DNA of 64,000 nt from a virus. The stretch is from positions 1-64,000 of the IMG/VR virus record IMGVR_UViG_3300037258_001099; one strand, 5' to 3'. The translations under genes were made by a program, and so were the position numbers. The notes under the pieces were generated by a model. It was not told where the DNA came from. It saw only the letters and a program-made list of their open reading frames with translations, and ran no database searches. Below are positions 1-64,000 of this stretch, piece after piece (the first letter of the stretch is position 1; each line of letters opens with the position of its first letter).

Positions 1-8
1 AATAGGCG

Positions 9-212
9 CTACACTGCTGGTAATTCTTCTTCATCCAAGCAGTTAGTAAAACCAGTTGCCTGTTTGATCTCAGCTATTCGATCTTGAGAAAGGTTCTCCA
101 CTTTCAATGTTATAATGTCATGGGTGATATCTCCATGCATATCATGCTTCTTGAACCATTCAACAGCTTCTTTTGCATGTATATGGCTTCTGTAATACAA
201 TAAGTATGACAT
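9..212 (-). CDS. Small protein of unknown function (67 aa)
   Basis: Start chosen at 212 because AGAAAGG lies 8 nt upstream of that ATG; an in-frame ATG at 251 lacks a binding site. The 67-residue product is mixed charged/hydrophobic with an alternating strand-helix pattern (YYRSHIHAKEAVEWFKK, then HDIITLKVENL) and an acidic tail. No cysteine pairs, signal peptide or membrane segment. I do not recognise the family. It is the leftmost member of a leftward series of small phage-type genes. Confidence 0.7.
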   Translation of the reverse strand: MSYLLYYRSHIHAKEAVEWFKKHDMHGDITHDIITLKVENLSQDRIAEIKQATGFTNCLDEEELPAV

Positions 213-264
213 GTAATTTACCTTTCTGCCTTTCAAAATGTGTTGAAACATGTTGATTTCTGCA

Positions 265-530
265 CTTCAGCGTGAATGAGCCTCAGTGGCTCTACTACCC
301 ACACATCGCTGCAATACATCGCACTCTTTTCGAGTGTATGACCCTAGCCGGGCAAGTTACCGCTCTCTGGTTCCAATAGAGAGCAAAAGATCGGAGGTGA
401 ATACTCCGATTGCCGCATTTACGCTGGCACCATCCGTGATCCACTCTTTTGGTCGATTATTTCACGCCAAAGAATTGAAGGTTGCACGGTCAGCCTACTA
501 GTCGTGGTCGAGCTACTTCACGCTGGATTC
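265..530 (+). ncRNA. Candidate structured RNA, HEARO/omega-RNA-like
   Basis: This 266-nt gene-free stretch folds on paper into a closed multibranch structure. A perfect 9-bp stem (268-276 with 517-525) encloses perfect hairpins at 278-292 (GAGCC/GGCTC), 323-336 (CACTC/GAGTG), 362-384 (GCTCTCT/AGAGAGC) and 390-410 (ATCGGAG/CTCCGAT), plus CACG/CGTG at 485-505. Length, GC-rich hairpins and an ATGA at the 5-prime side recall HEARO RNAs, the omega RNAs of IscB; I know such RNAs can stand alone without an IscB gene, and no IscB is in this window. The strand and class are inference: the pairing would also be possible in the complement. The open frame 286-501 through it has no binding site. Confidence 0.55.
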
Positions 531-602
531 CCGTTGAACCCAAAAGATTTGTCCTACAAATGTCTTCAAAACGCATACGTTTCAATACTTTTGAATACAA
601 TT

Positions 603-968
603 TCAATTACTGCTAATCTCTCCTTGACGGCAAGATGGGCATGAGCCAATGCCAAATTTGACACGAAACTCTGCAATTCCCTCTAGAAGCTTGTCTATCG
701 CTTCTCCGTCTTCAGGTCCCAGTGCCATAATGCAGTCTTCAGCAAGATGGTGGATATCCCACTGAAAGTTGCTGTACTTTTCATCACCGCGAGCCCTGCG
801 ATCACCAAGTTCACCCAAAATCTGAGCGGAGCTCAGTGTTAATTCATCAATAGTCACTCCCATCTCTCTTGACTCTGGGCTATAATCGTTCCTGTCTCGA
901 TGCTTTAGAATGGCACCCAAAGCCTCCCGTAGCTGATTGGTTGAGATTGCTGTAATGTCTGTAGCCAT
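603..968 (-). CDS. Hypothetical protein (121 aa) with C-terminal CPSC
   Basis: Binding site AGAAAGGAAA sits 6 nt before the ATG at 968. Residues 10-75 are helical and charged; the C-terminus has a single CPSC pair (residues 112-115), too little for a zinc finger on its own. No membrane segment. Spaced well from both neighbours, so it may have its own transcript. Family not recognised. Confidence 0.8.
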   Translation of the reverse strand: MATDITAISTNQLREALGAILKHRDRNDYSPESREMGVTIDELTLSSAQILGELGDRRARGDEKYSNFQWDIHHLAEDCIMALGPEDGEAIDKLLEGIAEFRVKFGIGSCPSCRQGEISSN

Positions 969-1069
969 ACCTGTTTCCTTTCTTTCAAAAATGGAATACT
1001 AATCTAACTTCAGCTTACTAATGATACATCACAAAAGCTGGAGGTGTCAATGAGGGCAGAGAAAGGAAA

Positions 1070-1126
1070 GGCCAGCAGGACATGGATGTGGTTAATGTGG
1101 TTAATGTGGTTAATTTGATGCTGGCC
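1070..1126. repeat. Hairpin enclosing three 9-bp direct repeats
   Basis: GGCCAGCA (1070-1077) and TGCTGGCC (1119-1126) form a perfect 8-bp inverted repeat. The loop holds three exact tandem copies of GTGGTTAAT at 1088-1114. It lies between the convergent end of the nuclease gene and the upstream region of the 603-968 gene, so it may be a terminator-like hairpin or a protein-binding array. There is no T tract. Confidence 0.6.
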
Positions 1127-1152
1127 GAATCTATCGTAGCAACGCTGTCAAA

Positions 1153-1527
1153 TTAATAGATCCTGGAGAGGATGGCGAAGAGTTTGTCGGCATCCATAAT
1201 TGCGAGCGTCTTGCGTGTCCCTTTGGGTTTTACTAACAGCAGGCCAAAGTCCATCTTCTTTGCTTTGGCCTGTGCTTCTACCTGATCAAACCAGGAGAGG
1301 TGAATAGAGATAGATTTATCACCACATTTGAGGATAGTTGCCGTGCGTAGCTTGCACTCCCCGATGATCTTTTCGGCGATGATGAGGTCCCCTGGAAAGT
1401 CCTTGTGCGCTCCTGAGAGCATCTGGCGCTCAGTTGGTAGCCCTGCCTTGCGTGCCTTATCACGAGCGCTATACTCAAATCTTGTTCCGGTTTTTTGATT
1501 GGGATTGCCTTCTCGCTTAGGAGACAT
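1153..1527 (-). CDS. PD-(D/E)XK nuclease, Holliday-junction-resolvase-like
   Basis: 124 aa. The pattern FEYSARDKARKAG at residues 17-29, then FPGDL (44-48) and GECKL (56-60), matches the PD-(D/E)XK core as found in archaeal-type Hjc resolvases and small phage nucleases: an N-terminal glutamate, the D of PGD, and E-x-K. The length fits a minimal single-domain resolvase. It would cut branched or damaged DNA during phage replication or packaging. Neighbours are small unknown genes. Specificity (junction, single-strand, restriction-like) cannot be decided from sequence alone; the catalytic residues appear intact. Confidence 0.65.
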   Translation of the reverse strand: MSPKREGNPNQKTGTRFEYSARDKARKAGLPTERQMLSGAHKDFPGDLIIAEKIIGECKLRTATILKCGDKSISIHLSWFDQVEAQAKAKKMDFGLLLVKPKGTRKTLAIMDADKLFAILSRIY

Positions 1528-1592
1528 CTGGTGGCCTCACCTTCTCTAGGATGCGGATAAATTGGCTGATAGTGATCGTTGGTGACTCACTA

Positions 1593-1814
1593 TCATCTAC
1601 AAAACCGACAGCTTGCTCTATCCAGAATGGCTCGGGGTACTTCCATGAACCAACGACCAGATAATGCTTTTACAGGCTGCTCTAGGAGCTCACTAAAGCA
1701 CTGCGCCAGTGGACAGCTATAGGGAGAATTAATCACCCCAGCAGCAGCACTTGGATCTTTAGAGAGCGCCCAAGTATGAGCTATCTCCCACTTGAAGAGA
1801 TCGTATACTTGCAT
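1593..1814 (-). CDS. CPIA-motif family protein, diverged short member
   Basis: 73 aa, start at 1814 after AGAGGGGGT. Contains WALSKDP followed by SPYSCPLAQCF, which resembles both the tandem family at 3291-4775 (CPIA-x-FY core) and, more closely, the protein at 19136-19486 (WARSKDP, then HSPFVACF). The conserved C-P-[IL]-[AST] element is present, but the usual second half is short and ends in CRFC. Function unknown. Confidence 0.7.
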   Translation of the reverse strand: MQVYDLFKWEIAHTWALSKDPSAAAGVINSPYSCPLAQCFSELLEQPVKALSGRWFMEVPRAILDRASCRFCR

Positions 1815-1817
1815 GGT

Positions 1818-2030
1818 CTACCCCCTCTTGATCCCATCGACCATTTCCTGGCACACATCACAGCGATACTTGATGCCAGATCTGCCTGTGACAAGCACGA
1901 TATGGCAGGGGCAGAGCGGTACACTACAGAGATGACAATTATCGTAGCGCTCTTCGGCGCAAAACTCGCAGAACTGTTTGTGCTCGGCTTCCCTTGCCAC
2001 TTGTTCAACTTCCGCCATAATGTCAAGCAC
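1818..2030 (-). CDS. Small zinc-binding protein
   Basis: 70 aa. Cysteine pairs CEFC, CHLC, CPC and CDVC plus histidines suggest two interleaved zinc sites. GTG start at 2030 overlaps the upstream gene's stop by one base, with GTGGAG upstream; an ATG four codons later is the alternative. The stop lies just before the start of the next gene, so this is a coupled operon. Could bind nucleic acid or protein; no further assignment possible. Confidence 0.7.
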   Translation of the reverse strand: MLDIMAEVEQVAREAEHKQFCEFCAEERYDNCHLCSVPLCPCHIVLVTGRSGIKYRCDVCQEMVDGIKRG

Positions 2031-2236
2031 TATTTTTTTTCTCCACTTTCTGTTTTATCGTAAGCAAGAACGAGAGTTCGTTTTTCTTCAAAGAGGCTTT
2101 CCTGAATACAGATTTCCCCACGAAAACTACGAGTTCTCCCGCATTCACAACGAACTTGCTTTTGTCCTTCTTTTCCAAATTTGCCTGGCATATAGCGCTG
2201 CGTTACTATTGTTCGACATAGTGGGCAGATAGCCAT
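2030..2236 (-). CDS. Zinc-ribbon protein
   Basis: 68 aa, strong binding site AGAGGAGG before the ATG at 2236. CPLC near residue 4 and CEC near residue 30 form a zinc ribbon; the rest is basic and acidic with no membrane segment. First gene of the short operon running to 1593. Such ribbons in phages usually bind nucleic acid or RNA polymerase, but nothing here proves it. Confidence 0.7.
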   Translation of the reverse strand: MAICPLCRTIVTQRYMPGKFGKEGQKQVRCECGRTRSFRGEICIQESLFEEKRTLVLAYDKTESGEKK

Positions 2237-2284
2237 TGCAGGCCTCCTCTCCGCTAAGAGGGGATCTAGTCCCCTCTTCTCATT

Positions 2285-2581
2285 CTAACATACTGTCATT
2301 AGCCTTTGATACGATTCAGGGGTATTGAAGGCATAGCTGTTAGGTTGTGTAGCCTGGACTATACGCCCCTGGTCAAATCCTGAGAGGTAGCTTGGTGTGT
2401 AGAAACAAAGTTCTATATCTTCACCATGCTCTTCTGTGACACTTACATCACTTGCTGATATTTTAATCATCTCTAGTAAGAGAGATTCTCGGCGTTCTAC
2501 TGTGAGCTCCCACTCTTCTGAGTTGCTATCAAAGAAGAGGGAATGTTGATAAGCATGATTGCGGTTTATGTTATTTGCCAC
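2285..2581 (-). CDS. Hypothetical protein (98 aa)
   Basis: GTG start at 2581 chosen because AGAAAGG lies 7 nt upstream; an ATG at 2620 would overlap the neighbouring gene by 50 nt and lacks such a site. The protein has an acidic central part and a C-terminal half rich in Y, F and P. Overlaps the upstream gene by 11 nt. Not recognised. Confidence 0.7.
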   Translation of the reverse strand: MANNINRNHAYQHSLFFDSNSEEWELTVERRESLLLEMIKISASDVSVTEEHGEDIELCFYTPSYLSGFDQGRIVQATQPNSYAFNTPESYQRLMTVC

Positions 2582-2822
2582 GAGCTTGCCTTTCTTTTCT
2601 TTGCTGAAGCACCCAGGCATTTCTTCGCTGAATTGCTGTCTTGTACATGTTTGCCTCTTCTATCACCTCTTTAGCAGTCATTATGCGCTCTGGACAACTA
2701 TTGTCACTAGAGGTAATATAATTTCCGTTTCCATCAGTATGGATTTCAACTCTGTACAACAGTGTTCTAATGTGCTCTTCTGAGTTTAGAAAGAGAAGAG
2801 CTTGTTCGAGTTCTTCGTTCAC
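2571..2822 (-). CDS. Hypothetical protein (83 aa)
   Basis: GTG start at 2822 with GGGAG upstream, located inside the end of the preceding gene. Acidic helical N-terminus (EELEQALLFLNSEEH) and a very basic C-terminal tail (QQRKERQARGK). No known motif. Translationally coupled to both neighbours. Confidence 0.7.
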   Translation of the reverse strand: MNEELEQALLFLNSEEHIRTLLYRVEIHTDGNGNYITSSDNSCPERIMTAKEVIEEANMYKTAIQRRNAWVLQQRKERQARGK

Positions 2823-2823
2823 T

Positions 2824-3276
2824 TTATTCTCCCATCACAAGGTCACTTAGTTGCGAATACAACTCTTGCCCGAGGATCTTGGTGATCTTGGTGTAGTAGT
2901 CCTTGCAGGCCTCATACCAATTTCGCTGAAACTCCTGACCGTGTTCGTATCCCTCCTCGTCCTCAAACAAGTAGTCGTAGTCATACTCCTGATGCCATCG
3001 CTCGTATGACTCCAGGCATCCTCCATGCTCAGCTTCCTCTACAGCGAACCAGAGAGCCTCTGAAAGGTTCTGTCCCCAGACACCTACCCCAGAGTAGGTG
3101 TATAGCCACTCATAGCCCTCTACGCCCTCCCTAGTAAGCTTAGTTTCATAAGAATGGCCTCCCCAGACTTTAGAGATGTTGGTGCATCTGCGGGGCACGG
3201 TCGCAATGCCGTGCTCTCCAATACAGATGCCATGTGTGTCTATAAATTCCTCAATTTTGTCTTTCGTTGCTATCAT
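2824..3276 (-). CDS. Hypothetical acidic protein (150 aa)
   Basis: Start at 3276 is fixed by AGAAAGGAAA 7 nt upstream; the longer reading frame to 3393 is rejected because it overlaps the next gene for 100 nt. Rich in tyrosine, tryptophan and glutamate (EYDYDYLFEDEEGYEH) with WGGHSYE and WGQNLSEALW. No cysteine clusters or membrane parts. Charge and length would fit a DNA-mimic or an enzyme inhibitor, but that is speculation. Confidence 0.75.
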   Translation of the reverse strand: MIATKDKIEEFIDTHGICIGEHGIATVPRRCTNISKVWGGHSYETKLTREGVEGYEWLYTYSGVGVWGQNLSEALWFAVEEAEHGGCLESYERWHQEYDYDYLFEDEEGYEHGQEFQRNWYEACKDYYTKITKILGQELYSQLSDLVMGE

Positions 3277-3290
3277 GGGTGTTTTCCTTT

Positions 3291-3611
3291 CTAACTCTTG
3301 AACATCTGGAAACCCTGAGACGGGCCATTTAAGCTCCCTTTGCTGCCCAGATCCGCTACTGGATCGAGTCCTCGGACGAACCTTGTGGACCAAAGTGCCA
3401 TTGGTCGCTGATTCTTAGACCAGCTATCTCCACTACAGAGTCTGATTCTGTCTCCTGTGGCAGTTACTTGCATTTGGTGCTGCTCCAGATAGAATCTGGT
3501 AATTGGGCACCTTAGTGAGCTCATAGGCACTCCAACATCTTCATTCATGTGTTTCAAAAGAAAAGCTCGAAGCTCTTCCTCTTTGAGCTCTGGTAAATCT
3601 AACTGTTCCAT
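3291..3611 (-). CDS. CPIA-motif tandem family member 1
   Basis: 106 aa. Begins MEQLDLPELKEEELRAF, nearly identical to the next member, then DVGVPMSSLRCPITRFYLEQH and later MALWSTRFVRGLD. Shared blocks are the E-E-L-R helix, C-P-I-[AT]-x-[FY]-[YF], and LW-x-x-x-F-V-x-G. The last 30 residues (GSKGSLNGPSQGF) no longer match the others, as if the tail was lost by frameshift or replaced. Overlaps the upstream gene by 13 nt. Function unknown. Confidence 0.8.
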   Translation of the reverse strand: MEQLDLPELKEEELRAFLLKHMNEDVGVPMSSLRCPITRFYLEQHQMQVTATGDRIRLCSGDSWSKNQRPMALWSTRFVRGLDPVADLGSKGSLNGPSQGFQMFKS

Positions 3612-3940
3612 ATTTCCTCTCTCGCTTTTGCCAATGCAACGGACCTTTCAAGAATGACAAGTGCTTCATTTCCGGTGACGTATTGGTCGGGATACTCTCT
3701 ATCTATGCCCGAAACAAAGCTTGCAGACCAGGGAGCGTGATCCACTCCTCTCGTTTGCTTCTGCTGGCGGATCATGAAGCTGTCAACGGCCACATCTATT
3801 CCATGCCTGTCTTTGTAAAACCAGGCAATGGGACAGTAGTAGCTCAATCCAGTTGTGCCAACATAGGTATCTCCATGCTCCTGGAAGTATGCACGGAGCT
3901 CTTCCTCTTTGAGCTCTGGCAAGGTTATTGTCTGTTCCAT
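3599..3940 (-). CDS. CPIA-motif tandem family member 2
   Basis: 113 aa, binding site AGGAAGGAAG. LPELKEEELRAYFQEHG, then YYCPIAWFYKDRHGIDVAV, then PWSASFVSGID and a C-terminal helix GNEALVILERSVALA. This is the fullest form of the family: a helical N-terminus, a CPIA-FY segment with a following H-x-x-D-V strand, a W-x-x-F-V-x-G-I segment and a closing helix. One conserved cysteine only, so not a zinc finger. Likely a small globular phage protein that has been duplicated in place. Confidence 0.85.
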   Translation of the reverse strand: MEQTITLPELKEEELRAYFQEHGDTYVGTTGLSYYCPIAWFYKDRHGIDVAVDSFMIRQQKQTRGVDHAPWSASFVSGIDREYPDQYVTGNEALVILERSVALAKAREEIWNS

Positions 3941-4263
3941 TCTGCTTCCTTCCTGTTTGCTGACTCAACAGCCTGATTGAGAATACTCTTTGCCTGATGA
4001 CCTGTAATAAAGCGATTGTCGTAGGCTTTATCTGCCATTCGCACAAATGCAGTGGCCCACAAGGGTAGCTCCTGATTACATCCAGGTAATGAGAAAAACC
4101 AGATAGAGAGGCCATTTACAACAACGTCTAACTCATGCTTTACTGCGTAGTACTGAGCAATGGGACAGCTACACTGGCTTCCTGTGAGACCAGCATCGCA
4201 GTCTCCTAGCTCCTCAAAGTAGTCTCGTAGATCCTCTTCTGTAAGCTCTGGTGTTGCAATCAT
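3925..4263 (-). CDS. CPIA-motif tandem family member 3
   Basis: 112 aa, binding site GGGAGGAAGG. PELTEEDLRDYFEE, then CSCPIAQYYAVKHELDVVV, LPLWATAFVR and a C-terminal helix ending NRKEAEWN, similar to the WNS end of member 2. Same order of blocks as its downstream paralogs; overlap of 16 nt with the next gene indicates coupled translation. Confidence 0.85.
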   Translation of the reverse strand: MIATPELTEEDLRDYFEELGDCDAGLTGSQCSCPIAQYYAVKHELDVVVNGLSIWFFSLPGCNQELPLWATAFVRMADKAYDNRFITGHQAKSILNQAVESANRKEAEWNRQ

Positions 4264-4463
4264 GCTTGTCCTTCCTCCCGAGCATATTCTTCATACTTTG
4301 TACCCTTGCTCCACCCTGGATAGATGGTGTTGAGCAAGTCTATACATAGCTCTAGCTGGCCCATACCTTTGATTATGTCAGGGTCCTCTGGCTCTACATA
4401 AGCGACAGGCCACACTTCTATTAATTTCATCATGAGCAAGGCCTTGATCTCGTTCTTTTCCAT
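4260..4463 (-). CDS. Small helical protein (67 aa)
   Basis: Binding site GGGAGGA before the ATG at 4463; overlaps the next start by 4 nt (ATGA). Predicted mostly helical with a WSKGTKYEEYAREE tail. Lies inside the CPIA family cluster but lacks its motif. Not recognised. Confidence 0.75.
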   Translation of the reverse strand: MEKNEIKALLMMKLIEVWPVAYVEPEDPDIIKGMGQLELCIDLLNTIYPGWSKGTKYEEYAREEGQA

Positions 4464-4775
4464 TTAGTCCTCCCTCGCTAATACTTCGTCCAAGACTTCA
4501 AGTGCCTCAGAGCCGTAAACACACTCAGGTTTCTCATAAGTGCCGTCATCGATCCCTGTGATAAAGCGGCGCTCCCATAGCTCAAGGTTGCGAGCTGTTT
4601 CTGGTGAGTGCCGTATGTGAAGCTTTTCATTACCCACAATGACATCAAGATTGTGTCTTGCCCAGAAGTACACAGAGAGTGGACAATTTTCTGAGTCACA
4701 TGGGTTCCCAATATCATCGTCTTCTTTTTCCTGAAAGAACTTACGAAGATCCTGCGGGTCAACTTTGAGGTTCAT
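4464..4775 (-). CDS. CPIA-motif tandem family member 4
   Basis: 103 aa, binding site AGAAAGGAG. DPQDLRKFFQEKEDDDIG, then ENCPLSVYFWARHNLDVIV, LELWERRFITGID and a closing helix SEALEVLDEVLA. Carries all family blocks but is the most diverged of the four neighbours. It overlaps the operon's first gene by 4 nt, so the family sits directly behind the 5102-5115 motif as one transcription unit. Confidence 0.85.
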   Translation of the reverse strand: MNLKVDPQDLRKFFQEKEDDDIGNPCDSENCPLSVYFWARHNLDVIVGNEKLHIRHSPETARNLELWERRFITGIDDGTYEKPECVYGSEALEVLDEVLARED

Positions 4776-5068
4776 GCCCTTGCTCCTTTCTCTTTGGCTG
4801 CATCAATTGCAGCACCAATATAATCAAGCAGCTCTCCTGCTTGTGCCTCAGTGATAAGGCCAGCAACTCCTGCGCTGGTTACTGTTCCCAATAGGCAGGC
4901 TGGATAGAGAAAGTTCTGGACATACTGTTTCCTCTGCTCGTTCTCGATCCAACCTGTTGCCTGCTCGATAGTCAGACCTGACAGAACATTGGCCTGACTT
5001 CTAGTGATATCTGAGCGGATCTGGATACTGGTCTGCTCTATCGCTTCTTTGTGCGTAAAATCTGTCAT
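4772..5068 (-). CDS. Hypothetical protein, first gene of the CPIA operon
   Basis: 98 aa; start at 5068 chosen for AGAAAGGAG 9 nt upstream rather than an ATG at 5092. Helical, with a hydrophobic middle (YPACLLGTVTSAGVAGLITEAQAGELL) that could be a weak membrane segment or a buried helix. Lies 33 nt behind the repeated motif at 5102-5115, which probably marks the 5-prime end of this transcript. Confidence 0.8.
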   Translation of the reverse strand: MTDFTHKEAIEQTSIQIRSDITRSQANVLSGLTIEQATGWIENEQRKQYVQNFLYPACLLGTVTSAGVAGLITEAQAGELLDYIGAAIDAAKEKGARA

Positions 5069-5101
5069 ACGTGTGATCTCCTTTCTACTCACTTGCCTGA
5101 T

Positions 5102-5115
5102 CGACTTTTCCTTAA
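5102..5115 (-). promoter_or_regulatory. Copy 1 of repeated motif TTAAGGAAAAGTCG
   Basis: Exact minus-strand TTAAGGAAAAGTCG followed by AT, 33 nt before the start at 5068. One of ten copies, all on the minus strand and each placed before the first gene of a leftward unit. Here it heads the CPIA-family operon. Possible promoter element, operator or stoperator-like site. Confidence 0.75.
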
Positions 5116-5132
5116 ATCGTTCGGATATAAAT

Positions 5133-5176
5133 ATTGGTGGAATGATAATACATAGTCACACTATCATTCCACCAAT
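5133..5176. repeat. Perfect 15-bp inverted repeat
   Basis: ATTGGTGGAATGATA (5133-5147) and its complement (5162-5176) with a 14-nt spacer. It lies downstream of the 5197-5718 gene and just upstream of motif copy 1, so it can serve as terminator hairpin or as an operator. No T tract follows on the minus strand. CTATCATTCCAC (5161-5172) recurs at 26125-26136 in another promoter region, which favours a protein-binding role. Confidence 0.7.
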
Positions 5177-5196
5177 CTGAGTACAGTATATCACAT

Positions 5197-5718
5197 TTAC
5201 GAGGCTTTTTTTGCCTCCTCTCGACCTCTGTAGAGCGGGAAGAGTCGCCCTTTCTCCTCAAGACAGAGGAGCAGCCACCAGCGATCCTCCTCATCAAGGA
5301 GATCTTGGTAGAGGATAACCTCACCGTCTTCGGAGAGCTTACGTCCTTTCAGGGCACACCGTATCGCGGCATGCAAGATTTGTGGGTCGCAGCAGCTTAC
5401 TGGATAGAGTTCACCCTGGTAGGAGAACCAGGAGTGGATCGCTGTGTCCAGGCTAATCGGGACAGTATTGCTTCCCTTTAAGGCTTTCCCATTTCTGGAG
5501 CCAGCTTGGCGCATATTCTCTCGTGCTATTTCCTTTTGAAGACATCCACAACTGAGAACATAGCCTGCAACGAGGCTACTTCTTCTAGCTATTTTCTCTC
5601 TCTTGCATTCACAGCGACAGAGCCAGATCTGCCCCTGTCTTGGATCTTTCTTGTAGAGGCAGATGGCAGTAAGACGCCCGAACTGTCTATCTTTGATGCT
5701 TTCAACTGGAGCATTCAT
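5197..5718 (-). CDS. Zn-finger DNA-binding protein, homing-endonuclease-associated type
   Basis: 173 aa, binding site AGAAAGGAAA. The N-terminal 75 residues show FGRLTAICL, then WLCRCECK and LSCGCLQKE, the treble-clef-like domain often found next to HNH or GIY-YIG parts in phage homing enzymes and also alone. No HNH or GIY motif follows; the remaining half (EDRWWLLLCLEEKGRLFPLY) is unrecognised. It could be a free-standing DNA-binding protein or a homing enzyme that has lost its nuclease. Confidence 0.65.
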   Translation of the reverse strand: MNAPVESIKDRQFGRLTAICLYKKDPRQGQIWLCRCECKREKIARRSSLVAGYVLSCGCLQKEIARENMRQAGSRNGKALKGSNTVPISLDTAIHSWFSYQGELYPVSCCDPQILHAAIRCALKGRKLSEDGEVILYQDLLDEEDRWWLLLCLEEKGRLFPLYRGREEAKKAS

Positions 5719-5772
5719 GTATGAGTTTTCCTTTCTCGTTTTTATGTATTCTGTGACTATAAGAACGATCTA

Positions 5773-6252
5773 CTACTTTCTGCCTGGAATGTTGACAATT
5801 ACATATCCATCGGCGTCTCTACGAGTTTCAGGAATGGGACGGCCATTAGACCTCCACTCCTTGTGGTATGCCTCCACACGATTGATCTGTACCTCTTCTG
5901 AGGCTTTCCACTGGTGCTGCGACCAGGGAGGCTTACTGGTCCGGCCAAAGACCCTGTTTTTGGCTGCCTCACGCATATCTGCGATGTGTTGTGCGAGGGT
6001 GTAGCCAAGAGGCTGTATGGTCACTTCGCAATCATGGCCCAGAGTAGCGATCACACGGTCCTCAAAGCTGTCTGGCTCTTGCTCTTTGATGTAGGCTACA
6101 ATAGCAGCCTTGTGCTCTCTGATGACCTTCCTGGCCTTATCTGTGAGGTTTTTCTTGGGATCTCTAAGCGAGAGCTTATCATCATCACAGAGGTGGATGA
6201 TTATCCCTAGCTCATCACAACGCTTCAGGATGGACTGGGCGGTTATTGGCAC
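5773..6252 (-). CDS. TubC_N-like docking/helical domain protein
   Basis: GTG start at 6252, directly behind AGAAAGGAGG; the longer frame would run through the upstream gene. 159 aa. Residues 1-55 (SILKRCDELGIIIHLCDDDKLSLR, LTDKARKVIREHKAAIVAYI) match the small TubC_N-type alpha-beta domain, often fused to or encoded beside phage primases. The C-terminal half is charged and unrecognised. Sits two genes from the primase-helicase, so a replication partner role is plausible. Confidence 0.65.
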   Translation of the reverse strand: MPITAQSILKRCDELGIIIHLCDDDKLSLRDPKKNLTDKARKVIREHKAAIVAYIKEQEPDSFEDRVIATLGHDCEVTIQPLGYTLAQHIADMREAAKNRVFGRTSKPPWSQHQWKASEEVQINRVEAYHKEWRSNGRPIPETRRDADGYVIVNIPGRK

Positions 6253-6310
6253 GAAGGCCTCCTTTCTGTTGAGGTGGGAGAACCAGATGTTGATTCTCCC
6301 TGATGACATG

Positions 6311-6889
6311 CTATCGATTGCGCTCAAAACGCGCCTGTCTGGCTGATCTGTATGCTTCGATGAGGCGAGGCGTCTTATGTATATCACCGTCATGCATACA
6401 TTCAGGGCATTCATCAGCAAGCCACCAGTTGATTCCTGTGCTTCGGCACTCTGGACATTGAAACCAAGCATACATATTATCGTGTTCTTTCCATCCACCG
6501 GATTTATTTGGGATCAAGGCATAGACGACCATGCCTTTAAAAAAAGTATCTGGTTGTATGCCTGTCCCTTCATTTCTGTTATACATACTTATAGGGGCAA
6601 AATCACTGCCCTCAAAGATGAATACACTTCTCATCGTTCCCTGGGCTAATCTTTCAGCTTTCTGAAACTCCTTACCTGTTCTGCTAATTTTCTCCCCTTT
6701 GATTTCTATCCATAGTTGTTGATCAGGTAGCCAGAAATCAGGGAGGTACTTCACCTCACCTAGAGAGTATCCTTCCTTTTCATACTCCCAGCGTATTTTC
6801 ATTGTGTCAAGAAAAACTGCGTGTCTTGCCTCGGTTCTGCTACGAAAACGACAATTATTGTAAATTGTCTCTATTGGATCAATGTCCAT
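6311..6889 (-). CDS. PD-(D/E)XK endonuclease with C-terminal zinc finger
   Basis: 192 aa, binding site GAAAGGAAA. FRSRTEARHAVFLD (glutamate at residue 20), then YLPDFWL (aspartate near 51) and WIEIKG (E-x-K near 62-64) give a complete PD-(D/E)XK core of the VSR/phage-nuclease type. CPEC at about 145 and CPEC at about 161 form a zinc site behind it. Likely acts on DNA flaps, recombination intermediates or host DNA. Preceded by motif copy 2. Confidence 0.7.
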   Translation of the reverse strand: MDIDPIETIYNNCRFRSRTEARHAVFLDTMKIRWEYEKEGYSLGEVKYLPDFWLPDQQLWIEIKGEKISRTGKEFQKAERLAQGTMRSVFIFEGSDFAPISMYNRNEGTGIQPDTFFKGMVVYALIPNKSGGWKEHDNMYAWFQCPECRSTGINWWLADECPECMHDGDIHKTPRLIEAYRSARQARFERNR

Positions 6890-6982
6890 CTTGTGTTTCC
6901 TTTCTTAGCTTATTGTTCTTCTAATGTTTCGATATACGTTCAACAAAACTACAAACAATAACCTAAAAAGAAAACCTCTTAT

Positions 6983-6996
6983 CGACTTTTCCTTAC
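6983..6996 (-). promoter_or_regulatory. Copy 2 of repeated motif (GTAAGGAAAAGTCG)
   Basis: One mismatch to the consensus at the first base, again followed by AT, 93 nt before the nuclease start at 6889 and just behind the primase stop. Separates the nuclease operon from the primase unit. Confidence 0.65.
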
Positions 6997-7007
6997 GATT
7001 TTTTTTA

Positions 7008-10000
7008 TTAAATCCACTCTACCCACTGTGATGTATCTGTATTGTCCTTATTGTCTCCATTTACACCTAGTGCGCTGGAGGCACTCTTTTTGGCCTCCAG
7101 GAATAGCTTAGCCTGCTCTGGGAGCGGCTTTAAGGCACTTTTCTCACTTCCATTACTGGAGGCACTTTGATGCGCCTCCAGGTGCTTGCAGATCGGCTCT
7201 ACAGGCTGCTCCAAGTGGTCATTTATACCCCCTTCCTGGAGGCACTGGAGGCACTTCTCGGAAAGTGGTAGCTCATGGCCCTCGCGAGGGGTCATAAGGG
7301 GGTAGTTTACTGAAAGTGCCTCCAGTGCCTCCAGTTTACTCTTTTTTTGACCATCTAAGCTGGCTCTAGGAGCGGTCCTGCAAGCACCTGGAGGCACCCT
7401 GGAGGCACTTTTTGGATCACTGTCTAAATTACCATCTAAACTGGCTCCAGGAGCGTGTTCGTAATTCCTGGAGGCACCCTGGAGGCACTTTGATGTGCTT
7501 CCAGGATTCTGAGGAGGTGGAGTATTACCCGTGGCAAGCCCTATTCCAAGGTAAACATTCCCCGAATCTCTCTTAGCTTTTGTAAATCTTCTTCCAATTT
7601 TCTCGCCAAAAAGATTATTGTTCATGGGTGAGAGCCTATTATCGATACACCAATCTTTGTATGTATTATAGAGCTGTCTTGCCTTGGTGAACATATAATC
7701 TGCTTCGTAGCAGTTTTCCTCGATAAACTGCTGGAGTTGGTCCTCCGTCTTTCTGTATGCGGCAGTTGCCATGCGGACAGAGACAGGTTGCTTAAACCCC
7801 TGTTTTCTATAGTCCAGTGTGCCGCGCACAAGCCATGCCAGGATGCCACTCAGCTCATCCATGAGCCTCCTCTTGAGGCCTTCCTCCTTCACACGGTCAT
7901 GTGGACCTTGCACTTCATCTACGTCCAGGAAACGGATCTTGAACTCAATGAGGCATGCTCTGGACCAAAATGCATCATCATCAGCATCAGCATGAGGACG
8001 ATAATTTGTCATCAGCAGTAGTGTGTGGGTAGGGGAGAAAGAGTACTGCTTCCCGTAGTTCTGCCTGGCTGGTATGTCGCCGCCTCCAGTGAATTGCTTT
8101 ATTTGGGAGATGTTCATTTTGTCACCCTGCTTTGTTTCACTTCCCCATACAATTCTCTTTCCCTGTAAGTCACAGACATGGGGTGTTGCCGCTCCTGCTG
8201 TCTTTGCTGCCTTGTTGTCAATGAATAAATCATTGCTCACTGCCCCTGAAAGAGCCCCAAGTATGGCCTTGATGAGGGCCAGTAGCGTGTCTTTTCCGTT
8301 GCGTCCTTCTTTTCCAAAGAGTACAGGGAATATGGCTTCCTCGCTTAGTCCAGTAATGGCATATCCTAGTAGTCTCTGGAGAAAGCCAATGAGCTCTATT
8401 CGCTCGGCCTCATTCCGGTCATCAAAGATCTCGTGAAGAAATCTCTCAAATCTGGGGCAGGGCTCATTGATTCCTTTCCATTCTGTGGGAGCAACTGTGC
8501 GTATGTAGTCTTCTGGTCTTCCGTCTCGGAAATCTCCAGTGCGAAGGTCTACTATTCCATTGAGAACTGGGAGTGCCCACTTATCGTTGTCCCATACATT
8601 TCCAGTAACAACCATGCGAGGATCGGTTTGGACAAAGCCAAGCACTGACACATTCCGTTTTGCTCCGCGAAGAGCGTAGCATCTCTTTTTGAGTGTGTCC
8701 ATTTGCTCATTGAGCTTGGATTGCGTTTCTCTTAGTAACTCAATCTTACTTGATTCCTTTGGGAGCTTTGCGATATCTGACTCGATCTTTGCCCACTCTA
8801 CATTTGTTTCTGCTGCGGCTCTCATGTAAACAGCACCAAGGTGGCCGGACACTAGCTGGCGAACAAATCCAGTACTGTCAAGTTTCCAGTGGTGCTCATT
8901 CCACTGATACCACTCTTTGCTAGATGCATCATAGACAACATGTCCATGGAAAACTTCCGCAAACAGGAGAGCATCTCCCCATTCATTCTCTCCAAGTCTT
9001 TGGATAACTGTGCTAAGTGGTGGTTGTTGTAGCCCTTTAGTATTTTTGCTAGACTGAGAATAGAGAGAAGATCCGTAACTACTAAATTGCCATTCCTCTT
9101 TCTCGCTATGGCCGTTTGATCCATTGCTATGCGTAGTAGCAGTGGGTTCGTATTTTACAAGCTTTACTTCTGGGGCAGACCTTGGCTTTGCCATACCTGA
9201 TTCGATAGCCCCTCTCATTGTTTTAGCGATCTCTCGTTCCCCCAGGCCAATGCTTTGTGCTACTGCGCCAAGCTCTCTTTCGACGTACCCTCTATCTTTT
9301 AGCTCTCCCCCTCCGATAAGCTGACCTAGCGCAAATGCTGAGTTATTGAGTTGAGCGTTGCGACCTCCGCTTACAGCCATTGCTAAGTTCGAGCATTCAT
9401 CTTCTAGGGATCTCATTCCATAGGCTGTTCCATAGAAGCTTTCTGCGGATACCGGAGTAGGTGGCGTTTGTTGCTTCTTTGGCTCCCTAGCTGCGGAGCG
9501 AGCAGCCTTTATCTCCTGATAGAGTCCAAGAACTTCTTCGCTGCGCTCTTCAATGCTTTCTGTCATCCCATCTAGGTGGCGTCCTGTCCAGGTAGTGTAC
9601 CGACGATAATAGTACATTTCTATTTTTACGAGGCCTTTTGGGTCTGCCCCTATATTGCTAGGGAGATTGTCTCCATAGACGAGAATGTGGATTCCCTTCC
9701 CACTTACTGATATTTCAGTGTATGAGTTTATCCTTTGTATAATCTGAATAGCATAGTCTGAAATGTTGCCATTGTCGTCTATACAGTTGTCGAGGTCTAC
9801 AAGGATAATACGTTTTTCTACCGTGAGCTCATATCCAATTCCGGCATACCATTCTGGACGAGACTGCCATGCGTTGAATGCTTGCTGGTATGTTCCCCAG
9901 GTATTAGAGTCATTGGCTTCTGCCCCCTTTCCTGTTTTTGGATTAAAGGGGATTTTATCTGGTCTGAAGCAAACCCAGTTGGGGTCTTGCTGGAGTACCT

Positions 10001-10025
10001 CTAGTGCTGTGATTTTTTTACTCAT
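7008..10025 (-). CDS. D5-type primase-helicase (SF3)
   Basis: About 1005 aa; ATG at 10025 with GAAAGTGATC upstream (a GTG at 10034 is possible). Residues 1-150 resemble a bifunctional primase-polymerase N-terminus (IILVDLDNCID, VSGKGIHILVYG). Residues 340-560 form the D5_N-type linker. The SF3 helicase core has Walker A GKEGRNGKDT near 572, Walker B KRIVWGSET near 625 and motif C LLLMTNYRP near 672. The last 170 residues are low-complexity and encoded by a DNA repeat array (see 7075-7504). This is the only replication initiator visible and probably primes and unwinds phage DNA, loading at its own origin. Confidence 0.93.
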   Translation of the reverse strand: MSKKITALEVLQQDPNWVCFRPDKIPFNPKTGKGAEANDSNTWGTYQQAFNAWQSRPEWYAGIGYELTVEKRIILVDLDNCIDDNGNISDYAIQIIQRINSYTEISVSGKGIHILVYGDNLPSNIGADPKGLVKIEMYYYRRYTTWTGRHLDGMTESIEERSEEVLGLYQEIKAARSAAREPKKQQTPPTPVSAESFYGTAYGMRSLEDECSNLAMAVSGGRNAQLNNSAFALGQLIGGGELKDRGYVERELGAVAQSIGLGEREIAKTMRGAIESGMAKPRSAPEVKLVKYEPTATTHSNGSNGHSEKEEWQFSSYGSSLYSQSSKNTKGLQQPPLSTVIQRLGENEWGDALLFAEVFHGHVVYDASSKEWYQWNEHHWKLDSTGFVRQLVSGHLGAVYMRAAAETNVEWAKIESDIAKLPKESSKIELLRETQSKLNEQMDTLKKRCYALRGAKRNVSVLGFVQTDPRMVVTGNVWDNDKWALPVLNGIVDLRTGDFRDGRPEDYIRTVAPTEWKGINEPCPRFERFLHEIFDDRNEAERIELIGFLQRLLGYAITGLSEEAIFPVLFGKEGRNGKDTLLALIKAILGALSGAVSNDLFIDNKAAKTAGAATPHVCDLQGKRIVWGSETKQGDKMNISQIKQFTGGGDIPARQNYGKQYSFSPTHTLLLMTNYRPHADADDDAFWSRACLIEFKIRFLDVDEVQGPHDRVKEEGLKRRLMDELSGILAWLVRGTLDYRKQGFKQPVSVRMATAAYRKTEDQLQQFIEENCYEADYMFTKARQLYNTYKDWCIDNRLSPMNNNLFGEKIGRRFTKAKRDSGNVYLGIGLATGNTPPPQNPGSTSKCLQGASRNYEHAPGASLDGNLDSDPKSASRVPPGACRTAPRASLDGQKKSKLEALEALSVNYPLMTPREGHELPLSEKCLQCLQEGGINDHLEQPVEPICKHLEAHQSASSNGSEKSALKPLPEQAKLFLEAKKSASSALGVNGDNKDNTDTSQWVEWI
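7075..7504. repeat. Iteron-like array of CTGGAGGCAC, candidate origin
   Basis: Exact CTGGAGGCAC occurs at plus 7075, 7156, 7236, 7245, 7388, 7399, 7468 and 7479, and in reverse at 7316-7325 and 7325-7334; 8-bp cores lie at 7093 and 7174 and a one-mismatch copy at 7495. Clusters are about 72-81 bp apart (7075, 7156, 7236, 7316, 7388, 7468). The last two clusters belong to an 80-bp near-duplicate. On the coding strand the same DNA is read in different frames (CLQ, VPP, AS, and LEA when reversed), so the DNA, not the peptide, appears conserved. This resembles the iterons inside the lambda O gene. Confidence 0.75.
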
Positions 10026-10067
10026 CTTGATCACTTTCCACTATTTTAATGTTGTGCTTGACACACA

Positions 10068-10096
10068 TTGACAAACTTGGAGAGTGAAGGTAAAAT
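10068..10096 (+). promoter_or_regulatory. Sigma-70-type promoter TTGACA-17-TAAAAT
   Basis: TTGACA at 10068-10073 and TAAAAT at 10091-10096 with an ideal 17-bp spacer, pointing right, away from the leftward primase. Predicted start near 10103. The only thing downstream before a terminator-like hairpin is a gene-free stretch, so it probably drives a small RNA. Confidence 0.75.
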
Positions 10097-10102
10097 GAAA
10101 GC

Positions 10103-10322
10103 AGGAATATCTTGCTCTCGGCGCTCTCCGTATAAAGATTGGGTAGTCAACTTTCCTCAATCGCGTGTATTGGCAGCGTTGCGAATGAGATTTATTCTAA
10201 ATGTGTTTGCCAGTGTAAGGCAAACAATTCTCGTTCGGGGCAGCAGAACTATCTTTCCCGATCGAGGGTCTGGTCCTTTAGGGAAGAGCATTCTGTGGCG
10301 GGATGCTCTTTTCTTGCGTTTT
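10103..10322 (+). ncRNA. Candidate small RNA (about 220 nt)
   Basis: Bounded by the promoter at 10068-10096 and a hairpin (AAGAGCAT/ATGCTCTT) with following TTCTTGCGTTTT near 10284-10322. Inside is another perfect hairpin TGTTTGCC/GGCAAACA (about 10204-10226). Reading frames through it have no binding site. It lies between repressor and primase, the place where lambdoid phages encode regulatory antisense RNAs; its 5-prime end starts about 80 nt upstream of the primase ATG on the opposite strand. Function unknown. Confidence 0.55.
10284..10322 (+). terminator. Intrinsic terminator of the candidate small RNA
   Basis: AAGAGCAT and ATGCTCTT form an 8-bp stem around an 11-nt loop, followed by TTCTTGCGTTTT. 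Orientation fits rightward transcription. Confidence 0.6.
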
Positions 10323-10367
10323 GGGCATCCTTACTCTCCTTCTTATCGACTTTCTTTTACTCCTCTT

Positions 10368-10628
10368 CTATACAATATTGAGTCCTAGCTCGAATATATC
10401 TACTTCTGGTAAGCTTTTCTCTCTTCGTGAATTATTAAACCCTATCCAGATGAGGTGTGCTGTCTTAAAGCGAATGCTCTTTCCATTCTCCGCTTTCTGG
10501 TAGGTGTTAAGTCGAACATTTACCTTGCGTGCCATATCTTCCTGGGTGAAACCCATTTCTATACGCATCTCTTTGAGCTTAGTTTTTACTTCTGCGGACT
10601 TGGGTTTTTCTTCTGTCATAACTAGCAT
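10368..10628 (-). CDS. XRE/Cro-CI-type repressor
   Basis: 86 aa; ATG at 10628 follows AAGGAGAC. A helix-turn-helix of the XRE class covers about residues 18-70 (KLKEMRIEMGFTQEDMARKVNVRLNTYQKAENG). No C-terminal protease or oligomerisation domain, so it is Cro-like or a short repressor. It is transcribed leftward from the promoter at 10665-10694, which faces a rightward promoter; this is the arrangement of an immunity switch. Confidence 0.85.
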   Translation of the reverse strand: MLVMTEEKPKSAEVKTKLKEMRIEMGFTQEDMARKVNVRLNTYQKAENGKSIRFKTAHLIWIGFNNSRREKSLPEVDIFELGLNIV

Positions 10629-10664
10629 GAGCGTCTCCTTCTTTGTAATAACAATACCTCTCAT

Positions 10665-10709
10665 AGTATACATCGTTCACTGTACTTTCGTCAAGCGGTG
10701 TGTTATAAT
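10665..10709. promoter_or_regulatory. Face-to-face promoters of the immunity region
   Basis: Leftward promoter: TTGACG (10694-10689) and TATACT (10670-10665), 18-bp spacer, start about 30 nt before the repressor gene. Rightward: TATAAT at 10704-10709 with a weak -35 (TGTACT), feeding the toxin-antitoxin genes after a 140-nt leader. The two overlap closely enough to exclude one another. Repressor operators are probably here, but no clear repeat stands out. Confidence 0.65.
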
Positions 10710-10859
10710 CAGTCTATTAGAATAATGTTTTGCCCTGCAACGCCTCCCTGATGTTCGAGCATCGGATGAAAAGCGTCCAGGGCCGACGAAAGAAAGTGAG
10801 TTCTTCCGTATGGATACTTTACCCCAGATCTGTTCTTGCCATCAAGGGGCGGTGGCTTC

Positions 10860-11300
10860 ATGAATAAAGGTAGGGATAATCAGTACTTACTTGTTGTCAG
10901 TGATGAGTATGGAAGTAGATCCACCCTTTTGGGTGTTTACACTACCCCTGTGTGGGATATGCACACAGTAGCTGAGACTGATGGTTTTCTGCGAGACGCG
11001 AAGTCTTTGAGGCTTACTGAGGATGAGCGAGATACCATTGTGAATTACATGGCAGCTTATCCACAGGAGGGAGATGAAGTTAGCGGTACGGGTGGAGCAC
11101 GCAAGGTTCGTTTCCCTGGTAAAGGTAAAGGGAAGAGTGGTGGATATAGAGTCTTTACGTTTTATAGCGGAGAGGATATCCCAGTGTTCCTCATGAGAAT
11201 TATATCAAAGGGCGATAGGGAGAATTTAACGCCAGCACAGCACAATGACTTAAAGGCAGACCTGTCGATGATTGTTAAAGGATACCGAGAAAGGAAATAG
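10860..11300 (+). CDS. RelE/HigB-type toxin
   Basis: 146 aa; ATG at 10860 chosen over 10836 because GGGGCGGTGG precedes it. The C-terminal 95 residues (LTEDERDTIVNYMAAYPQ, GTGGARKVRFPGKG, GGYRVFTFYS, DIPVFLMRIISKGDRENLTP) match the RelE/HigB fold of ribosome-dependent mRNA endonucleases, with the basic R-K-x-R and the G-G-x-R strand. An N-terminal extension of about 45 residues is unusual. Toxin-first order followed by an HTH antitoxin is typical of HigBA. Confidence 0.8.
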   Translation: MNKGRDNQYLLVVSDEYGSRSTLLGVYTTPVWDMHTVAETDGFLRDAKSLRLTEDERDTIVNYMAAYPQEGDEVSGTGGARKVRFPGKGKGKSGGYRVFTFYSGEDIPVFLMRIISKGDRENLTPAQHNDLKADLSMIVKGYRERK

Positions 11301-11303
11301 TAC

Positions 11304-11735
11304 ATGAGCAACCTTGATGCTTGTATTGGCTGGGAAAAGAGTAGCCATAATCCCAAGATAAGGACAGGAATAACTTTTCGCGGAGATCTCTTCATAAGAG
11401 CCGCTCAAATTATGTATACGAGGAGGGAATCGATGTATCCATTGGGCTTTAAACAGGGTCTAATAGATAGCATTACAGATATCCGTGCCTCTCTGCTCGA
11501 TTATGGGGACCATGCCTATGATTTTGGAGTTCCCACTGAGATCAATACTGTAAGAATTGCTCGGAGCCTGGGACTCACTCAGGAGCAGTTTGCAACCACA
11601 TTCCGTATTCCCCTTGAAATACTCCAAGCATGGGAGACAGGTCAGCAGGTACCTGACGATGCTATGAAAGCATATATCTCGTCCATTGATCGTAATCCGA
11701 ATGCTGTACTACGGTCTTTGACAGGTGAGGAGTAA
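11304..11735 (+). CDS. HigA-type HTH antitoxin
   Basis: 143 aa. AGAAAGGAAA inside the toxin end precedes the ATG at 11304; a second ATG at 11433 with GAGGAGGGAA could give a shorter antitoxin. C-terminal XRE HTH: IARSLGLTQEQFATTFRIPLEILQAWETG, typical of HigA-2 antitoxins that bind the toxin with the N-terminus and DNA with the C-terminus. Overlaps no gene but is only 3 nt from the toxin. Likely autoregulates the 10704 promoter. Confidence 0.8.
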   Translation: MSNLDACIGWEKSSHNPKIRTGITFRGDLFIRAAQIMYTRRESMYPLGFKQGLIDSITDIRASLLDYGDHAYDFGVPTEINTVRIARSLGLTQEQFATTFRIPLEILQAWETGQQVPDDAMKAYISSIDRNPNAVLRSLTGEE

Positions 11736-11740
11736 TAGCA

Positions 11741-12166
11741 ATGAGATCGCAAACAGAGTGGATCGAAGATCGTAATAAATGGCCTTTGTGGCATATATAC
11801 ACGGCTGCCGAAAGTTTTGAGCGGTTTATTGACGGCCAGGATAGCTATGTAGCCCATGGCGACTTGCTCGAAGGGTGGAATCGTACACTCAAAGAGGATA
11901 GGGCTGCTCTTCTTAAAGATCCACTTCCTGAAGCTCCTCATGAACCTCAATGGACAGCGTTCTGGGTAGCTACAGTCGTGCAGTTATGCGTCACAAATGG
12001 AATACTTATCCCTGATTGGGTGATCGGCAAGCAGTGCTTCTTGCCTGAGCCTTGGTATCCAGAGGTGAAGAATGAAAAGTTACGTGAGATTCAACGGGAA
12101 ACAACGCCCTTCATCTTTGCTCTCTACAATGTCTTTGCGGGAGACAATGTTCTCTGCCGTGTGTAA
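11741..12166 (+). CDS. Third gene of toxin-antitoxin operon, unknown
   Basis: 141 aa, 5 nt behind the antitoxin. Tryptophan-rich N-terminus (WIEDRNKWPLWHIY) and a C-terminal segment PEPWYP, LREIQRETTPFIFALYNVF that I associate with small proteins of toxin-antitoxin neighbourhoods without knowing a function. No membrane or signal parts. Transcription would end at the hairpin 12188-12224. Confidence 0.75.
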   Translation: MRSQTEWIEDRNKWPLWHIYTAAESFERFIDGQDSYVAHGDLLEGWNRTLKEDRAALLKDPLPEAPHEPQWTAFWVATVVQLCVTNGILIPDWVIGKQCFLPEPWYPEVKNEKLREIQRETTPFIFALYNVFAGDNVLCRV

Positions 12167-12187
12167 CAACGTGGTAAAATACACACA

Positions 12188-12224
12188 GGGAGAGCAACAT
12201 CTCGATTTACTGCGCTGCTCTCTC
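12188..12224. terminator. Hairpin between convergent genes
   Basis: GAGAGCA (12190-12196) pairs with TGCTCTC (12216-12222), extended by wobble pairs. Followed rightward by TCAAGCCTCAACTTTT. Between the toxin-antitoxin operon and the leftward gene at 12232, so it may stop transcription from both sides. Confidence 0.5.
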
Positions 12225-12231
12225 TCAAGCC

Positions 12232-12543
12232 TCAACTTTTATTGGATATCTTCAGAACAAGCTCGATAATCTCTTTGGCCTTATCTGGGCCAATGACCGC
12301 GCCGATAAAACAAATGCCTAGTAGGGCATCATGCATTATCACCACTGTCCAAAATGCAAGAAACAAGCACATCAGTTGACACGCAGTACTCACAAATGTT
12401 ACTCTCCCCTGCTTTGGCTTCTGAACATCCTCTGCAAGCTTCACACTTGTTGTGTTGCGCCGAGCTACGCGCATGTTCAATCGTGCGCTCGCATGGCGCT
12501 GGGTCGCATGATTTTCCTCAAGGAATCTCTTGGTTTTATCCAT
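12232..12543 (-). CDS. Small membrane protein, uncertain
   Basis: 103 aa. Residues 49-85 (TFVSTACQLMCLFLAFW, IMHDALLGICFIGAVIG) look like two membrane helices after a basic N-terminus; the C-terminus is amphipathic (DKAKEIIELVLKIS). Binding site GGAATGGAAA is imperfect. Length and topology would fit a holin, but there is no lysin beside it. Could be a chance frame, though the hydrophobic pattern argues against that. Confidence 0.5.
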   Translation of the reverse strand: MDKTKRFLEENHATQRHASARLNMRVARRNTTSVKLAEDVQKPKQGRVTFVSTACQLMCLFLAFWTVVIMHDALLGICFIGAVIGPDKAKEIIELVLKISNKS

Positions 12544-12690
12544 ATTTCCATTCCAAGGAGGATCTTACAATGCAAGCCCAGATATAAAACCTATTTGCCC
12601 TAGTCATTGTAGCACAACTATATCGATATTTGTCTCTTTTTGGGGTGCTGCTATTTTTGTTGCCGGATTTGCCGTTTACCCTGCAAAATT

Positions 12691-12704
12691 GAGATTGCAA
12701 TCTC
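12691..12704. promoter_or_regulatory. Perfect 14-bp palindrome GAGATTGCAATCTC
   Basis: A perfect palindrome 17 nt before the ATG at 12722; candidate operator or leader hairpin. No clear promoter is visible upstream of it. Confidence 0.45.
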
Positions 12705-12721
12705 GAATGAAAGGTAAATCC

Positions 12722-13534
12722 ATGGCACGACACTATAGCGAAAGCCGGAAGAAGGCCAAGTCAAATTCCGGTAATCAAAATCCAATACCGGAAAATTCTA
12801 ATCTCTCTCACGTTATTGCAGGCAAGCTGCTTCCTATCGCTGCTGGCCCACCCAGGACAGAAGAGGATAAGCACGACTTTTTCGTTAATCTTGTGCGTCT
12901 GCACTGCGGCCAAAGACTTACTGCTGTAGAATGTGCAAACAGAATGGGTGTCTCTGAGCGCTCTATACGATCCTACATGGCAGAGCCGCTCTACAAAGAG
13001 ATCCAGGAGCAACTCATCGCCGACTCCAAGCAAAGCGGTCACTTAATGATCTCCGAGGTCATCCCATCCTCTATTGATGGCTTGTTCTCTATCGCCCAGG
13101 ACACGAATGTCTCACCCTTTGTGCGCTACAAATGCTACGCAGAGTTGCTCAATTATGCCGGATATAATGAGCCGCAAGAAGAGAGTAGAACTGACTCACG
13201 CTCCACGGTCAGCCAATTTATGAAAGAAGTGGAAGCCAAGCGCCAGCAGCAGCAGCCTGTCTATAACATCCAGAACCTCAACATCACCCCAGACTTAACA
13301 GATAAAGGAAAAGTCGTTGACTCCATTCCAGAGAACATTCCTCCCGAATTGCACCAGTACTATTCCCAGGTTTTGCCTGGCGGAAAGCTCCCAGAGAGCT
13401 TCAGAACTGAGCACGAACCATCGGTAAGTGGTATAATCAGAAAGAGGAATGGCAATCCAAAGATAGTGGAGCAATACACCAATGCAGAAGAAAGTGTCCC
13501 AGAAGAGCATCCCCAAGAAGCGGGGGATGAATAG
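12722..13534 (+). CDS. HTH protein, possible small terminase subunit
   Basis: 270 aa; ATG at 12722 (AAAGGTAA upstream) preferred to frames starting further left. Residues 60-85 hold a helix-turn-helix (LTAVECANRMGVSERSIRSYM), followed by SPFVRYKCYAELLNYAGY, the kind of DNA-binding helix plus helical repeat seen in small terminase subunits of Gram-positive phages. Glutamine-rich coil near residue 180. It lies 31 kb from the large subunit, which is unusual, so a regulator is an alternative. Codons 15-25 contain copy 1 of the CCGGTAA palindrome (12764-12797). Confidence 0.5.
   Translation: MARHYSESRKKAKSNSGNQNPIPENSNLSHVIAGKLLPIAAGPPRTEEDKHDFFVNLVRLHCGQRLTAVECANRMGVSERSIRSYMAEPLYKEIQEQLIADSKQSGHLMISEVIPSSIDGLFSIAQDTNVSPFVRYKCYAELLNYAGYNEPQEESRTDSRSTVSQFMKEVEAKRQQQQPVYNIQNLNITPDLTDKGKVVDSIPENIPPELHQYYSQVLPGGKLPESFRTEHEPSVSGIIRKRNGNPKIVEQYTNAEESVPEEHPQEAGDE
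12764..12797. repeat. CCGGTAA palindrome, copy 1 (in coding frame)
   Basis: TTCCGGTA (12766-12773) and TACCGGAA (12786-12793) form an 8-bp stem with flanks resembling the copies at 21783 and 52794. It adds the peptide SGNQNPIPEN to the protein, strikingly like SGNEESLPEN produced by copy 2 in an unrelated gene. Confidence 0.65.
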
Positions 13535-13970
13535 TGAGCAACAGCAGCGGCTCGTAGAACAGTACCTTGATACTAAGTCCACGTTACCAAGTAAGCAGGA
13601 TATCGTCCTTGTAGATTCATTCCAGCCAGTACGCAACCGCACATCACGAGAACAGGAAGAGCGCGTCTTTGCCATTCTCTGGGACATGATTTCGGAAACA
13701 TCTGTTCCCGAAGAGCACATTCTGATGAAATACAAAACTGACTACCTTGTAGGAAAAGCGAAGGCTGAGTACGGTCTACTCTGGTACTACGAGGTCATTG
13801 CTGCCTACTCAGCTTACCGCAGATCTCATGTCTCCCTACTCAATCTCATTGAGTGGAAGTGCTACGCGGATGAGAGCATGCGCCAGCTCTTCAGGCGATA
13901 CAAGAGCGAGCAAGAACTCTCATCCATTTTCCGTTGGCCTTCTAAAACGTCAATCCACGACGAAAACTAA
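13482..13970 (+). CDS. Hypothetical protein (162 aa)
   Basis: ATG at 13482 has GTGGAG upstream and overlaps the previous gene by 53 nt; an ATG at 13527 gives only an 8-nt overlap but has a poor site. Basic N-terminus, then a helical acidic body with WYYEVIAAYSAYRRSH. Follows the possible small terminase gene; function unknown. Ends before the terminator at 14050. Confidence 0.7.
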   Translation: MQKKVSQKSIPKKRGMNSEQQQRLVEQYLDTKSTLPSKQDIVLVDSFQPVRNRTSREQEERVFAILWDMISETSVPEEHILMKYKTDYLVGKAKAEYGLLWYYEVIAAYSAYRRSHVSLLNLIEWKCYADESMRQLFRRYKSEQELSSIFRWPSKTSIHDEN

Positions 13971-14049
13971 TACCAGGAGCGCCAAGCTTTTCATCTACAG
14001 TGCTTCCCTTTGGTGCTGAGAAGCTCAACAGAGCGTGTAGAGAACAAAA

Positions 14050-14094
14050 AGAGAGATCGGTATGCAACACGATACACCGATCTCTCTTTGCTTT
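14050..14094 (+). terminator. Intrinsic terminator
   Basis: AGAGAGATCGGT (14050-14061) pairs perfectly over 12 bp with 14076-14087, followed by TTGCTTTC. Ends the 12722-13970 unit. Confidence 0.8.
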
Positions 14095-14133
14095 CTAGAA
14101 CGCTTGTTACAGGCGAATCTCATCAGATTGTTA

Positions 14134-14139
14134 TATAAT
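14134..14139 (+). promoter_or_regulatory. Candidate -10 box of the kinase gene
   Basis: TATAAT at 14134-14139, 58 nt before the kinase ATG. No matching -35 at 17 bp; TTGTTA at 14104 is 24 bp away. The unit would therefore need an activator or use a relaxed promoter. Confidence 0.4.
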
Positions 14140-14197
14140 CTCATGATTATTGCATCGTTAGAGTAGTGCTACACAGGACGTGTGGAGGAGAGAGAGT

Positions 14198-15292
14198 ATG
14201 CAATCGTTCTACCGTTTTTGTTTGGATTTGCGGAAGATTTCGTGGTGGTGTCGTCTTCTTATTGTTCTTGGATCATTTCTCCTATTTGAAGGGCTTGTTG
14301 TGTACATGACAACGATTGGCAGGGATCGTGGTGTGGCTTCTTTGCTGATCATTACTGGTATTTTGGCGGCCTTGCTTTTCTCCTGGAAGAAAGCGCTTGC
14401 CATTGAGTGGGGATTACTCTTGGTCTATCTTTGGATCAATGTCTCCATCAAGGGATGGTGCTATGACCAAGTTGTGGCTTTTTTATCAGGAACCTTTCTT
14501 GATTTTTTTATTATAGCGACCATTGGATATTTTCGTCATGGCTTTGAGTGCTTAGAGCAAGCTATAGCAAAAGAGCAGAGCCTAGCCAATGTCCATCATG
14601 AGCTCCGCTCACCGCTCACTGCTATTATTGGTTCTTTGGATATCATGCGAGATCATGGCCGTCAGATCAGTGAGCAGGAACACGACATGTTTCTTGATTA
14701 TGCGGTCTATGCTAGTGAAGAGCTTACAAGAATTGCTGATAATGTGCTTGATGCAATTCGTGCGGATTCTGATGTAAGCATTCCCTGGATCAAGCAATTT
14801 GACCTCTGCTCTGTCGTTTCTGATATACTGCGTCGTGCTCATAGTGACGGCCATTGCATCCATATCGACATTCCAGAGGATATCGTGGTGTATGGCGATT
14901 CTCAGCATGTGGGCCAAGTTATGCGGAACCTGCTCTCTAATTGCTTTAAGTATTCGCCAGATGGCAGTCCTGTCTTTGTGCGTGTCTGGCAGGATGATAT
15001 TTATAGTTATGTTTGCGTGAGAGATAAGGGGCCTGGTATTCGTGCCGAGCATCTCCCCTTGATCTTTCAAAAATTTTCTCGTCTTGATCATGATATTGCG
15101 GGTCCAATACGAGGGATAGGGCTTGGTCTCTACATTTGTCGAAGACTTATTGAGAATATGGATGGTCGCATCTGGGTTGAGAGTGCTGGCATATCTGGGG
15201 ATGGGAGCAGCTTTTATTTTACGCTTCCTCGTATACAATCCAAGAAAATTTGTGTTCCTCTTTCTCCTGTGGCAGAATACAGAAACATTTGA
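14198..15292 (+). CDS. Membrane sensor histidine kinase, orphan
   Basis: 364 aa; ATG at 14198 with AGGAG upstream. Four to five membrane helices fill residues 15-110, with almost no extracytoplasmic domain. HisKA follows with the phospho-acceptor in HHELRSPLTAI (His near 134), then N box MRNLLSNCFKYSP, G1 DKGPGI and G2 GIGLGLYICRRL. All catalytic boxes are intact. No response regulator is in the window, so it must signal to a host regulator. The gene directly behind it encodes a leader-type peptide, the layout of peptide-sensing kinases (HPK10-like), and suggests peptide signalling or control of peptide production. Confidence 0.9.
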   Translation: MQSFYRFCLDLRKISWWCRLLIVLGSFLLFEGLVVYMTTIGRDRGVASLLIITGILAALLFSWKKALAIEWGLLLVYLWINVSIKGWCYDQVVAFLSGTFLDFFIIATIGYFRHGFECLEQAIAKEQSLANVHHELRSPLTAIIGSLDIMRDHGRQISEQEHDMFLDYAVYASEELTRIADNVLDAIRADSDVSIPWIKQFDLCSVVSDILRRAHSDGHCIHIDIPEDIVVYGDSQHVGQVMRNLLSNCFKYSPDGSPVFVRVWQDDIYSYVCVRDKGPGIRAEHLPLIFQKFSRLDHDIAGPIRGIGLGLYICRRLIENMDGRIWVESAGISGDGSSFYFTLPRIQSKKICVPLSPVAEYRNI

Positions 15293-15322
15293 TCAAACAA
15301 ATGTTGAAGGAGAAGAATTAAC

Positions 15323-15565
15323 ATGAATGACTACGAGTTAACAGATAGTGAACTAGAGCAGGTTCATGGTGCCTGTTGTGGTGGCGGGGTTGTTGGTAGT
15401 ATTGTAGAGACTGCTGGTGGTATTGTTGGTATCCCAGCTAGCGTAGGCCTTGGTCTTGTTGGTGTCCCAGTCATAGGTACTATCACCGGAGTTGCAACAG
15501 ATACCAGCACCTCTACAAGCCTGGCTAGTCTTTCTCTGGGTAGTGTAGGGTTGAAGCTGCTCTAG
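15323..15565 (+). CDS. Double-glycine-type leader peptide, bacteriocin-like
   Basis: 80 aa, AAGGAG before the ATG. N-terminal YELTDSELEQVHGA is a classic leader for C39-peptidase ABC export (E-L-x-x-x-E-L-x-x-V-x-G-[GA]). The core starts CCGGG and is Gly/Val/Ile-rich with several GxxxG spacings (GIVGIPASVGLGLVG), then a Ser/Thr tail; this suits a membrane-inserting class II bacteriocin or a modified peptide. No exporter or modifying enzyme is nearby, so host machinery would be needed. Follows the kinase by 30 nt and is probably cotranscribed. Confidence 0.75.
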   Translation: MNDYELTDSELEQVHGACCGGGVVGSIVETAGGIVGIPASVGLGLVGVPVIGTITGVATDTSTSTSLASLSLGSVGLKLL

Positions 15566-15646
15566 CTTTGACGCTTGTTCTACACTGGATGAAGATATCG
15601 AATGTGATATTTTCTAAGCAACAGTTGTCGTCGGAAATGCACACAA

Positions 15647-15684
15647 AAAAGCAGGACACCTTGTTGGCTCAGGGTCCTGCTTTT
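15647..15684. terminator. Bidirectional terminator
   Basis: AAAAGCAGGAC (15647-15657) and GTCCTGCTTTT (15674-15684) form a strong stem with A and T tracts on both sides, between the convergent peptide gene and the gene ending at 15698. Confidence 0.85.
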
Positions 15685-15697
15685 GCGATTCTATTCC

Positions 15698-15997
15698 CTA
15701 GTTTTTCTTTGACATCCATTGATTGACGATTTGTTGTACTTCGCCCTCGAACTGGAGTCGTTCATTTGGTGATAGCTTGGAGAGTAGGAGTTGCAGGTTG
15801 GCAACCCCTAACTCTTGCTGGGCAGTCTCTGCTCCTCCTCGTTCGTAGACAACATTGAGTCTCCTATTGCCTATTTCAGTTGCACTTACAACACGCCATC
15901 CTTGCTTCTCCATTTTTCTTTGGTCGTTTATATACGTGGTTGATGCGCTAACGATAAAATGACCATATATCTTGGTCTTGCGTTCTGTTTTCGCCAT
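15698..15997 (-). CDS. Hypothetical protein (99 aa)
   Basis: GAAAGGAAAA precedes the ATG at 15997. N-terminal strand-rich half (KIYGHFIVSAST, WRVVSATEIGNRRLNVVYE) and helical C-terminal half. Overlaps the upstream gene by 70 nt in another frame. Not recognised. Confidence 0.75.
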   Translation of the reverse strand: MAKTERKTKIYGHFIVSASTTYINDQRKMEKQGWRVVSATEIGNRRLNVVYERGGAETAQQELGVANLQLLLSKLSPNERLQFEGEVQQIVNQWMSKKN

Positions 15998-16206
15998 GCG
16001 TGTTTTCCTTTCAATTTCGTGTTAATTTCTATAGCTGCCAGATCGCTTAGTTGTTTCTCCAGGTTATTGATGAGGTCACAGTACACCGCCTCAACCTCAT
16101 CAGCATCCTCGTCAGAGAAGCCGTTGCGCAGCTTGTACTGATTCTCTTTGAGGACACGGGCTGCCTGGGTTAGTGCCTCACGTTTAGGATTGATAGTTTT
16201 ACTCAC
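15928..16206 (-). CDS. Hypothetical helical protein (92 aa)
   Basis: GTG start at 16206 with AGAAAGG 6 nt upstream. Residues 8-60 are coiled-coil-like and charged. The last 25 residues are read from the DNA that also encodes the start of the next gene; a 70-nt overlap is large and may mean the C-terminus has been extended by loss of a stop. Unit headed by motif copy 3. Confidence 0.65.
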   Translation of the reverse strand: MSKTINPKREALTQAARVLKENQYKLRNGFSDEDADEVEAVYCDLINNLEKQLSDLAAIEINTKLKGKHAWRKQNARPRYMVILSLAHQPRI

Positions 16207-16290
16207 GGTGTGCCTTTCTAAAGTGGAATGCTAATCTTAAAATAGCATACCATACATGAATAACAATTTCCATAAATATGGCATGATAAT

Positions 16291-16304
16291 CGACTTTCCC
16301 TTAA
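16291..16304 (-). promoter_or_regulatory. Copy 3 of repeated motif (TTAAGGGAAAGTCG)
   Basis: One mismatch. The upstream side (TATATTCGAGCG) resembles the upstream side of copy 1 (TATATCCGAACG). 84 nt before the start at 16206. Confidence 0.65.
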
Positions 16305-16362
16305 AACGCTCGAATATAGACGGCTTTGCTTGACACGATAACTATGCTATGGCTGGGAGAGG

Positions 16363-16488
16363 ATGACTATGCTTGGGTGTGTTGATTGTGTGACCATCGA
16401 TGGTAACTGGAGTTGGGTGGTGATTGCAGCGCTTATACTAGCTATTATTTGCGTGCTAGCACTGCTGCGGATTGGAGGGAGGTTGTGA
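16363..16488 (+). CDS. Single-span small membrane protein (41 aa)
   Basis: Starts MTMLGCVDC (ATG 16363 or 16369, GAGAGGA upstream). A cysteine-containing N-terminus is followed by one clear membrane helix (WVVIAALILAIICVLALL) and a short basic tail. TTGACA at 16330 is a partial promoter without a clear -10. Small single-span phage proteins act as holins, pinholins or enzyme anchors; none can be assigned. Confidence 0.6.
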   Translation: MTMLGCVDCVTIDGNWSWVVIAALILAIICVLALLRIGGRL

Positions 16489-16498
16489 AATAGGGGAC

Positions 16499-16519
16499 AG
16501 GGGAGGGTTGTCCTCCCCT
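16499..16519. terminator. GC-rich hairpin between convergent genes
   Basis: AGGGGAGG/CCTCCCCT, 8 bp, 5-nt loop, between the small membrane gene and the gene ending at 16523. No T tract. Confidence 0.5.
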
Positions 16520-16522
16520 CTG

Positions 16523-17323
16523 CTATTCTGTCGTTTCCACCTCGTTTTCTTCTTCTTCTTTTTCGAACTCATAGCCCTCCCGAAGGAACCATCGTTCCAA
16601 GAGGTACTCATGATCAAGAGCAAGCACTACCTTACCTTTGTCGTTTGTCTCAAGGACTCCTGCCTCCCAGAAGATCCCGCCATCTGCCATGGCATGATCA
16701 TACTGAGATTTTGTGAGCACATTGCTGCTCACGAGCCCAGGATAGCCAGATTTGCTCGTATCACGGATCAGTTTTACCTCTGGATATCGCTGCTCTAGCA
16801 TCTGGCTGTGTTTGATGAGCTCGATAAGCATATCGGTCACAATATCGTAGTACCCCATGGATACTTCCAGGTCATCATCTGTGTTGCGCATCTGAGCCAG
16901 GGAGAGCTGTACTTTAACCTCTGGTATCTCTGGCTCGGGTTCGCTCACAACTGGCTCTTCTACTTCTGGAATAGGTGGCACGAGCCTCTCTGTTGGTGTG
17001 TAGCGGATCTTCCTCTCTTCTGCTGCAAATCTCTCTGCGGCTTTCTTCTTCTCTAGGATTTCCTTTTCTATCCGGTAGGCTTCTGCAAAGCGACTAAGAG
17101 CACTCCTCTGCGGTTGCTCCCACCTTGGCTCAGGAAGAGCAAGCACCAGTGGCCGCTCTTCCTCTTCTAGCTGTGCGTGTCTGTTTCCCATATAATGGTA
17201 GAAGTTGTGCTGATAGTGCTTGGCATCAGATTTCGATTTCTTGTGGATCTTGTACCCACAGATGAGGATTGTTGCGGTTACCGACCCGCTCCATATGAAG
17301 ACTGCTACATCAACTCCGTTCAC
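16523..17323 (-). CDS. Membrane-anchored hypothetical protein (266 aa)
   Basis: GTG start at 17323 with AGAGGAGGAAA upstream, overlapping the previous gene by 4 nt. One N-terminal membrane helix (VAVFIWSGSVTATILICGY), a charged coiled linker (about 75-110), a Pro/Glu-rich stretch near 112-140, then a globular C-terminal domain with YDIVTDMLIELIKHSQMLEQ and WEAGVLETNDKG. Forms a pair with the four-helix protein encoded just upstream; together they look like a membrane complex of unknown job. Confidence 0.75.
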   Translation of the reverse strand: MNGVDVAVFIWSGSVTATILICGYKIHKKSKSDAKHYQHNFYHYMGNRHAQLEEEERPLVLALPEPRWEQPQRSALSRFAEAYRIEKEILEKKKAAERFAAEERKIRYTPTERLVPPIPEVEEPVVSEPEPEIPEVKVQLSLAQMRNTDDDLEVSMGYYDIVTDMLIELIKHSQMLEQRYPEVKLIRDTSKSGYPGLVSSNVLTKSQYDHAMADGGIFWEAGVLETNDKGKVVLALDHEYLLERWFLREGYEFEKEEEENEVETTE

Positions 17324-18126
17324 AGGATTTCCTCCTCTAGAACTTCACCAGTGATGGTGTTGCCAGACCTAAGTCTGGGGTTTTGTGCTGCCTGCCTAAT
17401 GTTTCCCGCAGGTGCTGCTGCTGGCCTGATGTTTCCAGCAGGCATACTCGCACTCGGTAGATTATGGCGCTGCTTCACTTGATCAATACTAAGTATTTCA
17501 GGCTTCTCGATGTGGGCGCTCCACTCTCCTGCATGGGCTCTTATATGCTTGCCTGTGATTGTGAAGTTGATTGCCACATAGATGACCACACAAGCCAATA
17601 TGAGACAGATGGTAAATGATCCAGCAATCTTTGCTAGATCTGTCCACGGATTCATGGCTATCATGCCTCCACCAATGTTGGTGAAAAGCAGGATAACTAG
17701 GCAGGCTCTTGCAAAGAAGTTGTCTGTATTTACCCACCAGGAGAACATTGATCCTGCAAGATCAATCCAGGAGACGTTGCTATAGACGTACCCACGGAAG
17801 TGCTTCTCCTGCATCCTCATGTGGTAGCCTGATGTCTCTCTCCATATGGCAATGAAGCAGTTATTGAGGATGGCATAGGATATACCACCAAGCAGGATAA
17901 AGCTGATGATATAGAATGCCCAATTGCCCCAACCATTGCCCCATCCTCCTGAGAAGTACATGACTCCTCTCCAGAAACAAATGGTTGACCCAAGGACACT
18001 TACGCCCTTACCTCCCCAGGCTAGAATGTCAGTATGTTGTGCCAGCTCTTCTGCATGCTTGCTGGTAATGTGGTAGCGAGACACTGGCACTGGCACTCGC
18101 TCTACCGGAATCTGTTGGTCTGCCAT
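17320..18126 (-). CDS. Polytopic membrane protein (268 aa)
   Basis: ATG at 18126 with AGAAAGGAAAA upstream. About four membrane helices (residues 45-65, 72-95, 140-165, 175-200), then a cytoplasmic tail with a repeated proline-alanine motif (PAGNIRPAAAPAGNIRQAA). No transporter or kinase motif. Cotranscribed with the anchored protein downstream. Not recognised. Confidence 0.75.
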   Translation of the reverse strand: MADQQIPVERVPVPVSRYHITSKHAEELAQHTDILAWGGKGVSVLGSTICFWRGVMYFSGGWGNGWGNWAFYIISFILLGGISYAILNNCFIAIWRETSGYHMRMQEKHFRGYVYSNVSWIDLAGSMFSWWVNTDNFFARACLVILLFTNIGGGMIAMNPWTDLAKIAGSFTICLILACVVIYVAINFTITGKHIRAHAGEWSAHIEKPEILSIDQVKQRHNLPSASMPAGNIRPAAAPAGNIRQAAQNPRLRSGNTITGEVLEEEIL

Positions 18127-18152
18127 AGTGTTTTCCTTTCTTTTGCGAGAGA

Positions 18153-18226
18153 TTGACGAGAATATACAAATGTTGCTACAATGTGGTTGATGGAACAACA
18201 ATCTCTCTTCGTGTTATGGTTCCATC
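18153..18226 (+). promoter_or_regulatory. Promoter and leader palindrome of 18239 gene
   Basis: TTGACG (18153-18158), 18-bp spacer, TACAAT (18177-18182). Just downstream GATGGAAC (18189-18196) and GTTCCATC (18219-18226) are a perfect 8-bp inverted repeat ending at the ribosome binding site, suitable as operator or as a translation-blocking hairpin. Confidence 0.6.
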
Positions 18227-18238
18227 AGGAGGAAATAT

Positions 18239-18532
18239 ATGGATATTACCGATCTGATTAACAGTAGGGATAGGATACGCAGAGAGCTCAGTGACAAGAT
18301 CTGTGGCACATTTGCAGCTCTCCTTGGCATTGCCGTTCTGTTGGCAAGTATTGTCCTGCTTCCATGGGGCATGAATAATGTCCCTCCTGCTTTTGGCCTT
18401 GTTGCTGTTGTACTTGGCATTGTCTATTGGATTAGGCATCTGATAGGTCTCCACAATGACATCGCTAAAATTAATGATCAAGTGCGCTACTTCCACCAGG
18501 CAAGCCAGAGCGTAACGATCATGCCTCACTAA
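18239..18532 (+). CDS. Two-helix membrane protein (97 aa)
   Basis: AGGAGGAAA before the ATG. Charged N-terminus, two membrane helices (about residues 22-42 and 50-68), charged C-terminus. Divergent from the membrane pair at 16523-18126 and followed by an XRE regulator. Function unknown. Confidence 0.8.
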   Translation: MDITDLINSRDRIRRELSDKICGTFAALLGIAVLLASIVLLPWGMNNVPPAFGLVAVVLGIVYWIRHLIGLHNDIAKINDQVRYFHQASQSVTIMPH

Positions 18533-18603
18533 TTGTACGTTAGAATTACAGGAATGACAACCCGAAGATGGATTGTTATTCATCTAAAGAAAGGACGTGT
18601 TGT

Positions 18604-19128
18604 ATGCCGAAATCCATAGATAGAGAGCGACTGACCAGATTTGGTCTGCGCGTCTACGAAGAGATGGAGCGTAAGCACATTACGCTTGGAGCGATCACTT
18701 CAGAGCTTGGGATCTATCCAGACCATTGGAGAAGGATGATCTATCAGTCTAGCCCTTCCACCAGTATCTATGTTCCCATGATCTTTCGTTTAGCGCAGAT
18801 GCTTGATATCTCGGCGGTTGAGCTGCTTATCCTGGTCTATCAAGATCAGGTCATTGCCACCGATCTCACTGAGGCTGAAATGAAGCTTTACAGCCAGCTC
18901 CTCAAAGTCTTTGATTGCTTCTATCGACTCAAAGATGAGGATCAGGATCTAGCAGTCAGTCAGCTTGACAATCTCCTGCAATCCAGGGGCGGCAAGGATC
19001 TGGACTCAGGTCAAGAGAAGTTTCTTGATAAGCTACGCATCCATCCCATTCACGAAGCTGGCCGTGGTAAGCTTTTAGAAGAACGTATGAAAAAGGCATC
19101 TGCTGCCTCTACTGCTACAGATGCCTGA
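18604..19128 (+). CDS. XRE-family HTH regulator (174 aa)
   Basis: ATG at 18604 with AAAGAAAGGA upstream (an in-frame start at 18568 lacks one). The N-terminal 85 residues are an XRE-like HTH (HITLGAITSELGIYPDHWRRMI, then FRLAQMLDISAVELL). The C-terminal half is acidic and helical. The last codons contain a 9-bp hairpin (AGGCATCTG/CAGATGCCT). Second repressor-like gene of the window; target unknown. Confidence 0.75.
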   Translation: MPKSIDRERLTRFGLRVYEEMERKHITLGAITSELGIYPDHWRRMIYQSSPSTSIYVPMIFRLAQMLDISAVELLILVYQDQVIATDLTEAEMKLYSQLLKVFDCFYRLKDEDQDLAVSQLDNLLQSRGGKDLDSGQEKFLDKLRIHPIHEAGRGKLLEERMKKASAASTATDA

Positions 19129-19135
19129 TTGTCCT

Positions 19136-19486
19136 TTAGGAAAGAGCAACTAACTTCAGGGGAGAGACTGTTTCAAGGATTGTGGCGAAATCCTTGGCGG
19201 TAACCTCCCCTTCTTGCTGTGCGCTATCGCAATGAATAGCTCTTATCGCCTGCCGCATCCAGTAGGGTGGTCGGAAGGTGAGTGGATTATGGCTACATGC
19301 CCTTGGGCTCCATGCACCAACCCAAGATCTACGAACTTCAAATACGAGCCCACTCATCAGGGACTCAAAACAGGCGACAAATGGGGAATGGATCATTGTG
19401 GATCTGCATCCAATAATTTCTTCTGGGTCCTTTGATCTGGCCCATTCGTAAATGGTTTCCCAGTCTTTGAGATTGTCTTTGGTCAT
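19136..19486 (-). CDS. CPIA-related family protein
   Basis: 116 aa, GGAGAAATA before the ATG. WARSKDPEEIIG, HSPFVACFESL match the protein at 1593-1814 (WALSKDP, SPYSCPLAQCF) and through it the CPIA family, although the conserved CPI is reduced to FVAC. The C-terminal half has no counterpart. Has its own strong promoter and a 155-nt structured leader, so it is regulated separately from the others. Confidence 0.75.
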   Translation of the reverse strand: MTKDNLKDWETIYEWARSKDPEEIIGCRSTMIHSPFVACFESLMSGLVFEVRRSWVGAWSPRACSHNPLTFRPPYWMRQAIRAIHCDSAQQEGEVTAKDFATILETVSPLKLVALS

Positions 19487-19578
19487 GAGGTATTTCTCCT
19501 GCTTGGTTCGCCAGGAGGGAGACAGTGGGGTACACTGTAGCTGCCTGGCAAAGGTCTGTCTTTGCTACAAGGTCCAGG

Positions 19579-19602
19579 GCAGAGAGATTAGGCCCTCTCT
19601 GC
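19579..19602. terminator. Hairpin in leader, terminator-like on plus strand
   Basis: GCAGAGAG/CTCTCTGC with TCTCTTTCTTTTT behind it on the plus strand. On the minus strand it lies in the leader of the 19486 gene together with ACAGTG/CACTGT-type pairing near 19523-19540, so attenuation is possible. Confidence 0.5.
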
Positions 19603-19648
19603 TCTCTTTCTTTTTGGTTTGTCGCATCATTGAGACTGTACAAGACTC

Positions 19649-19678
19649 AGTATAAACAAAAGTAGCAATCATTGTCAA
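19649..19678 (-). promoter_or_regulatory. Sigma-70-type promoter, leftward
   Basis: TTGACA (19678-19673), 18-bp spacer, TATACT (19654-19649). Start near 19642, giving a 155-nt leader for the 19486 gene. Confidence 0.75.
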
Positions 19679-19752
19679 GTCTTGTGACTAGCTATTTTCA
19701 CTCACTGATGCTATAATTAGACTCAGATAGCACTCAAGCGAAGGAGTTTGAT

Positions 19753-20556
19753 ATGAGCATGAATCAAGAATTGATTACGGCAGGCCAAGCAGAAGAAATT
19801 TTTGTCAGGAATGGTCTTTCAAAAGCGACTTTTCGTCGGAGGGTAGATTCTGGCAAGATTGAGAAAATTGTAAGTGATGGAAAGACTCGTGGGGCGCTTT
19901 ACCCTAAGCAGCAGGTTCTTAACGTGGCGAGGGGAAAGAAGCTTCATTCCTTTGCGCCAGTTGTTTCACAGCAAGCAACGCCAGACAATATGTCCTCTAT
20001 TGCTCCAGTTATCGAGAAGCTTTTTGGGGTGTATCCTGATGTGGATCGCTGGAAGAGTTGGATGCAAGCAAATCCCGAGGCAGGATTTCTTATACAAACA
20101 GAAGAAGAAGTTGTAGGATGTGGTTTCCTTCTTCCTCTTGCAGAAGAGCAGATTCTTACTATCTTGGGACAAGAAGTAACTCCCCCAACAAAAGGGAGTG
20201 ATGTGCAATCCTATAGTGCAGGTCAGAGTTATTGCATCTATGCTCGTTCTATTGGCGTGCTTCAACCTAAAACTATGCCAAAGGAAGAGCGTAGGTATCG
20301 TGCAGGTGTCCTTCTTAAAAGGATTGTGTCTGCCGTCATTGATCTGGGAAACCAAGGCATTATTATCAAGAAGATCTATGCGAGAAGCGATACAGTGGAT
20401 GGTGAGCGTACCATGAAAGCGCTTGGAATGACGCAGATTCGCACGACAACGAGTCACCAGAATTTTGTTATTGATGTTGAGCAGAGTGGACTCCCCATGG
20501 TGGTAAAGTATCGTGAGAAACTGGCTCATTACTTACAGAAACACGCAGGGGAATAG
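19753..20556 (+). CDS. HTH-GNAT fusion protein
   Basis: 267 aa, GAAGGAG before the ATG; TATAAT at 19711 is a candidate -10. Residues 1-60 are an excisionase/MerR-like HTH (LITAGQAEEIFVRNGLSKATFRRRV). Residues 75-260 fit a GNAT acyltransferase fold (VVGCGFLLPL, YARSIGVL, YRAGVLLKRIVSAVI, then KALGMTQI). A DNA-binding acyltransferase could be a regulator sensing acyl-CoA or a modifying enzyme tied to DNA. It converges on the second leader peptide gene at 20636. Confidence 0.6.
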   Translation: MSMNQELITAGQAEEIFVRNGLSKATFRRRVDSGKIEKIVSDGKTRGALYPKQQVLNVARGKKLHSFAPVVSQQATPDNMSSIAPVIEKLFGVYPDVDRWKSWMQANPEAGFLIQTEEEVVGCGFLLPLAEEQILTILGQEVTPPTKGSDVQSYSAGQSYCIYARSIGVLQPKTMPKEERRYRAGVLLKRIVSAVIDLGNQGIIIKKIYARSDTVDGERTMKALGMTQIRTTTSHQNFVIDVEQSGLPMVVKYREKLAHYLQKHAGE

Positions 20557-20572
20557 AGCACAGAAAGCAAAT

Positions 20573-20627
20573 AGAAGCCGCTATACTGTCTCACAAAGGG
20601 CGATGGAGACAAGGTATAGCGGCTTCT
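20573..20627. terminator. Strong bidirectional terminator
   Basis: AGAAGCCGCTATAC (20573-20586) pairs over 14 bp with 20614-20627, and TGTCTC/GAGACA extends the stem. Between convergent genes. Confidence 0.85.
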
Positions 20628-20635
20628 TCTGCTAG

Positions 20636-20863
20636 TTAGAGGATACCGAGAATACTATTTTCGGACTGATCAAAGACACTGCTTAAATTTAAATTAAAAG
20701 CACTGTGCTGCTGCTCTGACTGACCATAGAACACAGGACCCCTGCGCCCGCGACGTCTGTCATCATCATCGTCACATCGGTCCCTGTCTCTGTCGCATTC
20801 GCCACCCCAGGCACCATTCACTACCACCAACTCTGCATCTGAGAGTTCAATTTCATTAAACAT
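20636..20863 (-). CDS. Second double-glycine-type leader peptide
   Basis: 75 aa, AGAAAGGCAA before the ATG. Leader EIELSDAELVVVNGAWGG mirrors the leader at 15323 (YELTDSELEQVHGA). The core is wholly different: a block of alternating Asp and Arg (CDRDRDRCDDDDDRRRG) with two cysteines, then polar residues. Two unrelated cores behind one leader type suggest a shared exporter or maturation protein in the host. Role open: bacteriocin, pheromone or RiPP precursor. Confidence 0.65.
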   Translation of the reverse strand: MFNEIELSDAELVVVNGAWGGECDRDRDRCDDDDDRRRGRRGPVFYGQSEQQHSAFNLNLSSVFDQSENSILGIL

Positions 20864-20899
20864 TTTTTAAGTTGCCTTTCTATTGCAATGGAATAGGAG

Positions 20900-20931
20900 T
20901 GCTGCTCGCCTGAACAAGATGGTGAGCAGCA
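20900..20931. repeat. Hairpin upstream of second leader peptide
   Basis: TGCTGCTCGCC and GGTGAGCAGCA, 11 bp with one mismatch. Followed on the plus strand by GGTTTTGTG. The stretch 20864-21088 has no gene; besides this hairpin it holds a palindrome TTGTAC/GTACAA at 21005-21022. Confidence 0.5.
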
Positions 20932-21088
20932 GGTTTTGTGAGTATCCTGAGAAAGGAAATTCACTTGAGATAATTGCACGTGCTTGGAAACACGTTACAT
21001 TACTATTGTACATACTAGTACAAACGACATGCCTCTATGAATAATAACTGCACTAGATATTATCCCATCGTAGTATATCCTAGCAGTC

Positions 21089-21116
21089 AAAAAAAAGTGG
21101 CCGTAAATCCGACCAC
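21089..21116 (-). terminator. Intrinsic terminator, leftward
   Basis: GTGGTC.../...GGCCAC stem with TTTTTTT behind it on the minus strand, 8 nt after the stop at 21124. Ends the long operon 24045-21124. Confidence 0.75.
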
Positions 21117-21123
21117 CTTCTTG

Positions 21124-21297
21124 TTATTTATTTTCTAGCCGATCGATCTCCAGATAAAGCAAGATCAGAGTATAGAATACACCTTCTCGCTTTTTCAGCT
21201 CAGCAATTGCCTTCTGCTGTTCTTCCTCTGGGAAAGATCGGATTTTTCTGACTGAGCGTGCTATGAGATCTTCAACGTCTTCTCTCGAAGCTTCCAC
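21124..21297 (-). CDS. Small helical protein (57 aa)
   Basis: GTG at 21297 with AAGGAG 7 nt upstream, inside the end of the preceding gene; an ATG at 21342 has no site. Charged helices (REDVEDLIARSVRKIRSF, EEEQQKAIAELKKRE) then a hydrophobic end. Last gene of its operon. Confidence 0.7.
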   Translation of the reverse strand: MEASREDVEDLIARSVRKIRSFPEEEQQKAIAELKKREGVFYTLILLYLEIDRLENK

Positions 21298-21767
21298 TCC
21301 TGCTCTCCTTCTATCGCATACTCTGTTGGATAGTTGAGCCATTCGATGGGCTTGCCAAGAGACCTAGCATGCTCTAGCTCAAGAATTGATGAGATCCCCA
21401 GGTAGGGCACACCACCGATAGGTCCGTTGATCATGACAATTCTGTCTGCCATCTCTACTTTGCGCAGGTGGAGCTGGTCAAGCTTGTCTTTATCTGCTGC
21501 TGTGAGCTCACCTGCGAGCATGAGATCAAGATCAGACTTTGTGTCTATGCCAATCGAAAGCACGATATTTCCGGCTATTGTCTCCTTGAGATTGGCAGCA
21601 TGGAATATAGGGCCAAAGCGTGATGAGCCACAAAGCGTGACAATCTCTGGGCGGCTTGCCATCTCTTCTAAAAGCCGGACAAGGAAGGATTTGTCGGTGA
21701 CGGTGAAGCTGAAGTTCTTTGCATAGAGCTTCTCAATTAAGAATTGGATATTTTCTCTTCTACTCAT
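21261..21767 (-). CDS. Nucleoside 2-deoxyribosyltransferase-like protein
   Basis: 168 aa, AGAAAGGAAAA before the ATG. VTLCGSSRF near residue 43, then GNIVLSIG, LDQLHLRKVEMADRIVMIN near 95-113 and GISSILELEHARSLGKPI near 122-139 form the Rossmann-like NDT/DUF4406 pattern: a G-S-S-R-F nucleotide loop, a helix with the D-x-x-x-x-[IV]-N strand, and the E-x-E-x-A helix. Family members cut or sense N-glycosidic nucleotides. Could serve nucleotide salvage, or belong with the SLOG-type proteins further right. Confidence 0.65.
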   Translation of the reverse strand: MSRRENIQFLIEKLYAKNFSFTVTDKSFLVRLLEEMASRPEIVTLCGSSRFGPIFHAANLKETIAGNIVLSIGIDTKSDLDLMLAGELTAADKDKLDQLHLRKVEMADRIVMINGPIGGVPYLGISSILELEHARSLGKPIEWLNYPTEYAIEGEQEWKLREKTLKIS

Positions 21768-22006
21768 GATTTTCCTTTCTCATTTTCCGGTAATGATTCT
21801 TCGTTACCGGAAAATTGTTCGGGCTCAGGTTCGCACTCAGTAAGTGTATGTTCTCCGTCGAGTCCTCTACCTTCTAGATCAAAGCTACCTTTGTTGGTAT
21901 AAATGCGGAAAGTTGTGACAGTGAGGACGACTACTCTATCTGCCGTCTTCCCGTCTTTGTCACAGCGGATGAGTGTTTCGCCTTTGTGTACTTCTCTCTC
22001 AATCAT
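21764..22006 (-). CDS. Hypothetical protein (80 aa) carrying palindrome copy 2
   Basis: ATG at 22006 after ACGGAGGC. N-terminal strands (EREVHKGETLIRCDKDGK, RVVVLTVTTFRIYTNKG) resemble a small beta-barrel; the C-terminal SGNEESLPENEKGKS comes from the inserted palindrome at 21783-21814. Function unknown. Confidence 0.75.
   Translation of the reverse strand: MIEREVHKGETLIRCDKDGKTADRVVVLTVTTFRIYTNKGSFDLEGRGLDGEHTLTECEPEPEQFSGNEESLPENEKGKS
21783..21814. repeat. CCGGTAA palindrome, copy 2 (in coding frame)
   Basis: TTTTCCGGTAA (21783-21793) and TTACCGGAAAA (21804-21814), 11 bp perfect, followed by TTGTTC as in copy 3. Lies inside the end of the 21764-22006 gene and is translated. Confidence 0.7.
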
Positions 22007-22191
22007 GATGCCTCCGTCCATGTATCTGTTGCTTCATCGTAGTATTCACCGAGAGCCGGAACCTGATCTGCCTCTTGCTCCGGCTCTCGGGTAAGCTCTG
22101 GCTTTGTTGTCGTGGGTAGGACGCTTAGGAGCATTCCTACCACGAGTACAAGAATAGCGCTATAGAGCAAGAGCATTTCGATCATGGACAT
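22003..22191 (-). CDS. Single-span membrane protein (62 aa)
   Basis: ATG at 22191 overlapping the previous stop, AAGGGG upstream. One membrane helix (MLLLYSAILVLVVGMLLSVL), then an acidic cytoplasmic or external tail (REPEQEADQVP, DEATDTWTE). Role unknown. Confidence 0.75.
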   Translation of the reverse strand: MSMIEMLLLYSAILVLVVGMLLSVLPTTTKPELTREPEQEADQVPALGEYYDEATDTWTEAS

Positions 22192-22757
22192 CACATCCCC
22201 TTCAGTCTCTCGATGAATACTGCTGCTGGAATATCCTTATCCAGAGTGTTGTATCTCCACCACGCTAAGTGTGTGGCAGGATGTTCAATCCTTTCTCGCG
22301 CATAGTCTGAGGTGGGTTTTGGTAACTCTGGACCTGTGTAGAAGACATGCTTTGATCCATATGCCACGATCCCGAATTGGAGAGCGTGTCCCATCTCTAT
22401 GCAGGTGAGTGCTGCACTGATGGTCCCACACATCTGCATGTCACACTCTTTGATCAGATACTCCCCTACTTGCTTTACTGGCGGCTCTACGTCCCAGCAC
22501 ATGGCTTTGTCAATGTAGAACTGGTGCATGGTAGGAGCATCATAGTATGGTCGGTCTAAACACCCAGAGAATATCTCTGGGTCATGCTCTCGTGCTTTCT
22601 CTTCAGTGAGCTCTTCTAATTCATGCATGCGCTCTGGCTTTACGTCAAGACGCTCAATAGCTCCAGTGCTAAAGTGGACCCATGCCATGGTCGCAAACCC
22701 TGTAGGTATGGCTGCTATCTTAATGTTGCTGTAATTTGGGTCAATATAGTATCTCAC
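22191..22757 (-). CDS. Hypothetical protein (188 aa)
   Basis: GTG start with AAGGAAGGAG upstream. Cysteine and histidine scattered (FSGCL, KAMCWDVE, KECDMQMCG) without a clean zinc pattern; HLAWWRYNTLD near the end. Coupled to its neighbours. Not recognised. Confidence 0.75.
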   Translation of the reverse strand: MRYYIDPNYSNIKIAAIPTGFATMAWVHFSTGAIERLDVKPERMHELEELTEEKAREHDPEIFSGCLDRPYYDAPTMHQFYIDKAMCWDVEPPVKQVGEYLIKECDMQMCGTISAALTCIEMGHALQFGIVAYGSKHVFYTGPELPKPTSDYARERIEHPATHLAWWRYNTLDKDIPAAVFIERLKGM

Positions 22758-23107
22758 TGTGTCTCCTTCCTTGGTATATAGGTATAGTATTTTTCGTGCT
22801 CGCCTTTATTTTGGACGAAGATGGCATCTTCTGTAAACCGGAGGTAGGTGACATCTGTTTCCATGGCGAAGTTCCCGTGGCCGTAGTCTTCGCCATAATC
22901 ATGAGCAATAATAATGCCTCCGTTCTCATCTATCTCATGCTTCCAAGCCCTGATAGCATCTGGTCTTTGGACTAGACACACATCTTTGGTAAAAGAGAAC
23001 CACTGGACAATATCAAAGCGGGAAGCAAGTCTGGTTCGCAGTGCCTCTGCCACTTCTTCCATGTTCTTCAGGGTGATAAAGCCCTGCCAGTTGTGTGGGT
23101 CGATCAT
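22754..23107 (-). CDS. Hypothetical protein (117 aa)
   Basis: AAGGGAGG before the ATG at 23107. MEEVAEALRTRLASRFD helix, then acidic DYGEDYGHGNFAMETD. Overlaps the next gene by 4 nt. Not recognised. Confidence 0.75.
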   Translation of the reverse strand: MIDPHNWQGFITLKNMEEVAEALRTRLASRFDIVQWFSFTKDVCLVQRPDAIRAWKHEIDENGGIIIAHDYGEDYGHGNFAMETDVTYLRFTEDAIFVQNKGEHEKYYTYIPRKETQ

Positions 23108-23508
23108 TCATATGCCTCCCTTATGCGATCAGCAAGCGGTTCTCGCATAGCTTCAATAGCCACTCTGGCTGCTTTGTAGTGATCCTTTTGCGTATTACCT
23201 AGACGACCTAGTGTGAAGTTTGCAGATCGTAGGTATATGAGTGCATAGTCTATTTCTTGATCAAACTCCTGAAGGAGATCTCGCTCTTCAAGAGGACTAA
23301 TCGGATTATTGTAGCCAATAATCTGCCAGTGCATAATGTCCTCACGATCGAGGAATTTCTCTTGTTTGTTGCTCACCTGCTTTACTTCTATGGTGAGCTT
23401 CTTGCGTTTTGTGTTGGTCTGGATAAACCTATCTCCTTCCTCTAGCGGAAAGGCTTTCTTGATAGTTTCCATATTGGATCTCTTCCATCCAATAATCTCT
23501 ATGATCAT
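23104..23508 (-). CDS. Hypothetical protein (134 aa)
   Basis: AGAAAGGAAA before the ATG at 23508. Basic first half (KRKKLTIEVKQVSNKQEKF), helical second half (DYALIYLRSANFTLGRL, YKAARVAIEAM). No known motif. Confidence 0.75.
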   Translation of the reverse strand: MIIEIIGWKRSNMETIKKAFPLEEGDRFIQTNTKRKKLTIEVKQVSNKQEKFLDREDIMHWQIIGYNNPISPLEERDLLQEFDQEIDYALIYLRSANFTLGRLGNTQKDHYKAARVAIEAMREPLADRIREAYE

Positions 23509-23545
23509 ACGTGTGTTTCCTTTCTGTAAACAACTGTTCTCGGAA

Positions 23546-23827
23546 TTACCAGCAGTCGATGAGATAGGTTCCCTCTGGGATCTCTTCTCGTGCTACCAGC
23601 TCCAGCATAAGCTGTACTGGGCTACAATAGCTGCCTTTCTGAAGGAATGCTGTGACTTGCTGTATCTCCCACTCACCATAGTCTTTTGATTCGATAAAGA
23701 GCATCTGGTGGCTATTTCTCGGCCAGCCTTCCCCAATTTGATAGTCCTTATGAAAGACCTTGCTGATGATATTTTCGAGCTCTGTTACGCCCAAGATGTA
23801 GTAGGTTTTTTTCCGAATATCTCTCAT
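23546..23827 (-). CDS. Hypothetical protein (93 aa)
   Basis: AGAAAGGAAAA before the ATG at 23827. Strand-helix mixture, TYYILGVTELENIISKVF at the N-terminus. Overlaps the upstream gene by 4 nt. Not recognised. Confidence 0.75.
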   Translation of the reverse strand: MRDIRKKTYYILGVTELENIISKVFHKDYQIGEGWPRNSHQMLFIESKDYGEWEIQQVTAFLQKGSYCSPVQLMLELVAREEIPEGTYLIDCW

Positions 23828-24045
23828 GCTGTTTTCCTTTCTTCTGCATCCATATCATCTAAAACAACGTCAATAGTGGGGCATTTCAGCTCCTCGTCTT
23901 CCTGCTCTTCCTCAAGGAGTGCATAAATTGCGCTTACACTAAAGCCTTCGTTTAGTAGGGCCAGGATATATCTTCCCACAATCTCCTCATCCTCTGTTTG
24001 TGTGAGCATGCGATTTGCATAGGCTCTAAGCTCGTCTTCTGTCAT
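23824..24045 (-). CDS. Small acidic protein (73 aa)
   Basis: AGAAAGGGAAA before the ATG. Strongly acidic (LLEEEQEDEELKCP, LDDMDAEE), helical N-terminus. First gene of the operon, 37 nt behind motif copy 4. Acidic size and place would fit a DNA mimic; no proof. Confidence 0.75.
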   Translation of the reverse strand: MTEDELRAYANRMLTQTEDEEIVGRYILALLNEGFSVSAIYALLEEEQEDEELKCPTIDVVLDDMDAEERKTA

Positions 24046-24063
24046 AGTGTGTTTCCCTTTCTA

Positions 24064-24278
24064 TTACAAATCCTGCCATGATCGACTTTTCCTTAATCCG
24101 TCTGTGATGAGAATCGGTTCTGGCTCTGGATATTGTATCTTTGGCTGTGTGGCTCTTCCTCTGGAAGATGTGCCCTTATTGGTTTTTTTTAGCATGCGTA
24201 GTGCCGTTCTGTGGATATCTATGCCTGCCCACACTCCTACGAAAAGCAGCCTATTGCAACGCCAATAAGTGTTAGCAT
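24064..24278 (-). pseudogene. Small membrane protein with internal frameshift
   Basis: ATG at 24278 has AGAAAGG-type site and reads MLTLIGVAIGCFS then stops. A -1 shift at TTTT (24242-24245) continues as FVGVWAGIDIHRTALRM and runs to 24064, joining two halves of one convincing membrane helix. Either a one-base loss made a pseudogene, or the T run is a programmed or sequencing shift. The full product would be about 71 aa with a basic tail. Confidence 0.5.
24083..24096 (-). promoter_or_regulatory. Copy 4 of repeated motif TTAAGGAAAAGTCG
   Basis: Exact consensus followed by AT. 37 nt before the start at 24045 and inside the 3-prime end of the frameshifted gene 24064-24278. Confidence 0.75.
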
Positions 24279-24718
24279 GATTGTTTTCGCCTTTCTGCTT
24301 CAATATCAGCATAACCGCTTGATTCCTTCCAGAACTTTTCTTTGTGATTCCATTGAAATTCTAATTGCAGATTTGCCCAATCCTCGGGATACTGCTTGTT
24401 TATGCGGTCAAACTCTACAGTGAACTCTTCATGGGAGATTTCTGCTGCATGGTACCTAGCCGCAAGCTCGATCTTTGCTTGCGCGAACTCCGCTGACACA
24501 TTATGCATATCGTAGCTATGAGCTTCTTGCTCTCGTATCCTTGCTTTTACTTGTTCTAGATCAGTAAGGAACTTTCCGTTGAGCTCTTTCATCTGTTGGT
24601 AGTACTCCTCTGAGAAGGGCGCTACCCTTGTGACGATACTTGCTCTTTCTTTGGCATACGTCTTTGAGACGCCATACTCTTCTATGTAGTCTTTTGCTAT
24701 TCTCCATCTTCTAAGCAT
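24272..24718 (-). CDS. Coiled-coil hypothetical protein (148 aa)
   Basis: AAGGAGGAAAA before the ATG. Almost wholly helical and charged (LEQVKARIREQEAH, EFAQAKIELAARYHAAEIS), tryptophan-rich near the end. Coiled-coil character suggests oligomerisation. Overlaps the start of the downstream small gene by 7 nt. Confidence 0.75.
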   Translation of the reverse strand: MLRRWRIAKDYIEEYGVSKTYAKERASIVTRVAPFSEEYYQQMKELNGKFLTDLEQVKARIREQEAHSYDMHNVSAEFAQAKIELAARYHAAEISHEEFTVEFDRINKQYPEDWANLQLEFQWNHKEKFWKESSGYADIEAERRKQSC

Positions 24719-24720
24719 GG

Positions 24721-24885
24721 TTATTTTCCTCCTTTTACAAGTGCTGCTATCAGCACAGCTTCTGCAAGTAGTGTGAGCCCAAGTGCCGCTGTACTCTCAG
24801 CGCTAGAGTAAGGACTGGTTACCACAACAATAAAGCACAGAACTGCAATGAGCAGCCCTGTGCCGAGAATCTTTACTCTACGCAT
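24721..24885 (-). CDS. Two-helix membrane peptide (54 aa)
   Basis: ATG at 24885 with GGAGGAC upstream. Basic start RRVK, then helices ILGTGLLIAVLCFIVVV and ALGLTLLAEAVLIAALV separated by SPYSSAES. One of several tiny membrane genes in this operon. Unknown role. Confidence 0.7.
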   Translation of the reverse strand: MRRVKILGTGLLIAVLCFIVVVTSPYSSAESTAALGLTLLAEAVLIAALVKGGK

Positions 24886-25318
24886 CAACTTTGTCCTCCA
24901 GCCCAAGGATCTTGGTGATGGGCTCTATTGCCCACTCTGGAATATTTTTCCAGTCCTTGATGTCTTGTGCTTTCGTTCTTGATGAGTGAGGCCACATGAC
25001 GAGCTTGTCTGCTATTCTTGTTCTTTTGCACGAAGGCTTATCGGTATCGTGAACAGCAAACACTTTCTCCCATACTGACTCTATTGTGTCTTCCCTGTTT
25101 ATCCCAACTGACCCGACAGTGTGGCAGTTTTTGCAGATAAAGACTTGCTTTGGATAGAAGGGGTCGTGCTTTTCGCAGTACTGCCTTCCCTCTTCTGTTT
25201 TTGCAAGCTCTGCCAGCCTTTGTGCGTTAAGGACAATCTCACTCTTTCTTACGCAACCACAGTCCAGAGTATAGAGAACTCTGTCTATGACTACTTCAAC
25301 ATGTTCTACTTTTCTCAT
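24878..25318 (-). CDS. Zinc-binding hypothetical protein (146 aa)
   Basis: Start at 25318 after GAGAGAC. LDCGCVRK near residue 18 and FICKNCH near 60, plus YCEKHD, suggest two zinc sites in the first 70 residues. C-terminal half helical. Not recognised. Confidence 0.7.
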   Translation of the reverse strand: MRKVEHVEVVIDRVLYTLDCGCVRKSEIVLNAQRLAELAKTEEGRQYCEKHDPFYPKQVFICKNCHTVGSVGINREDTIESVWEKVFAVHDTDKPSCKRTRIADKLVMWPHSSRTKAQDIKDWKNIPEWAIEPITKILGLEDKVDA

Positions 25319-25569
25319 AGTCTCTCGGCTCCTTCTTGCTCCCAGGGGTACTTATTGTAGTAAGCCTGCACTCTGGTAGCCTGTATAGCTTTGGCTGCCA
25401 GAGTGAGACTAATTATCCCCATAATAATCCAGCCGTAGATGCTATTTCCCAGATCCCAGATCCAGTGGTATCTTGTGCTCAGGAGCAGCAGCAGGAACAC
25501 TCCTATTGCAATAGCTAGGCAATTCCGTTTGACACGCTTGATCTCTTTGCGCTCCACAGCTCTGTACAT
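25315..25569 (-). CDS. Two-helix membrane protein (84 aa)
   Basis: AAAGAAAGGGAA before the ATG at 25569. Basic N-terminus, helices LAIAIGVFLLLLLST and YGWIIMGIISLTLAAKA, polar tail. Overlaps the next gene by 4 nt. Confidence 0.75.
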   Translation of the reverse strand: MYRAVERKEIKRVKRNCLAIAIGVFLLLLLSTRYHWIWDLGNSIYGWIIMGIISLTLAAKAIQATRVQAYYNKYPWEQEGAERL

Positions 25570-25800
25570 TTAGTGTTCCCTTTCTTTTATTTGCTCGATA
25601 ACTGCTTTTATCATTTCCCTTTTTTGTTCTTCGCTTGCTAGAATCTTGTGTTTGCGGAGATACTCTTCCACTTTTGACTCTGCCCACTTAGCTTGGTTGG
25701 CAAGATACCTTGCCTCATTCTCCTTGATGGATTGGTTCATCCGTTCTTTACTGGCCTTGTCCTTGTCAATACTTTGTTTGATCTCTTCGTTGGTGTACAT
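25570..25800 (-). CDS. Highly charged coiled-coil protein (76 aa)
   Basis: AGAAAGGAAA before the ATG. Entirely helical with alternating Lys and Glu (QSIDKDKASKERMNQSIKE, EEQKREMIKAVIEQIKERE). Probably a small coiled coil. Unknown role. Confidence 0.75.
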   Translation of the reverse strand: MYTNEEIKQSIDKDKASKERMNQSIKENEARYLANQAKWAESKVEEYLRKHKILASEEQKREMIKAVIEQIKEREH

Positions 25801-25812
25801 TTACTTTCCTTT

Positions 25813-25938
25813 CTAGTGACTGTGCATGTCGATATAACATGCAATAGCAATGCCTGCAAACAGAATAACTGCTAAAATGATGACCCATATGCTATCAGCA
25901 CAGAGAATGTGATACGGTGTGCATATCTCACTTGACAT
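25813..25938 (-). CDS. Tiny membrane protein (41 aa)
   Basis: ATG at 25938 with AGAAAGGAG 5 nt upstream. MSSEICTPYHILCADS, then a membrane helix (IWVIILAVILFAGIAIACYI) and a short HSH end. The two cysteines before the helix could form a disulfide outside the cell. Same operon as the other membrane peptides. Confidence 0.7.
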   Translation of the reverse strand: MSSEICTPYHILCADSIWVIILAVILFAGIAIACYIDMHSH

Positions 25939-25950
25939 GACTTCTCCTTT

Positions 25951-26071
25951 CTAGTTAGGCATATTGTCTAGTATGCTTTCAATGGTCGTTTGTATCTCTT
26001 TTGCCTTGTTTAGCATTGTCTTGAAGTTTGTGGTTAATATCTCTGATATAGCGTGCTTACGCTTCGTTCAT
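25951..26071 (-). pseudogene. Small ORF interrupted after four codons
   Basis: The best-placed start of the operon (ATG 26071 after AAAGGAGGTGAG) reads MNEA then TAA. A +1 shift over the T continues as KHAISEILTTNFKTMLN to a stop at 25951. The helical downstream frame looks coding. It could be a decayed gene, a leader peptide, or a +1 programmed shift at a stop codon, as known for release factor 2. Confidence 0.45.
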
Positions 26072-26096
26072 TGGTCTCACCTCCTTTCATCCTCTC

Positions 26097-26170
26097 ATTA
26101 TAGCACTGACAGGCTATCTTTGCACTATCATTCCACTATCAGTAGTGTGCACACTTTTCTTGTCAGTGCT
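26097..26170 (-). promoter_or_regulatory. Promoter-operator region of the 26071-24885 operon
   Basis: TATAAT (26102-26097) stands 26 nt before the operon's first ATG; no good -35. AGCACTGACA (26102-26111) and TGTCAGTGCT (26161-26170) are a perfect 10-bp inverted repeat spanning the promoter. Between them CTATCATTCCAC (26125-26136) repeats the core of the palindrome at 5133-5176. Probably bound by a regulator. Confidence 0.6.
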
Positions 26171-26262
26171 GCTATGATGGCTCTCGTGATGTGTTACTTG
26201 TCTTCTGTTGGGGATAGGCGCTCTCTTGGAGTAAGAGGGGAAGCGTCTATTTTGAAACAAAA

Positions 26263-26303
26263 ATAGCCGTCAGTATCTCTTTTTGGGAGATACTAGCGGC
26301 TAT
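26263..26303 (-). terminator. Intrinsic terminator, leftward
   Basis: ATAGCCG/CGGCTAT outer and GTATCTC/GAGATAC inner stems, with TTTTTG after it on the minus strand; follows the stop at 26308. Confidence 0.8.
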
Positions 26304-26307
26304 GCTG

Positions 26308-26607
26308 TTATTCGTATACCTTATTAAGAATGACGAAGAGATCGTCTGTTTGTTTCATTCGAGTCAGCACCCCTTCTATCTTTTCTCGGCAGATAATACG
26401 TTTACCATCTGGGAGTGCATACACTGAGATGTAGATATAGATCATTTCCTGTGTATTCTTCTGGCACTCCCATGTCTGGTGGTAGACCAGATCTCCTGGT
26501 ATCTCTACCGTTGCCATTATTTTATGTATCTCTACCTTGCACCCTGCGTTCTGCAAAAGTGCAAGCTTGCCTTCGTCAACTGCCATTTTAAGCTTGAGTT
26601 TGATCAT
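26308..26607 (-). CDS. Hypothetical protein (99 aa)
   Basis: AGAAAGGGGG before the ATG at 26607. Beta-strand-rich (KVEIHKIMATVEIPGDLVY, MIYIYISVYALPDGKRIICRE). Last gene before the terminator. Not recognised. Confidence 0.75.
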   Translation of the reverse strand: MIKLKLKMAVDEGKLALLQNAGCKVEIHKIMATVEIPGDLVYHQTWECQKNTQEMIYIYISVYALPDGKRIICREKIEGVLTRMKQTDDLFVILNKVYE

Positions 26608-26957
26608 TAGAGCCCCCTTTCTGCTTCACAGTCAAACTCATCGTCTATCTCTTGCTCTGCGTCTACAAAACTGTATGGCGCTTGCCGACCTGGAAGAATG
26701 CCATTTTCCTCTGGACTTCTGTAGATACGCAGCCACCATTCCAGATTCTCTGTGCCACGGCTGTCTGCCACTACATTGGAATCGATCTTAAATGGCCGAG
26801 ATGATCCAATAGACTCCATATAGCTGTGTGCTGATTGAGATCCGCTGGAGCCTGACACCAGAATGCTGTTCAGCGGTATGCGTATGGCCTCGTCTTGTTC
26901 AAAGTTTGTGGCGCTCCTCAGATCGATGGATGTTGTGGGATAGTGTGTTGCAATCAT
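26607..26957 (-). CDS. Hypothetical protein (116 aa)
   Basis: ATG at 26957 with GAAAGGATC upstream; the frame to 27020 would read through a terminator hairpin. Polar, with ILVSGSSGSQSAHSYMES and an acidic end (DAEQEIDDEFDCEAE). No promoter is visible between the terminator and the gene, so it depends on readthrough. Confidence 0.7.
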   Translation of the reverse strand: MIATHYPTTSIDLRSATNFEQDEAIRIPLNSILVSGSSGSQSAHSYMESIGSSRPFKIDSNVVADSRGTENLEWWLRIYRSPEENGILPGRQAPYSFVDAEQEIDDEFDCEAERGL

Positions 26958-26988
26958 GGGTCTGATCCTTTCATTTGGGCAATAAAAA

Positions 26989-27025
26989 AACTCGTGAGAC
27001 CTTTTGTGGCGTAGTCTCACGAGTT
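26989..27025. terminator. Bidirectional terminator
   Basis: AACTCGTGAGAC (26989-27000) pairs perfectly with 27014-27025; A and T tracts on both sides. Ends the 27067-27873 unit. Confidence 0.8.
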
Positions 27026-27066
27026 AAAAAAAAAGAGGAGAGCACCAATTGGCACTCTCCAGGGAA

Positions 27067-27873
27067 CTATTTACTCAACACTGCATAGACATCGGTGATT
27101 TCCTGATCAATCTCGGTGGCCTGTGCTTCCAGTTCGATTGCATCTGCAACCTTCTTGAGCTGAGACATCTCTTTTGGAGAAGATTGATTGATAGCAGGAA
27201 TGTAGACTTTCTTGCTATTAGCCTTGAAGCGCTTTGCAATATCCATTGCTTGCTTTTGACCACGAGCTTCTACAACTAACAGCTTGCTTACACATTCTGC
27301 TCTAGCAACCAGCTCATTTCTGCGCTGGCCGTTATCGATGATCCACTCTGCGCTGTCATGGAACTGACTTATAACACAGATATCACGAGTATTTATATAG
27401 TCTAGGATCTCATCGGTGAGCTCAATACCATCGAGCCCTAAGCTGCATACTACGAGCACACACCCACCAGCAGCGATGTGAGCTCGAACCATTGGCATAT
27501 CTTCTCCGATGAGCCCACAAACCAGCAGATTGTGCGTCCCTTCTGCTGCTAGACTATGTGCCGCTGCCTCACTTGCTGCAATGGCTGATTTGCTTGAATT
27601 ACGAGAAATCGCAACTGCCACAAATGGAAGCTCTGTGAGGATACCCTGATCCCCAATAGTGTGGACTGTGGTATTTCTGAATTTCGCTGTGCCGTACTCA
27701 CGCTTTGCAGGAGCAGTCTCTTCAACCACTTCAGTCTCAACTCTTACTGATGGCCCTGTGCTAATGACTTCATTAACTTTCATCTCGGCTACCTCTTCGG
27801 GTGTTGGAACAAACTCAGGAGTAACAATTTCGACGCCAAGGTCAAGAGCTGTTTGAATCATTTCGTTAGACAT
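27067..27873 (-). CDS. Divergent DprA/SLOG-family protein
   Basis: 268 aa, AGAAAGGAAA before the ATG. Residues 80-240 follow the DprA Rossmann order: FVAVAISRNSSKSAIAAS (first strand and S-R loop), LVCGLIGEDMPMVRAHIAAGG, VLVVCSLGLDG, then QRRNELVARAECVSKLLVVEA and KKVYIPAIN. The usual G-S-R is changed to I-S-R and the N-terminus is a 75-residue acidic extension. DprA itself loads RecA on single strands; other SLOG proteins bind signalling nucleotides. Paired with a standard DprA-like gene at 28697 and a macrodomain gene between them. Confidence 0.65.
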   Translation of the reverse strand: MSNEMIQTALDLGVEIVTPEFVPTPEEVAEMKVNEVISTGPSVRVETEVVEETAPAKREYGTAKFRNTTVHTIGDQGILTELPFVAVAISRNSSKSAIAASEAAAHSLAAEGTHNLLVCGLIGEDMPMVRAHIAAGGCVLVVCSLGLDGIELTDEILDYINTRDICVISQFHDSAEWIIDNGQRRNELVARAECVSKLLVVEARGQKQAMDIAKRFKANSKKVYIPAINQSSPKEMSQLKKVADAIELEAQATEIDQEITDVYAVLSK

Positions 27874-27947
27874 AGTTTTGGTTTCCTTTCTGAAACACTT
27901 GTTTTATCTGTAAACCCACTTCAGGTTCACAAAAATTGGAGCGGAGC

Positions 27948-27961
27948 CGACTTTTCCTTAA
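27948..27961 (-). promoter_or_regulatory. Copy 5 of repeated motif TTAAGGAAAAGTCG
   Basis: Exact consensus, followed by GCTCCGCTCC; the same extension (GC-T-C-GCTC) follows copies 7 and 10. 74 nt before the start at 27873. Confidence 0.75.
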
Positions 27962-28039
27962 TACTTTCAGGAATAGACAATGCTCAAGAGGTATAAAAGA
28001 ACAAAAAAAAAGGAAGCTTACAAGAGACTTCCCTTTTGT

Positions 28040-28498
28040 TTAGTACTGCTCGTCCCCTGGGTCGATATGGATCTCGACCAGGATATCAAGCTTGCTTAGG
28101 GCGTCGGCCATCATAGGCCCAACAACTGACCATGATAGGTGACCATTGCCACACCCGAGCTTGGTGATTGCTATGGAGGTGATCCCCAAACGCTTGTAGT
28201 CACTTATGATACGCTCAAGGATGTCCTTAATCCAGCCATACATCGAATCCTTGTTGAAGTGATCCTTGGTGGATACATTGAGGATGTACCTGCCATCATT
28301 AAGCTTGTGCCTGCAAATGCGACCAGGCTGCCACTTGCCTGTGCTGCATTGCTCGTAGTACTTAGCAAACATGGCTGGATAACGAGACTTAAACTGCTTG
28401 GCAATGCCAGCTCCCATAATGCCTTTACAATTGACGGTATTTGTGAGTGTTTGGCATTTACTCTCGAATAAGTTGCCTCCGATAACATATCTGATCAT
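28040..28498 (-). CDS. DarG/TARG1-type macrodomain protein
   Basis: 152 aa, AGGAGGAA before the ATG. TNTVNCKGIMGAGIAKQFK (20-37), YILNVSTKDH (71-80; Lys 78 aligns with the catalytic lysine position of TARG1/DarG) and LGCGNGHLSWSVV (near 115-127) are diagnostic of the ALC1-TARG1-DarG macrodomain branch. These remove ADP-ribose from DNA or protein. No DarT toxin gene is adjacent, so on a phage this could undo host DarT or other ADP-ribosylating defences, or clear ADP-ribose signals. It has its own motif copy (6). Confidence 0.85.
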   Translation of the reverse strand: MIRYVIGGNLFESKCQTLTNTVNCKGIMGAGIAKQFKSRYPAMFAKYYEQCSTGKWQPGRICRHKLNDGRYILNVSTKDHFNKDSMYGWIKDILERIISDYKRLGITSIAITKLGCGNGHLSWSVVGPMMADALSKLDILVEIHIDPGDEQY

Positions 28499-28526
28499 GA
28501 GTTCCTCCTAGAAGATTGTGTGAAAC

Positions 28527-28540
28527 CGACTTTTGCTTAA
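28527..28540 (-). promoter_or_regulatory. Copy 6 of repeated motif (TTAAGCAAAAGTCG)
   Basis: G-to-C variant shared with copies 8 and 10. 28 nt before the macrodomain start. Confidence 0.7.
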
Positions 28541-28579
28541 ATCTTGACTGTATTGCTATGCTTAATCCTGGACTACGAT

Positions 28580-28688
28580 CAAGAGTGGAAGAGGTCTTGC
28601 CTATACTCCACTCTTGTCACCCTTAGATATGCATGAGAACTCCTACGACTAAACTTTGGGGAGGCAATGGAGCTTACCTATGCCTCCC
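28580..28688 (-). terminator. Two hairpins downstream of the DprA-like gene
   Basis: GGGAGGCA/TGCCTCCC (28659-28666 with 28681-28688) directly follows the stop at 28697, with CAAAGTTT behind it on the minus strand. CAAGAGTGGA/TCCACTCTTG (28580-28589 with 28607-28616) follows. No gene between 28541 and 28696. Confidence 0.55.
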
Positions 28689-28696
28689 TTCACTTT

Positions 28697-29374
28697 TTAA
28701 TCGATTCTACTGCGCTTGATAGCTTCTGTGATTGTTGGGTAGTCCTGCTTTCCCCTGAAGCTATGACAGAAGCCTGATCCTACGTAATCAGTAGCTAGTT
28801 TTTTGAGGCCTGCGTATCGATCAGGATGTGCCTCACAATCGCTCTTGACGGGTATAGGGATATAGATAGGTTTCTTCTGCTGCACTGCATAGCGAGCGGT
28901 AATCATGGTGCCACTATCTCTTCCATCAGGCTTTAGCTCAGCTTGCACAGGAATGACGGCATCTGAGAGGTCTACAATGATCTGATCCCTATTTGTGAAC
29001 CGTTTCTTTGCACGAGCACTGTCATACTCAGGTGTATCGTACTCAGTGCAGAGAAGACCGCCCTTTTTCACAATCTCACGTGCCAGCGATTCATTTTTAG
29101 CAGGATATATTCGATTAATAGGAGTACCCAGTACTGCGATAGTTAGCCCGCCTGCTGCAATGGCGCCTTTGTGAGCTGCTGTGTCAATGCCCTCTGCTAG
29201 GCCTGAGACAATCACAAATCCAGCTTTCACAAACGCGGTAGCTATGGCTGCTGTTATCTGCCTACCACGCTCTGTGCAATTGCGTGATCCTACAATCGCA
29301 ACAGAAGACATGTCGATGATCTCTAGGTCTCCTTCGACAAACATTTCTCTTCCACAGATTATTGCTTTGTCCAT
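28697..29374 (-). CDS. DprA-like protein (SLOG superfamily)
   Basis: 225 aa, AGAAAGGAA before the ATG. Canonical DprA signature: VAIVGSRNCTERG, FVIVSGLAEGIDTAAHKGAI, GLTIAVLGT, NRIYPAKN, FTNRDQIIVDLSDAVI and SGTMITARYAV. It lacks the N-terminal SAM and C-terminal winged-helix parts of bacterial DprA. Free-standing domains of this type are frequent in phages and near defence genes. Likely binds a nucleotide or single-stranded DNA. Acts possibly with the divergent copy at 27067. Confidence 0.85.
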   Translation of the reverse strand: MDKAIICGREMFVEGDLEIIDMSSVAIVGSRNCTERGRQITAAIATAFVKAGFVIVSGLAEGIDTAAHKGAIAAGGLTIAVLGTPINRIYPAKNESLAREIVKKGGLLCTEYDTPEYDSARAKKRFTNRDQIIVDLSDAVIPVQAELKPDGRDSGTMITARYAVQQKKPIYIPIPVKSDCEAHPDRYAGLKKLATDYVGSGFCHSFRGKQDYPTITEAIKRSRID

Positions 29375-29427
29375 AGATATTGTTCCTTTCTAAATTAAAA
29401 AGCCGACTACACAGATATGAGCGAAGC

Positions 29428-29441
29428 CGACTTTTCCTTAA
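29428..29441 (-). promoter_or_regulatory. Copy 7 of repeated motif TTAAGGAAAAGTCG
   Basis: Exact consensus followed by GCTTCGCTC, 53 nt before the DprA-like start at 29374. AGTCGGCTT is repeated 25 nt further downstream in the leader. Confidence 0.75.
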
Positions 29442-29465
29442 TATGTTTGCTACTTGAATAGTCTC

Positions 29466-29681
29466 CTACTCTCCACGTTGTATCTCTGCTTCCCATGGTG
29501 GTAGCGATAGCTCGTTGGCTAAGTATTTTAGCTGATCTAGTGGTAGCTTTAGAATGGCATCTACAATTGGATTAAACTTTTGTCTATTACTTGGGTCGAA
29601 GGTCTCTATTCCAAGGTGCTTGCCTATAAAATAGATTATCTCAAGTGCTGCTCTTACTCGTTGAAAATCTTCATCAATCAT
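29466..29681 (-). CDS. Small hypothetical protein (71 aa)
   Basis: ATG at 29681 with AGAAAGGGAAA upstream. Helical, with LDQLKYLANELSLPPWEAEI near the end. Not recognised; the 29682-29844 stretch upstream has no feature I can name. Confidence 0.7.
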   Translation of the reverse strand: MIDEDFQRVRAALEIIYFIGKHLGIETFDPSNRQKFNPIVDAILKLPLDQLKYLANELSLPPWEAEIQRGE

Positions 29682-29844
29682 GGGTGTTTCCCTTTCTGAT
29701 ATAAACAAACTTTTAGCTCGAAGTAGTGATGGCTATGATACGACTATTTGAGTTGGAATAGGTGACTGAGCTTGTATAGGCAGCTCTCATTCCTAATTTC
29801 TTACACTCAAAAGCCTTCTCCTCACACTCAAATCATCATCGCAC

Positions 29845-30003
29845 TCATTCCTCAATACACAGCTCCACAGCAATCTCTCTCAACTGCCAGTCCTCATAGC
29901 CATCTAGTCTCTCCAGTGCCGCCATAAGCCACTGTGCATAGCCCAATTCCATTACCTCATATCCAAGCAACCTTTCGATCTCTTGCGCTATCAGCTCTGC
30001 CAT
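29845..30003 (-). CDS. Small helical protein (52 aa)
   Basis: ATG at 30003 with AGAAAGGAAA upstream. IAQEIERLLGYEVMELGYAQWLMAALERL and DWQLREIAVELCIEE; the latter echoes LKYLANELSLP of the preceding gene, so the two may be related by duplication. Unknown role. Confidence 0.7.
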   Translation of the reverse strand: MAELIAQEIERLLGYEVMELGYAQWLMAALERLDGYEDWQLREIAVELCIEE

Positions 30004-30072
30004 GATCTGTTTCCTTTCTGCAAACAACTGTTTCCATAATTAGCAGCACAGATTGCTCCATGCTGCACACTA

Positions 30073-30432
30073 CTAATGGACAATTACCGTGATATCAGGT
30101 CTATATCTGCCAATTACTCGACTTATGAGTTTTCTATGGCAGAACTGACCCTCTCTGCACCAACAGAGTAGTGTGATATCCTCTGCTGGATCGAGCGACT
30201 TTAGCCATGGCCGTACAGCTTCCCAGCGATCAGAGAGCAACTTGAAGTACAATCTCGTGTACTCCTGCTCACTCATCCCCTTGTATCGATAAGCTGTTAC
30301 CATATTCCACTGAGGCACCAGACAGTCAACAGTGGCTGTTACACCATGTCCAACCATATTCTTTACGGCTGTACAATAGCACTGTCCTACGTGGCTCTCA
30401 GTAGCATATACGCTAGCTAGATATACTGACAC
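30073..30432 (-). CDS. DUF488-family protein
   Basis: 119 aa, GTG start with AAGGAGGATC upstream. The C-terminal half MSEQEYTRLYFKLLSDRW, ITLLCWCREGQFCHRKLI matches DUF488, whose C-W-C-x-x-x-x-x-C-H-R signature is intact. The N-terminal half has several more cysteines. DUF488 proteins are uncharacterised enzymes-like folds of small size, frequent in mobile DNA. Unit headed by motif copy 8. Confidence 0.75.
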   Translation of the reverse strand: MSVYLASVYATESHVGQCYCTAVKNMVGHGVTATVDCLVPQWNMVTAYRYKGMSEQEYTRLYFKLLSDRWEAVRPWLKSLDPAEDITLLCWCREGQFCHRKLISRVIGRYRPDITVIVH

Positions 30433-30481
30433 GATTGATCCTCCTTCTATAGATTAACATTAACACTAACTGGTGTGCAAC

Positions 30482-30495
30482 CTACTTTTGCTTAA
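30482..30495 (-). promoter_or_regulatory. Copy 8 of repeated motif (TTAAGCAAAAGTAG)
   Basis: Two differences from the consensus, followed by GTTGCAC. 49 nt before the DUF488 start. Confidence 0.6.
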
Positions 30496-30542
30496 TAGGT
30501 TGGGGTTGCAGTGTGTAAGAGCAGCTTGGAGGCGTGTACAAC

Positions 30543-30673
30543 TTGTTTGTACGGTACTGCTAGCCCACCAGTGGCTCGCTATCGCTCGCCGTTTAACGAG
30601 TTGTTTGTACGTAGAGCTCTCACATTGTGCTGGCCCAACGCGCCTTCGCTAACGCTACGGCGTTTAACGAGTT
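30543..30673. repeat. Tandem imperfect repeat with internal dyads, attC-like
   Basis: Two units share TTGTTTGTACG (30543-30553; 30601-30611), CGCTA-W-CGCT (30577-30586; 30647-30656) and CGTTTAACGAGTT (30590-30602; 30661-30673). In unit 2 GCCCAAC (30633-30639) and GTTAGGGC (30671-30678) bracket a foldable 31-nt middle, recalling the R and L boxes of integron attC sites; on the minus strand the site would end GTTGGGC. No integrase or cassette array is present. The whole stretch 30496-30942 has no credible gene. Confidence 0.5.
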
Positions 30674-30782
30674 AGGGCTAGAGTCCGTCCGTGCGAGCCC
30701 GTCTCTCAATCTCACTCTATCTCGCTCGATTCCAAGGCAAACTCCGCGTTTTTTAGCACTTTGCTCTGCAAGTAGGCTGTAG

Positions 30783-30813
30783 TATGCTACATCACTATGC
30801 AGTATGTAGCATA
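30783..30813. repeat. Perfect 10-bp inverted repeat
   Basis: TATGCTACAT and ATGTAGCATA separated by 11 nt, in gene-free DNA; further partial copies (TAGCATACTAC, AATGTAGCAAC) lie around it. Possibly a binding site or RNA hairpin. Confidence 0.5.
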
Positions 30814-30908
30814 TAGGGCACAGTGAGGGCTGTTTTGCTGATGTACAGTAGATATGTGGGGTGTTTCTCCGTGTTTCTGAGCACTTCATAATGTAGCAAC
30901 ATGAAAAT

Positions 30909-30937
30909 AAGCTGGCACTCCGAAGAGTAACCAGCTT
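30909..30937 (-). terminator. Intrinsic terminator with TTCG loop
   Basis: AAGCTGG/CCAGCTT and ACTC/GAGT stems around a TTCG tetraloop, then ATTTTC on the minus strand; 6 nt after the stop at 30943. Confidence 0.8.
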
Positions 30938-30942
30938 GATTG

Positions 30943-31131
30943 CTAGAACAGTACGATTGTGTGACCAGCATCAGCCATCCTTCGCAGCCAGTCAGTGGTC
31001 TCTTTTGGTAGCATCACAACGTTCCAAAGTTCGTCAGACTCTGCCTCAGTGAGGTTTAGCTGACTTAACTCGAACAATGCAAAGCTGAGATCACTATACT
31101 GGACAAAAGGACTGCTGCTAAGTGTAAACAT
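30943..31131 (-). CDS. Small hypothetical protein (62 aa)
   Basis: AAGGAGTC before the ATG at 31131. FALFELSQLNLTEAESDELWNVV helix, then ETTDWLRRMADAGHTIVLF. Single-gene unit between motif copy 9 and a terminator. Unknown. Confidence 0.75.
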   Translation of the reverse strand: MFTLSSSPFVQYSDLSFALFELSQLNLTEAESDELWNVVMLPKETTDWLRRMADAGHTIVLF

Positions 31132-31195
31132 AATAGACTCCTTGTTATATAACTATCACCAGGCAACATACCTGGATCATAGATTTGCGTGGAAC

Positions 31196-31209
31196 CGACT
31201 TTTCCTTAA
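31196..31209 (-). promoter_or_regulatory. Copy 9 of repeated motif TTAAGGAAAAGTCG
   Basis: Exact consensus followed by GTTCCACGC (compare copy 6, GTTTCACAC). 64 nt before the start at 31131, which is the only gene of this unit. Confidence 0.75.
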
Positions 31210-31263
31210 ATCTTTGAGGCATCACAAAAGAAGGCCAGGACAATACATGCCCTAGCCTTGTTG

Positions 31264-31800
31264 CTATACGCTGAATCGTTGTGCTAGTGCTTGTAGCCCT
31301 GGGAGAGAGAAGTACTTAGCCTCAAGCTTCTCTAATACCAGCTTGTACTGTCTGGTGAGTGTTGCACTGTCTTTAGCAGTACCCAGCAACGTTGCGACAT
31401 GTGCACTGATAGTCTCACTTAGCTTCTCCTCAGCACTCAGTTCAGCGACACTGTTTAGATGATCCATCAGCTCATCATCAAGAGCGTACAAGTCGTCCAT
31501 TATGTGAGCTCTCATATGGATGTAGCTTTCTTTGTGGAATGTGACTTCAATAGACTCGATCTCTTTGCTATTGAAGCTCTCCCACACAACAACCACTGTT
31601 ATTTCGACGCAGGTGAGCTTGTCCACTCTCTGATTTAGAATGTTCATGTCTGAGTTGACATCCCAGCCATCTTGCTCGTGATAGCTATGGCCGTCAATGC
31701 CGCTCCAGAAGTTGAGTGCTGGGAGTGCAAGATAGTCTATAAGGACAGCGTAAATACTGTCGTTGTTGGCAGTGAATGATGAAGAGTGAATAGAGAACAT
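31264..31800 (-). CDS. Hypothetical protein (178 aa)
   Basis: ATG at 31800 with TTGGAGG upstream. N-terminal half strand-rich (MFSIHSSSFTANNDSIYAVLIDYLAL region), C-terminal half helical with DELMDHLNSVAELSAEEK. Not recognised. Rightmost gene of the leftward arm. Confidence 0.75.
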   Translation of the reverse strand: MFSIHSSSFTANNDSIYAVLIDYLALPALNFWSGIDGHSYHEQDGWDVNSDMNILNQRVDKLTCVEITVVVVWESFNSKEIESIEVTFHKESYIHMRAHIMDDLYALDDELMDHLNSVAELSAEEKLSETISAHVATLLGTAKDSATLTRQYKLVLEKLEAKYFSLPGLQALAQRFSV

Positions 31801-31866
31801 GAGTAGCCTCCAAGGGATAGATAAGATGCCAGTCACAGCGACTGACTCATAAGCCTGGAGCGAAGC

Positions 31867-31880
31867 CGACTTTTGCTTAA
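31867..31880 (-). promoter_or_regulatory. Copy 10 of repeated motif (TTAAGCAAAAGTCG)
   Basis: One-base variant followed by GCTTCGCTCC, 66 nt before the start at 31800. Outermost copy; beyond it lies the divergent gap. Confidence 0.7.
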
Positions 31881-32140
31881 ACATGAGGGAGAGCACGATG
31901 CTGGGTAGGCATAGAGGATGCTGGTAGCAGGAGAGAGAGCAGGATGATAGGACTGGTGAGCAGCGGAGATGGCAGGATCGACCCCATCTGTATCCTATGA
32001 GTAGTAATTGTGTTTGTTACTTCCCTCCCATAATTTCCACTCCTGCAAAGCACTTTTCACAAAAACACCATAGACCAGCCTCCAGAGCCGCCTTACAGTA
32101 TATATTTTAGCCCTATAAAGCCTCGTGGTAGACTAATCTC
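31881..32140. other. Gene-free divergent gap between the two arms
   Basis: Separates the leftward arm (from 31800) and the rightward arm (from 32141). Left part is purine-rich with GAGAGAGAGCAGGATGATAGG-type runs; TATAAA at 32115 and TAATCT at 32133 are possible -10 boxes for the rightward gene, which would then have almost no leader. No palindrome or repeat stands out. Confidence 0.5.
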
Positions 32141-32431
32141 ATGATATATCTCATTCTTACCGTTCTTATCCCTATCCCATTGGGGATTATTGCGGTTATC
32201 TATGACATCCACCAGAAGAGATGGTTTGATCGCTATCGCTACTTGGAGCATAAGTTAATGGATCTACGCATGGAACTTGATAGGATAGAGCAGGATGTGG
32301 ATGATCCGAAAGGCATTCCCCGTGAAGAACCTGAGACTGACGAATGGGAAATGGATAGTATACTCTGTATTGATCCCTCAATAGAAAAGACAACGAAAAG
32401 CCCCTTCTCATCCCACCTGCAAAGTACATGA
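32141..32431 (+). CDS. Membrane-anchored small protein (96 aa)
   Basis: No ribosome binding site; possibly a leaderless mRNA. N-terminal membrane helix (IYLILTVLIPIPLGIIAVIY), then a charged coiled segment (RYLEHKLMDLRMELDRIEQD) and an acidic tail. Topology resembles phage Rz-like spanins or anchors, but no lysis genes are near. Confidence 0.6.
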   Translation: MIYLILTVLIPIPLGIIAVIYDIHQKRWFDRYRYLEHKLMDLRMELDRIEQDVDDPKGIPREEPETDEWEMDSILCIDPSIEKTTKSPFSSHLQST

Positions 32432-32439
32432 GAAGGGGC
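32400..32439. terminator. 12-bp hairpin over the stop codon
   Basis: GCCCCTTCTCAT (32400-32411) pairs perfectly with 32428-32439. It includes the end of the 32141 gene. CTTTT follows on the minus strand, so it stops leftward rather than rightward transcription, or protects the mRNA end. A second hairpin (GTCTTGAG/CTCAAGAC) lies near 32472-32497. Confidence 0.6.
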
Positions 32440-32633
32440 CTTGCTCTCTACTGCAATAGAGAACGTTTTGTGTCTTGAGATTTAGCGCTCTCAAGACAAA
32501 TCTCTAGAAAAGAGATCGGCATGGAATAGAACAGTGCTGATTATAAATCCAGCTTCTTTGATTGTCAATGCTCTCCCTTTTTGTTACCTAAATATATTTC
32601 CTTCCGCGAAGTAATCTCTGCTAGAATGGCCCT

Positions 32634-32849
32634 ATGGATGAATTAACTCCGAAAGTCTTGGCCCAAATAATCCTTGGAGAGGTACCAGAAGGCACGCCAG
32701 AGACCTGGGAAGAGGTTCGTACTGTCCTGGCGAAAGCAGGACACACAAGTTGTCCTTGTGGCTGCGGATTTTTTCGCTACAACGCTTGGGGCAATGCCAT
32801 GGACAACCAATCCGCAACATTTGATTTCCCTGATAAAATGAGCTCATGA
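32634..32849 (+). CDS. Small CxCGC-type protein (71 aa)
   Basis: TAGAAT at about 32622 places the likely transcript start at or next to the ATG, so this may be a leaderless message. C-P-C-G-C-G-F-F near residue 40 is a compact cysteine knot or metal site. The stop overlaps the next start (ATGA). Unknown. Confidence 0.6.
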   Translation: MDELTPKVLAQIILGEVPEGTPETWEEVRTVLAKAGHTSCPCGCGFFRYNAWGNAMDNQSATFDFPDKMSS

Positions 32850-33148
32850 TCCGAACCAAAAAGCAGCGAGAGAGTGATACACGCAAAATACTGGCACTTG
32901 TAGCCCAAGGGTTGACTGATAAGCAGATTGCAGCCAGGCTTCACTTGCATCGCAAGACCGTATGCAGGTACCTCTCTGCTGTCAGATGCAAAACTGGGAT
33001 TAAGAGTCGCATACTCCTTGGTTTCTATGCCCTCGGCAAGGGTATCGTTTCCCAGGAAGAGATACGAAAAGCAATTCACAGAGAAAGGCTAGCAAGTGGA
33101 AAGCATAGCAGGAAAATGGATACAGGAAGTGATATTAGAGCAGTGTAA
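32846..33148 (+). CDS. LuxR-type HTH regulator
   Basis: 100 aa, start overlaps the preceding stop. Residues 10-60 (RKILALVAQGLTDKQIAARLHLHRKTVCRYLSAVRCKTG) are a GerE/LuxR HTH without a sensor domain. The C-terminus is basic. Probably controls the rightward arm. Confidence 0.8.
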   Translation: MIRTKKQRESDTRKILALVAQGLTDKQIAARLHLHRKTVCRYLSAVRCKTGIKSRILLGFYALGKGIVSQEEIRKAIHRERLASGKHSRKMDTGSDIRAV

Positions 33149-33344
33149 GCCATCCCAGCACCATTTCGATATTGTCACTGTTTCAGCAGGTACAGATTGG
33201 TATGACAAGAAAACACTTCGGATCTGCAAGCAGTGCGGAAGAACAAGTCAGTTCTCCTATGAAGAGGATGGCGCTGTATCATGGAGACCAGTGATTGAAA
33301 AAGATCTACCTCTAGAGCCTACTCATAGTCAAAGTAGTCAATGA
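33096..33344 (+). CDS. Zinc-ribbon-like protein (82 aa)
   Basis: GTG start at 33096 with AGAAAGG 7 nt upstream; overlaps the HTH gene by 53 nt. KQCGR with an upstream QCKPSQHHFD gives a two-site C/H pattern of a small ribbon. Unknown. Confidence 0.65.
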   Translation: MESIAGKWIQEVILEQCKPSQHHFDIVTVSAGTDWYDKKTLRICKQCGRTSQFSYEEDGAVSWRPVIEKDLPLEPTHSQSSQ

Positions 33345-33612
33345 TATTCTGTTTTGGGTGAGACTCATCAAGGTCATGGTAAAAATCAATCATTTCCTGC
33401 ATACCCTGAGCATTATTGCCAGACTGGTCAGCCGCAAATGCTTTTCCAAGCTCTACCAGATCATCCCAAGTCTTAGAAATCGTCTTTTGCTCGATATTTC
33501 GTATACTTGCGTAAACAGCATCAAGGCTCATCACAAGCGCATACGCAATAGCAGGTGGCTCTTTGCCTTCTGCTATCAGAATAAGGATAGTGCGTTCTGA
33601 AAAAAGTATCAT
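33319..33612 (-). CDS. LuxR-type HTH protein on opposite strand
   Basis: 97 aa. FSERTILILIAEGKEPPAIAYALVMSLDAVYASIRNIEQKT fits the GerE HTH helix pattern, though diverged. Site GTGGTAGAG is weak. The C-terminal half is acidic. It faces the zinc-ribbon gene tail to tail and may oppose the regulator at 32846. Confidence 0.65.
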   Translation of the reverse strand: MILFSERTILILIAEGKEPPAIAYALVMSLDAVYASIRNIEQKTISKTWDDLVELGKAFAADQSGNNAQGMQEMIDFYHDLDESHPKQNIIDYFDYE

Positions 33613-33639
33613 AGAGCTACTCTACCACAGGAGACCAGG

Positions 33640-34062
33640 ATGGATATATACCGCGCTTACCATAAAGAGCTCGGAATGATTCCAAAAGAGGAGTATTTTA
33701 CCATTGAGGACGCTATTGCTGGTGATCTCGCCTTCTGGGGCTCTCCATCCAAGGATTTTCCTCTAAAAGCTTTCACTTTTATGCGTTCGCTTAACCTGCA
33801 AGACAAAAACAAAACCGAGATTTTCTTTGGGGACATCCTAAAATACGGCTATTTTGCGTGCAATGACCCAAATTTGCCATGGGATCTACCAGAAGTCGTA
33901 AATGAGCTCGATATTACGACACAAATAGATAGAATTGTGGCAAGAGATCATCCAATGGTGCTCCATGCCATCTACCACATGATTTCTAATAATCCAGATG
34001 TGATCGGTGTGGAGATTATTGGGAACGTTCATGAGGACCCTGACCTATTGGAGGTGATATGA
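33640..34062 (+). CDS. YopX-family protein
   Basis: 140 aa, AGGAGACC before the ATG. RSLNLQDKNKTEIFFGDILKYG (near 50-71) and the C-terminal GVEIIGNVHEDPDLLE match the conserved D-K-x-x-x-E-I-x-x-G-D-I and G-N-x-x-E-x-P-[ED]-L-L blocks of YopX. The domain is frequent in phages of Gram-positive bacteria; its role is unknown. Coupled to the protease gene by a 4-nt overlap. Confidence 0.75.
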   Translation: MDIYRAYHKELGMIPKEEYFTIEDAIAGDLAFWGSPSKDFPLKAFTFMRSLNLQDKNKTEIFFGDILKYGYFACNDPNLPWDLPEVVNELDITTQIDRIVARDHPMVLHAIYHMISNNPDVIGVEIIGNVHEDPDLLEVI

Positions 34063-34601
34063 CGGTTGTTGCGGGTCTCGTTGCAGATAATAAAGTTTAT
34101 ATGGGGGCAGATAGTCTAAGTGTGAGCGATGATGGCTCTGCTTGCATTGACAAATCTCCAAAAGTGTTTCGTGTAGGAGACTATCTCTTTGGGTGTGCTG
34201 GCTCCCCTAGACTCAAACAGCTTCTCTACTACGCCTATGTGCCTACAAAGACGACCATGGATGGGGAACATGCTCCAATGTGCTATCTAATAAGCAAATT
34301 TATGCGTGATTTGCAGGATTTCTTTGGCAAACATGGCTTTTTAGAGGAGTTTAAAGAGACAGAAACCCAGATCCTGCTAGGTATAGGTGGCAAGCTCTTT
34401 TGCATCTACAGCGATTTCTATCTCGAAGAGAGCGGCTACGGCTATTATGCAATAGGATGCGCTGCTGGTCTTGCACTCGGATCACTCTATAGTACGGCAG
34501 GGGCACCGATGAGCGCGAAAGATCGGGTACACCTTGCCCTTGAGGCCTCTGAAAAACATAATACACATGTAAGACGACCCTTTATTTTTGAGGAGGTCTA
34601 G
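34059..34601 (+). CDS. Ntn-hydrolase, proteasome-beta/HslV-like
   Basis: 180 aa, TTGGAGGTGAT before the ATG. Begins M-T-V-V-A-G-L, so Thr 2 would be the N-terminal nucleophile after Met removal, followed by YMGADSLSVS (Asp near 18) and KVFRVGDYLFGCAGS; YYAIGCAAGLALGSL near 147 matches the conserved S/G-G-x-x-x-x-A helix. Length fits HslV. No ATPase partner is encoded nearby. May cleave capsid, host or regulatory proteins, or act on small amides. Confidence 0.8.
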   Translation: MTVVAGLVADNKVYMGADSLSVSDDGSACIDKSPKVFRVGDYLFGCAGSPRLKQLLYYAYVPTKTTMDGEHAPMCYLISKFMRDLQDFFGKHGFLEEFKETETQILLGIGGKLFCIYSDFYLEESGYGYYAIGCAAGLALGSLYSTAGAPMSAKDRVHLALEASEKHNTHVRRPFIFEEV

Positions 34602-34607
34602 ATAGGC

Positions 34608-34802
34608 ATGGAAAATAGACAGGAAGATCCAAAAGAGAAGGCTATGCGTATTTTAGGGGAGGCGTCAGGCGATTTTGTGAGTAGTATTTTGCTGCTTTGT
34701 CCTGCCTCAAAGGAGCTTGTCGAGGCCATGCATCACGTACGTCAGGCCGTTTTATTTGCTAGGAAGGCAATAGAGGACGCAATGAATGCCCCAGATGAGT
34801 AA
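34608..34802 (+). CDS. Small helical phage protein (64 aa)
   Basis: AGGAGGTCTAG before the ATG. Acidic helices with AMRILGEASGDFVSSIL and VRQAVLFARKAIEDAM. The family is common in phages without known role. Overlaps the next gene by 17 nt. Confidence 0.7.
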   Translation: MENRQEDPKEKAMRILGEASGDFVSSILLLCPASKELVEAMHHVRQAVLFARKAIEDAMNAPDE

Positions 34803-35154
34803 GGGTCCTTACGTAAGGAAGCAGCCTCGTGCTCGCAATAAAGATGGAACCTGGCGTAATAAGCGAGCGGACACTGGAGTAAAACGAGAGAAGTATATGA
34901 CGAAGAATCCGCGAGATACACAATTTGTGCCCGAGGCCGAAGTCTTACTTCAGCAGCTCGGGAATGCGGGGTTTGTCTTTGAAGGTGCAGACGATGCTCA
35001 TAGAGAAGAGCACCTTGAACAGGCACGGCTCCTTATCGCACGCTGGGCCTATGATTTCGCCTGCCACGTCTGGGATGAGACAATTGGTGGCGGCAATCCT
35101 GGCTTTGCCATAGGAAGCATTCAGAGTATGACTGGAGGGAATAATCATGATTAG
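34786..35154 (+). CDS. Hypothetical protein (122 aa)
   Basis: ATG at 34786 (GAGGA upstream); an ATG at 34897 is a possible later start. Strongly basic first 40 residues (VRKQPRARNKDGTWRNKR), then an acidic helical part and a Gly-rich end (IGGGNPGF). Basic arm suggests nucleic acid contact. Not recognised. Confidence 0.7.
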   Translation: MPQMSKGPYVRKQPRARNKDGTWRNKRADTGVKREKYMTKNPRDTQFVPEAEVLLQQLGNAGFVFEGADDAHREEHLEQARLLIARWAYDFACHVWDETIGGGNPGFAIGSIQSMTGGNNHD

Positions 35155-35392
35155 AGCTGTTTGTGAACACTGTGGAAGTGATATTTTGCCTCCCAGCAAT
35201 GAAGAGAGTCTCACCGACAAAGAGAGAAAAGATATAGACCAGATCAGGGATCGTATTTCGTCCTTTATCTCAAGTCAGGTAGAAGAGTTTTGGCCTGAGC
35301 ATATGGATATTCATATTGTTTGGCAATTAATTCTAAGCTCGTATGATGTAGAAGCATTCCAAAAAGAATATGGAGGAAACACTAATGAATAA
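35147..35392 (+). CDS. Hypothetical protein (81 aa), one CxxC
   Basis: TGGAGGGAA before the ATG. CEHCGS at residues 6-11 is a half zinc site; the rest is helical and acidic. Overlaps the kinase gene. Confidence 0.7.
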   Translation: MIRAVCEHCGSDILPPSNEESLTDKERKDIDQIRDRISSFISSQVEEFWPEHMDIHIVWQLILSSYDVEAFQKEYGGNTNE

Positions 35393-36020
35393 GACCATCA
35401 CGCTTGACCGAGATGAGTATGAGCATTTGCTCAACTGTCTGGCAAACCAGAAGTTTATTCACGAGGTAAATGCTGATGGGCTATCAGAAGGTGAGGAAAA
35501 AGTAAAACAGATGCAATCTGAGGCTCAGCAAGCTATAGATACCGCCTGGCGAAAGGGAATGGATCTTTTACATGACACACAGGAGAGGAAAGATATGGCA
35601 AATAACCGTGTAATAGTTTGTGTAGGTATTCCAGCTTCTGGTAAGACAGTATGGGCACTGCAATATTGTAAGGATAACCCTAATACTGTCCGTATCAACA
35701 AAGATAGTCTTCGCCTCATGGCTTATGGGGAGCCGTATAGGCCAGAGTGGGAAGATTTTATCTGTAATCTCAGGGATCGCATCATTGACCAGTCTTTACA
35801 TATGGAACATGACGTAGTTGTAGATGACACGAATGGGAGTCAGAAGCATAGAAAGAGAATAGAAGTGATAGCAAATTTCTATGATGCTACTGTAGAGATC
35901 AAGGACTTTCGATATGTTCCACTAGAGGTGTGCCTAGAGCGCAACAAGAATAGACCAAATCCGGTCCCTGAAGAAGCTATTCACCGCATCTATGATCAAC
36001 TGAAAGGGCAAGAGTTATGA
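35385..36020 (+). CDS. Polynucleotide kinase, T4 Pnkp N-terminal type
   Basis: 211 aa from ATG 35385 (GGAGGAAA upstream). A 70-residue coiled N-terminus precedes the kinase: Walker A GIPASGKTVWA, VRINKDSLR, DVVVDDTNGSQKHRKRIE and CLERNKNRPNPVPEE. This is the Zeta/T4-Pnkp 5-prime kinase class that phosphorylates 5-prime ends of broken tRNA or DNA, countering host nucleases. The 3-prime phosphatase domain of T4 Pnkp is absent. An internal ATG at 35595 with GAGAGGAAAG could give the kinase domain alone. Confidence 0.8.
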   Translation: MNKTITLDRDEYEHLLNCLANQKFIHEVNADGLSEGEEKVKQMQSEAQQAIDTAWRKGMDLLHDTQERKDMANNRVIVCVGIPASGKTVWALQYCKDNPNTVRINKDSLRLMAYGEPYRPEWEDFICNLRDRIIDQSLHMEHDVVVDDTNGSQKHRKRIEVIANFYDATVEIKDFRYVPLEVCLERNKNRPNPVPEEAIHRIYDQLKGQEL

Positions 36021-36460
36021 ATGAGCAATTTTACCTAAGACTCAACGATACAGAAGAATCTTGGGATCTTCTAGAGCATGATGCGATAAGTGATGATGGG
36101 ATTAAGGAGGACGCGCTCATAGCTAGATTATACGACGGGGATGCAAGAGGATCTGCGCTTGCAGAACTCATAAAAGGCTTCCTTGAGGAAGGTGATCAAG
36201 AACAAGACGCGCTTATTGAGCAACTAGCTGCATGTGAGCATGTGTCGTGGGCGAATTGGATGATCTATTTGTTCTCTAAATGCGAGTTCTGCGAAGATGG
36301 GTCATATTCTATTCCTGCCGGACTTGCATCGCAGTGGAAGAGGCAAGCCACTACTGCCTACAAAGATCTACCAGAGCGTGAGAAGCAGTATGACCGAGAT
36401 GAGGTGGCAAAGATTCTGCCTATTATTGAGGCATATAAGTCTGGAGCATTCCGTGAGTAA
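36017..36460 (+). CDS. Conserved phage protein with SWANWMIYLF motif
   Basis: 147 aa, start overlaps the kinase stop. C-terminal half HVSWANWMIYLFSKCEF, YSIPAGLASQWKRQATTAYKDLPEREKQYDRDE matches a widespread phage family built around S-W-x-x-W-M and a D-R-x-E helix (RyR-like region); function unknown. N-terminal half acidic. Confidence 0.7.
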   Translation: MNEQFYLRLNDTEESWDLLEHDAISDDGIKEDALIARLYDGDARGSALAELIKGFLEEGDQEQDALIEQLAACEHVSWANWMIYLFSKCEFCEDGSYSIPAGLASQWKRQATTAYKDLPEREKQYDRDEVAKILPIIEAYKSGAFRE

Positions 36461-36947
36461 ATCTTGGGGCTATCAGTGCCGGACGTGTGATGAGCGATCT
36501 GGCTCTATCTACAACCACGGTCAAAACATCCTTCGAGGGTTAGCAAAAGCTGCTCCTCACATTAAGGCCGCATTTGAAGCTGATGATAGTGGGTATCTTG
36601 AGATTAGTGCTCTTTCTGATAACGGCAATGCAATCTTCTTCCTCCGAGAACACGGCGGCCACGACCTGGAGCTCTTTAGTGAATATGGGGATATTGAGCC
36701 GCTTGATGTGGACCCATCAGTTATATTTGAGCGTCAGCTTCAAATCTTTGAGCGAGCTGTGTCTAAGTACGGAGAGGCGATTGACATACTTATTGGAGAT
36801 ATTGGCCCAGAGAAGGCTGAACCAATTCTCAGAGCAGCAATTGGTCGCGTAGATCGTATAATTTTGCGAGATTGTCCCAGTGATCAGATGAGAGATCGGC
36901 TGGCGAAGCACACTGTGGATACCTCTTTGGAGAGCACCGATGCTTGA
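36453..36947 (+). CDS. Hypothetical protein (164 aa)
   Basis: GTG start at 36453 with GGAG upstream, overlapping the previous stop. WGYQCRTCDERSG is a zinc half-site; the body alternates strands and helices, with ELFSEYGDIEPLDVD. Not recognised. Confidence 0.7.
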   Translation: MSKSWGYQCRTCDERSGSIYNHGQNILRGLAKAAPHIKAAFEADDSGYLEISALSDNGNAIFFLREHGGHDLELFSEYGDIEPLDVDPSVIFERQLQIFERAVSKYGEAIDILIGDIGPEKAEPILRAAIGRVDRIILRDCPSDQMRDRLAKHTVDTSLESTDA

Positions 36948-37149
36948 AGAAATACTTAAAATCTATAGCCTTGTTCATCTTCTCAAAGAATATCGAAAAC
37001 TTGCTCTTAATGAGCATCAGGGTAATACCCACAAATGTGATGAGTATTCCTACTTCCACAAAGAGATGCGTACGCTCGACACTATTGCAAAAGATGTTGG
37101 CATTCCTGGTATAATCCCAAAGAATGGTGCATGTGATAGGAACGATTAG
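36940..37149 (+). CDS. Small hypothetical protein (69 aa)
   Basis: GGAG before the ATG, overlapping the preceding stop by 8 nt. Helical first half (LEEILKIYSLVHLLKEYRKLAL). Not recognised. Confidence 0.65.
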   Translation: MLEEILKIYSLVHLLKEYRKLALNEHQGNTHKCDEYSYFHKEMRTLDTIAKDVGIPGIIPKNGACDRND

Positions 37150-37160
37150 GGAGAATTGCC

Positions 37161-37757
37161 ATGGATGAGATGAAACCTGTAGCAGGCCAATATATTTTAG
37201 TTGATTGCTGTTTACTTCCAAGTAAGTGTCACATAACTATTGACAGCCTTTATAAAGGTCGAGCAAGACTTGGACTTGTAGCTAAACAGTCGATCACAGG
37301 TCAAAGCTATGAGGACGTATGGGAATATCCAAGCAAAGAAGCATCCCTTGTCCAGATTTTTACCTGGGACCCAGATAAGCAAGAGGAGCCCAGTCTTTGG
37401 GATAGGCATCCGGCAACTATGCGGTACCGCATAGACGGCCACAGCCACCTAGAATACATTCGATACAGCCATGATGATATCCAAGAGAAAGTGAACTATG
37501 CAATCAAAGCAACCCGAGGGCCTGAGTACTACACCACAAAGATAGTAGAGGACTCGGCCCATATTGGGCCTGAAATGCCAGAGGGAACCCGTTGCTTTCA
37601 TGCCTATGTCGAGAGTCTCTCCTGCGCCCATAGCACGCGCTGCCAGTGGGTTGATCGTGTTTATATTTATCTTGATCGCGCAGTTGTGCTCAAGATGTGG
37701 GATTTGATGAGTGTTACCCTTGGGGATCTAATAAGGAGGCTCAATGAAAAAGCATAA
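37161..37757 (+). CDS. Hypothetical protein (198 aa)
   Basis: TAGGGAGAA before the ATG. Beta-rich N-terminus (VAGQYILVDCCLLPSKCHI), several cysteines and histidines, C-terminal RVYIYLDRAVVLKMW. No metal pattern clear enough to call. Not recognised. Confidence 0.75.
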   Translation: MDEMKPVAGQYILVDCCLLPSKCHITIDSLYKGRARLGLVAKQSITGQSYEDVWEYPSKEASLVQIFTWDPDKQEEPSLWDRHPATMRYRIDGHSHLEYIRYSHDDIQEKVNYAIKATRGPEYYTTKIVEDSAHIGPEMPEGTRCFHAYVESLSCAHSTRCQWVDRVYIYLDRAVVLKMWDLMSVTLGDLIRRLNEKA

Positions 37758-37962
37758 GTTGGGTGGCTATGAAATCTCTGTGATAGCAGTAGATGAAGCC
37801 AAAGAGCTTTATAGCAATAAATCCCTTCGAGAGCTCTTTGAGTACACAAAAATGCATGATCAGGTATTACTCACGGTTGATTCTTCTCCCAAAGAGTGGA
37901 GTCTCTCTACTCAAACATATAGTAGGCTTGGCTCTCAGTTCTTCAAGAAAATTGTCCCCTAA
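37744..37962 (+). CDS. Small hypothetical protein (72 aa)
   Basis: TAAGGAGG before the ATG, overlapping the preceding gene by 14 nt. KHKLGGYEISVIAVDEAKEL; basic end FFKKIVP. Last gene before a structured leader RNA. Confidence 0.7.
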   Translation: MKKHKLGGYEISVIAVDEAKELYSNKSLRELFEYTKMHDQVLLTVDSSPKEWSLSTQTYSRLGSQFFKKIVP

Positions 37963-37989
37963 ATTGCCTTCTTTGGTATACTCGGATGG

Positions 37990-38190
37990 TAGCAAGTCAT
38001 ATTGAGACATGCGAACAGGGAGACGGGACGCCGTGAGACTGTAGGCGTGAATAATCGCTACTGCTCGCTCCAAGCCCCTGACGGCCTTGAAATTGGCAGC
38101 GGTTATGCGGTTTTTCCTATCGGAGAGACTGTGCTTCTCGCATAAGCCCGTGTGAATCGGGATCAGGGGCACCCATTTTCTATTAGGAAA
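37990..38190 (+). ncRNA. Candidate structured RNA or leader
   Basis: GCCCCTGA (38074-38081) and TCAGGGGC (38162-38169) form a perfect 8-bp closing stem around a multibranch loop containing TTATGCGG/CTCGCATAA, GAGA/TCTC and CCCG/CGGG hairpins. A separate hairpin ACGCC/GGCGT lies at about 38028-38047. TATACT near 37977 is a possible -10. The fold ends 20 nt before the ribosome binding site of 38197, so it may be a riboswitch-like leader; an orphan guide RNA of a TnpB/IscB type is the alternative. Class not recognised. Confidence 0.5.
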
Positions 38191-38196
38191 CACCTG

Positions 38197-38418
38197 ATGC
38201 TTAACATAAAACCCAATACCTGGGTCAAAATCAAAAAACTTACTCCAGAAGGACCAATTATTGTGCCAAGACTTGTTGTGCAGTCACATAACGAGTTTCC
38301 TCATGGGTATGCCATTATCATCGATGATTCCCTCGAACCTTTTGATGAGAAGCCTCGTATGATCCATGAAGATGAGATCCTAGAGGTGATGCCTCCTGAA
38401 TGGATGCCTGGACTATGA
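38197..38418 (+). CDS. Small protein behind structured leader (73 aa)
   Basis: ATG at 38197 with TTAGGAAA upstream. Beta-barrel-like (WVKIKKLTPEGPIIVPRLVV, GYAIIIDDSLEPFDEKP), similar in feel to small SH3-like folds. Overlaps the HAD gene by 4 nt. If the upstream RNA is regulatory, this gene and the HAD gene are its targets. Confidence 0.7.
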   Translation: MLNIKPNTWVKIKKLTPEGPIIVPRLVVQSHNEFPHGYAIIIDDSLEPFDEKPRMIHEDEILEVMPPEWMPGL

Positions 38419-39038
38419 AAAAGAAGATTGTCCTTTTTCTGGACTGTGATGGGGTTTTTTCTATCTATTGTGGTGGTCCCCGTGACTCCTGGTTTGGTGA
38501 GATAAAGAGAACCGTCTGGCCCATTCCCAATGGGCAACTCCTTCTACAATGCATCGCAGAGGACACAAGACTGCATCCTGTCTGGTTGTCTGCCTGGGGT
38601 GATGATGCCATGATCTGGAATGTTTGGGCACGCACTCGATTCTTTCCCGTTGCCTATCATCTCTCAGAAAGGCAAGAATGTCTTGCTCGTAAGTTCTTTC
38701 CTCATTACTATGACGCGAATGTAGACAGCAAGCTGATTGCTGCAAACTACTATTTGAGGCAGCATCCAGGAGCAGATGTTGTGTGGATTGAGGACGAGTT
38801 TGCTCCTGAGACAGTTGCCTGGTCCCGCAAAGAGGACTGGTGTGCTACATATGATCATCCTCTTTCTAGTAAGCAGATACAGGACCATTATCACGCACTA
38901 GTCAGGGCACCTGAGCTCGGATCGATTACACTTCTTGACGCAAATGCGGACGAAGTTGGATCGCTTCTCCTCTCAGAAGATAAGTTGTATGCCAGAGAGC
39001 TCCTCTGCCGTATTCTGGAGAGCAAAAGTGACGCATGA
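38415..39038 (+). CDS. HAD-like phosphatase
   Basis: 207 aa, start overlaps the preceding stop. KIVLFLDCDGVFS (nucleophile Asp near residue 9 and D-x-D), PVWLSAWGDDA (motif II Ser) and VVWIEDE (acidic motif IV) define a HAD hydrolase. No cap domain identified. Could remove 5-prime nucleotide or 3-prime phosphate; with the polynucleotide kinase 3 kb upstream, a separate 3-prime phosphatase of an end-healing pair is thinkable. Confidence 0.75.
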   Translation: MKKKIVLFLDCDGVFSIYCGGPRDSWFGEIKRTVWPIPNGQLLLQCIAEDTRLHPVWLSAWGDDAMIWNVWARTRFFPVAYHLSERQECLARKFFPHYYDANVDSKLIAANYYLRQHPGADVVWIEDEFAPETVAWSRKEDWCATYDHPLSSKQIQDHYHALVRAPELGSITLLDANADEVGSLLLSEDKLYARELLCRILESKSDA

Positions 39039-39451
39039 AGGAAAAATACTCATTTCTAGACCCAGCCTGCGATAGCGAAAATGCCTTTGCATTTCGTGTC
39101 GCCTTGCGTGATAAGCCAACTCCAAATGAGCTCAACCAGATGCTTTGCGACTTCTACAGCCAGAGGTGTATAAAGCCAAGCTACCTCTTTCTCTCAGAAG
39201 CTGATCTTGCCTATTTCTCGGCTGATATCCGAGCTCTCGTCACTGATGGTCGCTCTTTTCATCGGTACGGTCGCTTCTTTGCCGAGAGCGATAAGATGGA
39301 GGACCTTTGTATGGCAAACACATCTGACTACGTTAAGCGTTTTGAGAGTATGGAGGGAATAGCTCGTCTTATTCCTCTTCCAGGCCTTGATGATGGCGTT
39401 GTTATTCTTGGCTTCTATAACGGATATGGCAGGTCGATCACAGAGCGTTAG
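39035..39451 (+). CDS. Hypothetical protein (138 aa)
   Basis: ATG overlaps the HAD stop by 4 nt. Aromatic and acidic, with LFLSEADLAYFSADIRALV and a C-terminal DDGVVILGFYNGYGR strand pair. Not recognised. Confidence 0.75.
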   Translation: MKEKYSFLDPACDSENAFAFRVALRDKPTPNELNQMLCDFYSQRCIKPSYLFLSEADLAYFSADIRALVTDGRSFHRYGRFFAESDKMEDLCMANTSDYVKRFESMEGIARLIPLPGLDDGVVILGFYNGYGRSITER

Positions 39452-39751
39452 CTATTCTATCGCTCTGTATCTTCCCTCTACATAGGCATAGGCGGTGACC
39501 TTCTCCTCAAGAATCATGAGCTCAATCATGAGGTCGTTGCCCTTCCTCATCAATCTATCACTAAAAGAATCAAGCGGCACGTCTGCCAGTTTTTCTATTT
39601 TTGCAATATGGGAAGCGTAAGCCATGCCACAAAAGGTAAGGAAGATGAAATCAGGTACCTTGAAGTATCGTCTCCCTTTTATATCTGGGAAATCTCCCCA
39701 GAATTTGTGCTTAATCCCAAGGCAGAAATACGCGACACTTTTGTAGTTCAT
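39452..39751 (-). CDS. Hypothetical protein (99 aa)
   Basis: AGAAAGGA before the ATG at 39751. Basic aromatic N-terminus (YFCLGIKHKFWGDF), amphipathic helices (RLMRKGNDLMIELMILEEKV). Opposite to its left neighbours and beside the left end of the IS element, which may have separated it from former operon partners. Confidence 0.7.
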   Translation of the reverse strand: MNYKSVAYFCLGIKHKFWGDFPDIKGRRYFKVPDFIFLTFCGMAYASHIAKIEKLADVPLDSFSDRLMRKGNDLMIELMILEEKVTAYAYVEGRYRAIE

Positions 39752-39853
39752 AGAACGTCCTTTCTGGAGACCTATCCTCTTCAGGGGATAGGAGGAAAGA
39801 AATCTGTCCGCAGACAGCGTTCAATCCTTCTAGTTTCAAATAGTTCCAAAAAC

Positions 39854-39882
39854 TTGACACGTTGTTGAAGCTATGATACAAT
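39854..39882 (+). promoter_or_regulatory. Promoter of tnpB
   Basis: TTGACA (39854-39859), 17-bp spacer, TACAAT (39877-39882). The ATG at 39890 lies at the expected transcript start, so translation may be leaderless. Confidence 0.75.
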
Positions 39883-39889
39883 ACGAAGT

Positions 39890-41215
39890 ATGAAAACGAT
39901 AATTTCTGCAAAGCTCAAACTGAATACAACTCCAGAACAGTTTGCACAACTGCGCACGACTCAACTGGCATATCGTGACTCTCTCAATTTTGTGAGTCAG
40001 TATGCTTTTGAGCATGGCAAAACAAGTAGCAGGATTGCTTTGCATAAAGCCAATTATGGTGAGATACGTACTCGTTTTCACTTGCCTTCTCAAATGGCTT
40101 GCAGTGTTTTTATACAGGTAGGTGCGACCTATAAAGGTCTCTGGACCAAGGTCAAGAAGAATGCAGCAGACCGCAAATCTGGTCGAACCAAGAAACGCTA
40201 CAAGGGACTTGATCAAGCTCCTAAGTACGTTTCTCCTACCTTGACCTACCAACACGGCAAGGATTACAGTTTCAAGACAGACAACCACGTTAGCGTCTTG
40301 ACCTTGGAAGGGCGCGTGGTTGTTCCCTATACGGGTTATAACCAGCATGTTTCCTTGATTCAAAAGGGAGCTGAGATCGGAGCTGCCAAGCTCTGGTACG
40401 ACAAACCCAAGAAGCAATTCTATTTGCTGGTGAGTCTTGAGATTGAGATAGCCGACCCAACACCAGAAACCCATAAAGGGATAGCGGGTGTGGATGTGGG
40501 CGTTCGCTACTTGGCAGTATCCAGCAACACACGAGGGGAATGTTCTTTCCACACAGGGAAGAGTGTTGTCCCCAAAGCGAACCATTATGCGAGACTGAGA
40601 AAGCGTCTGCAACGAAAAGGCACTCGCTCTGCTACCCGCCGTTTGGTGGTGATTAGCGGACGAGAGAGACGGTTGAAAGCTGACGCCAATCATGTAGTCT
40701 CCAAACGCATTGTGACCCGATATCCAAACAGCCTGATCGGCTTGGAGCAATTGACAGATATCCGAGAACGAACCCCACGCAAGCATGGCAAGAAGGCTAG
40801 CAGGAAGCAGAGGCGTGCTAACGCTACTTATTCCAAATGGTCGTTTGCTGAGTTGCAGAGCATGATAGCCTATAAAGCTCTCATAGCTGGGAGCATGGCT
40901 ATCAAGGTGGATGCCAACTACACCAGCAAAGCTTGTCCCGTGTGTGGGCATACCTGTGGTGCTAATCGTCCCAACAAGGGCCTGCTGTTTATCTGTCAGA
41001 ATTGTCACTACACGCTCCATGCTGATCTAGTTGGTGCTAGGAATATCGCAATGCGAACGTTGCTCGTCCGGCAGGACTGGTCGAGTACGGGTACTTTGTC
41101 AGAGTGCCCTGATGTGTCGAGCGTTGAAGCCAAAGCAGCACGTCTTTCGAGATATGCTGAGTTGCGGTGGAGCTTAGACACAAGCTCATCCCCTTCTAGG
41201 GGATTGAGTTTCTGA
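39890..41215 (+). CDS. tnpB: TnpB RNA-guided nuclease (IS605 OrfB)
   Basis: 441 aa. N-terminal OrfB_IS605 helices, RuvC-like core with Asp 202 (AGVDVGVRYLAV), Glu 286 (GLEQLTDIRE) and Asp 379 (LHADLVGARNIA), and a zinc finger CPVC (349-352) / CQNC (369-372). All three catalytic residues are present, so it should be an active guide-RNA-directed DNA nuclease that keeps the element at its donor site. A C-terminal tail of about 50 residues overlaps the putative guide-RNA scaffold. Confidence 0.93.
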   Translation: MKTIISAKLKLNTTPEQFAQLRTTQLAYRDSLNFVSQYAFEHGKTSSRIALHKANYGEIRTRFHLPSQMACSVFIQVGATYKGLWTKVKKNAADRKSGRTKKRYKGLDQAPKYVSPTLTYQHGKDYSFKTDNHVSVLTLEGRVVVPYTGYNQHVSLIQKGAEIGAAKLWYDKPKKQFYLLVSLEIEIADPTPETHKGIAGVDVGVRYLAVSSNTRGECSFHTGKSVVPKANHYARLRKRLQRKGTRSATRRLVVISGRERRLKADANHVVSKRIVTRYPNSLIGLEQLTDIRERTPRKHGKKASRKQRRANATYSKWSFAELQSMIAYKALIAGSMAIKVDANYTSKACPVCGHTCGANRPNKGLLFICQNCHYTLHADLVGARNIAMRTLLVRQDWSSTGTLSECPDVSSVEAKAARLSRYAELRWSLDTSSSPSRGLSF

Positions 41216-41216
41216 C

Positions 41217-41847
41217 ATAATTTAGTATAGTGGTCAAATTTCTTTGCTCTCTGCCGCATACTAGAAGCTCTTGCACGCATCCTTGGTATCTCTCGTGTCC
41301 TGTATTCGCCCATACGTTTATTTATCTGCTCTCTATGCTTTTTTGCATAGGAGGTCGCCTGTGCTACCGCTTTCCTTGGATCTTTGTGGTACCTTCTTTT
41401 ACCACTTTCTTTATGGCAGGTTAGGCACTGTTTTCGTCCTCTTTTGTCCTTCTTTAGATTTCCTTCAACTAATGGATGACCTTTTGCGCAGCAATCTTTC
41501 TTTATCCTTTCCTTTACACCTTTTTGTCTTTGTCGTTTTGTTTCTTGCTCTCTGTGACAGGTTAGGCATCTATTGTGTCCATAATGTTTTCCTAAATTAC
41601 CCTCAGCTAGAGGATGTCCCTTGAGGCAGTGTGTTGATTTTTCTTTTGGTGGTTTCTCTCTGCGTTTCTTGGCTTTATGGGCGGATGATTTAGCTGAGTT
41701 GCATGCTTTACAAATGTTGTTAAGCCCATCCCTTGATCTCGCATTTTTATGGAAGTACTCAGCAGTAGCAGGATGCCATTGGTCTTCTTCAGGACAAGTG
41801 TGGCAATGTTTGAGCGGAGTAGTATTTTGGGGTATACTATTTTTCAC
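41217..41847 (-). pseudogene. HNH-type homing endonuclease fragment, truncated by the IS
   Basis: GTG start at 41847 after GAGGAGACGTACC. About 210 residues with CHTC, CKAC, then two related repeats (CLKGHPLAEGNLGKHYGHNRCLTCHRE and CAKGHPLVEGNLKK, CLTCHKES); the reading frame then enters the IS right end (from 41216). This zinc-rich arrangement precedes the HNH core in phage homing enzymes; the core is missing. No matching remainder is visible left of the IS, so the insertion was followed by loss. Confidence 0.65.
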
Positions 41848-41878
41848 GGTACGTCTCCTCTAAGTTTCGTATCGTCAC

Positions 41879-41956
41879 GCCAGGGGTAGTTGACGCTACG
41901 CCCTGGCAACACAGTATTTATGGTGTTATTATATCATAAATAAGCTCGATAAGCAA
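41879..41956 (-). promoter_or_regulatory. Promoter and leader hairpin of the truncated gene
   Basis: TTGCTT (41956-41951), 17-bp spacer, TATAAT (41933-41928). In the leader GCCAGGG-GTAG pairs with CTAC-G-CCCTGGC (41879-41907), a long hairpin that could block readthrough or control translation. Confidence 0.7.
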
Positions 41957-41957
41957 C

Positions 41958-42728
41958 TTATGATACTAATTTGATAGTCCAGAAGTCACTTGATAAATAA
42001 GGATTTACAAGCATCTGAAAGGGTATATAGAGATATCCTTTGTCACCAAATGATGTTCCCCACGAGTTTCTCACGATAAACCATTGATTGGATGTATTGT
42101 ATCCGACCACTGTCATACAATGCCCTCCGAGCACCTGCTCTCCCCACTGAGGCATCGGAACAATACCAGTTTGCTCTACTTGCTGACTCTCAAAGCTTTC
42201 ATAGACGGTCACACCAAAGACAAATGGACTTTCAGAGGCAAGACATCCGAGCATTTGAATGAGGCTCAGGTTATTGATGCGTTGATACTGGACTGCCTTT
42301 GTGAGAAGAGCATCAGTGTAAGCCTGTTCTGGCGGCTTTACGGTAAACTGGCTAATATCGTAGGGCCAATCAGTCTCAGAGCACGCGCCCTGGCTGTTTA
42401 CACTCCGAATGCCGTCACGAATAGCCGCTCCACTATCACTACTAACGGTCCCTTCCTCGGCTCTTTCATTGTAGTAGATAAAGAGTCGGGAAGGCGCAAA
42501 AGCAGTGATCTTTTGCTTCATCTGGTCAAATTCGATGGCTCCCGCAATAGCATTGGCTGTACAGCTTCCAAGTTGCCCCTGGTCAACGACAGGTGGGCAG
42601 TAGGGACGTAGATCAATACTTGGCGGGAGTACTGTCATACCCACCAGAGGTGCGCTGTAGAGGTGATCATGCCAATCAGGACGATCGGGAACCCAACCTT
42701 TTGCGTATTTACCTTTTGACATACTCAT
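41958..42728 (-). CDS. Papain-like cysteine protease (C1A)
   Basis: 256 aa; ATG 42728 or 42722 after AGAAGGAG. Gln 50 and Cys 56 in VVDQGQLGSCTANA, His 203 in GGHCMTVVGY and Asn 221 in VRNSWGTSFG form the full papain tetrad. There is no signal peptide, and the short N-terminus (WVPDRPDWHDHLY) is like that of phage and bacterial C1A enzymes without an inhibitory propeptide. Possible roles: capsid or tail maturation, or attack on host proteins. Confidence 0.88.
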   Translation of the reverse strand: MSMSKGKYAKGWVPDRPDWHDHLYSAPLVGMTVLPPSIDLRPYCPPVVDQGQLGSCTANAIAGAIEFDQMKQKITAFAPSRLFIYYNERAEEGTVSSDSGAAIRDGIRSVNSQGACSETDWPYDISQFTVKPPEQAYTDALLTKAVQYQRINNLSLIQMLGCLASESPFVFGVTVYESFESQQVEQTGIVPMPQWGEQVLGGHCMTVVGYNTSNQWFIVRNSWGTSFGDKGYLYIPFQMLVNPYLSSDFWTIKLVS

Positions 42729-42736
42729 TTCTCCTT

Positions 42737-42994
42737 CTATTCTCCAAAGATATCATCAATTGCTTTGGTGATATCTGCTTCGCTTGTAAGTGTGTTGTAG
42801 TAGTCCATGTCTGGGACATAAACGTATCCATCAGGCCCAAGACAATATCCCCATCGTTTAAGCGGTGAGTCGTAGATGGCCTGCATGGTTCGACCAGACT
42901 CTGGGTCAATAGCGATCGTTGCTCTCTGTGCGTGATGCCAAAGCTCAAATTTGCGCTGTTCCTCATACACATTGAGCTTCTTTGCTCTAAACAT
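42737..42994 (-). CDS. Hypothetical protein (85 aa)
   Basis: Starts inside the end of thyX (8-nt overlap). Tyrosine-rich (RWGYCLGPDGYVYVPDMDYY). No known motif. Between thyX and the protease in one operon. Confidence 0.7.
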   Translation of the reverse strand: MFRAKKLNVYEEQRKFELWHHAQRATIAIDPESGRTMQAIYDSPLKRWGYCLGPDGYVYVPDMDYYNTLTSEADITKAIDDIFGE

Positions 42995-43919
42995 GCCTAT
43001 GCTCGCTATGTGCTATATAGCTCTCGTCATCAAGTTGTTCTATTGTGTAGTCTGCAAACTCCAGTGGGCAGATTTGCTTGAGGCAAAGTAGAAGCCGCAC
43101 AGCGATATTTCTAATCTCAGGGTCAACATACTTTGTTGCTCGAAGATCAATGATATGCCGCCAGTGACGAATGTTGGCCGTCCCATAGAGGGCTGTCTCA
43201 GTGTCATTGGGGAGCATAGATCTCGCCGCCTCATGGATCTTCTTGCGTAGGTCTGTCCCAGTTTCCCCTTGCAGCATCGGGTGTTCGAGTTGCTGTTCTG
43301 AGCGTAACTGTGCGCAAAGCGAGCTATACTCTTTCTTGGTACGATCAATATGTTTGATGAAGAGCTCGTGGAGCACTGGGTTTGCGGCAAATTCAGGTCG
43401 CTCTACAAAGCGCAAGAGATCTTCCCCCACGTATCGCTGAGAGATCTGGGAGACCGAGAGAAAGCGGTGACGTGCAACAAGTTCATGGGAAAGACTACGG
43501 GATACTCCGTAGAGCCAGAAACCAAAATAGACATGCTCTAGGACTGACCCATGGCCGCTCTCGATCAGCTTGGTAACATATTTCTTTGCGTCTTTGCGCA
43601 TGGTTCGCTTTGGTCCCCAGGAGCCGTAGCAGCCTTGTCCTGCAAACTGTATGATACGACTACTCTGTGGAATAGGTGAGCCATCTTCAAAAAAAGGAAG
43701 ATGACAGCAGTAGTCTTTAAAGAGTAGTTTCTCATCAAAACCTGCAAAGTAGTCCTCCATGCCGTCTTCAATGAAAATCATTGTTCCTTTGAGAACAATG
43801 CCAGGCTGGGTAAGATACCGTGTACCAGCCTCGCTTTTATAGACAGGGGCATGCATCGTAATGGTGTAACGATCATCCCCACCAAGATCGTAGAAAAGTC
43901 TTTCGTTCACTTTCTCCAC
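42987..43919 (-). CDS. thyX: Flavin-dependent thymidylate synthase ThyX
   Basis: 310 aa; GTG at 43919, a second GTG three codons on is possible. The ThyX signature R-H-R-x7-S is exact: RHRFLSVSQISQRY (150-163). SGHGSVLEHVYFGFW (121-135) gives the FAD-binding H-x-S-x-x-E-H and the C-terminal RHWRHIIDLRA the dUMP-binding part. About 85 residues longer at the N-terminus than usual. Makes dTMP from dUMP with folate and FAD; complements the dCTP deaminase at 46617, which supplies dUMP precursors. Confidence 0.95.
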   Translation of the reverse strand: MEKVNERLFYDLGGDDRYTITMHAPVYKSEAGTRYLTQPGIVLKGTMIFIEDGMEDYFAGFDEKLLFKDYCCHLPFFEDGSPIPQSSRIIQFAGQGCYGSWGPKRTMRKDAKKYVTKLIESGHGSVLEHVYFGFWLYGVSRSLSHELVARHRFLSVSQISQRYVGEDLLRFVERPEFAANPVLHELFIKHIDRTKKEYSSLCAQLRSEQQLEHPMLQGETGTDLRKKIHEAARSMLPNDTETALYGTANIRHWRHIIDLRATKYVDPEIRNIAVRLLLCLKQICPLEFADYTIEQLDDESYIAHSEHRHV

Positions 43920-44200
43920 TCACTCCAGCTCTTGGTACGTATATCAAGTTTCTTCCAGGGAGCGCCATCTCTGCGCACATGAAAGAAATAGAGAATTGTT
44001 GGATCTTTCTTCGCGTTGTAGATGGTAATCATAGGATTTTCCCGCTCGTCTATCTGAACGCAGTGCTCTGCCATGATGAGTTCTAGTCGATCGAGCTGTT
44101 GCATATAGGCTCTTTTTGTCTCCCACATGCGGCGTGTGTCGGCTATTCCGCACCTGGCTGAGACCTCGATATAGTCTTCTACAAGCTGGCAGATATCCAT
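43907..44200 (-). CDS. Hypothetical protein (97 aa)
   Basis: ATG at 44200 after GGAGAGAAG. Helical N-terminus, strands near the end (PMITIYNAKKDPTILYFFHVRRDG). Overlaps thyX by 13 nt. Not recognised. Confidence 0.7.
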   Translation of the reverse strand: MDICQLVEDYIEVSARCGIADTRRMWETKRAYMQQLDRLELIMAEHCVQIDERENPMITIYNAKKDPTILYFFHVRRDGAPWKKLDIRTKSWSEWRK

Positions 44201-44295
44201 TACTTCTTCTCTCCAAGCACGACTATACATCCTTTGGCAAATTTGGCCTGATAGCTGTGCTCTCTGCTATGCTGGGAACACAAAGAGGAGGGGTT

Positions 44296-44727
44296 ATGTT
44301 GATCGTTTCTGATCATCTACGATGCCATGAGACCATAAAAGATTGGGTAAACAAGCTTATAAGCCAGCATAGGGAGACTATTGGTCTCGAATCTCGCTGG
44401 ATTATTGACGTTTCTGTCCTTTGTGCGCATGAAACGACAGATCAGTCAGCAGGGCTCATCGAGTGGATACCTGATACCTATCAGGCCAAGCTTTCCATAC
44501 GCTGCGACCTTCCGTATGGACTGGTGCGCTGGGAAACGATTCATGAGTTACAAGAACTGGCCTGGTATCGCAGCGGTACTGCCGTTTCTCATTTTGTCAG
44601 TAATTGTCAGGAGCATTGTCTTGGTGAGCTTGCAGCCCTCTTTATGCGCCAGTATAGAGTTGCGCGTAACCAGGAGGTAGAGCAAGCCATCGAACGCTAT
44701 CTTGGTGAGAGGAGACCACAACTATGA
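44296..44727 (+). CDS. Hypothetical protein (143 aa)
   Basis: ATG at 44296 with AGAGGAGGGG upstream. First gene of the rightward packaging unit; TTGGCC / TATGCT near 44247-44276 is a possible promoter. Contains VRWETIHELQELAWY and three cysteine/histidine clusters. It could occupy the position of a small terminase subunit, but no HTH is visible. Confidence 0.75.
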   Translation: MLIVSDHLRCHETIKDWVNKLISQHRETIGLESRWIIDVSVLCAHETTDQSAGLIEWIPDTYQAKLSIRCDLPYGLVRWETIHELQELAWYRSGTAVSHFVSNCQEHCLGELAALFMRQYRVARNQEVEQAIERYLGERRPQL

Positions 44728-45014
44728 GTGAGCCAGAAGTAGTAGAAGTCCAGCCCTACTTTGAAAAAGATGGAGCAGTGGTCTTTGGTCCAACAATTAA
44801 GGCCCTTCCCTATACCCACGTGGGCTTTCTCACTGATTACCACACAAAGTCACTTCTCATCATGATGCATAATCAGTCGATCCTGGAAGCGCCCTCAGAA
44901 GAAAAAGTGCCTGCGGTCTATCTCCACGAAAAAGATCTTGCCAGGCTTATCCTGAGCCTTCAGCAGGCACTGGGTATACTGCGCAGCCTTCCTGAAAGCG
45001 AGCCGGATGCGTAA
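44724..45014 (+). CDS. Hypothetical protein (96 aa)
   Basis: Overlaps the previous stop (ATGA). Acidic N-terminus, C-terminal helix LARLILSLQQALGILRSL. Directly before the terminase gene with an 8-nt overlap. Unknown. Confidence 0.7.
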   Translation: MSEPEVVEVQPYFEKDGAVVFGPTIKALPYTHVGFLTDYHTKSLLIMMHNQSILEAPSEEKVPAVYLHEKDLARLILSLQQALGILRSLPESEPDA

Positions 45015-46614
45015 GTACGACAAACCGACCCAGTTTGCCCTCTCCGCCCTTGATCGTGAAATCCTTACCTACGGCCAGTATGATATTGATCTGTGGGCTC
45101 GCGGCTACTTCGGTCGCGGTCTCTTTCCATGGCAGCAATACTTCTACCATGCACCACAAAAAGATAAAATGTGTGTGGCAAGTATTAGAGTTGGTAAATC
45201 TTTCCTTGCCTCTAATGGCGGCCTCCATAAGATGCAGTTCAATCCTGGAGCAAGATTTTTAAATACCTCTATTTCCTCCGAGCAGGCCAAAATCGTCTAT
45301 AATCATTGCCTTGAGATGTGCAATGCCCCTAACTTCCAGCACTGGGTCGAACACGTGCAAAGCAGTCCGTATCCTCTCATTAGACTAGTAAACGGGAGTG
45401 AACTATGGTTTCGTTCAATTGGATACGAAGCAGAATTGATCAGGGGCTTTGAGTTCGATGTCATAAATGTGGACGAAGCAGCATATATCGTGCGTGAAAT
45501 GGCAATTAAGACATTACGGGGCCGCCTGCTTGGTATTAACCCGATCACGAACATGCCGCGTCTACGTGAGATCTGGTTTATTAGCTCGCCAAAAGGTGGG
45601 GGATGGCTCTTTGAGCGGTGGAAAAAAGGTGACCCTAAATATCCTAACGCCGATCCGTCCAAATATCTCTCGCTACGTGCCACGATCTGGCAAAATCCGC
45701 TGCTTGATCCAGAGGCCATCGCTGACATCATGGCCGACTATACCGAAGATATGATCCAGCAGGAGCTCTTTGGTGAGTTCTTAATCGATACAGGTTCGCT
45801 CTTCCCCTATGAGGCGGTGCTTTCCTGCTGCGATGAGGATAAGCGCGAGGTGCGATGGCTCTACGAACAGATTAAAGCCTGGAAAGAGAAGAACCAGACA
45901 AGAACGTACCGAAGTGACGCAGGATTATCTGAGGATATATCCCACTATGAATGTGATCCACAACCAGGCCACCAGTACATATCAAGCTGGGACTTGGGCA
46001 AGAAGCCGACGCGCAAGGGACGCAATGCCATGGTCGGTATGGTCTACGACGTGACTCATGAGCCATGGGTGCAAGCTGGCTTCTTCTACCGAGAAGGTAT
46101 GGGATATACCGATGTGAAGCCACTGATAGAGCAGTGGAGCGAGAAATATGGGGCGGAACGACTTGGTTGCCGCTGCAAAACAGTGATGGATAGCACTGGC
46201 AAAGGTGATGTTCTTGAGGAGTTCATGGTGCGTGAGCACTCTGTGGACAGCCTGGAGGGCTATGTTTACAGCGCATCCAATAAGCCGAACCTCATACATG
46301 CGGGAAAACTTGCCATAGAGCGTGGTCAGACTGTCTTTCCATTCATCAAACGTCAGGTAGACGAGCTTACCAATTATGTTGCCGATGATAAGGACATTGC
46401 GCAGGATATCGTAATGTGCTATTGCCAAGCCATGTATGCGGCACGCGAGATGATGCGCCTCTCGCCCAAAGACAATAGCCTCCAGCGCAAGCTCAATGCC
46501 ATGCCACAGTATCATAGCCGCCTCTGGACAGCCAAGATGAATCCTCGCTATATCCAAAGTCGTATGGGCAGTCGAGTTGCCAGGACCTCTAGAATGAAAC
46601 TCACGAGGAGGTAA
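45007..46614 (+). CDS. terL: Terminase large subunit
   Basis: 535 aa. ATPase: deviant Walker A SIRVGKSFLA near 64, Walker B FDVINVDEAAY near 150, coupling SSPKGG near 200. RuvC-like nuclease: SSWDLGKKP near 330 (first Asp), VMDSTGKGD near 395 and DIAQDIVM near 470. All key residues are intact. It pumps DNA into the prohead and cuts concatemers. Followed at 3 nt by the dCTP deaminase gene. Confidence 0.95.
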   Translation: MRKYDKPTQFALSALDREILTYGQYDIDLWARGYFGRGLFPWQQYFYHAPQKDKMCVASIRVGKSFLASNGGLHKMQFNPGARFLNTSISSEQAKIVYNHCLEMCNAPNFQHWVEHVQSSPYPLIRLVNGSELWFRSIGYEAELIRGFEFDVINVDEAAYIVREMAIKTLRGRLLGINPITNMPRLREIWFISSPKGGGWLFERWKKGDPKYPNADPSKYLSLRATIWQNPLLDPEAIADIMADYTEDMIQQELFGEFLIDTGSLFPYEAVLSCCDEDKREVRWLYEQIKAWKEKNQTRTYRSDAGLSEDISHYECDPQPGHQYISSWDLGKKPTRKGRNAMVGMVYDVTHEPWVQAGFFYREGMGYTDVKPLIEQWSEKYGAERLGCRCKTVMDSTGKGDVLEEFMVREHSVDSLEGYVYSASNKPNLIHAGKLAIERGQTVFPFIKRQVDELTNYVADDKDIAQDIVMCYCQAMYAAREMMRLSPKDNSLQRKLNAMPQYHSRLWTAKMNPRYIQSRMGSRVARTSRMKLTRR

Positions 46615-46616
46615 GT

Positions 46617-47312
46617 ATGGACAACGAAAATTTTTTTTATAGAGAGACAGCACATGCTTATGGTGGCCCTGAAGAGTTCAAGAAATATCTTGAAGGGGGC
46701 TGGGATGGTTTTGATAAGCGCCCCTATCCAGAGCTTGCCTTAGACGAGCCTGGTAGCCCACTTTCTGACAAGCGTATTAAGCGTGCCATGCAAGCAGGGC
46801 ATATCATTATTGAACCATTTAACGCGAAGTATCTTGGCCCCAACTCCTATGATGTGCGGCTTGGGAGCTACTACTATCGCGGTAGGGATCAGATACTTGC
46901 TGTTCACCTCAATAATGAAGAGGATGTTAAAGCTTATTGGAATGGCCCCCTTTGCGCCCATAAGGAAATCGAAATCCACCCTGGAACCACGATTTTAGCT
47001 CATACTATTGAGAGAATAGGTGGGCAGAATGGCTATGTTGCGCAAATGCATAGCAAATCAACAATTGCTCGCTGTGGACTTTCTGTGTGTCGTTGTGCTG
47101 GAGTGGGCGATGTTGGGTACATTAACCGTTGGACCATGGAGATTCTAAACGGAACAAAGATTCCCATCTGGGTGCCAGTCGGTGCGAAAATTGCGCAATT
47201 TTCTTTTCACTATGCTGGAGAGACAGATAAAGAGTATCACGGACATTATGGTCAGGACGACTGGCAGCCCTCTGATATGCTACCTAATATAGATAGTATT
47301 AGTTCACAGTAA
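46617..47312 (+). CDS. dcd: dCTP deaminase (dUTPase-fold)
   Basis: 231 aa, GAGGAGGTAAG before the ATG. GPNSYDVRLGSYYY near 77, HSKSTIARCGLSV near 143 and GDVGYINRWTMEILN near 164 match Dcd; the R-S-S/K-S-T and A-G-x-x-x-x-G-x-x-x-x-x-T-[LM]-E blocks hold the catalytic residues. Converts dCTP to dUTP (perhaps onward to dUMP), feeding ThyX. An N-terminal 40-residue extension is unusual. In the terminase operon, an odd place for nucleotide metabolism. Confidence 0.88.
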   Translation: MDNENFFYRETAHAYGGPEEFKKYLEGGWDGFDKRPYPELALDEPGSPLSDKRIKRAMQAGHIIIEPFNAKYLGPNSYDVRLGSYYYRGRDQILAVHLNNEEDVKAYWNGPLCAHKEIEIHPGTTILAHTIERIGGQNGYVAQMHSKSTIARCGLSVCRCAGVGDVGYINRWTMEILNGTKIPIWVPVGAKIAQFSFHYAGETDKEYHGHYGQDDWQPSDMLPNIDSISSQ

Positions 47313-47705
47313 TCTTCCCCCTTCTGCCCACTCATGTAATAGTTTGCTATGCTTTCTGAGATTGCATGATGGGCATGCAATTACTATGTTATCAATATTA
47401 TTGCTTCCTCCACGGGATATGGGGAGGATATGATCTATGTGGTATGAATATCTACCATTATCATCTACAATTTTCTTTTGGCAGTAATAGCATTGGCTTT
47501 TTTGGCGCAATATTTGTTGTTGTATGTCTTTATGCGTATAAGAACCATTTGATCCCCTCTTTATAGGCCTGATATGCGCAAGCGTGACATGAAGTGCAGA
47601 TGAGCTGCTTGCTTGTTTCCGAGCTTTGGTGCTGAAGTGGCTATTGAGGCCATATCTGCTCAAATGACTCGCAGCAGAAAAGTCTATGAGGCCAAATGTC
47701 CCCAA
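47304..47705 (-). CDS. HNH endonuclease
   Basis: C-terminal domain CYYCQKKI, YHIDHILPISRGG, NIDNIVIACPSCNLRKHSK is a complete HNH motif with zinc cysteines (about residues 72-122). The upstream reading frame to a TTG at 47705 runs through the inverted repeat 47562-47757 and lacks a binding site, so the true start may be nearer 47560. Opposite to its neighbours and 9 nt into the dcd end: a homing-type intruder in the packaging module. Confidence 0.75.
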   Translation of the reverse strand: MGTFGLIDFSAASHLSRYGLNSHFSTKARKQASSSSALHVTLAHIRPIKRGSNGSYTHKDIQQQILRQKSQCYYCQKKIVDDNGRYSYHIDHILPISRGGSNNIDNIVIACPSCNLRKHSKLLHEWAEGGRLL

Positions 47706-47757
47706 TGAAATTGATCACTCTGCACTTGGTGACAGCTTCGCGCATATCAGGCCTATA
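47562..47757. repeat. 18-bp perfect inverted repeat, 196-bp structure
   Basis: TATAGGCCTGATATGCGC (47562-47579) and its complement (47740-47757). The inner flanks are imperfectly complementary too (AAGTGCAG near 47591 with CTGCACTT near 47720). The 160-bp middle has no gene apart from the doubtful N-terminus of the HNH frame. Could be an RNA hairpin, element ends, or the scar of an inverted duplication. Confidence 0.65.
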
Positions 47758-47793
47758 TGCGAGGCGGCCATGATCTCGCATATGAGGAACTCA

Positions 47794-48132
47794 TTATTCG
47801 GAAAGGTATGCAAGACCTGGGACAATCTTCGAGCTAATCACGGCTGAAACATAACTACTTGCATCCGAACTTGCTGGATGCACATGGAGCGTGACTGACT
47901 TTGCCGAGGCCTCGATACAATACTCTTTTGGTTCTTCTCTTTGTGGAGGAGTAAAGCATGTTGTATGGAAGTGATACTGCGTTTTGGCGATGATAAAGAG
48001 CAGGTCCTTCTTGTCTCCATCAGGAAAATTGACGGCGATAGAGAGATAGTCACTTGGCCGTGGGACAAGGTTCTCTTTTGCAGTGAGTTCAGCCAGCTTA
48101 TAGTATTTATCGTAGAGCAGATGGATCTTCAT
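47794..48132 (-). CDS. Hypothetical protein (112 aa)
   Basis: Start overlaps the preceding stop (TAATG). Beta-rich (DYLSIAVNFPDGDKKDLLFII, KSVTLHVHPASSDASSYVSAVIS). Part of a three-gene leftward insertion in the rightward late region. Confidence 0.7.
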   Translation of the reverse strand: MKIHLLYDKYYKLAELTAKENLVPRPSDYLSIAVNFPDGDKKDLLFIIAKTQYHFHTTCFTPPQREEPKEYCIEASAKSVTLHVHPASSDASSYVSAVISSKIVPGLAYLSE

Positions 48133-48491
48133 TAGGGCTTCCAGTTCTTCATAGTCTCCGCCGCCACTTTTACATCATACTCAATACCGTAATCGGTAGC
48201 TCTCAGTCCTGGAAAACTTGTCTCCAGCGCTTTTGAGAGCAGGCCTGCTTCAGTGGTAAGCGCCTTGAGGAATTCGTCTTCAGTGAAGACTCCCTTTTCT
48301 ATGAGCAGATTAATAATCGCTGATTTCTCTGCTCGTAGCAGAAGTGTCACTTCTCGGTGATCTTTCACCGCTTTGCATTCTGGATCGGTATCAGATCTGG
48401 TGCCTAGCTGCCAGGAAGCAAAAACTTGCCTCCATTTAGTAAGCCTGTTGCAGGCTATTTCACACGCCTGCGCTAGTCTCTGATTAGTCAT
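48132..48491 (-). CDS. Hypothetical protein (119 aa)
   Basis: ATG at 48491 with AGAGGAAAA upstream; frames reaching 48593 overlap the next gene. Helical: IACNRLTKWRQVFASWQLG, VTLLLRAEKSAIINLLIEKGV, FLKALTTEAGLLSKAL. Resembles small phage proteins that bind tape or connector parts, but unassigned. Confidence 0.7.
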   Translation of the reverse strand: MTNQRLAQACEIACNRLTKWRQVFASWQLGTRSDTDPECKAVKDHREVTLLLRAEKSAIINLLIEKGVFTEDEFLKALTTEAGLLSKALETSFPGLRATDYGIEYDVKVAAETMKNWKP

Positions 48492-48744
48492 CTTCTTTTT
48501 CCTCTCTTGGGCTCCCGCAGCAGGGGCAGACTTCTTGTATATGGGCATAGGCGAGCAAATCAAGCTTCGGCCTGGAAAACTGGACGGTCGCATGGATTAG
48601 TTCATACATATTGCTTGGGTTGATATCGATAAGTACTTTTCGCAGAAACACAATCTCGCGGCCCGTCTCGACTTCAGTCACTTTGGTTTGAAATGCGGGA
48701 CCTTTCCCGTCATGGGTAATGCAAACTTTGACTAAATCTTTCAT
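48484..48744 (-). CDS. Hypothetical protein with CPCCG (86 aa)
   Basis: First gene of the leftward trio; TATAGT near 48757 may be its -10. Strand-rich first half, C-terminal EVCPCCGSPREEKEDD as a zinc half-site. Unknown. Confidence 0.7.
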   Translation of the reverse strand: MKDLVKVCITHDGKGPAFQTKVTEVETGREIVFLRKVLIDINPSNMYELIHATVQFSRPKLDLLAYAHIQEVCPCCGSPREEKEDD

Positions 48745-48835
48745 GGCCCCACTATAGCAGGGGCGACAAAAAAAATAGCTTGATTACTCTTCCCTCTGCT
48801 ACGCTTTGCCTACCACACACGCAAAGGGAGTATTC

Positions 48836-50542
48836 ATGGTCACAACGGTCAAAGTCACCACGAGAGGGCAGCCACCTTTCGAGCAGCAACATGGCATCTC
48901 ACGTAATTTGGCATTAGGCCGCATTCTCCACTTTGAAGCCCTCATGCGCCGTAGACTTGGTGAAGCTCGCACCATGCGCTACGTACGCCTCTTCAACTAC
49001 TACCAGAACCAAAACCTTCCTCCAGACAACGTGGACCAACCCCTGCAAGTCAACTACTTTTCGCGTATCGTGGACAAACATAACGGTTACCTTTGGGGCC
49101 AGTACAAAGAGCGCCTCTTCTCCTGGCGCGTGACCCCAATTGGCAAAGAAGACATGAACCCAGCCGAGCTTGATGAAGCCGAGCAGTTTGGCCGCAAGAT
49201 CAAGCTTTTTCTTGATAAGTGGTATGACGATAACGAGGCCAATGTAACGATCTTCCAGAGCTCCAAAAATGGCAGTCTTTACGGTGATGCCGTCTTTGAG
49301 GTGCGCTACGATGAGTGGAAGCGCTTAGTGGTTCTCGATCCAGTACTCCCAGAATACTTCTACTGCATGTGGGACCCAGGCAATATGCGCGAGGTTCTAG
49401 AGGTCATCATTGCTTACCCCATCGATCGTATTCTTGCGTGGGAGCGCTGGGGATCTTCTGGCAATGATCACTTTCTTGGATACCAGGCACTTAATCCCAT
49501 GTATGCACCAGGGGTTGGAGTCCTCTGGAAACGCTGGAGTCCCGTTGCTCATCAGGTCTGGATCGATGATGTGAATGTCGTCAATATTGCCAATCCCTAT
49601 GCGCCTCAATTCGGTGGCTATCTCTTCCCAGGCGTAATCCCCTTCATCCATATTCCCAACATTCCAGCAGGTGGCGAATATTGGGGACTTGGAGATGCAG
49701 AAAATATCATGCTCATACAAGACGAGCTAAATAGGCGTCTCGCCGATTTTGGCGATATTATGCAAAATCATGCACATCCGATCATTACACTTTCCAACTT
49801 CCGAGGCGAGACAGAGGATCTACCAGTAGGGGCTGACTCGGTATGGGATCTTGGCTCCAATGATGGCAAAGCAGAGCGGCTAGAGGGAACTGGTCCTGGA
49901 AAAGAAGCAATGGACTACTTGCACGAGATAAAGCTCACCATGCACGAGACTGCCTCTATGCCGGAGCAGAGTTATGGTACACAGAGAGGTGGTGCAAGTC
50001 ACAGTTCCGGCGCAGCTTTGGCGCTCACTATGATGCCAGTTATCGAGCGAGCCAAGGAGAAGCGCATTCGTTGGCAGGCAGCTCTCAAAAAGCTGGCTAA
50101 AATGGTGTTCTATATGTACTTTATACGTGACCCACAGCTACTTCAGTCTCAAGGCATTGATTACCCGAGGACTAGACTTTATAATATCGAACCTATTTTC
50201 TACGATATCCTACCAAAGGATGAATTGCAGCTTGTCAACGAGCAGGTTGCATTATACGTCAATGGCCTGCGTAGCCTAGAGGTGTCGCTGCGCAAGCTTG
50301 GAGAAGATGATGTGGCAACGGAGATCAATCGTATCCATTCCGATTTGCAACTCAAAGCCTCTCTTGGACAGCCTACCCCACCAGCAGAGGGCGGAACAGC
50401 AGGCAAAAATTCTGATCAAGGGTTAGGAGGATCAGCCCAGCTTCCAGGAGGCATTGGAGCCTCTGCGTCCAAGCCAGGCACACTCATCTCTAGTCCAGAA
50501 ACCGAGAAGGTTGACTCGGTAGCACTGAGTCAAACGGTGTGA
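48836..50542 (+). CDS. Portal protein
   Basis: 568 aa; ATG at 48836 with AAAGGGAG upstream. VNYFSRIVDKHNGYLWG, a stem-like region with EYFYCMWDPGNMREV and IPNIPAGGEYWGLGDAENI, and the late helix-rich crown (LALTMMPVIERAKEKRIRWQ, KLAKMVFYMYF) fit SPP1-type portal proteins in length and layout. Forms the dodecameric DNA gate bound by the terminase. C-terminal 60 residues are low-complexity Gly/Ser/Pro. Confidence 0.88.
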   Translation: MVTTVKVTTRGQPPFEQQHGISRNLALGRILHFEALMRRRLGEARTMRYVRLFNYYQNQNLPPDNVDQPLQVNYFSRIVDKHNGYLWGQYKERLFSWRVTPIGKEDMNPAELDEAEQFGRKIKLFLDKWYDDNEANVTIFQSSKNGSLYGDAVFEVRYDEWKRLVVLDPVLPEYFYCMWDPGNMREVLEVIIAYPIDRILAWERWGSSGNDHFLGYQALNPMYAPGVGVLWKRWSPVAHQVWIDDVNVVNIANPYAPQFGGYLFPGVIPFIHIPNIPAGGEYWGLGDAENIMLIQDELNRRLADFGDIMQNHAHPIITLSNFRGETEDLPVGADSVWDLGSNDGKAERLEGTGPGKEAMDYLHEIKLTMHETASMPEQSYGTQRGGASHSSGAALALTMMPVIERAKEKRIRWQAALKKLAKMVFYMYFIRDPQLLQSQGIDYPRTRLYNIEPIFYDILPKDELQLVNEQVALYVNGLRSLEVSLRKLGEDDVATEINRIHSDLQLKASLGQPTPPAEGGTAGKNSDQGLGGSAQLPGGIGASASKPGTLISSPETEKVDSVALSQTV

Positions 50543-50546
50543 GATC

Positions 50547-50786
50547 ATGCATTTACGTATTTTAAAGCCGATTAAAGATATTTCTGTCGAGCAGTTTGAG
50601 GTGATAGGGCAGTGTAGCCGCTGTCACGACATTTTTAGTGTTATTGTCTACCGTCATGGCAGTAGCCTTTATGCGGTAGAGACAGCTTCCACCAATCTCG
50701 TGTCCACCTCGCGGAACGAGAAGGTGCTTATTCATCGGCGAGGATCATGTAACGGCGAGGTAAAGCTGTATGGCAACGAGGAATAG
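50547..50786 (+). CDS. Small hypothetical protein (79 aa)
   Basis: Starts 4 nt behind the portal stop. IGQCSRCHDIFSVIVYRHG and SCNGEV: one zinc half-site plus strands. Overlaps the next gene by 17 nt. Unknown head-region protein. Confidence 0.7.
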   Translation: MHLRILKPIKDISVEQFEVIGQCSRCHDIFSVIVYRHGSSLYAVETASTNLVSTSRNEKVLIHRRGSCNGEVKLYGNEE

Positions 50787-50991
50787 GCTTAAAGTCACGT
50801 CTTACCAGGAGCAGGCCAGACTCCGGATGATCTCCAATGATTGGGAGCCAAATGGCTACTGGCGCTATCCTGTTATGCGAGCAGAGCAGGATCAGATGTC
50901 AGTACTTGGAGGTATTGGTGACAATGGTGGCACAGATCCAGATCGTTTTCGGACAGTTGGCCCCCTAGAGGCTGATTTTCCAGTCAGCTAG
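50770..50991 (+). CDS. Small hypothetical protein (73 aa)
   Basis: GAGGTAAAG before the ATG. Basic helical start (RLKVTSYQEQARLRM), then WEPNGYWRYPVM and a Gly/Asp loop. Between portal and scaffold. Unknown. Confidence 0.7.
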   Translation: MATRNRLKVTSYQEQARLRMISNDWEPNGYWRYPVMRAEQDQMSVLGGIGDNGGTDPDRFRTVGPLEADFPVS

Positions 50992-51000
50992 GAGGGTGCC

Positions 51001-51222
51001 ATGAATGCTGATGACTACAAAAAGTATGGGACAGTCAAATCTGGCGGAAAGAAGAAGTATCCAATTAAGAATGCAAAGTCCGCTAGGTCTGCACTAAAGT
51101 TAATTGGAAATGCAAAACCGCCCTTGAGCTCGTCTCAGAAATCTTCTGTGCGGAGTAGAGCGGCGTCGTTTGGAGTGAAACCCAAGTCTGGATCGGCTGC
51201 TGATCCCAAGGAGAAGAAATAA
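51001..51222 (+). CDS. DUF6582-like small basic head protein (73 aa)
   Basis: TAGGAGGG before the ATG. KKKYPIKNAKSARSALKLIGNA and SSQKSSVRSRAASFG match the K-x-Y-P-[IL]-x-x-x-x-x-[AV]-x-x-A helix-helix pattern found in small proteins and protease/scaffold fusions of phage head operons. Very basic. Confidence 0.65.
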   Translation: MNADDYKKYGTVKSGGKKKYPIKNAKSARSALKLIGNAKPPLSSSQKSSVRSRAASFGVKPKSGSAADPKEKK

Positions 51223-51431
51223 TGACAAAGAAACCATTTAAGCAAGATCCGCCTGCCCTCAAGAAGAAGGAAGAAAAGTTTGGGGATCAGGATGGTGACG
51301 GCGAAGCGGGAGAAGCACCTTCTCATGTCAAAAAGGTGAAAGCTGCCGAAAAGAAGCAGAAGTCTGGGTTTGTTCCTTTTCAGAAAGGCGGGAAATCTGA
51401 TGGCAAAGCCAAAACAAAAGCCAAAAAATAA
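51222..51431 (+). CDS. Lysine-rich small protein (69 aa)
   Basis: Start overlaps the previous stop (TAATG). 22 lysines, acidic EF-like DQDGDGEAGE stretch in the middle, disordered. Might bind packaged DNA or the portal. Not recognised. Confidence 0.7.
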   Translation: MTKKPFKQDPPALKKKEEKFGDQDGDGEAGEAPSHVKKVKAAEKKQKSGFVPFQKGGKSDGKAKTKAKK

Positions 51432-51561
51432 CATATCGCCACTTATGCGCAATCAGAAGCCTGTTGCCAAAGTCAGCAAGAGCAACATGGCTTCCGGCGT
51501 CGGCGATAAGGTGTGTCCGTCATGTAAAGCCAAAGGCAAGACTTCTTGCTCGTGCATATAG
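51400..51561 (+). CDS. Small basic protein with zinc site (53 aa)
   Basis: ATG at 51400 with AAAGGCGGGAAA upstream, overlapping the previous gene by 32 nt. Basic N-terminus (AKPKQKPKNN), C-terminal CPSCKAKGKTSCSC as a four-cysteine site. Unknown. Confidence 0.65.
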   Translation: MAKPKQKPKNNISPLMRNQKPVAKVSKSNMASGVGDKVCPSCKAKGKTSCSCI

Positions 51562-51570
51562 GAGGGAGCT

Positions 51571-51798
51571 GTGGGCGATAGACTCCACGAAGGGGTTTCG
51601 GGAGATGACGCCGCTATCTTCTCGATCAATACCACGGACAATAGCGACGACAATGAGACAGAGGACCCGACTGGGAAGAGGTCTCAAATGCAGCCGTCTC
51701 TACCGTGGACATATGGGATGCGGAGAGTGAAGACAGGGGGATCTCCCAGCGGTCATGTTCCCAATATCACTCCAGGAGCAAAGCGTGTTCAGTGGTAG
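51571..51798 (+). CDS. Small acidic protein (75 aa)
   Basis: GTG start with AGGAGGGA upstream. Acidic, disordered N-terminal half and a proline/glycine-rich end. Last of four tiny genes before the scaffold. Confidence 0.65.
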   Translation: MGDRLHEGVSGDDAAIFSINTTDNSDDNETEDPTGKRSQMQPSLPWTYGMRRVKTGGSPSGHVPNITPGAKRVQW

Positions 51799-51842
51799 TT
51801 TAGTTGCGCCACTATCAAGGTGGTTGCTAGTCTTGAAAAAAT

Positions 51843-51932
51843 AGGAGCAAGGTTCGCAAACGAGCGAGAAGCTGATTGACGAATTTCTCACCCACCTATC
51901 CAGCTCTCACGTTCGCTCTGTGTCCTGCTCCT
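51843..51932 (+). other. Long-range hairpin in the scaffold gene leader
   Basis: Three nested perfect stems: AGGAGCA/TGCTCCT (51843-51849 with 51926-51932), GAGCGA/TCGCTC (51862-51867 with 51913-51918) and AGCTG/CAGCT (51870-51874 with 51901-51905). It ends 30 nt before the scaffold ATG. Could stabilise or regulate the mRNA of the most highly expressed head genes. Confidence 0.55.
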
Positions 51933-51962
51933 CTCGTTACACACATTCAAGGAGAATCCCAA

Positions 51963-52790
51963 ATGGACCCAAATACAGGTGATCCTACTACGCAGCCACC
52001 AGCGGTCACTCCCCCGCTCGCTGAGCCATCTCAGCAGTCTGGGAGCACTGTGCCAGGTGCGTCGGTCAGCACCCCAGCTTCAACAGGACCCAGTGTCGCA
52101 GATTTGGTTGCACAATGGGAAAAGCGCCATCGTGATCTGATGTCAGAGAAAGATAGAATGGCAAATGATCGCGATAAAGCAATTGCAGCCCAGGTAAAAA
52201 TGCAGGAAGAACATACTGCCCTCAAAGAGCAGAGTTCCAATGCCCTTACCGGAGCCGCACAAACCACCCAGAGTGCGATCGATCAAGCAAAGATCCTTGC
52301 AGACAAAATCGCTCAGCTCGAAGCTGAAAATGTTCGCAATAGAGTTTTGCTTGAAAATCCAGACCTTGCCCCATACGCCGCCCTTATCCCGCCATCGTCT
52401 GACGAGGCCAAGGTACGAGAGACGGTTGCTAATCTTAAAAAGATCAATGAAGAGCAGTTTAAACGACTTGCTTCTCAGCCTGTCCAGCAGCAACAGCAGC
52501 TACCTGCGGGAGGTCAGCCTCCGCAGCAGGTAGCCGATATTATGAGTCTGTACGCAGGTCGTCCTGGTATGAACCCCATGCTGCCAGGAATGCCACTTGC
52601 TCAACTTCCTGGCTCTACTCCGGCTGCTATGGCACCAGCAGGTTCAGTTGAGGACCAAAACAAGGCGATCGATGAGATCTTAACAGAGGCAAAAAAGTCT
52701 GGGGACCCACAAAAGTTTGCGGCAGCACTTGAAGAGGCGAAATCCAGAGCAAAGGCACTTGTGAACAGTGTCACGGGATACTCCTCATAA
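51963..52790 (+). CDS. Scaffolding protein
   Basis: 275 aa, AAGGAG before the ATG at 51963. Pro/Ser-rich N-terminus, a coiled coil at about 45-130 (LVAQWEKRHRDLMSEKDRM, QLEAENVRNRVLLENP), Gln/Pro-rich linker and a charged C-terminal helix (AKKSGDPQKFAAALEEAKSRA). This composition and the place between portal and capsid genes are those of phage scaffolds, which shape the prohead and leave before packaging. Confidence 0.8.
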   Translation: MDPNTGDPTTQPPAVTPPLAEPSQQSGSTVPGASVSTPASTGPSVADLVAQWEKRHRDLMSEKDRMANDRDKAIAAQVKMQEEHTALKEQSSNALTGAAQTTQSAIDQAKILADKIAQLEAENVRNRVLLENPDLAPYAALIPPSSDEAKVRETVANLKKINEEQFKRLASQPVQQQQQLPAGGQPPQQVADIMSLYAGRPGMNPMLPGMPLAQLPGSTPAAMAPAGSVEDQNKAIDEILTEAKKSGDPQKFAAALEEAKSRAKALVNSVTGYSS

Positions 52791-52793
52791 GAT

Positions 52794-52837
52794 AGAACAA
52801 TTTCCGGTAATCACTTTTCATTACCGGAAATTGTTCT
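52794..52837. repeat. CCGGTAA palindrome, copy 3 (intergenic, 18 bp)
   Basis: AGAACAATTTCCGGTAAT (52794-52811) and its perfect complement (52820-52837) with an 8-nt loop. Lies between scaffold and capsid genes, 18 nt before the capsid ATG. Best-preserved copy of the palindrome also found at 12764 and 21783. May adjust capsid expression. Confidence 0.75.
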
Positions 52838-52854
52838 GACGATAGAGGAAAGCC

Positions 52855-54120
52855 ATGGCCGGAACGATTTATTCGGACATCATTACAACTTCGGCTTTGC
52901 CGGATAGCATGCGTATAATCTACTCAAATGAGCTAGAATTTACGTCGCTCCCTAATTTAATGTTTGACCAGCCTGCGTTTGTAGAGCCACGAAATGACTT
53001 TTCTGCAAAACGCGGCGAGCAGGTCATTTGGACGATCTACCATCAGATTGCGCCATCCATCGCTCCGCTTTCTGAAAACCAGGATATTGAGGGTGGCTCG
53101 GTCGAAGACCATCAGGTAAGCTTCACCGTGAACGAGTATGGTACAGCAATCGGTACGGCTGAGAAGCTGGATTTGCTCTCCTACCATGGCCCCATCGGTA
53201 ACATTGTGCGGTCCCTGCTAGCTCCTCACGAGGCGCTCACGCTCGACACGCTCTGCCGAAATATGTTCTGGTATGCCCCTAATCGCACACTGATGGACAA
53301 CACGCTCGTTGGACCTGCGTTCCAGAGCTTCACTGGCGGTGCTGCAAGCCGCGAGACGCTCACCCAAGATTCCATCATGACCGCAGACGTGGCACGCCTG
53401 ATTGCGCTTCACCTCACCATTCGCCGTGTGCCAACTATGAGTGGGCAAGAGCCAAGCTACTTGTGTCTTACCCACCCAAGCGTAACATATGATTTACGCG
53501 CAGATCCGTTCTGGAAGGATGCCCAGCTTTATGCAGGCGCAACAAAGATCTTTAACGGCGAAGAAGGCATGATTCACGGGGTTCGCTTCATTAAGAGCGA
53601 TCGCGCCAGAATTGCAAATGGCGGCCTAGTTAAGGAACAAACCACGCTAGCCGCCGCCTATAGCCAAGGTGTGAACCAGATTGCAGTTACCTCTGCTGCT
53701 GGCTTCAACATTGGCGACGAGATCACGCTGCACGCAACTGGTACTGCAAAGACGGTGGGCTCCACTTCCTGGACTGCCCCTGATGGCCGCGATGCAACCC
53801 AGGAAGATGTCGTGATCAAAGCTATCAACAGTAATACCCTCACCCTCACCAACAAGACCATGCTCGCGCACTCTGCTGGTGACTTTGTGACGGAAGGGCT
53901 GGATGTCTATCCGATGACCTTCTTGGGTGGACTTGCCGCAGTGGGTAAGGGCACAGTCATTCCACCTGAAGTTAGAGTAAGTTTACCAACTGATAAACTG
54001 CGTAGAATCAACTATGTCGGGTGGTACGGTCTCTTTGGATATGGGGTTATCAGAGACTGGGCCTACGAAATTGTGGAAACTGCCGCTTCCGTAAATGTGG
54101 CACCTATATACGGGTTCTAA
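52855..54120 (+). CDS. Major capsid protein, N4-gp56-like
   Basis: 421 aa, GAGGAAAG before the ATG. N-terminal half (FTSLPNLMFDQPAFVEPRN, GEQVIWTIYHQIAP, VSFTVNEYGTAIGTAEKLDLLSYHG) follows the N4-gp56/HK97-fold family. Residues about 265-345 (QIAVTSAAGFNIGDEITLH, VVIKAINSNTLTLTNK) look like an inserted Ig- or beta-sandwich domain that could project from the capsid. The end returns to the capsid core (YVGWYGLFGYGVIRDWAYEIV). Confidence 0.8.
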   Translation: MAGTIYSDIITTSALPDSMRIIYSNELEFTSLPNLMFDQPAFVEPRNDFSAKRGEQVIWTIYHQIAPSIAPLSENQDIEGGSVEDHQVSFTVNEYGTAIGTAEKLDLLSYHGPIGNIVRSLLAPHEALTLDTLCRNMFWYAPNRTLMDNTLVGPAFQSFTGGAASRETLTQDSIMTADVARLIALHLTIRRVPTMSGQEPSYLCLTHPSVTYDLRADPFWKDAQLYAGATKIFNGEEGMIHGVRFIKSDRARIANGGLVKEQTTLAAAYSQGVNQIAVTSAAGFNIGDEITLHATGTAKTVGSTSWTAPDGRDATQEDVVIKAINSNTLTLTNKTMLAHSAGDFVTEGLDVYPMTFLGGLAAVGKGTVIPPEVRVSLPTDKLRRINYVGWYGLFGYGVIRDWAYEIVETAASVNVAPIYGF

Positions 54121-54162
54121 TGATTGCTGGGGGTGCTAAGCACCCCTACGAGGAGAGAGATC

Positions 54163-54450
54163 ATGGCTGATGGTGAAAACTTCATGGCAAGAAATCGCAA
54201 AATCAATGGCGCGTATGATCCCGCACCCACGCCTAATAGCAAGGCTCGACAGATTGCGGCGAACGGACCTGTTCCAGGCGATCCTTCAGATCCACTTTTT
54301 ACTCCGTCCATGTCTACTTGCGAGGCAATTAATGAGGCACATTACCAGGGCGGCATCAGCGGCGCTGGTCCTTATAGTAAGAGCTATGAAGACAAGATGC
54401 CTTACACTGGCGAGCGTCCGTTCCCTGAGCAGAAGTTAAAGGGTAGGTAG
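54163..54450 (+). CDS. Hypothetical head protein (95 aa)
   Basis: ATG at 54163 with GAGGAGAG upstream. Pro/Asn/Gly-rich and probably unfolded alone (YDPAPTPNSKARQIAANG, GGISGAGPYSKSYEDK). Directly after the capsid gene: minor head or decoration protein. Confidence 0.65.
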   Translation: MADGENFMARNRKINGAYDPAPTPNSKARQIAANGPVPGDPSDPLFTPSMSTCEAINEAHYQGGISGAGPYSKSYEDKMPYTGERPFPEQKLKGR

Positions 54451-54453
54451 CTT

Positions 54454-54933
54454 GTGGCAACTGCTCCAGTCATCGAGTGGAGGGCGTCACTTACGCCCTT
54501 CGCTGTTGTATCGTCCCAAGCCTTTACTGGATCGGGATTCAGCGGGGCAATCCCTGCTGGGACCAATTCCAATACGGTCCAGGTGCGCATTTACAACAAT
54601 TTTTCCAATGCTGCATCCATCGCTGATGCGACCAATGCAGTGATCGCAGTCTACGATGACACCGTGCATCAGGGGGCCGCAACGGCTGTGCCAACCACGA
54701 GCAAATATGTGCAGGTGGAAGTCAATGACTACAACGGGACAACCACTGGGCAAGATAGCACCTTCTTCCCCATTGGTGGCTCGATTAAACATGCGATACC
54801 TGTGAACTCGGGGACGATTGGTGGAGCAAGCCCGAATTATGTGTCGGTAACCATTCAGATTGCTGTGCCAAGCGGTGCAACGCAAGGTGCGGTCAGCCAG
54901 GGGATATGGTGTGAATATAACTCCGTTGCTTAA
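54454..54933 (+). CDS. Beta-rich structural protein (159 aa)
   Basis: GTG start with AGGTAG upstream. Ser/Thr/Val-rich with alternating strands (VQVRIYNNFSNAASI, YVQVEVNDYN, YVSVTIQIAVPS). Typical of small virion or decoration proteins. No specific family. Confidence 0.65.
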   Translation: MATAPVIEWRASLTPFAVVSSQAFTGSGFSGAIPAGTNSNTVQVRIYNNFSNAASIADATNAVIAVYDDTVHQGAATAVPTTSKYVQVEVNDYNGTTTGQDSTFFPIGGSIKHAIPVNSGTIGGASPNYVSVTIQIAVPSGATQGAVSQGIWCEYNSVA

Positions 54934-55294
54934 TAGTGATCCGCCTTCCTGGGATGTGATCTTTGAAGATGATAGCCATGCCTCATCAAAGAGTGTCTCG
55001 TGGGCAAACTTTTCGGATTGCACTCAGATTGATGGGGTGACTGTCTATCTCTCGCGCCGCAACATATTCCAGATCACTATTGCCTCTGCATATAGCATTC
55101 ATAGCCTGCTCATGGAGGAGCCACAGTCCTGCTTTGGCTTTCATCGCTTGAGATCACGACTTGCAGAGGATCAGGCAGAGTGGCTCTATAGCGCTTTTGG
55201 CTATGCGACAGAAGAGAATCGCATCATCCTCCAGGTAACCCAGACTTCTGGCAGAATGCTTATTCAGAAACGCTCAACGCCTTTTGTGCTCTAA
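54911..55294 (+). CDS. Hypothetical structural protein (127 aa)
   Basis: GTG at 54911 with GGGGATATG upstream, overlapping the previous gene by 23 nt. WDVIFEDDSHASSKSVSWA, then CFGFHRLRSRLAEDQAEW. Position fits a connector or tail-terminator component; sequence not diagnostic. Confidence 0.65.
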   Translation: MNITPLLNSDPPSWDVIFEDDSHASSKSVSWANFSDCTQIDGVTVYLSRRNIFQITIASAYSIHSLLMEEPQSCFGFHRLRSRLAEDQAEWLYSAFGYATEENRIILQVTQTSGRMLIQKRSTPFVL

Positions 55295-55307
55295 AGGATA
55301 GAAGAAC

Positions 55308-56000
55308 ATGGCATCACGAGATTACACTCAGGTCCACGATGATATTGGACCAATCCAGGGTCAGCTTGATAATCCAGTAGCCAGAGAATTTACTACCCAG
55401 GCTGCTGAAAATGTACGCTCAATCGTGGCATCCAATGGTCGAATTACCCGTATTGGGGACGGGGCGGTTGTCCCTAAAGGAACCAAGCGTATCATCTGGT
55501 CGAGCGAGGGCTACACCTATCGCGGAGTCACTATTCCAGCGCTTACTGCTGCTCAGAAGAAAGCTACTGGCTCAGTTGCGACCAATATCAGCGCGGCATC
55601 GCTTCCAACTGGCTTCACGCTTCCAACCACGCTTGATCTGTCCCCTGCGAGGTATTTGGCGCTCGTTGTCAGTTACACATCGCTTACGGGAGGCAGCTCA
55701 CCAACAATCGCCTTTGAGCTGGATCTGCTCGATGACTCGGCAGGACCAATCAAGTTTCCTGTCTGGAATCCTGCGGCATTTAGTGGAGCAACACCTATCC
55801 TTTCATATGTCAATGTGGGTCCAGGACTGACTTCACCGCCAGCTAGCGCACCTACAGGATACGCTAACCAGACAATTGCAACGAACTGGACGGTGTATAT
55901 GGTTCCACTGGTGCTCTTGCCAAATGGGAACCTTACCTGGACTGTTACTGGAAGCCCAACTGCTGCTTCCTGGATCGCAGAGCTTTACGGCACATTTTAG
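55308..56000 (+). CDS. Virion protein (230 aa)
   Basis: AAAGGATAGA before the ATG. N-terminal mixed domain, then a Ser/Thr/Pro-rich beta domain ending NLTWTVTGSPTAASWIAELYG. The end resembles that of the 57722 gene (both with strands and NSVLIRW/SWIAELY). Probably a tail or head fibre component. Confidence 0.65.
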   Translation: MASRDYTQVHDDIGPIQGQLDNPVAREFTTQAAENVRSIVASNGRITRIGDGAVVPKGTKRIIWSSEGYTYRGVTIPALTAAQKKATGSVATNISAASLPTGFTLPTTLDLSPARYLALVVSYTSLTGGSSPTIAFELDLLDDSAGPIKFPVWNPAAFSGATPILSYVNVGPGLTSPPASAPTGYANQTIATNWTVYMVPLVLLPNGNLTWTVTGSPTAASWIAELYGTF

Positions 56001-56012
56001 GAAGGCAAGAGA

Positions 56013-57047
56013 ATGGTTCGGGAACAGTTCAAAAATTTCGCAACCTCAGCACTCAATGGTGCGATAACCAGCGGCTCGACCAGCATTGTGCTCACTGGTG
56101 GCTCAGGTGGTAACTTTCCGTCTGTGGGCAACTTTGTCATTGTGATCGACACCGAGCTCATTCTCATTGCCAGTAGATCAACTGACACGCTTACCGTTGC
56201 CTCCGGTGGACGCGGCTTTGATGGAACATCTGCCGCGTCCCACAACAGCGCGACAACCGTCCAGCTCCCGCTGTGTTCCTACAATCTAGACCATATCTGG
56301 GCCAATCTTGCTGATACCTTTAACCCAATAGTGCCACCAGTCCAAACACCGCTCTCGGCATCAGGAGTACCAACAGGATCGGCAGATAGCCATGACAATG
56401 AGATGGAAGCGCAAGGCTCCTGGGTACTCAATCCAACAAGTCTTCCGTCAGGGGCAAACTTTGATATTGGTGTGACGACACGTTCCCATCTCACATTTGC
56501 TCGTGGTACCTCTGATACTACACTTTATGCAGCCTATGTGGCCTTTGCGCCAGGCTCATCGACACCACTCACCCTTACCTGTAAACTCTCTGATGCGATC
56601 AATATCCAGCAAAATGGCAACAATACCGTTGAGACCCATTTCTTTGTGAGTGACCAGTCAACGCCAACGGCCTCAGCCGATGCAGGCAACGCAATGCGCA
56701 TTGATGTTCAGATCAATGCAGCATTTAGTGGTGCCTCATGGACTGGATTTCGCAATGTTCGTAGCGTCAAGGATGTGACAGGTACAGGAACAGCGCTGAC
56801 TCCTTCTGTGCCCGTTTCTTTGGGGATGCCTCTTTATTTGCGTATTAACTATGATGGAGCTGGAAAATGGAGAACGTTTTTTGGAGATGGGATCACCTAT
56901 ACACTCCTTTCAGAGGTAGGATCATTTACTTTTGCTCCACAGTCTTGTGGTATTCACTTTTATACACCAGTTACATCGCTTTCGCATTACGTGCTCATTG
57001 ATTTTGTAAGAGTGCTGGTCGGAACACGCCTCCAGTTCTGGGGGTAG
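56013..57047 (+). CDS. Virion protein with jelly-roll-like C-terminus (344 aa)
   Basis: GGAAGG before the ATG. N-terminal 85 residues (SIVLTGGSGGNFPSVGNFVIVID, LTVASGGRGFDGTSAASH) match the short beta domain that often caps phage tail fibres or spikes (a fused G-R-G-x-x-G-T-x-x-x-x-H turn). C-terminal 200 residues look like a concanavalin/LamG-type sandwich (YLRINYDGAGKWRTFFGDG). Likely binds carbohydrate on the host surface. Confidence 0.65.
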   Translation: MVREQFKNFATSALNGAITSGSTSIVLTGGSGGNFPSVGNFVIVIDTELILIASRSTDTLTVASGGRGFDGTSAASHNSATTVQLPLCSYNLDHIWANLADTFNPIVPPVQTPLSASGVPTGSADSHDNEMEAQGSWVLNPTSLPSGANFDIGVTTRSHLTFARGTSDTTLYAAYVAFAPGSSTPLTLTCKLSDAINIQQNGNNTVETHFFVSDQSTPTASADAGNAMRIDVQINAAFSGASWTGFRNVRSVKDVTGTGTALTPSVPVSLGMPLYLRINYDGAGKWRTFFGDGITYTLLSEVGSFTFAPQSCGIHFYTPVTSLSHYVLIDFVRVLVGTRLQFWG

Positions 57048-57050
57048 GCC

Positions 57051-57713
57051 ATGCCAAATTTTACACTTGCGCAAGGTCAAATCGGACAATCTCGCTACGG
57101 CGATGGTCTTGTAGCCCCCACGTTTACCCATAGCGCGAAGATGGGGATTACCTACGTAATCGGCTCGGTGGCCGGAACGATTAGCACCACGGGACTTGTT
57201 GCAATCTTTGGACAACCTCGCTACGGCGATGAACTTGGTATCTCACTGCTTCCTCGTGTGAATGCCATGGGGCTCTCCTACATCATAGTTGCCTCTAAGT
57301 ATGCAGTCCCCATGGGCCTCACCTATACTATCCAGCGTCCACATACTGCCCCCATGCTCATCTATTATTTGATTGTGCCTCCTTCAAATTTCACCATTAA
57401 TGGCGATGGCTCTATCATTAATCCTGACCAGATGAATTATGGGCCACGTCCAGTTGTCGCAAGGAGCCTGCTTGCGACCCCTATTGAGCAGGGTCTCGAT
57501 GCCGTTACCTGGAGCTGGGCTATTCTCTCATGGCCGGAGTACAAGCAGATTGTCAGCCATTACAATCCAGTGTCCCCTATTGTCACTATTGGATATATAG
57601 GAGAAGACGGCAACTGGGCACAGCGGCAGGCAGTGATGCATCCGCCGACCTACGGTCATATGGAGACCATGCTCTTTTACGATACGTCCATTTTGTTTTC
57701 AATTCTGCTGTGA
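57051..57713 (+). CDS. Virion protein (220 aa)
   Basis: Starts 3 nt behind its neighbour. Two repeats of GQ-x-RYGD-x-L (GQSRYGDGLVAP and GQPRYGDELGI) about 40 residues apart, then three MG-[LI]-[ST]-Y-x-I repeats (MGITYVIG, MGLSYIIV, MGLTYTIQ). The RYGD loop recalls cell-binding RGD-like turns only by look. C-terminal half with tail-module-like WAILSWPEYKQI. Confidence 0.65.
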   Translation: MPNFTLAQGQIGQSRYGDGLVAPTFTHSAKMGITYVIGSVAGTISTTGLVAIFGQPRYGDELGISLLPRVNAMGLSYIIVASKYAVPMGLTYTIQRPHTAPMLIYYLIVPPSNFTINGDGSIINPDQMNYGPRPVVARSLLATPIEQGLDAVTWSWAILSWPEYKQIVSHYNPVSPIVTIGYIGEDGNWAQRQAVMHPPTYGHMETMLFYDTSILFSILL

Positions 57714-57721
57714 GGTGTATC

Positions 57722-58333
57722 ATGACCAGACTTCCGCAAGACCCCAATGATTTTCCAGCGCTTGGGCTCTATAATCCAGGGGTTCCTGTTGCTCCAGCAC
57801 TTTCCCAGTTTCTGACAAAGGACAGTACTGGCGAACAAGTGGCAACCCAGGCCATGGCCGAGGCTGTTGCTGCGTTTATCGCTATGGGAAAAGGCTATAG
57901 TGCCTCAACGGGCATCATAAGTGCAGCAGCATCAACCAACAACTATCCACTCTCGGTTTTTAATCCGTCCTCGTCAGGTAAATCTCTTGCAATTTATAGT
58001 GTGCAATTTGCCAATGGTTCGGGAGGGGCAACAGGACTACTTCAGATGACGGACACAAACCCAGCTTTTGGCTCTCAGATTACCCCTATCAGTGATCTCG
58101 GATCTGGTAGCGCGTCAGCTCTACCAGGGGCAGCAGTTACCTCCACTGCAACGTCACAGTCGCTCGCTGGGAGCTTCAAGCAGGTTGCAACGCTTTTCGC
58201 TGATACTGTTGAGGTGCTTACCAATGGAGCAATGATCGTGCTTCCGGCTGGCACAAATAGCGGCTTGGTGGCCTATTTGCAAAGCTATGGCGTTGGGATA
58301 AATAGCGTTCTCATCCGGTGGGTTGAGCTTTGA
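57722..58333 (+). CDS. Virion protein (203 aa)
   Basis: ATG at 57722 with GTGAGGTG upstream. Pro-rich start (LPQDPNDFPALGLYNPGVP), helical AMAEAVAAFIAMGKG, then strand-rich Ser/Ala-rich body. Structural, unassigned. Confidence 0.65.
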   Translation: MTRLPQDPNDFPALGLYNPGVPVAPALSQFLTKDSTGEQVATQAMAEAVAAFIAMGKGYSASTGIISAAASTNNYPLSVFNPSSSGKSLAIYSVQFANGSGGATGLLQMTDTNPAFGSQITPISDLGSGSASALPGAAVTSTATSQSLAGSFKQVATLFADTVEVLTNGAMIVLPAGTNSGLVAYLQSYGVGINSVLIRWVEL

Positions 58334-58671
58334 TCACGGTCATTCCTGTTGCCAGTGCGCCTTTCTCTTATATCATGAATGGGGTGACGCTGGACACTCC
58401 TGCGCAAATCACTGGTCCTATCCTTAACGGAGGGTTCATTGCCGCTAATGTAAGCTTCGTTGTGCTGTGGCGTTCTCCCACAACGGTAACCCAAAACGCG
58501 CTTACAAGCGGCAAGATTGGGATAATGACCTTTGCTGCCCATGATGGATCGAAGATGACCACACAGGTGCAGGTGAGTAGCGTGCTCTCAGGAAGTTTGC
58601 TGATTGCGACCTTTCGAGTGCTTGCAGCAACACCCGTGTATCGCTACGTTATCGTGACTCAGTGCTACTAA
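58330..58671 (+). CDS. Small beta-rich virion protein (113 aa)
   Basis: TTG start overlapping the previous stop. Alternating hydrophobic strands throughout (SFVVLWRSPTTVT, IGIMTFAAHDGSK). Ends 9 nt before the connector-like gene. Confidence 0.6.
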   Translation: MITVIPVASAPFSYIMNGVTLDTPAQITGPILNGGFIAANVSFVVLWRSPTTVTQNALTSGKIGIMTFAAHDGSKMTTQVQVSSVLSGSLLIATFRVLAATPVYRYVIVTQCY

Positions 58672-58680
58672 GGAGCAGGT

Positions 58681-59646
58681 ATGCAGATTTCTCAACTCCT
58701 CTCCTGGCCGCAGACAAACTGGCCTGGGGCGTCAATAGCAACGCAGTATACCGTGCTTCAGATGTATCCAGGCGAACCAACAGAGGTGACAACCGTCCCC
58801 GCGAACAGCGCTCTTCTCAGCTTTGATGATAGTGCGCCCTTGGTGTTTCAGGTGCGGCCATCTAGTGGCACAAGTCCAAGCCTCACCTACGGACCTGAGA
58901 CCCTCACGTATGTCAATCAATTTGTGCCGTGCCGCGCATATATTCGGCAGTTAGTTAGAAATGTGCTTGCCGATCGCTCTGATACGGCAGACACCACCCC
59001 TGTGTGGCCTGATGACGAGATCAATAGCTACGTCTACGACTCGATGGTTGAGCTCAATAATCTCTTTCCAGTAGACCGAGATAGTGAGTATCCCCTGGTG
59101 ACCAGACAGCGCAACTATCCGCTTCCTGACGACTTTTACCTGATCCGCACTGCTGAATACGTCTCTCTTGAAGGCAGACTACGCCTCTATCTCAAAGAGA
59201 AGCCATGGAAGGGCGGAGAATCAACAGCGACATCCTATCTTGGGTACCCCAAACTTGGCATTCTTATCTCCCCGCTTGCAGGAAGGTTCTACCCAGGCCA
59301 CTTCTACATTTACGAGGATCAGATCTGGCTCGACTGGGACCCTTACTCAAGTGCAGATGACCAACTTCATCTGCGCTACGCTGGCAAACGGACACTGCCT
59401 GTGGGTGATGCTGATGTGCTGGAGCTGACTCAGGAGGATATCTTGCTTGTGTCGCTACGAACACAGCTCTTTTGTTGGCTGCGCGTAGAATCGGCAGATG
59501 CCAGGTTATCAAGATGGACTACTGACAAAAAGAGAGATGATATGCCTACGGTAAAAATGTCGGCAGATATCCAGAAACTGTATAATGGTGCTGTTATTGA
59601 CCGGAAAGAGCGTCGTCCATCCGTAAAGCGCCTTATGCGCAGATAG
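58681..59646 (+). CDS. Head-tail connector-like protein (321 aa)
   Basis: AAGGAGCAG before the ATG. After a 75-residue beta domain, AYIRQLVRNVLADRSDTADTTPVWPDDEINSYVYDSMVEL (86-125) has the D-x-x-x-x-W-x-D-x-E-[IL] signature of gp6-type head-tail adaptors. The rest is beta-rich with a basic end (DRKERRPSVKRLMRR). Probably sits under the portal. Confidence 0.7.
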   Translation: MQISQLLSWPQTNWPGASIATQYTVLQMYPGEPTEVTTVPANSALLSFDDSAPLVFQVRPSSGTSPSLTYGPETLTYVNQFVPCRAYIRQLVRNVLADRSDTADTTPVWPDDEINSYVYDSMVELNNLFPVDRDSEYPLVTRQRNYPLPDDFYLIRTAEYVSLEGRLRLYLKEKPWKGGESTATSYLGYPKLGILISPLAGRFYPGHFYIYEDQIWLDWDPYSSADDQLHLRYAGKRTLPVGDADVLELTQEDILLVSLRTQLFCWLRVESADARLSRWTTDKKRDDMPTVKMSADIQKLYNGAVIDRKERRPSVKRLMRR

Positions 59647-59654
59647 GGAAATGC

Positions 59655-60251
59655 ATGGCAACATATCCAGAAGACATTGATGAGAATATACTGGCCGCGC
59701 TCCAAATACTCTTTCAGGTAAAGCTGCAATCAGAGCCAGCCCAGGCTGGCGATAAGCTTGCGCTACGAACGCTCAAGCAGAGCCCATTGCAGGATGATCC
59801 CACACTCAAAGCTCCTTTCGTGGTTTATACCAATGATTCTGGCAAAGGCAAGGACGGCTATTCCTTGCAGCTCATCACCAAGCACATAGAGGCAGCAGAG
59901 TATGGTTCAGTTGAGATTGGCGGACCTGTGCGCTACCTCTACTGCTACTGTGCCAGCTTTGGTACCCCTCAAGTCTCCACACGTGATCAGGCACGAGCTG
60001 ACGGCTCGGTGATGATGACCAGGATTATGGGTACCCTTATCCAGTACTGCAATCTCAACAACATTATCCGGCCTGGTATGCTCACGAGCGATGATGGTAC
60101 CAAGCAAATTGAGGGGCAAAATGAACGCCTGGTCACCGCTGCTGAATACGAGATTTACGGCGGTGAGTCTACCTTCTTTAGTAAGGGCATTGTGAATTTT
60201 CGCTATCCAGTGGCTTGGTACATGCCTATCCAAATGGGTCCATTCTCCTGA
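59655..60251 (+). CDS. Tail-completion-like protein (198 aa)
   Basis: Starts 8 nt behind the connector. ILAALQILFQVKLQSEP near 13-29, VRYLYCYCASFG near 90, and the end KGIVNFRYPVAWY resemble tail-terminator or minor tail proteins by position and layout; not certain. Confidence 0.6.
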   Translation: MATYPEDIDENILAALQILFQVKLQSEPAQAGDKLALRTLKQSPLQDDPTLKAPFVVYTNDSGKGKDGYSLQLITKHIEAAEYGSVEIGGPVRYLYCYCASFGTPQVSTRDQARADGSVMMTRIMGTLIQYCNLNNIIRPGMLTSDDGTKQIEGQNERLVTAAEYEIYGGESTFFSKGIVNFRYPVAWYMPIQMGPFS

Positions 60252-61114
60252 AGTGGCCCCACTCCGGTCCTTTCCTCTACACTGAGCTCCAATGGGGTGA
60301 GAGAGCCTCTATCCTGCTTTCTACTAATGCAGGTAGAGAGGGAAGGAATAATACAACGAGCGATTACTCTGTCTTTGACCTAGATACCAATACTGCCGCT
60401 AGTGACGCGGCTTCTCCAATCTGGACCAACCAGATCACAGCAGGGGGTTCTGGAGGAGCGGAGGAGCTTCGTTTCTGTGCTTCTGGCGCTGGCACCACAA
60501 CTACCCCATCAGCATCCTGGCCTGGCTTTCAGAGACCCGCATCTGTTGGAGTTGTCCCAGAATGCTGGGGTTTTACCACAAATATTCTGGGTGCCAAGGT
60601 GAACACCTATGACGGCACGAATGCCAATGCCAGACAGTTCCGATGGGACTTCGATAATCTTGGAACTCCTGTCTCTCCCATGCAGATGTCTTCATTTGCG
60701 ACATCTGCTCTTCCAACTCCGGTGCCTGGAACGCAGCCATCCTCACCTTCTTCTGATGGCTCAGGTATTGTAAACGGCCATGCAACTGACACATCTTCAA
60801 GATCCTACATGAAGGGCAATGCATACGGTGTTGGCCTTACAGGAGCTGGTGCTCAGCAAACGCCTTCTGCTGGCACTACCGGAACAGTCACAGCAACAAG
60901 TGGGACAACTGGCCCTGTTACTCCTGGTGCCTCTGCCTGGCTTGCTAACTGGCAGGATCTAGCTGGTTTCACGGATTATATCCTTTCCGGTGCTACCGCT
61001 CAAGCACTCACGGCGGGCTTCTGGTTCTTCTGTCTCTCGTTGTGGTCTGGTCCCAATTTGTGTCTTGGAACAAATATAGGTCCAGTTATTGTTAATCAGT
61101 ATAATTTCACATAG
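60215..61114 (+). CDS. Virion protein (299 aa)
   Basis: The start is unclear: TTG at 60215 overlaps its neighbour by 37 nt; later in-frame starts have no good site. Ser/Thr/Gly-rich beta protein with AKVNTYDGTNANARQFRWDFDNLG and a low-complexity TPSAGTTGTVTATSGTTGP segment. Probably tail or fibre. Confidence 0.6.
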   Translation: MVHAYPNGSILLKWPHSGPFLYTELQWGERASILLSTNAGREGRNNTTSDYSVFDLDTNTAASDAASPIWTNQITAGGSGGAEELRFCASGAGTTTTPSASWPGFQRPASVGVVPECWGFTTNILGAKVNTYDGTNANARQFRWDFDNLGTPVSPMQMSSFATSALPTPVPGTQPSSPSSDGSGIVNGHATDTSSRSYMKGNAYGVGLTGAGAQQTPSAGTTGTVTATSGTTGPVTPGASAWLANWQDLAGFTDYILSGATAQALTAGFWFFCLSLWSGPNLCLGTNIGPVIVNQYNFT

Positions 61115-61123
61115 GATCGCTCT

Positions 61124-61594
61124 ATGATCATTACGCCCCTTTCCCTTAAACAATATTCATATTGGGAGGTAGCCTTAACTTCAGGACGCGTTATTAATGA
61201 GCTTGATACGGTCAAGGACGACCGAGGAGAACGCTTGGTAGATTGGACGCTCGATCTTTGTTCGACGGGAGACGCTCGGCGTGTGAAGGAAGTCCGCATT
61301 ATCTGCCCTGGCCTCATGAAGCATGGGGTTATCAAGCTCAAGGAGAGGCAGACAGCTTTCCAGTTTAAGAATTCCTCTAAGGTCCATGATGGAGTGCGCC
61401 AATACCGCATTCTGGAAGCTCAGGTGATAGGCCGTGTAAGCAATCTGGATACGGGCCAGTGTGATTGCTTCATCTGGGACCGGATGCTTGGGCTCATCAA
61501 GTACCAATCAACAATTGTCAACTTTGGGTCGTGGCGACCTGGCATAGCACCCATAAAGTCGCTTTCCCTTGATGTGATGGGATTGCGTCTCTGA
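61124..61594 (+). CDS. Tail protein (156 aa)
   Basis: ATAGGATCG before the ATG. Mixed fold: YWEVALTSGRVINELDTVKDD, KEVRIICPGLMKHGVIKL, AFQFKNSS. Resembles small tail or baseplate proteins; unassigned. Confidence 0.65.
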   Translation: MIITPLSLKQYSYWEVALTSGRVINELDTVKDDRGERLVDWTLDLCSTGDARRVKEVRIICPGLMKHGVIKLKERQTAFQFKNSSKVHDGVRQYRILEAQVIGRVSNLDTGQCDCFIWDRMLGLIKYQSTIVNFGSWRPGIAPIKSLSLDVMGLRL

Positions 61595-61607
61595 GGGAGG
61601 TAAATAG

Positions 61608-63569
61608 TTGACTACTGCTCTTACGGTCTATGGCGCTGGAGCTGTATCTTCAGATGTTTCTACAGCATGTAAGCTAGTGTCCGCTTCTGGTGGCACGCTC
61701 AATAGCGCCTCGACAAACATGAGCTTCACCTCCGGTGCTACTGGATGGATACAGATATGGGGGAAAGGTGGCGCAAGTGGGCAAACAGGGTCAGGAAGTC
61801 AAGGCTCGCCTGATGGCAATGGTTTCCATTTTGATGGCACGGCACTAGAAGGACAGAGGCTTCTAGCAGGTATCCATGCTTGGACACTTAATCTCCATAC
61901 GAATGCAGGCGGATCGATGACCGCTGATGTCGTTTTTCGTGCTTTAAAGAGATCATCAAGTGGTGTCTACACCGTTATTGGAAGTGCTACACTTTCTGGT
62001 CAAACTTTCACAAATACCCAAGCTGCCTATGCCGATTCCCCGTCTTTTTCTTTGATGGATTTTACTACTGGAGATAGATTAGAATATGATGCCTGGCTCA
62101 ATGTATTGTCTAATACCTCCGTATCTGTTATTGGAATATACCGTTCATCTTCCACAACGCTAGGTGCATCAGGGTGCAATATGGTAACACCTGGCTTTGC
62201 TCCGACGCCTTCAACGAACCAGAGGAAGATTATTTCTAGGCTCTCTCAATATGCGACAACTCAGAGGAAGGGAGTAAGCAGGTTTTACCAGTATGCTGTT
62301 AAGGCAAAAAAGACAACAACTAGACTTTTCCAAAAGGGATTAGTGAATAGAGGTATCTCTACACGATTTGCTCACTATAGCAAATCACTCAAAGCTACTG
62401 CTACGAGAGTAATTCAGTATCTTCTTGCAAAAAGGGCAATAGGAACGAGACTCACTCAATATGCTGTAGGACAGATAAATATTGCTGCTAGGATGTCCCA
62501 GTACGGTCTTGCGGGAAAATCAGTTCCATCGCGCTTCTTTCAAATGCTGTCTTCCGCAAGGCGCTATGCGGTAAGACTCTATCAGTATAGTGCGATCAAG
62601 AGGATAGTTGCCTCTAGGCTTTCCCAGTTTGTTCTAGGCATGCGGACTGTCGCATCTCGTCTAAGCCAATACAGCATATCTGGACGCATAGTCTCCTCTC
62701 GCTTCTTTGCCTACCTCAAAGCTCAGAGGTCCACTGCCTCTCGGGTACATCAATACCTGATAGCAGATAAAGCGTTCCTTTCCAGAATGAGGCAGTACGG
62801 GGTATCATCTCAGACAGTACTAATTCGGTACGGCCAATATGCTTTCCACTTTTCTATACAGAGCATCCAGTCCAGGTTCTCTCAGTACGTAGCACAAATG
62901 AGGGGAATACAAAGTCACTTTGGACACTATAGTGTTTCTGACAGGCGTATTGCTTCCAGACTCTTTTTGCTTGGACACGGTGTCCAGACAGTTGTCTCTC
63001 GGTTCTATCAACACATGGTCAGCCAGAGGGCCTATCAAACCAGGCTTAGGATGGTAAGCAGTTTCCAGTTTGCGCAGCAGTTTTTTGCCTCTAGGCTCTA
63101 TCAGTTCACAGGAGCACAAAGGGCTGTTCGTTCTCGCGTGGCGCTTATTCTCCTCTCTCCAAAGGCATTCGCCATCAGGCTTTATCAGTATGCAGAGAGC
63201 CAGCAAAAGATACACACTCGCATCTTTGTCTATAGGCAAGCAATGAAGTCCCTTCCTATAAGGCTCTTTGCTTATGGCCGTAAGAGCCAGAAATATCCGT
63301 CGAGAGTTTTTATTTATAATGTAGCCACGCGTGGGATTGGGTCGCGTACATTTTCTTACGATAAGAGGAAACACAGTCTAGCAACCAGACTCAATCACAT
63401 TGTTACTCCGATGACGACCAGATTGATAGCCTTGCGTATGAGCCAGTTTGCGGGACAGCACCGAGGAGTCTCTTCTCGACTAAAATGTGTAGAAGCACTT
63501 GATCTTGCTCCTGTCGTTGGACAAGCAGTGGGCAGAGATGGCATTATGGAAATACGGAGGATTCTATGA
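61608..63569 (+). CDS. Repeat protein: N-terminal beta domain plus about 28 RxxQY repeats
   Basis: 653 aa, TTG start with GGGAGGTAA upstream. Residues 1-200 form a jelly-roll-like domain. Residues 210-620 are about 28 tandem repeats of 14 residues, consensus [ST]-R-[LF]-x-Q-Y-x-x-x-x-[RK]-x-[IVA]-x, for example SRLSQYSISGRIVS and SRFSQYVAQMRGIQ; two units are 16-17 long. Very basic (R at position 2, R/K near 11). DNA copies are strongly diverged although the protein pattern is kept, so the repeat is under selection. Likely an elongated fibre of the virion; no family known to me. Confidence 0.8.
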   Translation: MTTALTVYGAGAVSSDVSTACKLVSASGGTLNSASTNMSFTSGATGWIQIWGKGGASGQTGSGSQGSPDGNGFHFDGTALEGQRLLAGIHAWTLNLHTNAGGSMTADVVFRALKRSSSGVYTVIGSATLSGQTFTNTQAAYADSPSFSLMDFTTGDRLEYDAWLNVLSNTSVSVIGIYRSSSTTLGASGCNMVTPGFAPTPSTNQRKIISRLSQYATTQRKGVSRFYQYAVKAKKTTTRLFQKGLVNRGISTRFAHYSKSLKATATRVIQYLLAKRAIGTRLTQYAVGQINIAARMSQYGLAGKSVPSRFFQMLSSARRYAVRLYQYSAIKRIVASRLSQFVLGMRTVASRLSQYSISGRIVSSRFFAYLKAQRSTASRVHQYLIADKAFLSRMRQYGVSSQTVLIRYGQYAFHFSIQSIQSRFSQYVAQMRGIQSHFGHYSVSDRRIASRLFLLGHGVQTVVSRFYQHMVSQRAYQTRLRMVSSFQFAQQFFASRLYQFTGAQRAVRSRVALILLSPKAFAIRLYQYAESQQKIHTRIFVYRQAMKSLPIRLFAYGRKSQKYPSRVFIYNVATRGIGSRTFSYDKRKHSLATRLNHIVTPMTTRLIALRMSQFAGQHRGVSSRLKCVEALDLAPVVGQAVGRDGIMEIRRIL

Positions 63570-63904
63570 GTATCTCTCCCTGGTATCAATTTGACACAAA
63601 GCCCTCGTGGAAGTTCTTTCTACTTCTCGACAGTGGTATCCTTGTCACTACTGGCCTTGCTCCATCTGACTTCTCGTTTCGGATGGTCAACACACAAAAT
63701 ACAAGCGCACAGGAGATTATTGGAGCTGGATATTGCAGTGATCTGCTAGCGGCAGACGCGGACACGCTGCCATCAATTATCTATAATCAGAGTAGGGCAG
63801 ATGTCTCCGTCCCTGGTATTTATCGTACCTATTTTGTCATTACGCTGCCAACGCAGGACCAGGAAACGCTTTCTCTTGGTGAAATAAAAATCGTATCGAG
63901 GTAA
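63566..63904 (+). CDS. Baseplate/fibre-associated protein (112 aa)
   Basis: Overlaps the repeat protein by 4 nt. LLDSGILVTTGLAPSDFSFRMVN and ADVSVPGIYRTYFVITLPT resemble the N-terminal beta-sandwich of phage receptor-binding upper-baseplate proteins. Not certain. Confidence 0.65.
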   Translation: MSISPWYQFDTKPSWKFFLLLDSGILVTTGLAPSDFSFRMVNTQNTSAQEIIGAGYCSDLLAADADTLPSIIYNQSRADVSVPGIYRTYFVITLPTQDQETLSLGEIKIVSR

Positions 63905-63906
63905 CT

Positions 63907-64000
63907 ATGAACGAAGATCTTGTAACCGAGATTGGCAAAGCCGTGGCTGATGTCAACGTGACCGATCTACCGACCATTCTCAAACTGATGGAGAAAATTT
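63907..64000 (+). CDS. Start of a further late gene (partial)
   Basis: ATG at 63907 after GAGGTAACT; 31 codons (MNEDLVTEIGKAVADVN, TDLPTILKLMEKI) reach the window end without a stop. Acidic helical start; identity cannot be told. Confidence 0.7.
   Translation, partial: MNEDLVTEIGKAVADVNVTDLPTILKLMEKI

What the first reader, a model, noticed from the sequence alone, without database searches (positions are those of the whole stretch)
14198..15565. Orphan sensor kinase coupled to a double-glycine leader peptide
A membrane kinase without a large external domain followed at 30 nt by a peptide with E-L-x-x-x-E-L-x-x-V-x-G-A leader and GxxxG-rich core. This is the logic of peptide quorum sensing or bacteriocin control, but on a phage and without regulator or exporter. 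It could let the phage sense lysogens or arm the lysogen against rivals.
Basis: partly seen in the sequence, partly recalled or inferred. Interest (0 to 1): 0.78.

Follow-up and report, generated by a model that had tools for sequence, protein, structure and literature searches.

The report
Phage exporter-leader peptides, one with kinase
A phage of unknown host carries two small genes whose peptides bear the tag that bacteria use to export toxins or signals, one of them paired with a sensor kinase, but carries neither the exporter nor the kinase's partner, so it would have to borrow both from its host.

Summary
At 14198-15292 lies an intact 364-aa HisKA/HATPase_c kinase with four predicted membrane helices and very short loops; 30 nt later lies an 80-aa ORF (15323-15565) with the leader ELTDSELEQVHGA. 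Both have good ribosome-binding sites; two terminator hairpins bound the pair; the peptide ORF has phage-like codon bias. 'GxxxG-rich' is only what the glycine content predicts.

New here: a search of the whole 137-kb phage record with the leader motif found a second peptide with an unrelated core (20636-20863, minus strand, ELSDAELVVVNGA) in its own terminator-bounded unit without a kinase. The motif occurs 0 times in 100 shuffles, and the corresponding DNA pattern, in 796 bacterial genomes, hit only NHLP/Nif11-type precursors (3 of 3), one near a C39 exporter. So the leader is very probably a C39 export signal.

The record holds no response regulator, ABC exporter or LanC. The kinase is not of the AgrC/ComD (HPK10) type. 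No orthologue of either gene was found, so co-occurrence in relatives could not be tested; the host is unknown.

Best reading: lysogenic-conversion cargo peptides that use a host exporter; the kinase feeds a host regulator. Phage quorum sensing is possible but unproven.

The parts
14041..14096 (.). upstream terminator hairpin (near-perfect, A-rich/T-rich arms, could work both ways) that separates the unit from gene 13482-13970
   Evidence: (I2): -25.5 kcal/mol, z -5.3
14184..14190 (+). ribosome-binding site GGAGGAG of the kinase gene
   Evidence: sequence
14198..15292 (+). orphan sensor histidine kinase, 364 aa, 4 predicted TM helices, no extracellular domain
   Evidence: HisKA, HATPase_c; TM; core like HK853, residues 125-346
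15307..15313 (+). ribosome-binding site AAGGAGA of the peptide gene
   Evidence: sequence
15323..15565 (+). peptide 1: 17-aa leader MNDYELTDSELEQVHGA plus 63-aa Gly-rich hydrophobic core beginning CCGGG
15645..15685 (+). downstream terminator hairpin with U-rich 3' arm closing the two-gene unit
   Evidence: -20.3 kcal/mol, z -3.6
20636..20863 (-). peptide 2: leader MFNEIELSDAELVVVNGA plus 57-aa core WGGECDRDRDRCDDDDDRRRGRRG..., unrelated to core 1
   Evidence: codon score 0.21
20573..20627 (-). terminator-like hairpin directly after peptide 2
   Evidence: -33.7 kcal/mol, z -6.9
21084..21122 (-). terminator upstream of peptide 2 (end of the preceding unit)
   Evidence: -17.6 kcal/mol, z -5.2

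Best explanation
The phage carries two exporter-less precursor peptides. Both have the short E-L-[ST]-D-x-E-L-x-x-V-x-G-A leader that C39-type peptidase/ABC exporters recognise; the cores differ. Shown: two real small genes with a common leader, each in its own terminator-bounded unit; peptide 1 follows an intact orphan kinase with 4 predicted TM helices; no exporter and no response regulator in the record. Inferred: the units are expressed in the carrier cell (lysogenic-conversion cargo, 'morons'); a host C39 exporter cuts after Gly-Ala and secretes the cores; core 1 (glycine-rich, hydrophobic, S/T-rich tail) acts at membranes as a bacteriocin-like peptide; the kinase senses the peptide or the membrane state it causes and phosphorylates a host response regulator, coupling peptide release to a host response (for example tolerance or exporter expression).
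For: Leader motif twice in the record, 0 of 100 shuffles, 0 in 416 kb background. The DNA pattern of the leader hits 3 places in 796 genomes (one match for the reversed control pattern), all in RiPP-type precursors at their cleavage site: two are NHLP leaders by TIGR03793 over cut-off, the third is Nif11-like (below cut-off) with an NHLM C39-ABC exporter (TIGR03796, 992.7 bits) about 4 kb away. Coding bias of both ORFs. Terminator-bounded units. Intact kinase. No regulator, ABC or LanC in the record. Precedent for leader-directed export of varied cargo: microcin V system (PMC10231218). Precedent for a phage with signal peptide and kinase but no response regulator: phiCDHM1 (PMC3901668).
Against: Host unknown, so a host C39 exporter is assumed. 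No homologue of either peptide or of the kinase's TM part, so no conservation evidence for the pair. No family model recognises either peptide over its cut-off. Core 2 is highly charged and does not look like a pore former. No bacteriocin immunity gene was identified. No clear sigma-70 promoter was found before the kinase. The record may be incomplete.
Confidence: 0.45

Rival explanations
1. Phage-level peptide signalling: exported core 1 is an autoinducer read by the adjacent kinase, so that lysogen density feeds into a host regulator and from there into lysis-lysogeny or host behaviour.
For: Co-directional pair with a 30-nt gap inside one terminator-bounded unit; kinase has no room for another extracellular sensor domain; phiCDHM1 agr precedent.
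Against: Kinase is HisKA/HATPase_c, not HPK10; no response regulator in the record; the second leader peptide has no kinase; a 63-aa hydrophobic core is long for a pheromone; none of 33 other viral-contig kinases has such a neighbour.
Confidence: 0.2
2. The two genes share a transcript but not a function: the kinase is a separate piece of acquired cargo that tunes host physiology, and peptide 1 is an independent bacteriocin-like cargo.
For: Peptide 2 shows that leader peptides stand alone in this phage; generic kinase core.
Against: Tight spacing and shared terminators.
Confidence: 0.25
3. The leaders are fortuitous: peptide 1 is a small membrane protein (for example a kinase-modulating or holin-like peptide) and stays in the cell.
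For: Hydrophobic 19-residue window at +1.99 in the core; the same leader-like string occurs inside unrelated phage structural-type proteins.
Against: Two N-terminal leaders with the same motif and different cores in one phage; 0 in shuffles; in bacteria the pattern is specific to RiPP precursors.
Confidence: 0.1

Closest known systems
Clostridioides difficile phage phiCDHM1 agr3 locus (AgrD-AgrB-AgrC without AgrA), PMC3901668
   Same: Phage-borne precursor peptide with a membrane histidine kinase and no response regulator; authors propose that a host regulator is used
   Different: Has its own processing/export protein AgrB, an AgrC-type receptor and clear bacterial orthologues; here a C39-type leader, a HisKA kinase, no processing protein and no orthologues
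SP-beta prophage sublancin 168 cluster (sunA/sunT/sunS/sunI), PMC8270828
   Same: Prophage-encoded leader peptide that arms the lysogen; exported with leader cleavage by SunT
   Different: SP-beta carries exporter, modification and immunity genes; here none were found, and a kinase is attached
NHLP / Nif11-like leader RiPP precursors with NHLM C39-ABC exporters (TIGR03793, TIGR03798, TIGR03796)
   Same: Same kind of leader end, ELTDDELxxVxGG, found with the phage-derived pattern
   Different: Those have 60-90-aa leaders; the phage peptides have 17-18-aa leaders and match neither model
Lacticin 481 / type-A lantibiotic leaders (PF04604, NF040664)
   Same: Weak leader similarity, cleavage after Gly-Ala (own knowledge)
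   Different: 13 bits against cut-offs of 21.7 and 46; no LanC-like gene in the record
Class II microcin export (microcin V type I secretion), PMC10231218
   Same: One leader-reading exporter can export varied cargo peptides
   Different: Exporter is encoded with the microcin; here it must be in the host

Membership tests
HisKA-type sensor histidine kinase | HisKA and HATPase_c domains over Pfam cut-off, phospho-acceptor His and ATP-binding motifs present | tested here: met
   (41.8 and 92.1 bits); alignment keeps H134, N244/N248, D276/G278/G280, G308/G310
Peptide-pheromone receptor kinases (HPK10: AgrC, ComD) | HPK10-type catalytic domain (HATPase_c_5) without a classical HisKA, polytopic sensor | tested here: not met
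   only HisKA, HATPase_c and a weak HATPase_c_2 up to E = 1
Complete peptide quorum-sensing two-component system | cognate response regulator | tested here: not met
   no PF00072 match at E <= 10 in six frames of the record; all 14 control genomes match
Complete peptide quorum-sensing or bacteriocin system | dedicated C39/ABC exporter | tested here: not met
   no ABC_tran; the only C39-like stretch lies in a TM-anchored ORF at the far end of the record, outside any ABC protein, at 21.9-24.5 bits
C39 (double-glycine type) leader peptides | N-terminal leader with spaced hydrophobic residues ending GG/GA/GS | tested here: met
   specificity shown
C39 (double-glycine type) leader peptides | cleavage after GA and export of the core | not testable with these tools
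   needs biochemistry or mass spectrometry
Lacticin 481 / type-A lantibiotic | family model over cut-off | tested here: not met
   13.5 and 13.1 bits, cut-offs 21.7 and 46
Lanthipeptide biosynthesis | LanC/LanM cyclase in the cluster | tested here: not met
   no LANC_like match in the record
NHLP or Nif11-like leader precursors | TIGR03793/TIGR03798 match | tested here: not met
   no match for either phage peptide at E <= 1
Class IIb bacteriocin (lactobin A/cerein 7B, TIGR03949) | family model match | tested here: not met
   no match
Lysogenic-conversion moron | self-contained unit with its own terminator, unrelated to neighbouring phage modules | tested here: met
Lysogenic-conversion moron | own promoter active in the lysogen | tested here: inconclusive
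   one search gives no + strand promoter-like site before the kinase; TATAAT occurs at about 14133 but without a good -35
Orthologous kinase-peptide pair in relatives | pair kept together | tested here: inconclusive
   no orthologue of either found; absence of the pair among distant viral kinases says little

The most novel reading that the evidence does not exclude
A phage that communicates or competes with 'cargo-only' peptides: it brings export-tagged peptides and a matching membrane receptor, and uses the host's exporter and the host's response regulator, so that lysogens can sense one another or mark themselves at a cost of under 1.5 kb.
Probability: 0.15. Interest if true: 0.8.

Novelty: new variant of a known kind. 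Interest (0 to 1): 0.52.

Why it matters
Phage-encoded bacteriocins and one phage agr locus are known, but they bring their own processing machinery. A phage with two different export-tagged peptides, no exporter and an orphan kinase would show that phages can use host secretion and signalling hardware with minimal genes. Such cargo is invisible to searches for biosynthetic gene clusters that look for the exporter or modification enzymes. The leader motif used here offers a way to look for more.

Tried and rejected
(1) Relatives of the kinase and of both peptides by pattern scan in IMG/VR: none; kinase in GTDB contigs: only three generic kinases at 27-28%; in 398 Bacillota genomes only the catalytic core matches, 33-39%, never the TM part. 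(2) Peptides by tblastn: peptide 1 none in phages and plasmids, peptide 2 none in plasmids; the low-complexity filter may hide peptide 1. (3) HK survey of viral contigs with an alignment query: 33 loci, none with an adjacent leader peptide. The first version of this scan used a regular expression with wrong spacing and was repeated correctly. (4) The same spacing mistake made the first shuffle test miscount the loose class; one search replaces it. (5) Leader pattern scans of viral contigs: 61 and 6 matches, none a credible leader peptide. (6) C39-like domain of the record (135383-136792) as processing enzyme: rejected as exporter, because it sits after a TM segment in a protein without ABC parts, with a weak glucosaminidase-like stretch; a wall-acting role is more likely. 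(7) AlphaFold of kinase and peptide 1 from single sequences: mean pLDDT 43 and 44, not usable. (8) Host identification: TnpB closest to Deinococcus plasmids at 56%, RNR and primase only distantly like known phages; no host can be named. (9) TerL alignment too divergent to search with.

Full report
What is there. The window is the first 64 kb of a 136,990-base virus contig. It is a tailed phage: terminase large subunit, portal and major head protein match PHROGs, and there is a D5-type primase. At 14198-15292 (+) lies a 364-aa histidine kinase with HisKA and HATPase_c over their Pfam cut-offs, the catalytic boxes in place, and a core similar to HK853 and other solved kinases from residue 125 on. 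Before that come four hydrophobic segments with loops of two to seven residues, so there is no extracellular sensor domain. After 30 nt follows an 80-aa ORF, 15323-15565: MNDYELTDSELEQVHGA|CCGGGVVGSIVETAGGIVGIPASVGLGLVGVPVIGTITGVATDTSTSTSLASLSLGSVGLKLL.

Is the peptide a gene? Its ribosome-binding site is good (AAGGAGA), and its codon score against the phage's own large genes is 0.29 bits per codon, among the highest of all small ORFs in the record; the two other forward frames are strongly negative. The pair is enclosed by hairpins at 14041-14096 (z -5.3) and 15645-15685 (z -3.6), both with T-rich ends. It is therefore a self-contained two-gene unit, the usual build of lysogenic-conversion cargo. 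A promoter could not be shown by the consensus scan.

Is the leader more than chance? It occurs twice, and not once in 100 local codon shuffles nor in 416 kb of unrelated held sequence. The second hit was not sought: 20636-20863 (-), MFNEIELSDAELVVVNGA|WGGECDRDRDRCDDDDDRRRGRRGPVFYGQSEQQHSAFNLNLSSVFDQSENSILGIL. It has coding bias (0.21), its own terminator-like hairpin (z -6.9) and lies after the terminator of the previous unit (z -5.2). Its core is unrelated to core 1, and no kinase adjoins it. A common leader on different cores is the signature of precursors that share an export or processing machine.

A specificity control. The two phage leaders were turned into a degenerate DNA pattern (GG allowed as well as GA) and searched in 796 bacterial genomes, 398 from each of two phyla. 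It hit three places in two genomes; the reversed control pattern hit one. All three are the cleavage ends of RiPP-type precursors: two NHLP leaders (TIGR03793, 88.9 and 62.5 bits against 50.9) and one Nif11-like leader (27.3 bits, below its cut-off of 32.3), the latter about 4 kb from an NHLM C39 peptidase/ABC exporter (TIGR03796, 992.7 bits) with its HlyD partner. So this leader end belongs to C39-exported precursors wherever it could be checked. The phage peptides are not NHLP or Nif11 members: their leaders are only 17-18 aa and match neither model. In 2.9 million viral contigs the pattern gave no credible second example. The same string does occur inside longer, structural-type phage proteins, so the motif alone, away from an N terminus, means little.

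What is missing. In six frames of the record there is no response regulator (all 14 control genomes match), no ABC ATPase and no LanC-like cyclase. One C39-like stretch exists at record 135878-136243 (-), but in a 469-aa protein with a TM segment and a weak glucosaminidase-like stretch, not in an exporter. The record may be incomplete.

How it most likely works. The peptides are export-tagged cargo; a host C39 exporter would cut after Gly-Ala and secrete the cores. That leader-directed export tolerates varied cargo is shown for microcin V (PMC10231218). Core 1, glycine-rich and hydrophobic, looks membrane-active; its bacteriocin role is an inference. The kinase would need a host response regulator, as proposed for the phage agr locus of phiCDHM1, which has peptide, processing protein and kinase but no regulator (PMC3901668). 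Whether the kinase senses the peptide is open. Against a pheromone receptor: it is not an HPK10 kinase, and peptide 2 does without it. For a link: position, short spacing, shared terminators.

What could not be tested. No orthologue of the kinase's sensor part or of either peptide was found in IMG/VR, GTDB contigs (pattern scan, kinase only), INPHARED, PLSDB or 398 Bacillota genomes (kinase only). The 33 other viral-contig kinases lack such a neighbour, but they are distant. The host is unknown; a TnpB copy is 56% identical to Deinococcus plasmid copies, which is only a hint. 'GxxxG-rich' is not supported beyond composition.

Verdict. Novelty: a new variant of phage-borne peptide cargo, without its machinery and twice in one genome.

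Noticed in passing
record 73880-87646 (L005:9880 to L006:3646), +: One ORF of 4588 aa in the structural region, by size and place probably a tape-measure protein, which would mean an extremely long tail. Inferred from size only.
   Followed up: no
L008:11383-12792 (-): 469-aa protein: TM segment, C39-like cysteine peptidase stretch, then a weak glucosaminidase-like stretch; likely a wall-acting enzyme.
   Followed up: partly
L006:7787-10897 (+): Ribonucleotide reductase large subunit interrupted by an intein (PF14890 inside the barrel domain).
   Followed up: no
window 39890-41215 (+) and L006:17330-18556 (-): Two TnpB/OrfB-type genes; the first is 56% identical to copies on Deinococcus plasmids.
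   Followed up: partly
window 10836-11735 (+): RelE-like toxin and helix-turn-helix protein side by side, a likely toxin-antitoxin pair upstream of the kinase region.
   Followed up: partly
window 27067-27873 and 28697-29374 (-): Two DprA-like (DNA_processg_A / SLOG) proteins close together in a phage.
   Followed up: no
window 41958-42728 (-): Papain-family (C1) cysteine protease encoded by the phage.
   Followed up: no
L005-L008: Actin-like protein (ALP_N/MreB-like_C), resolvase, Uma2 endonuclease, Rad52 and a GmrSD_N protein: hints of a plasmid-like or temperate life style and of defence cargo.
   Followed up: no
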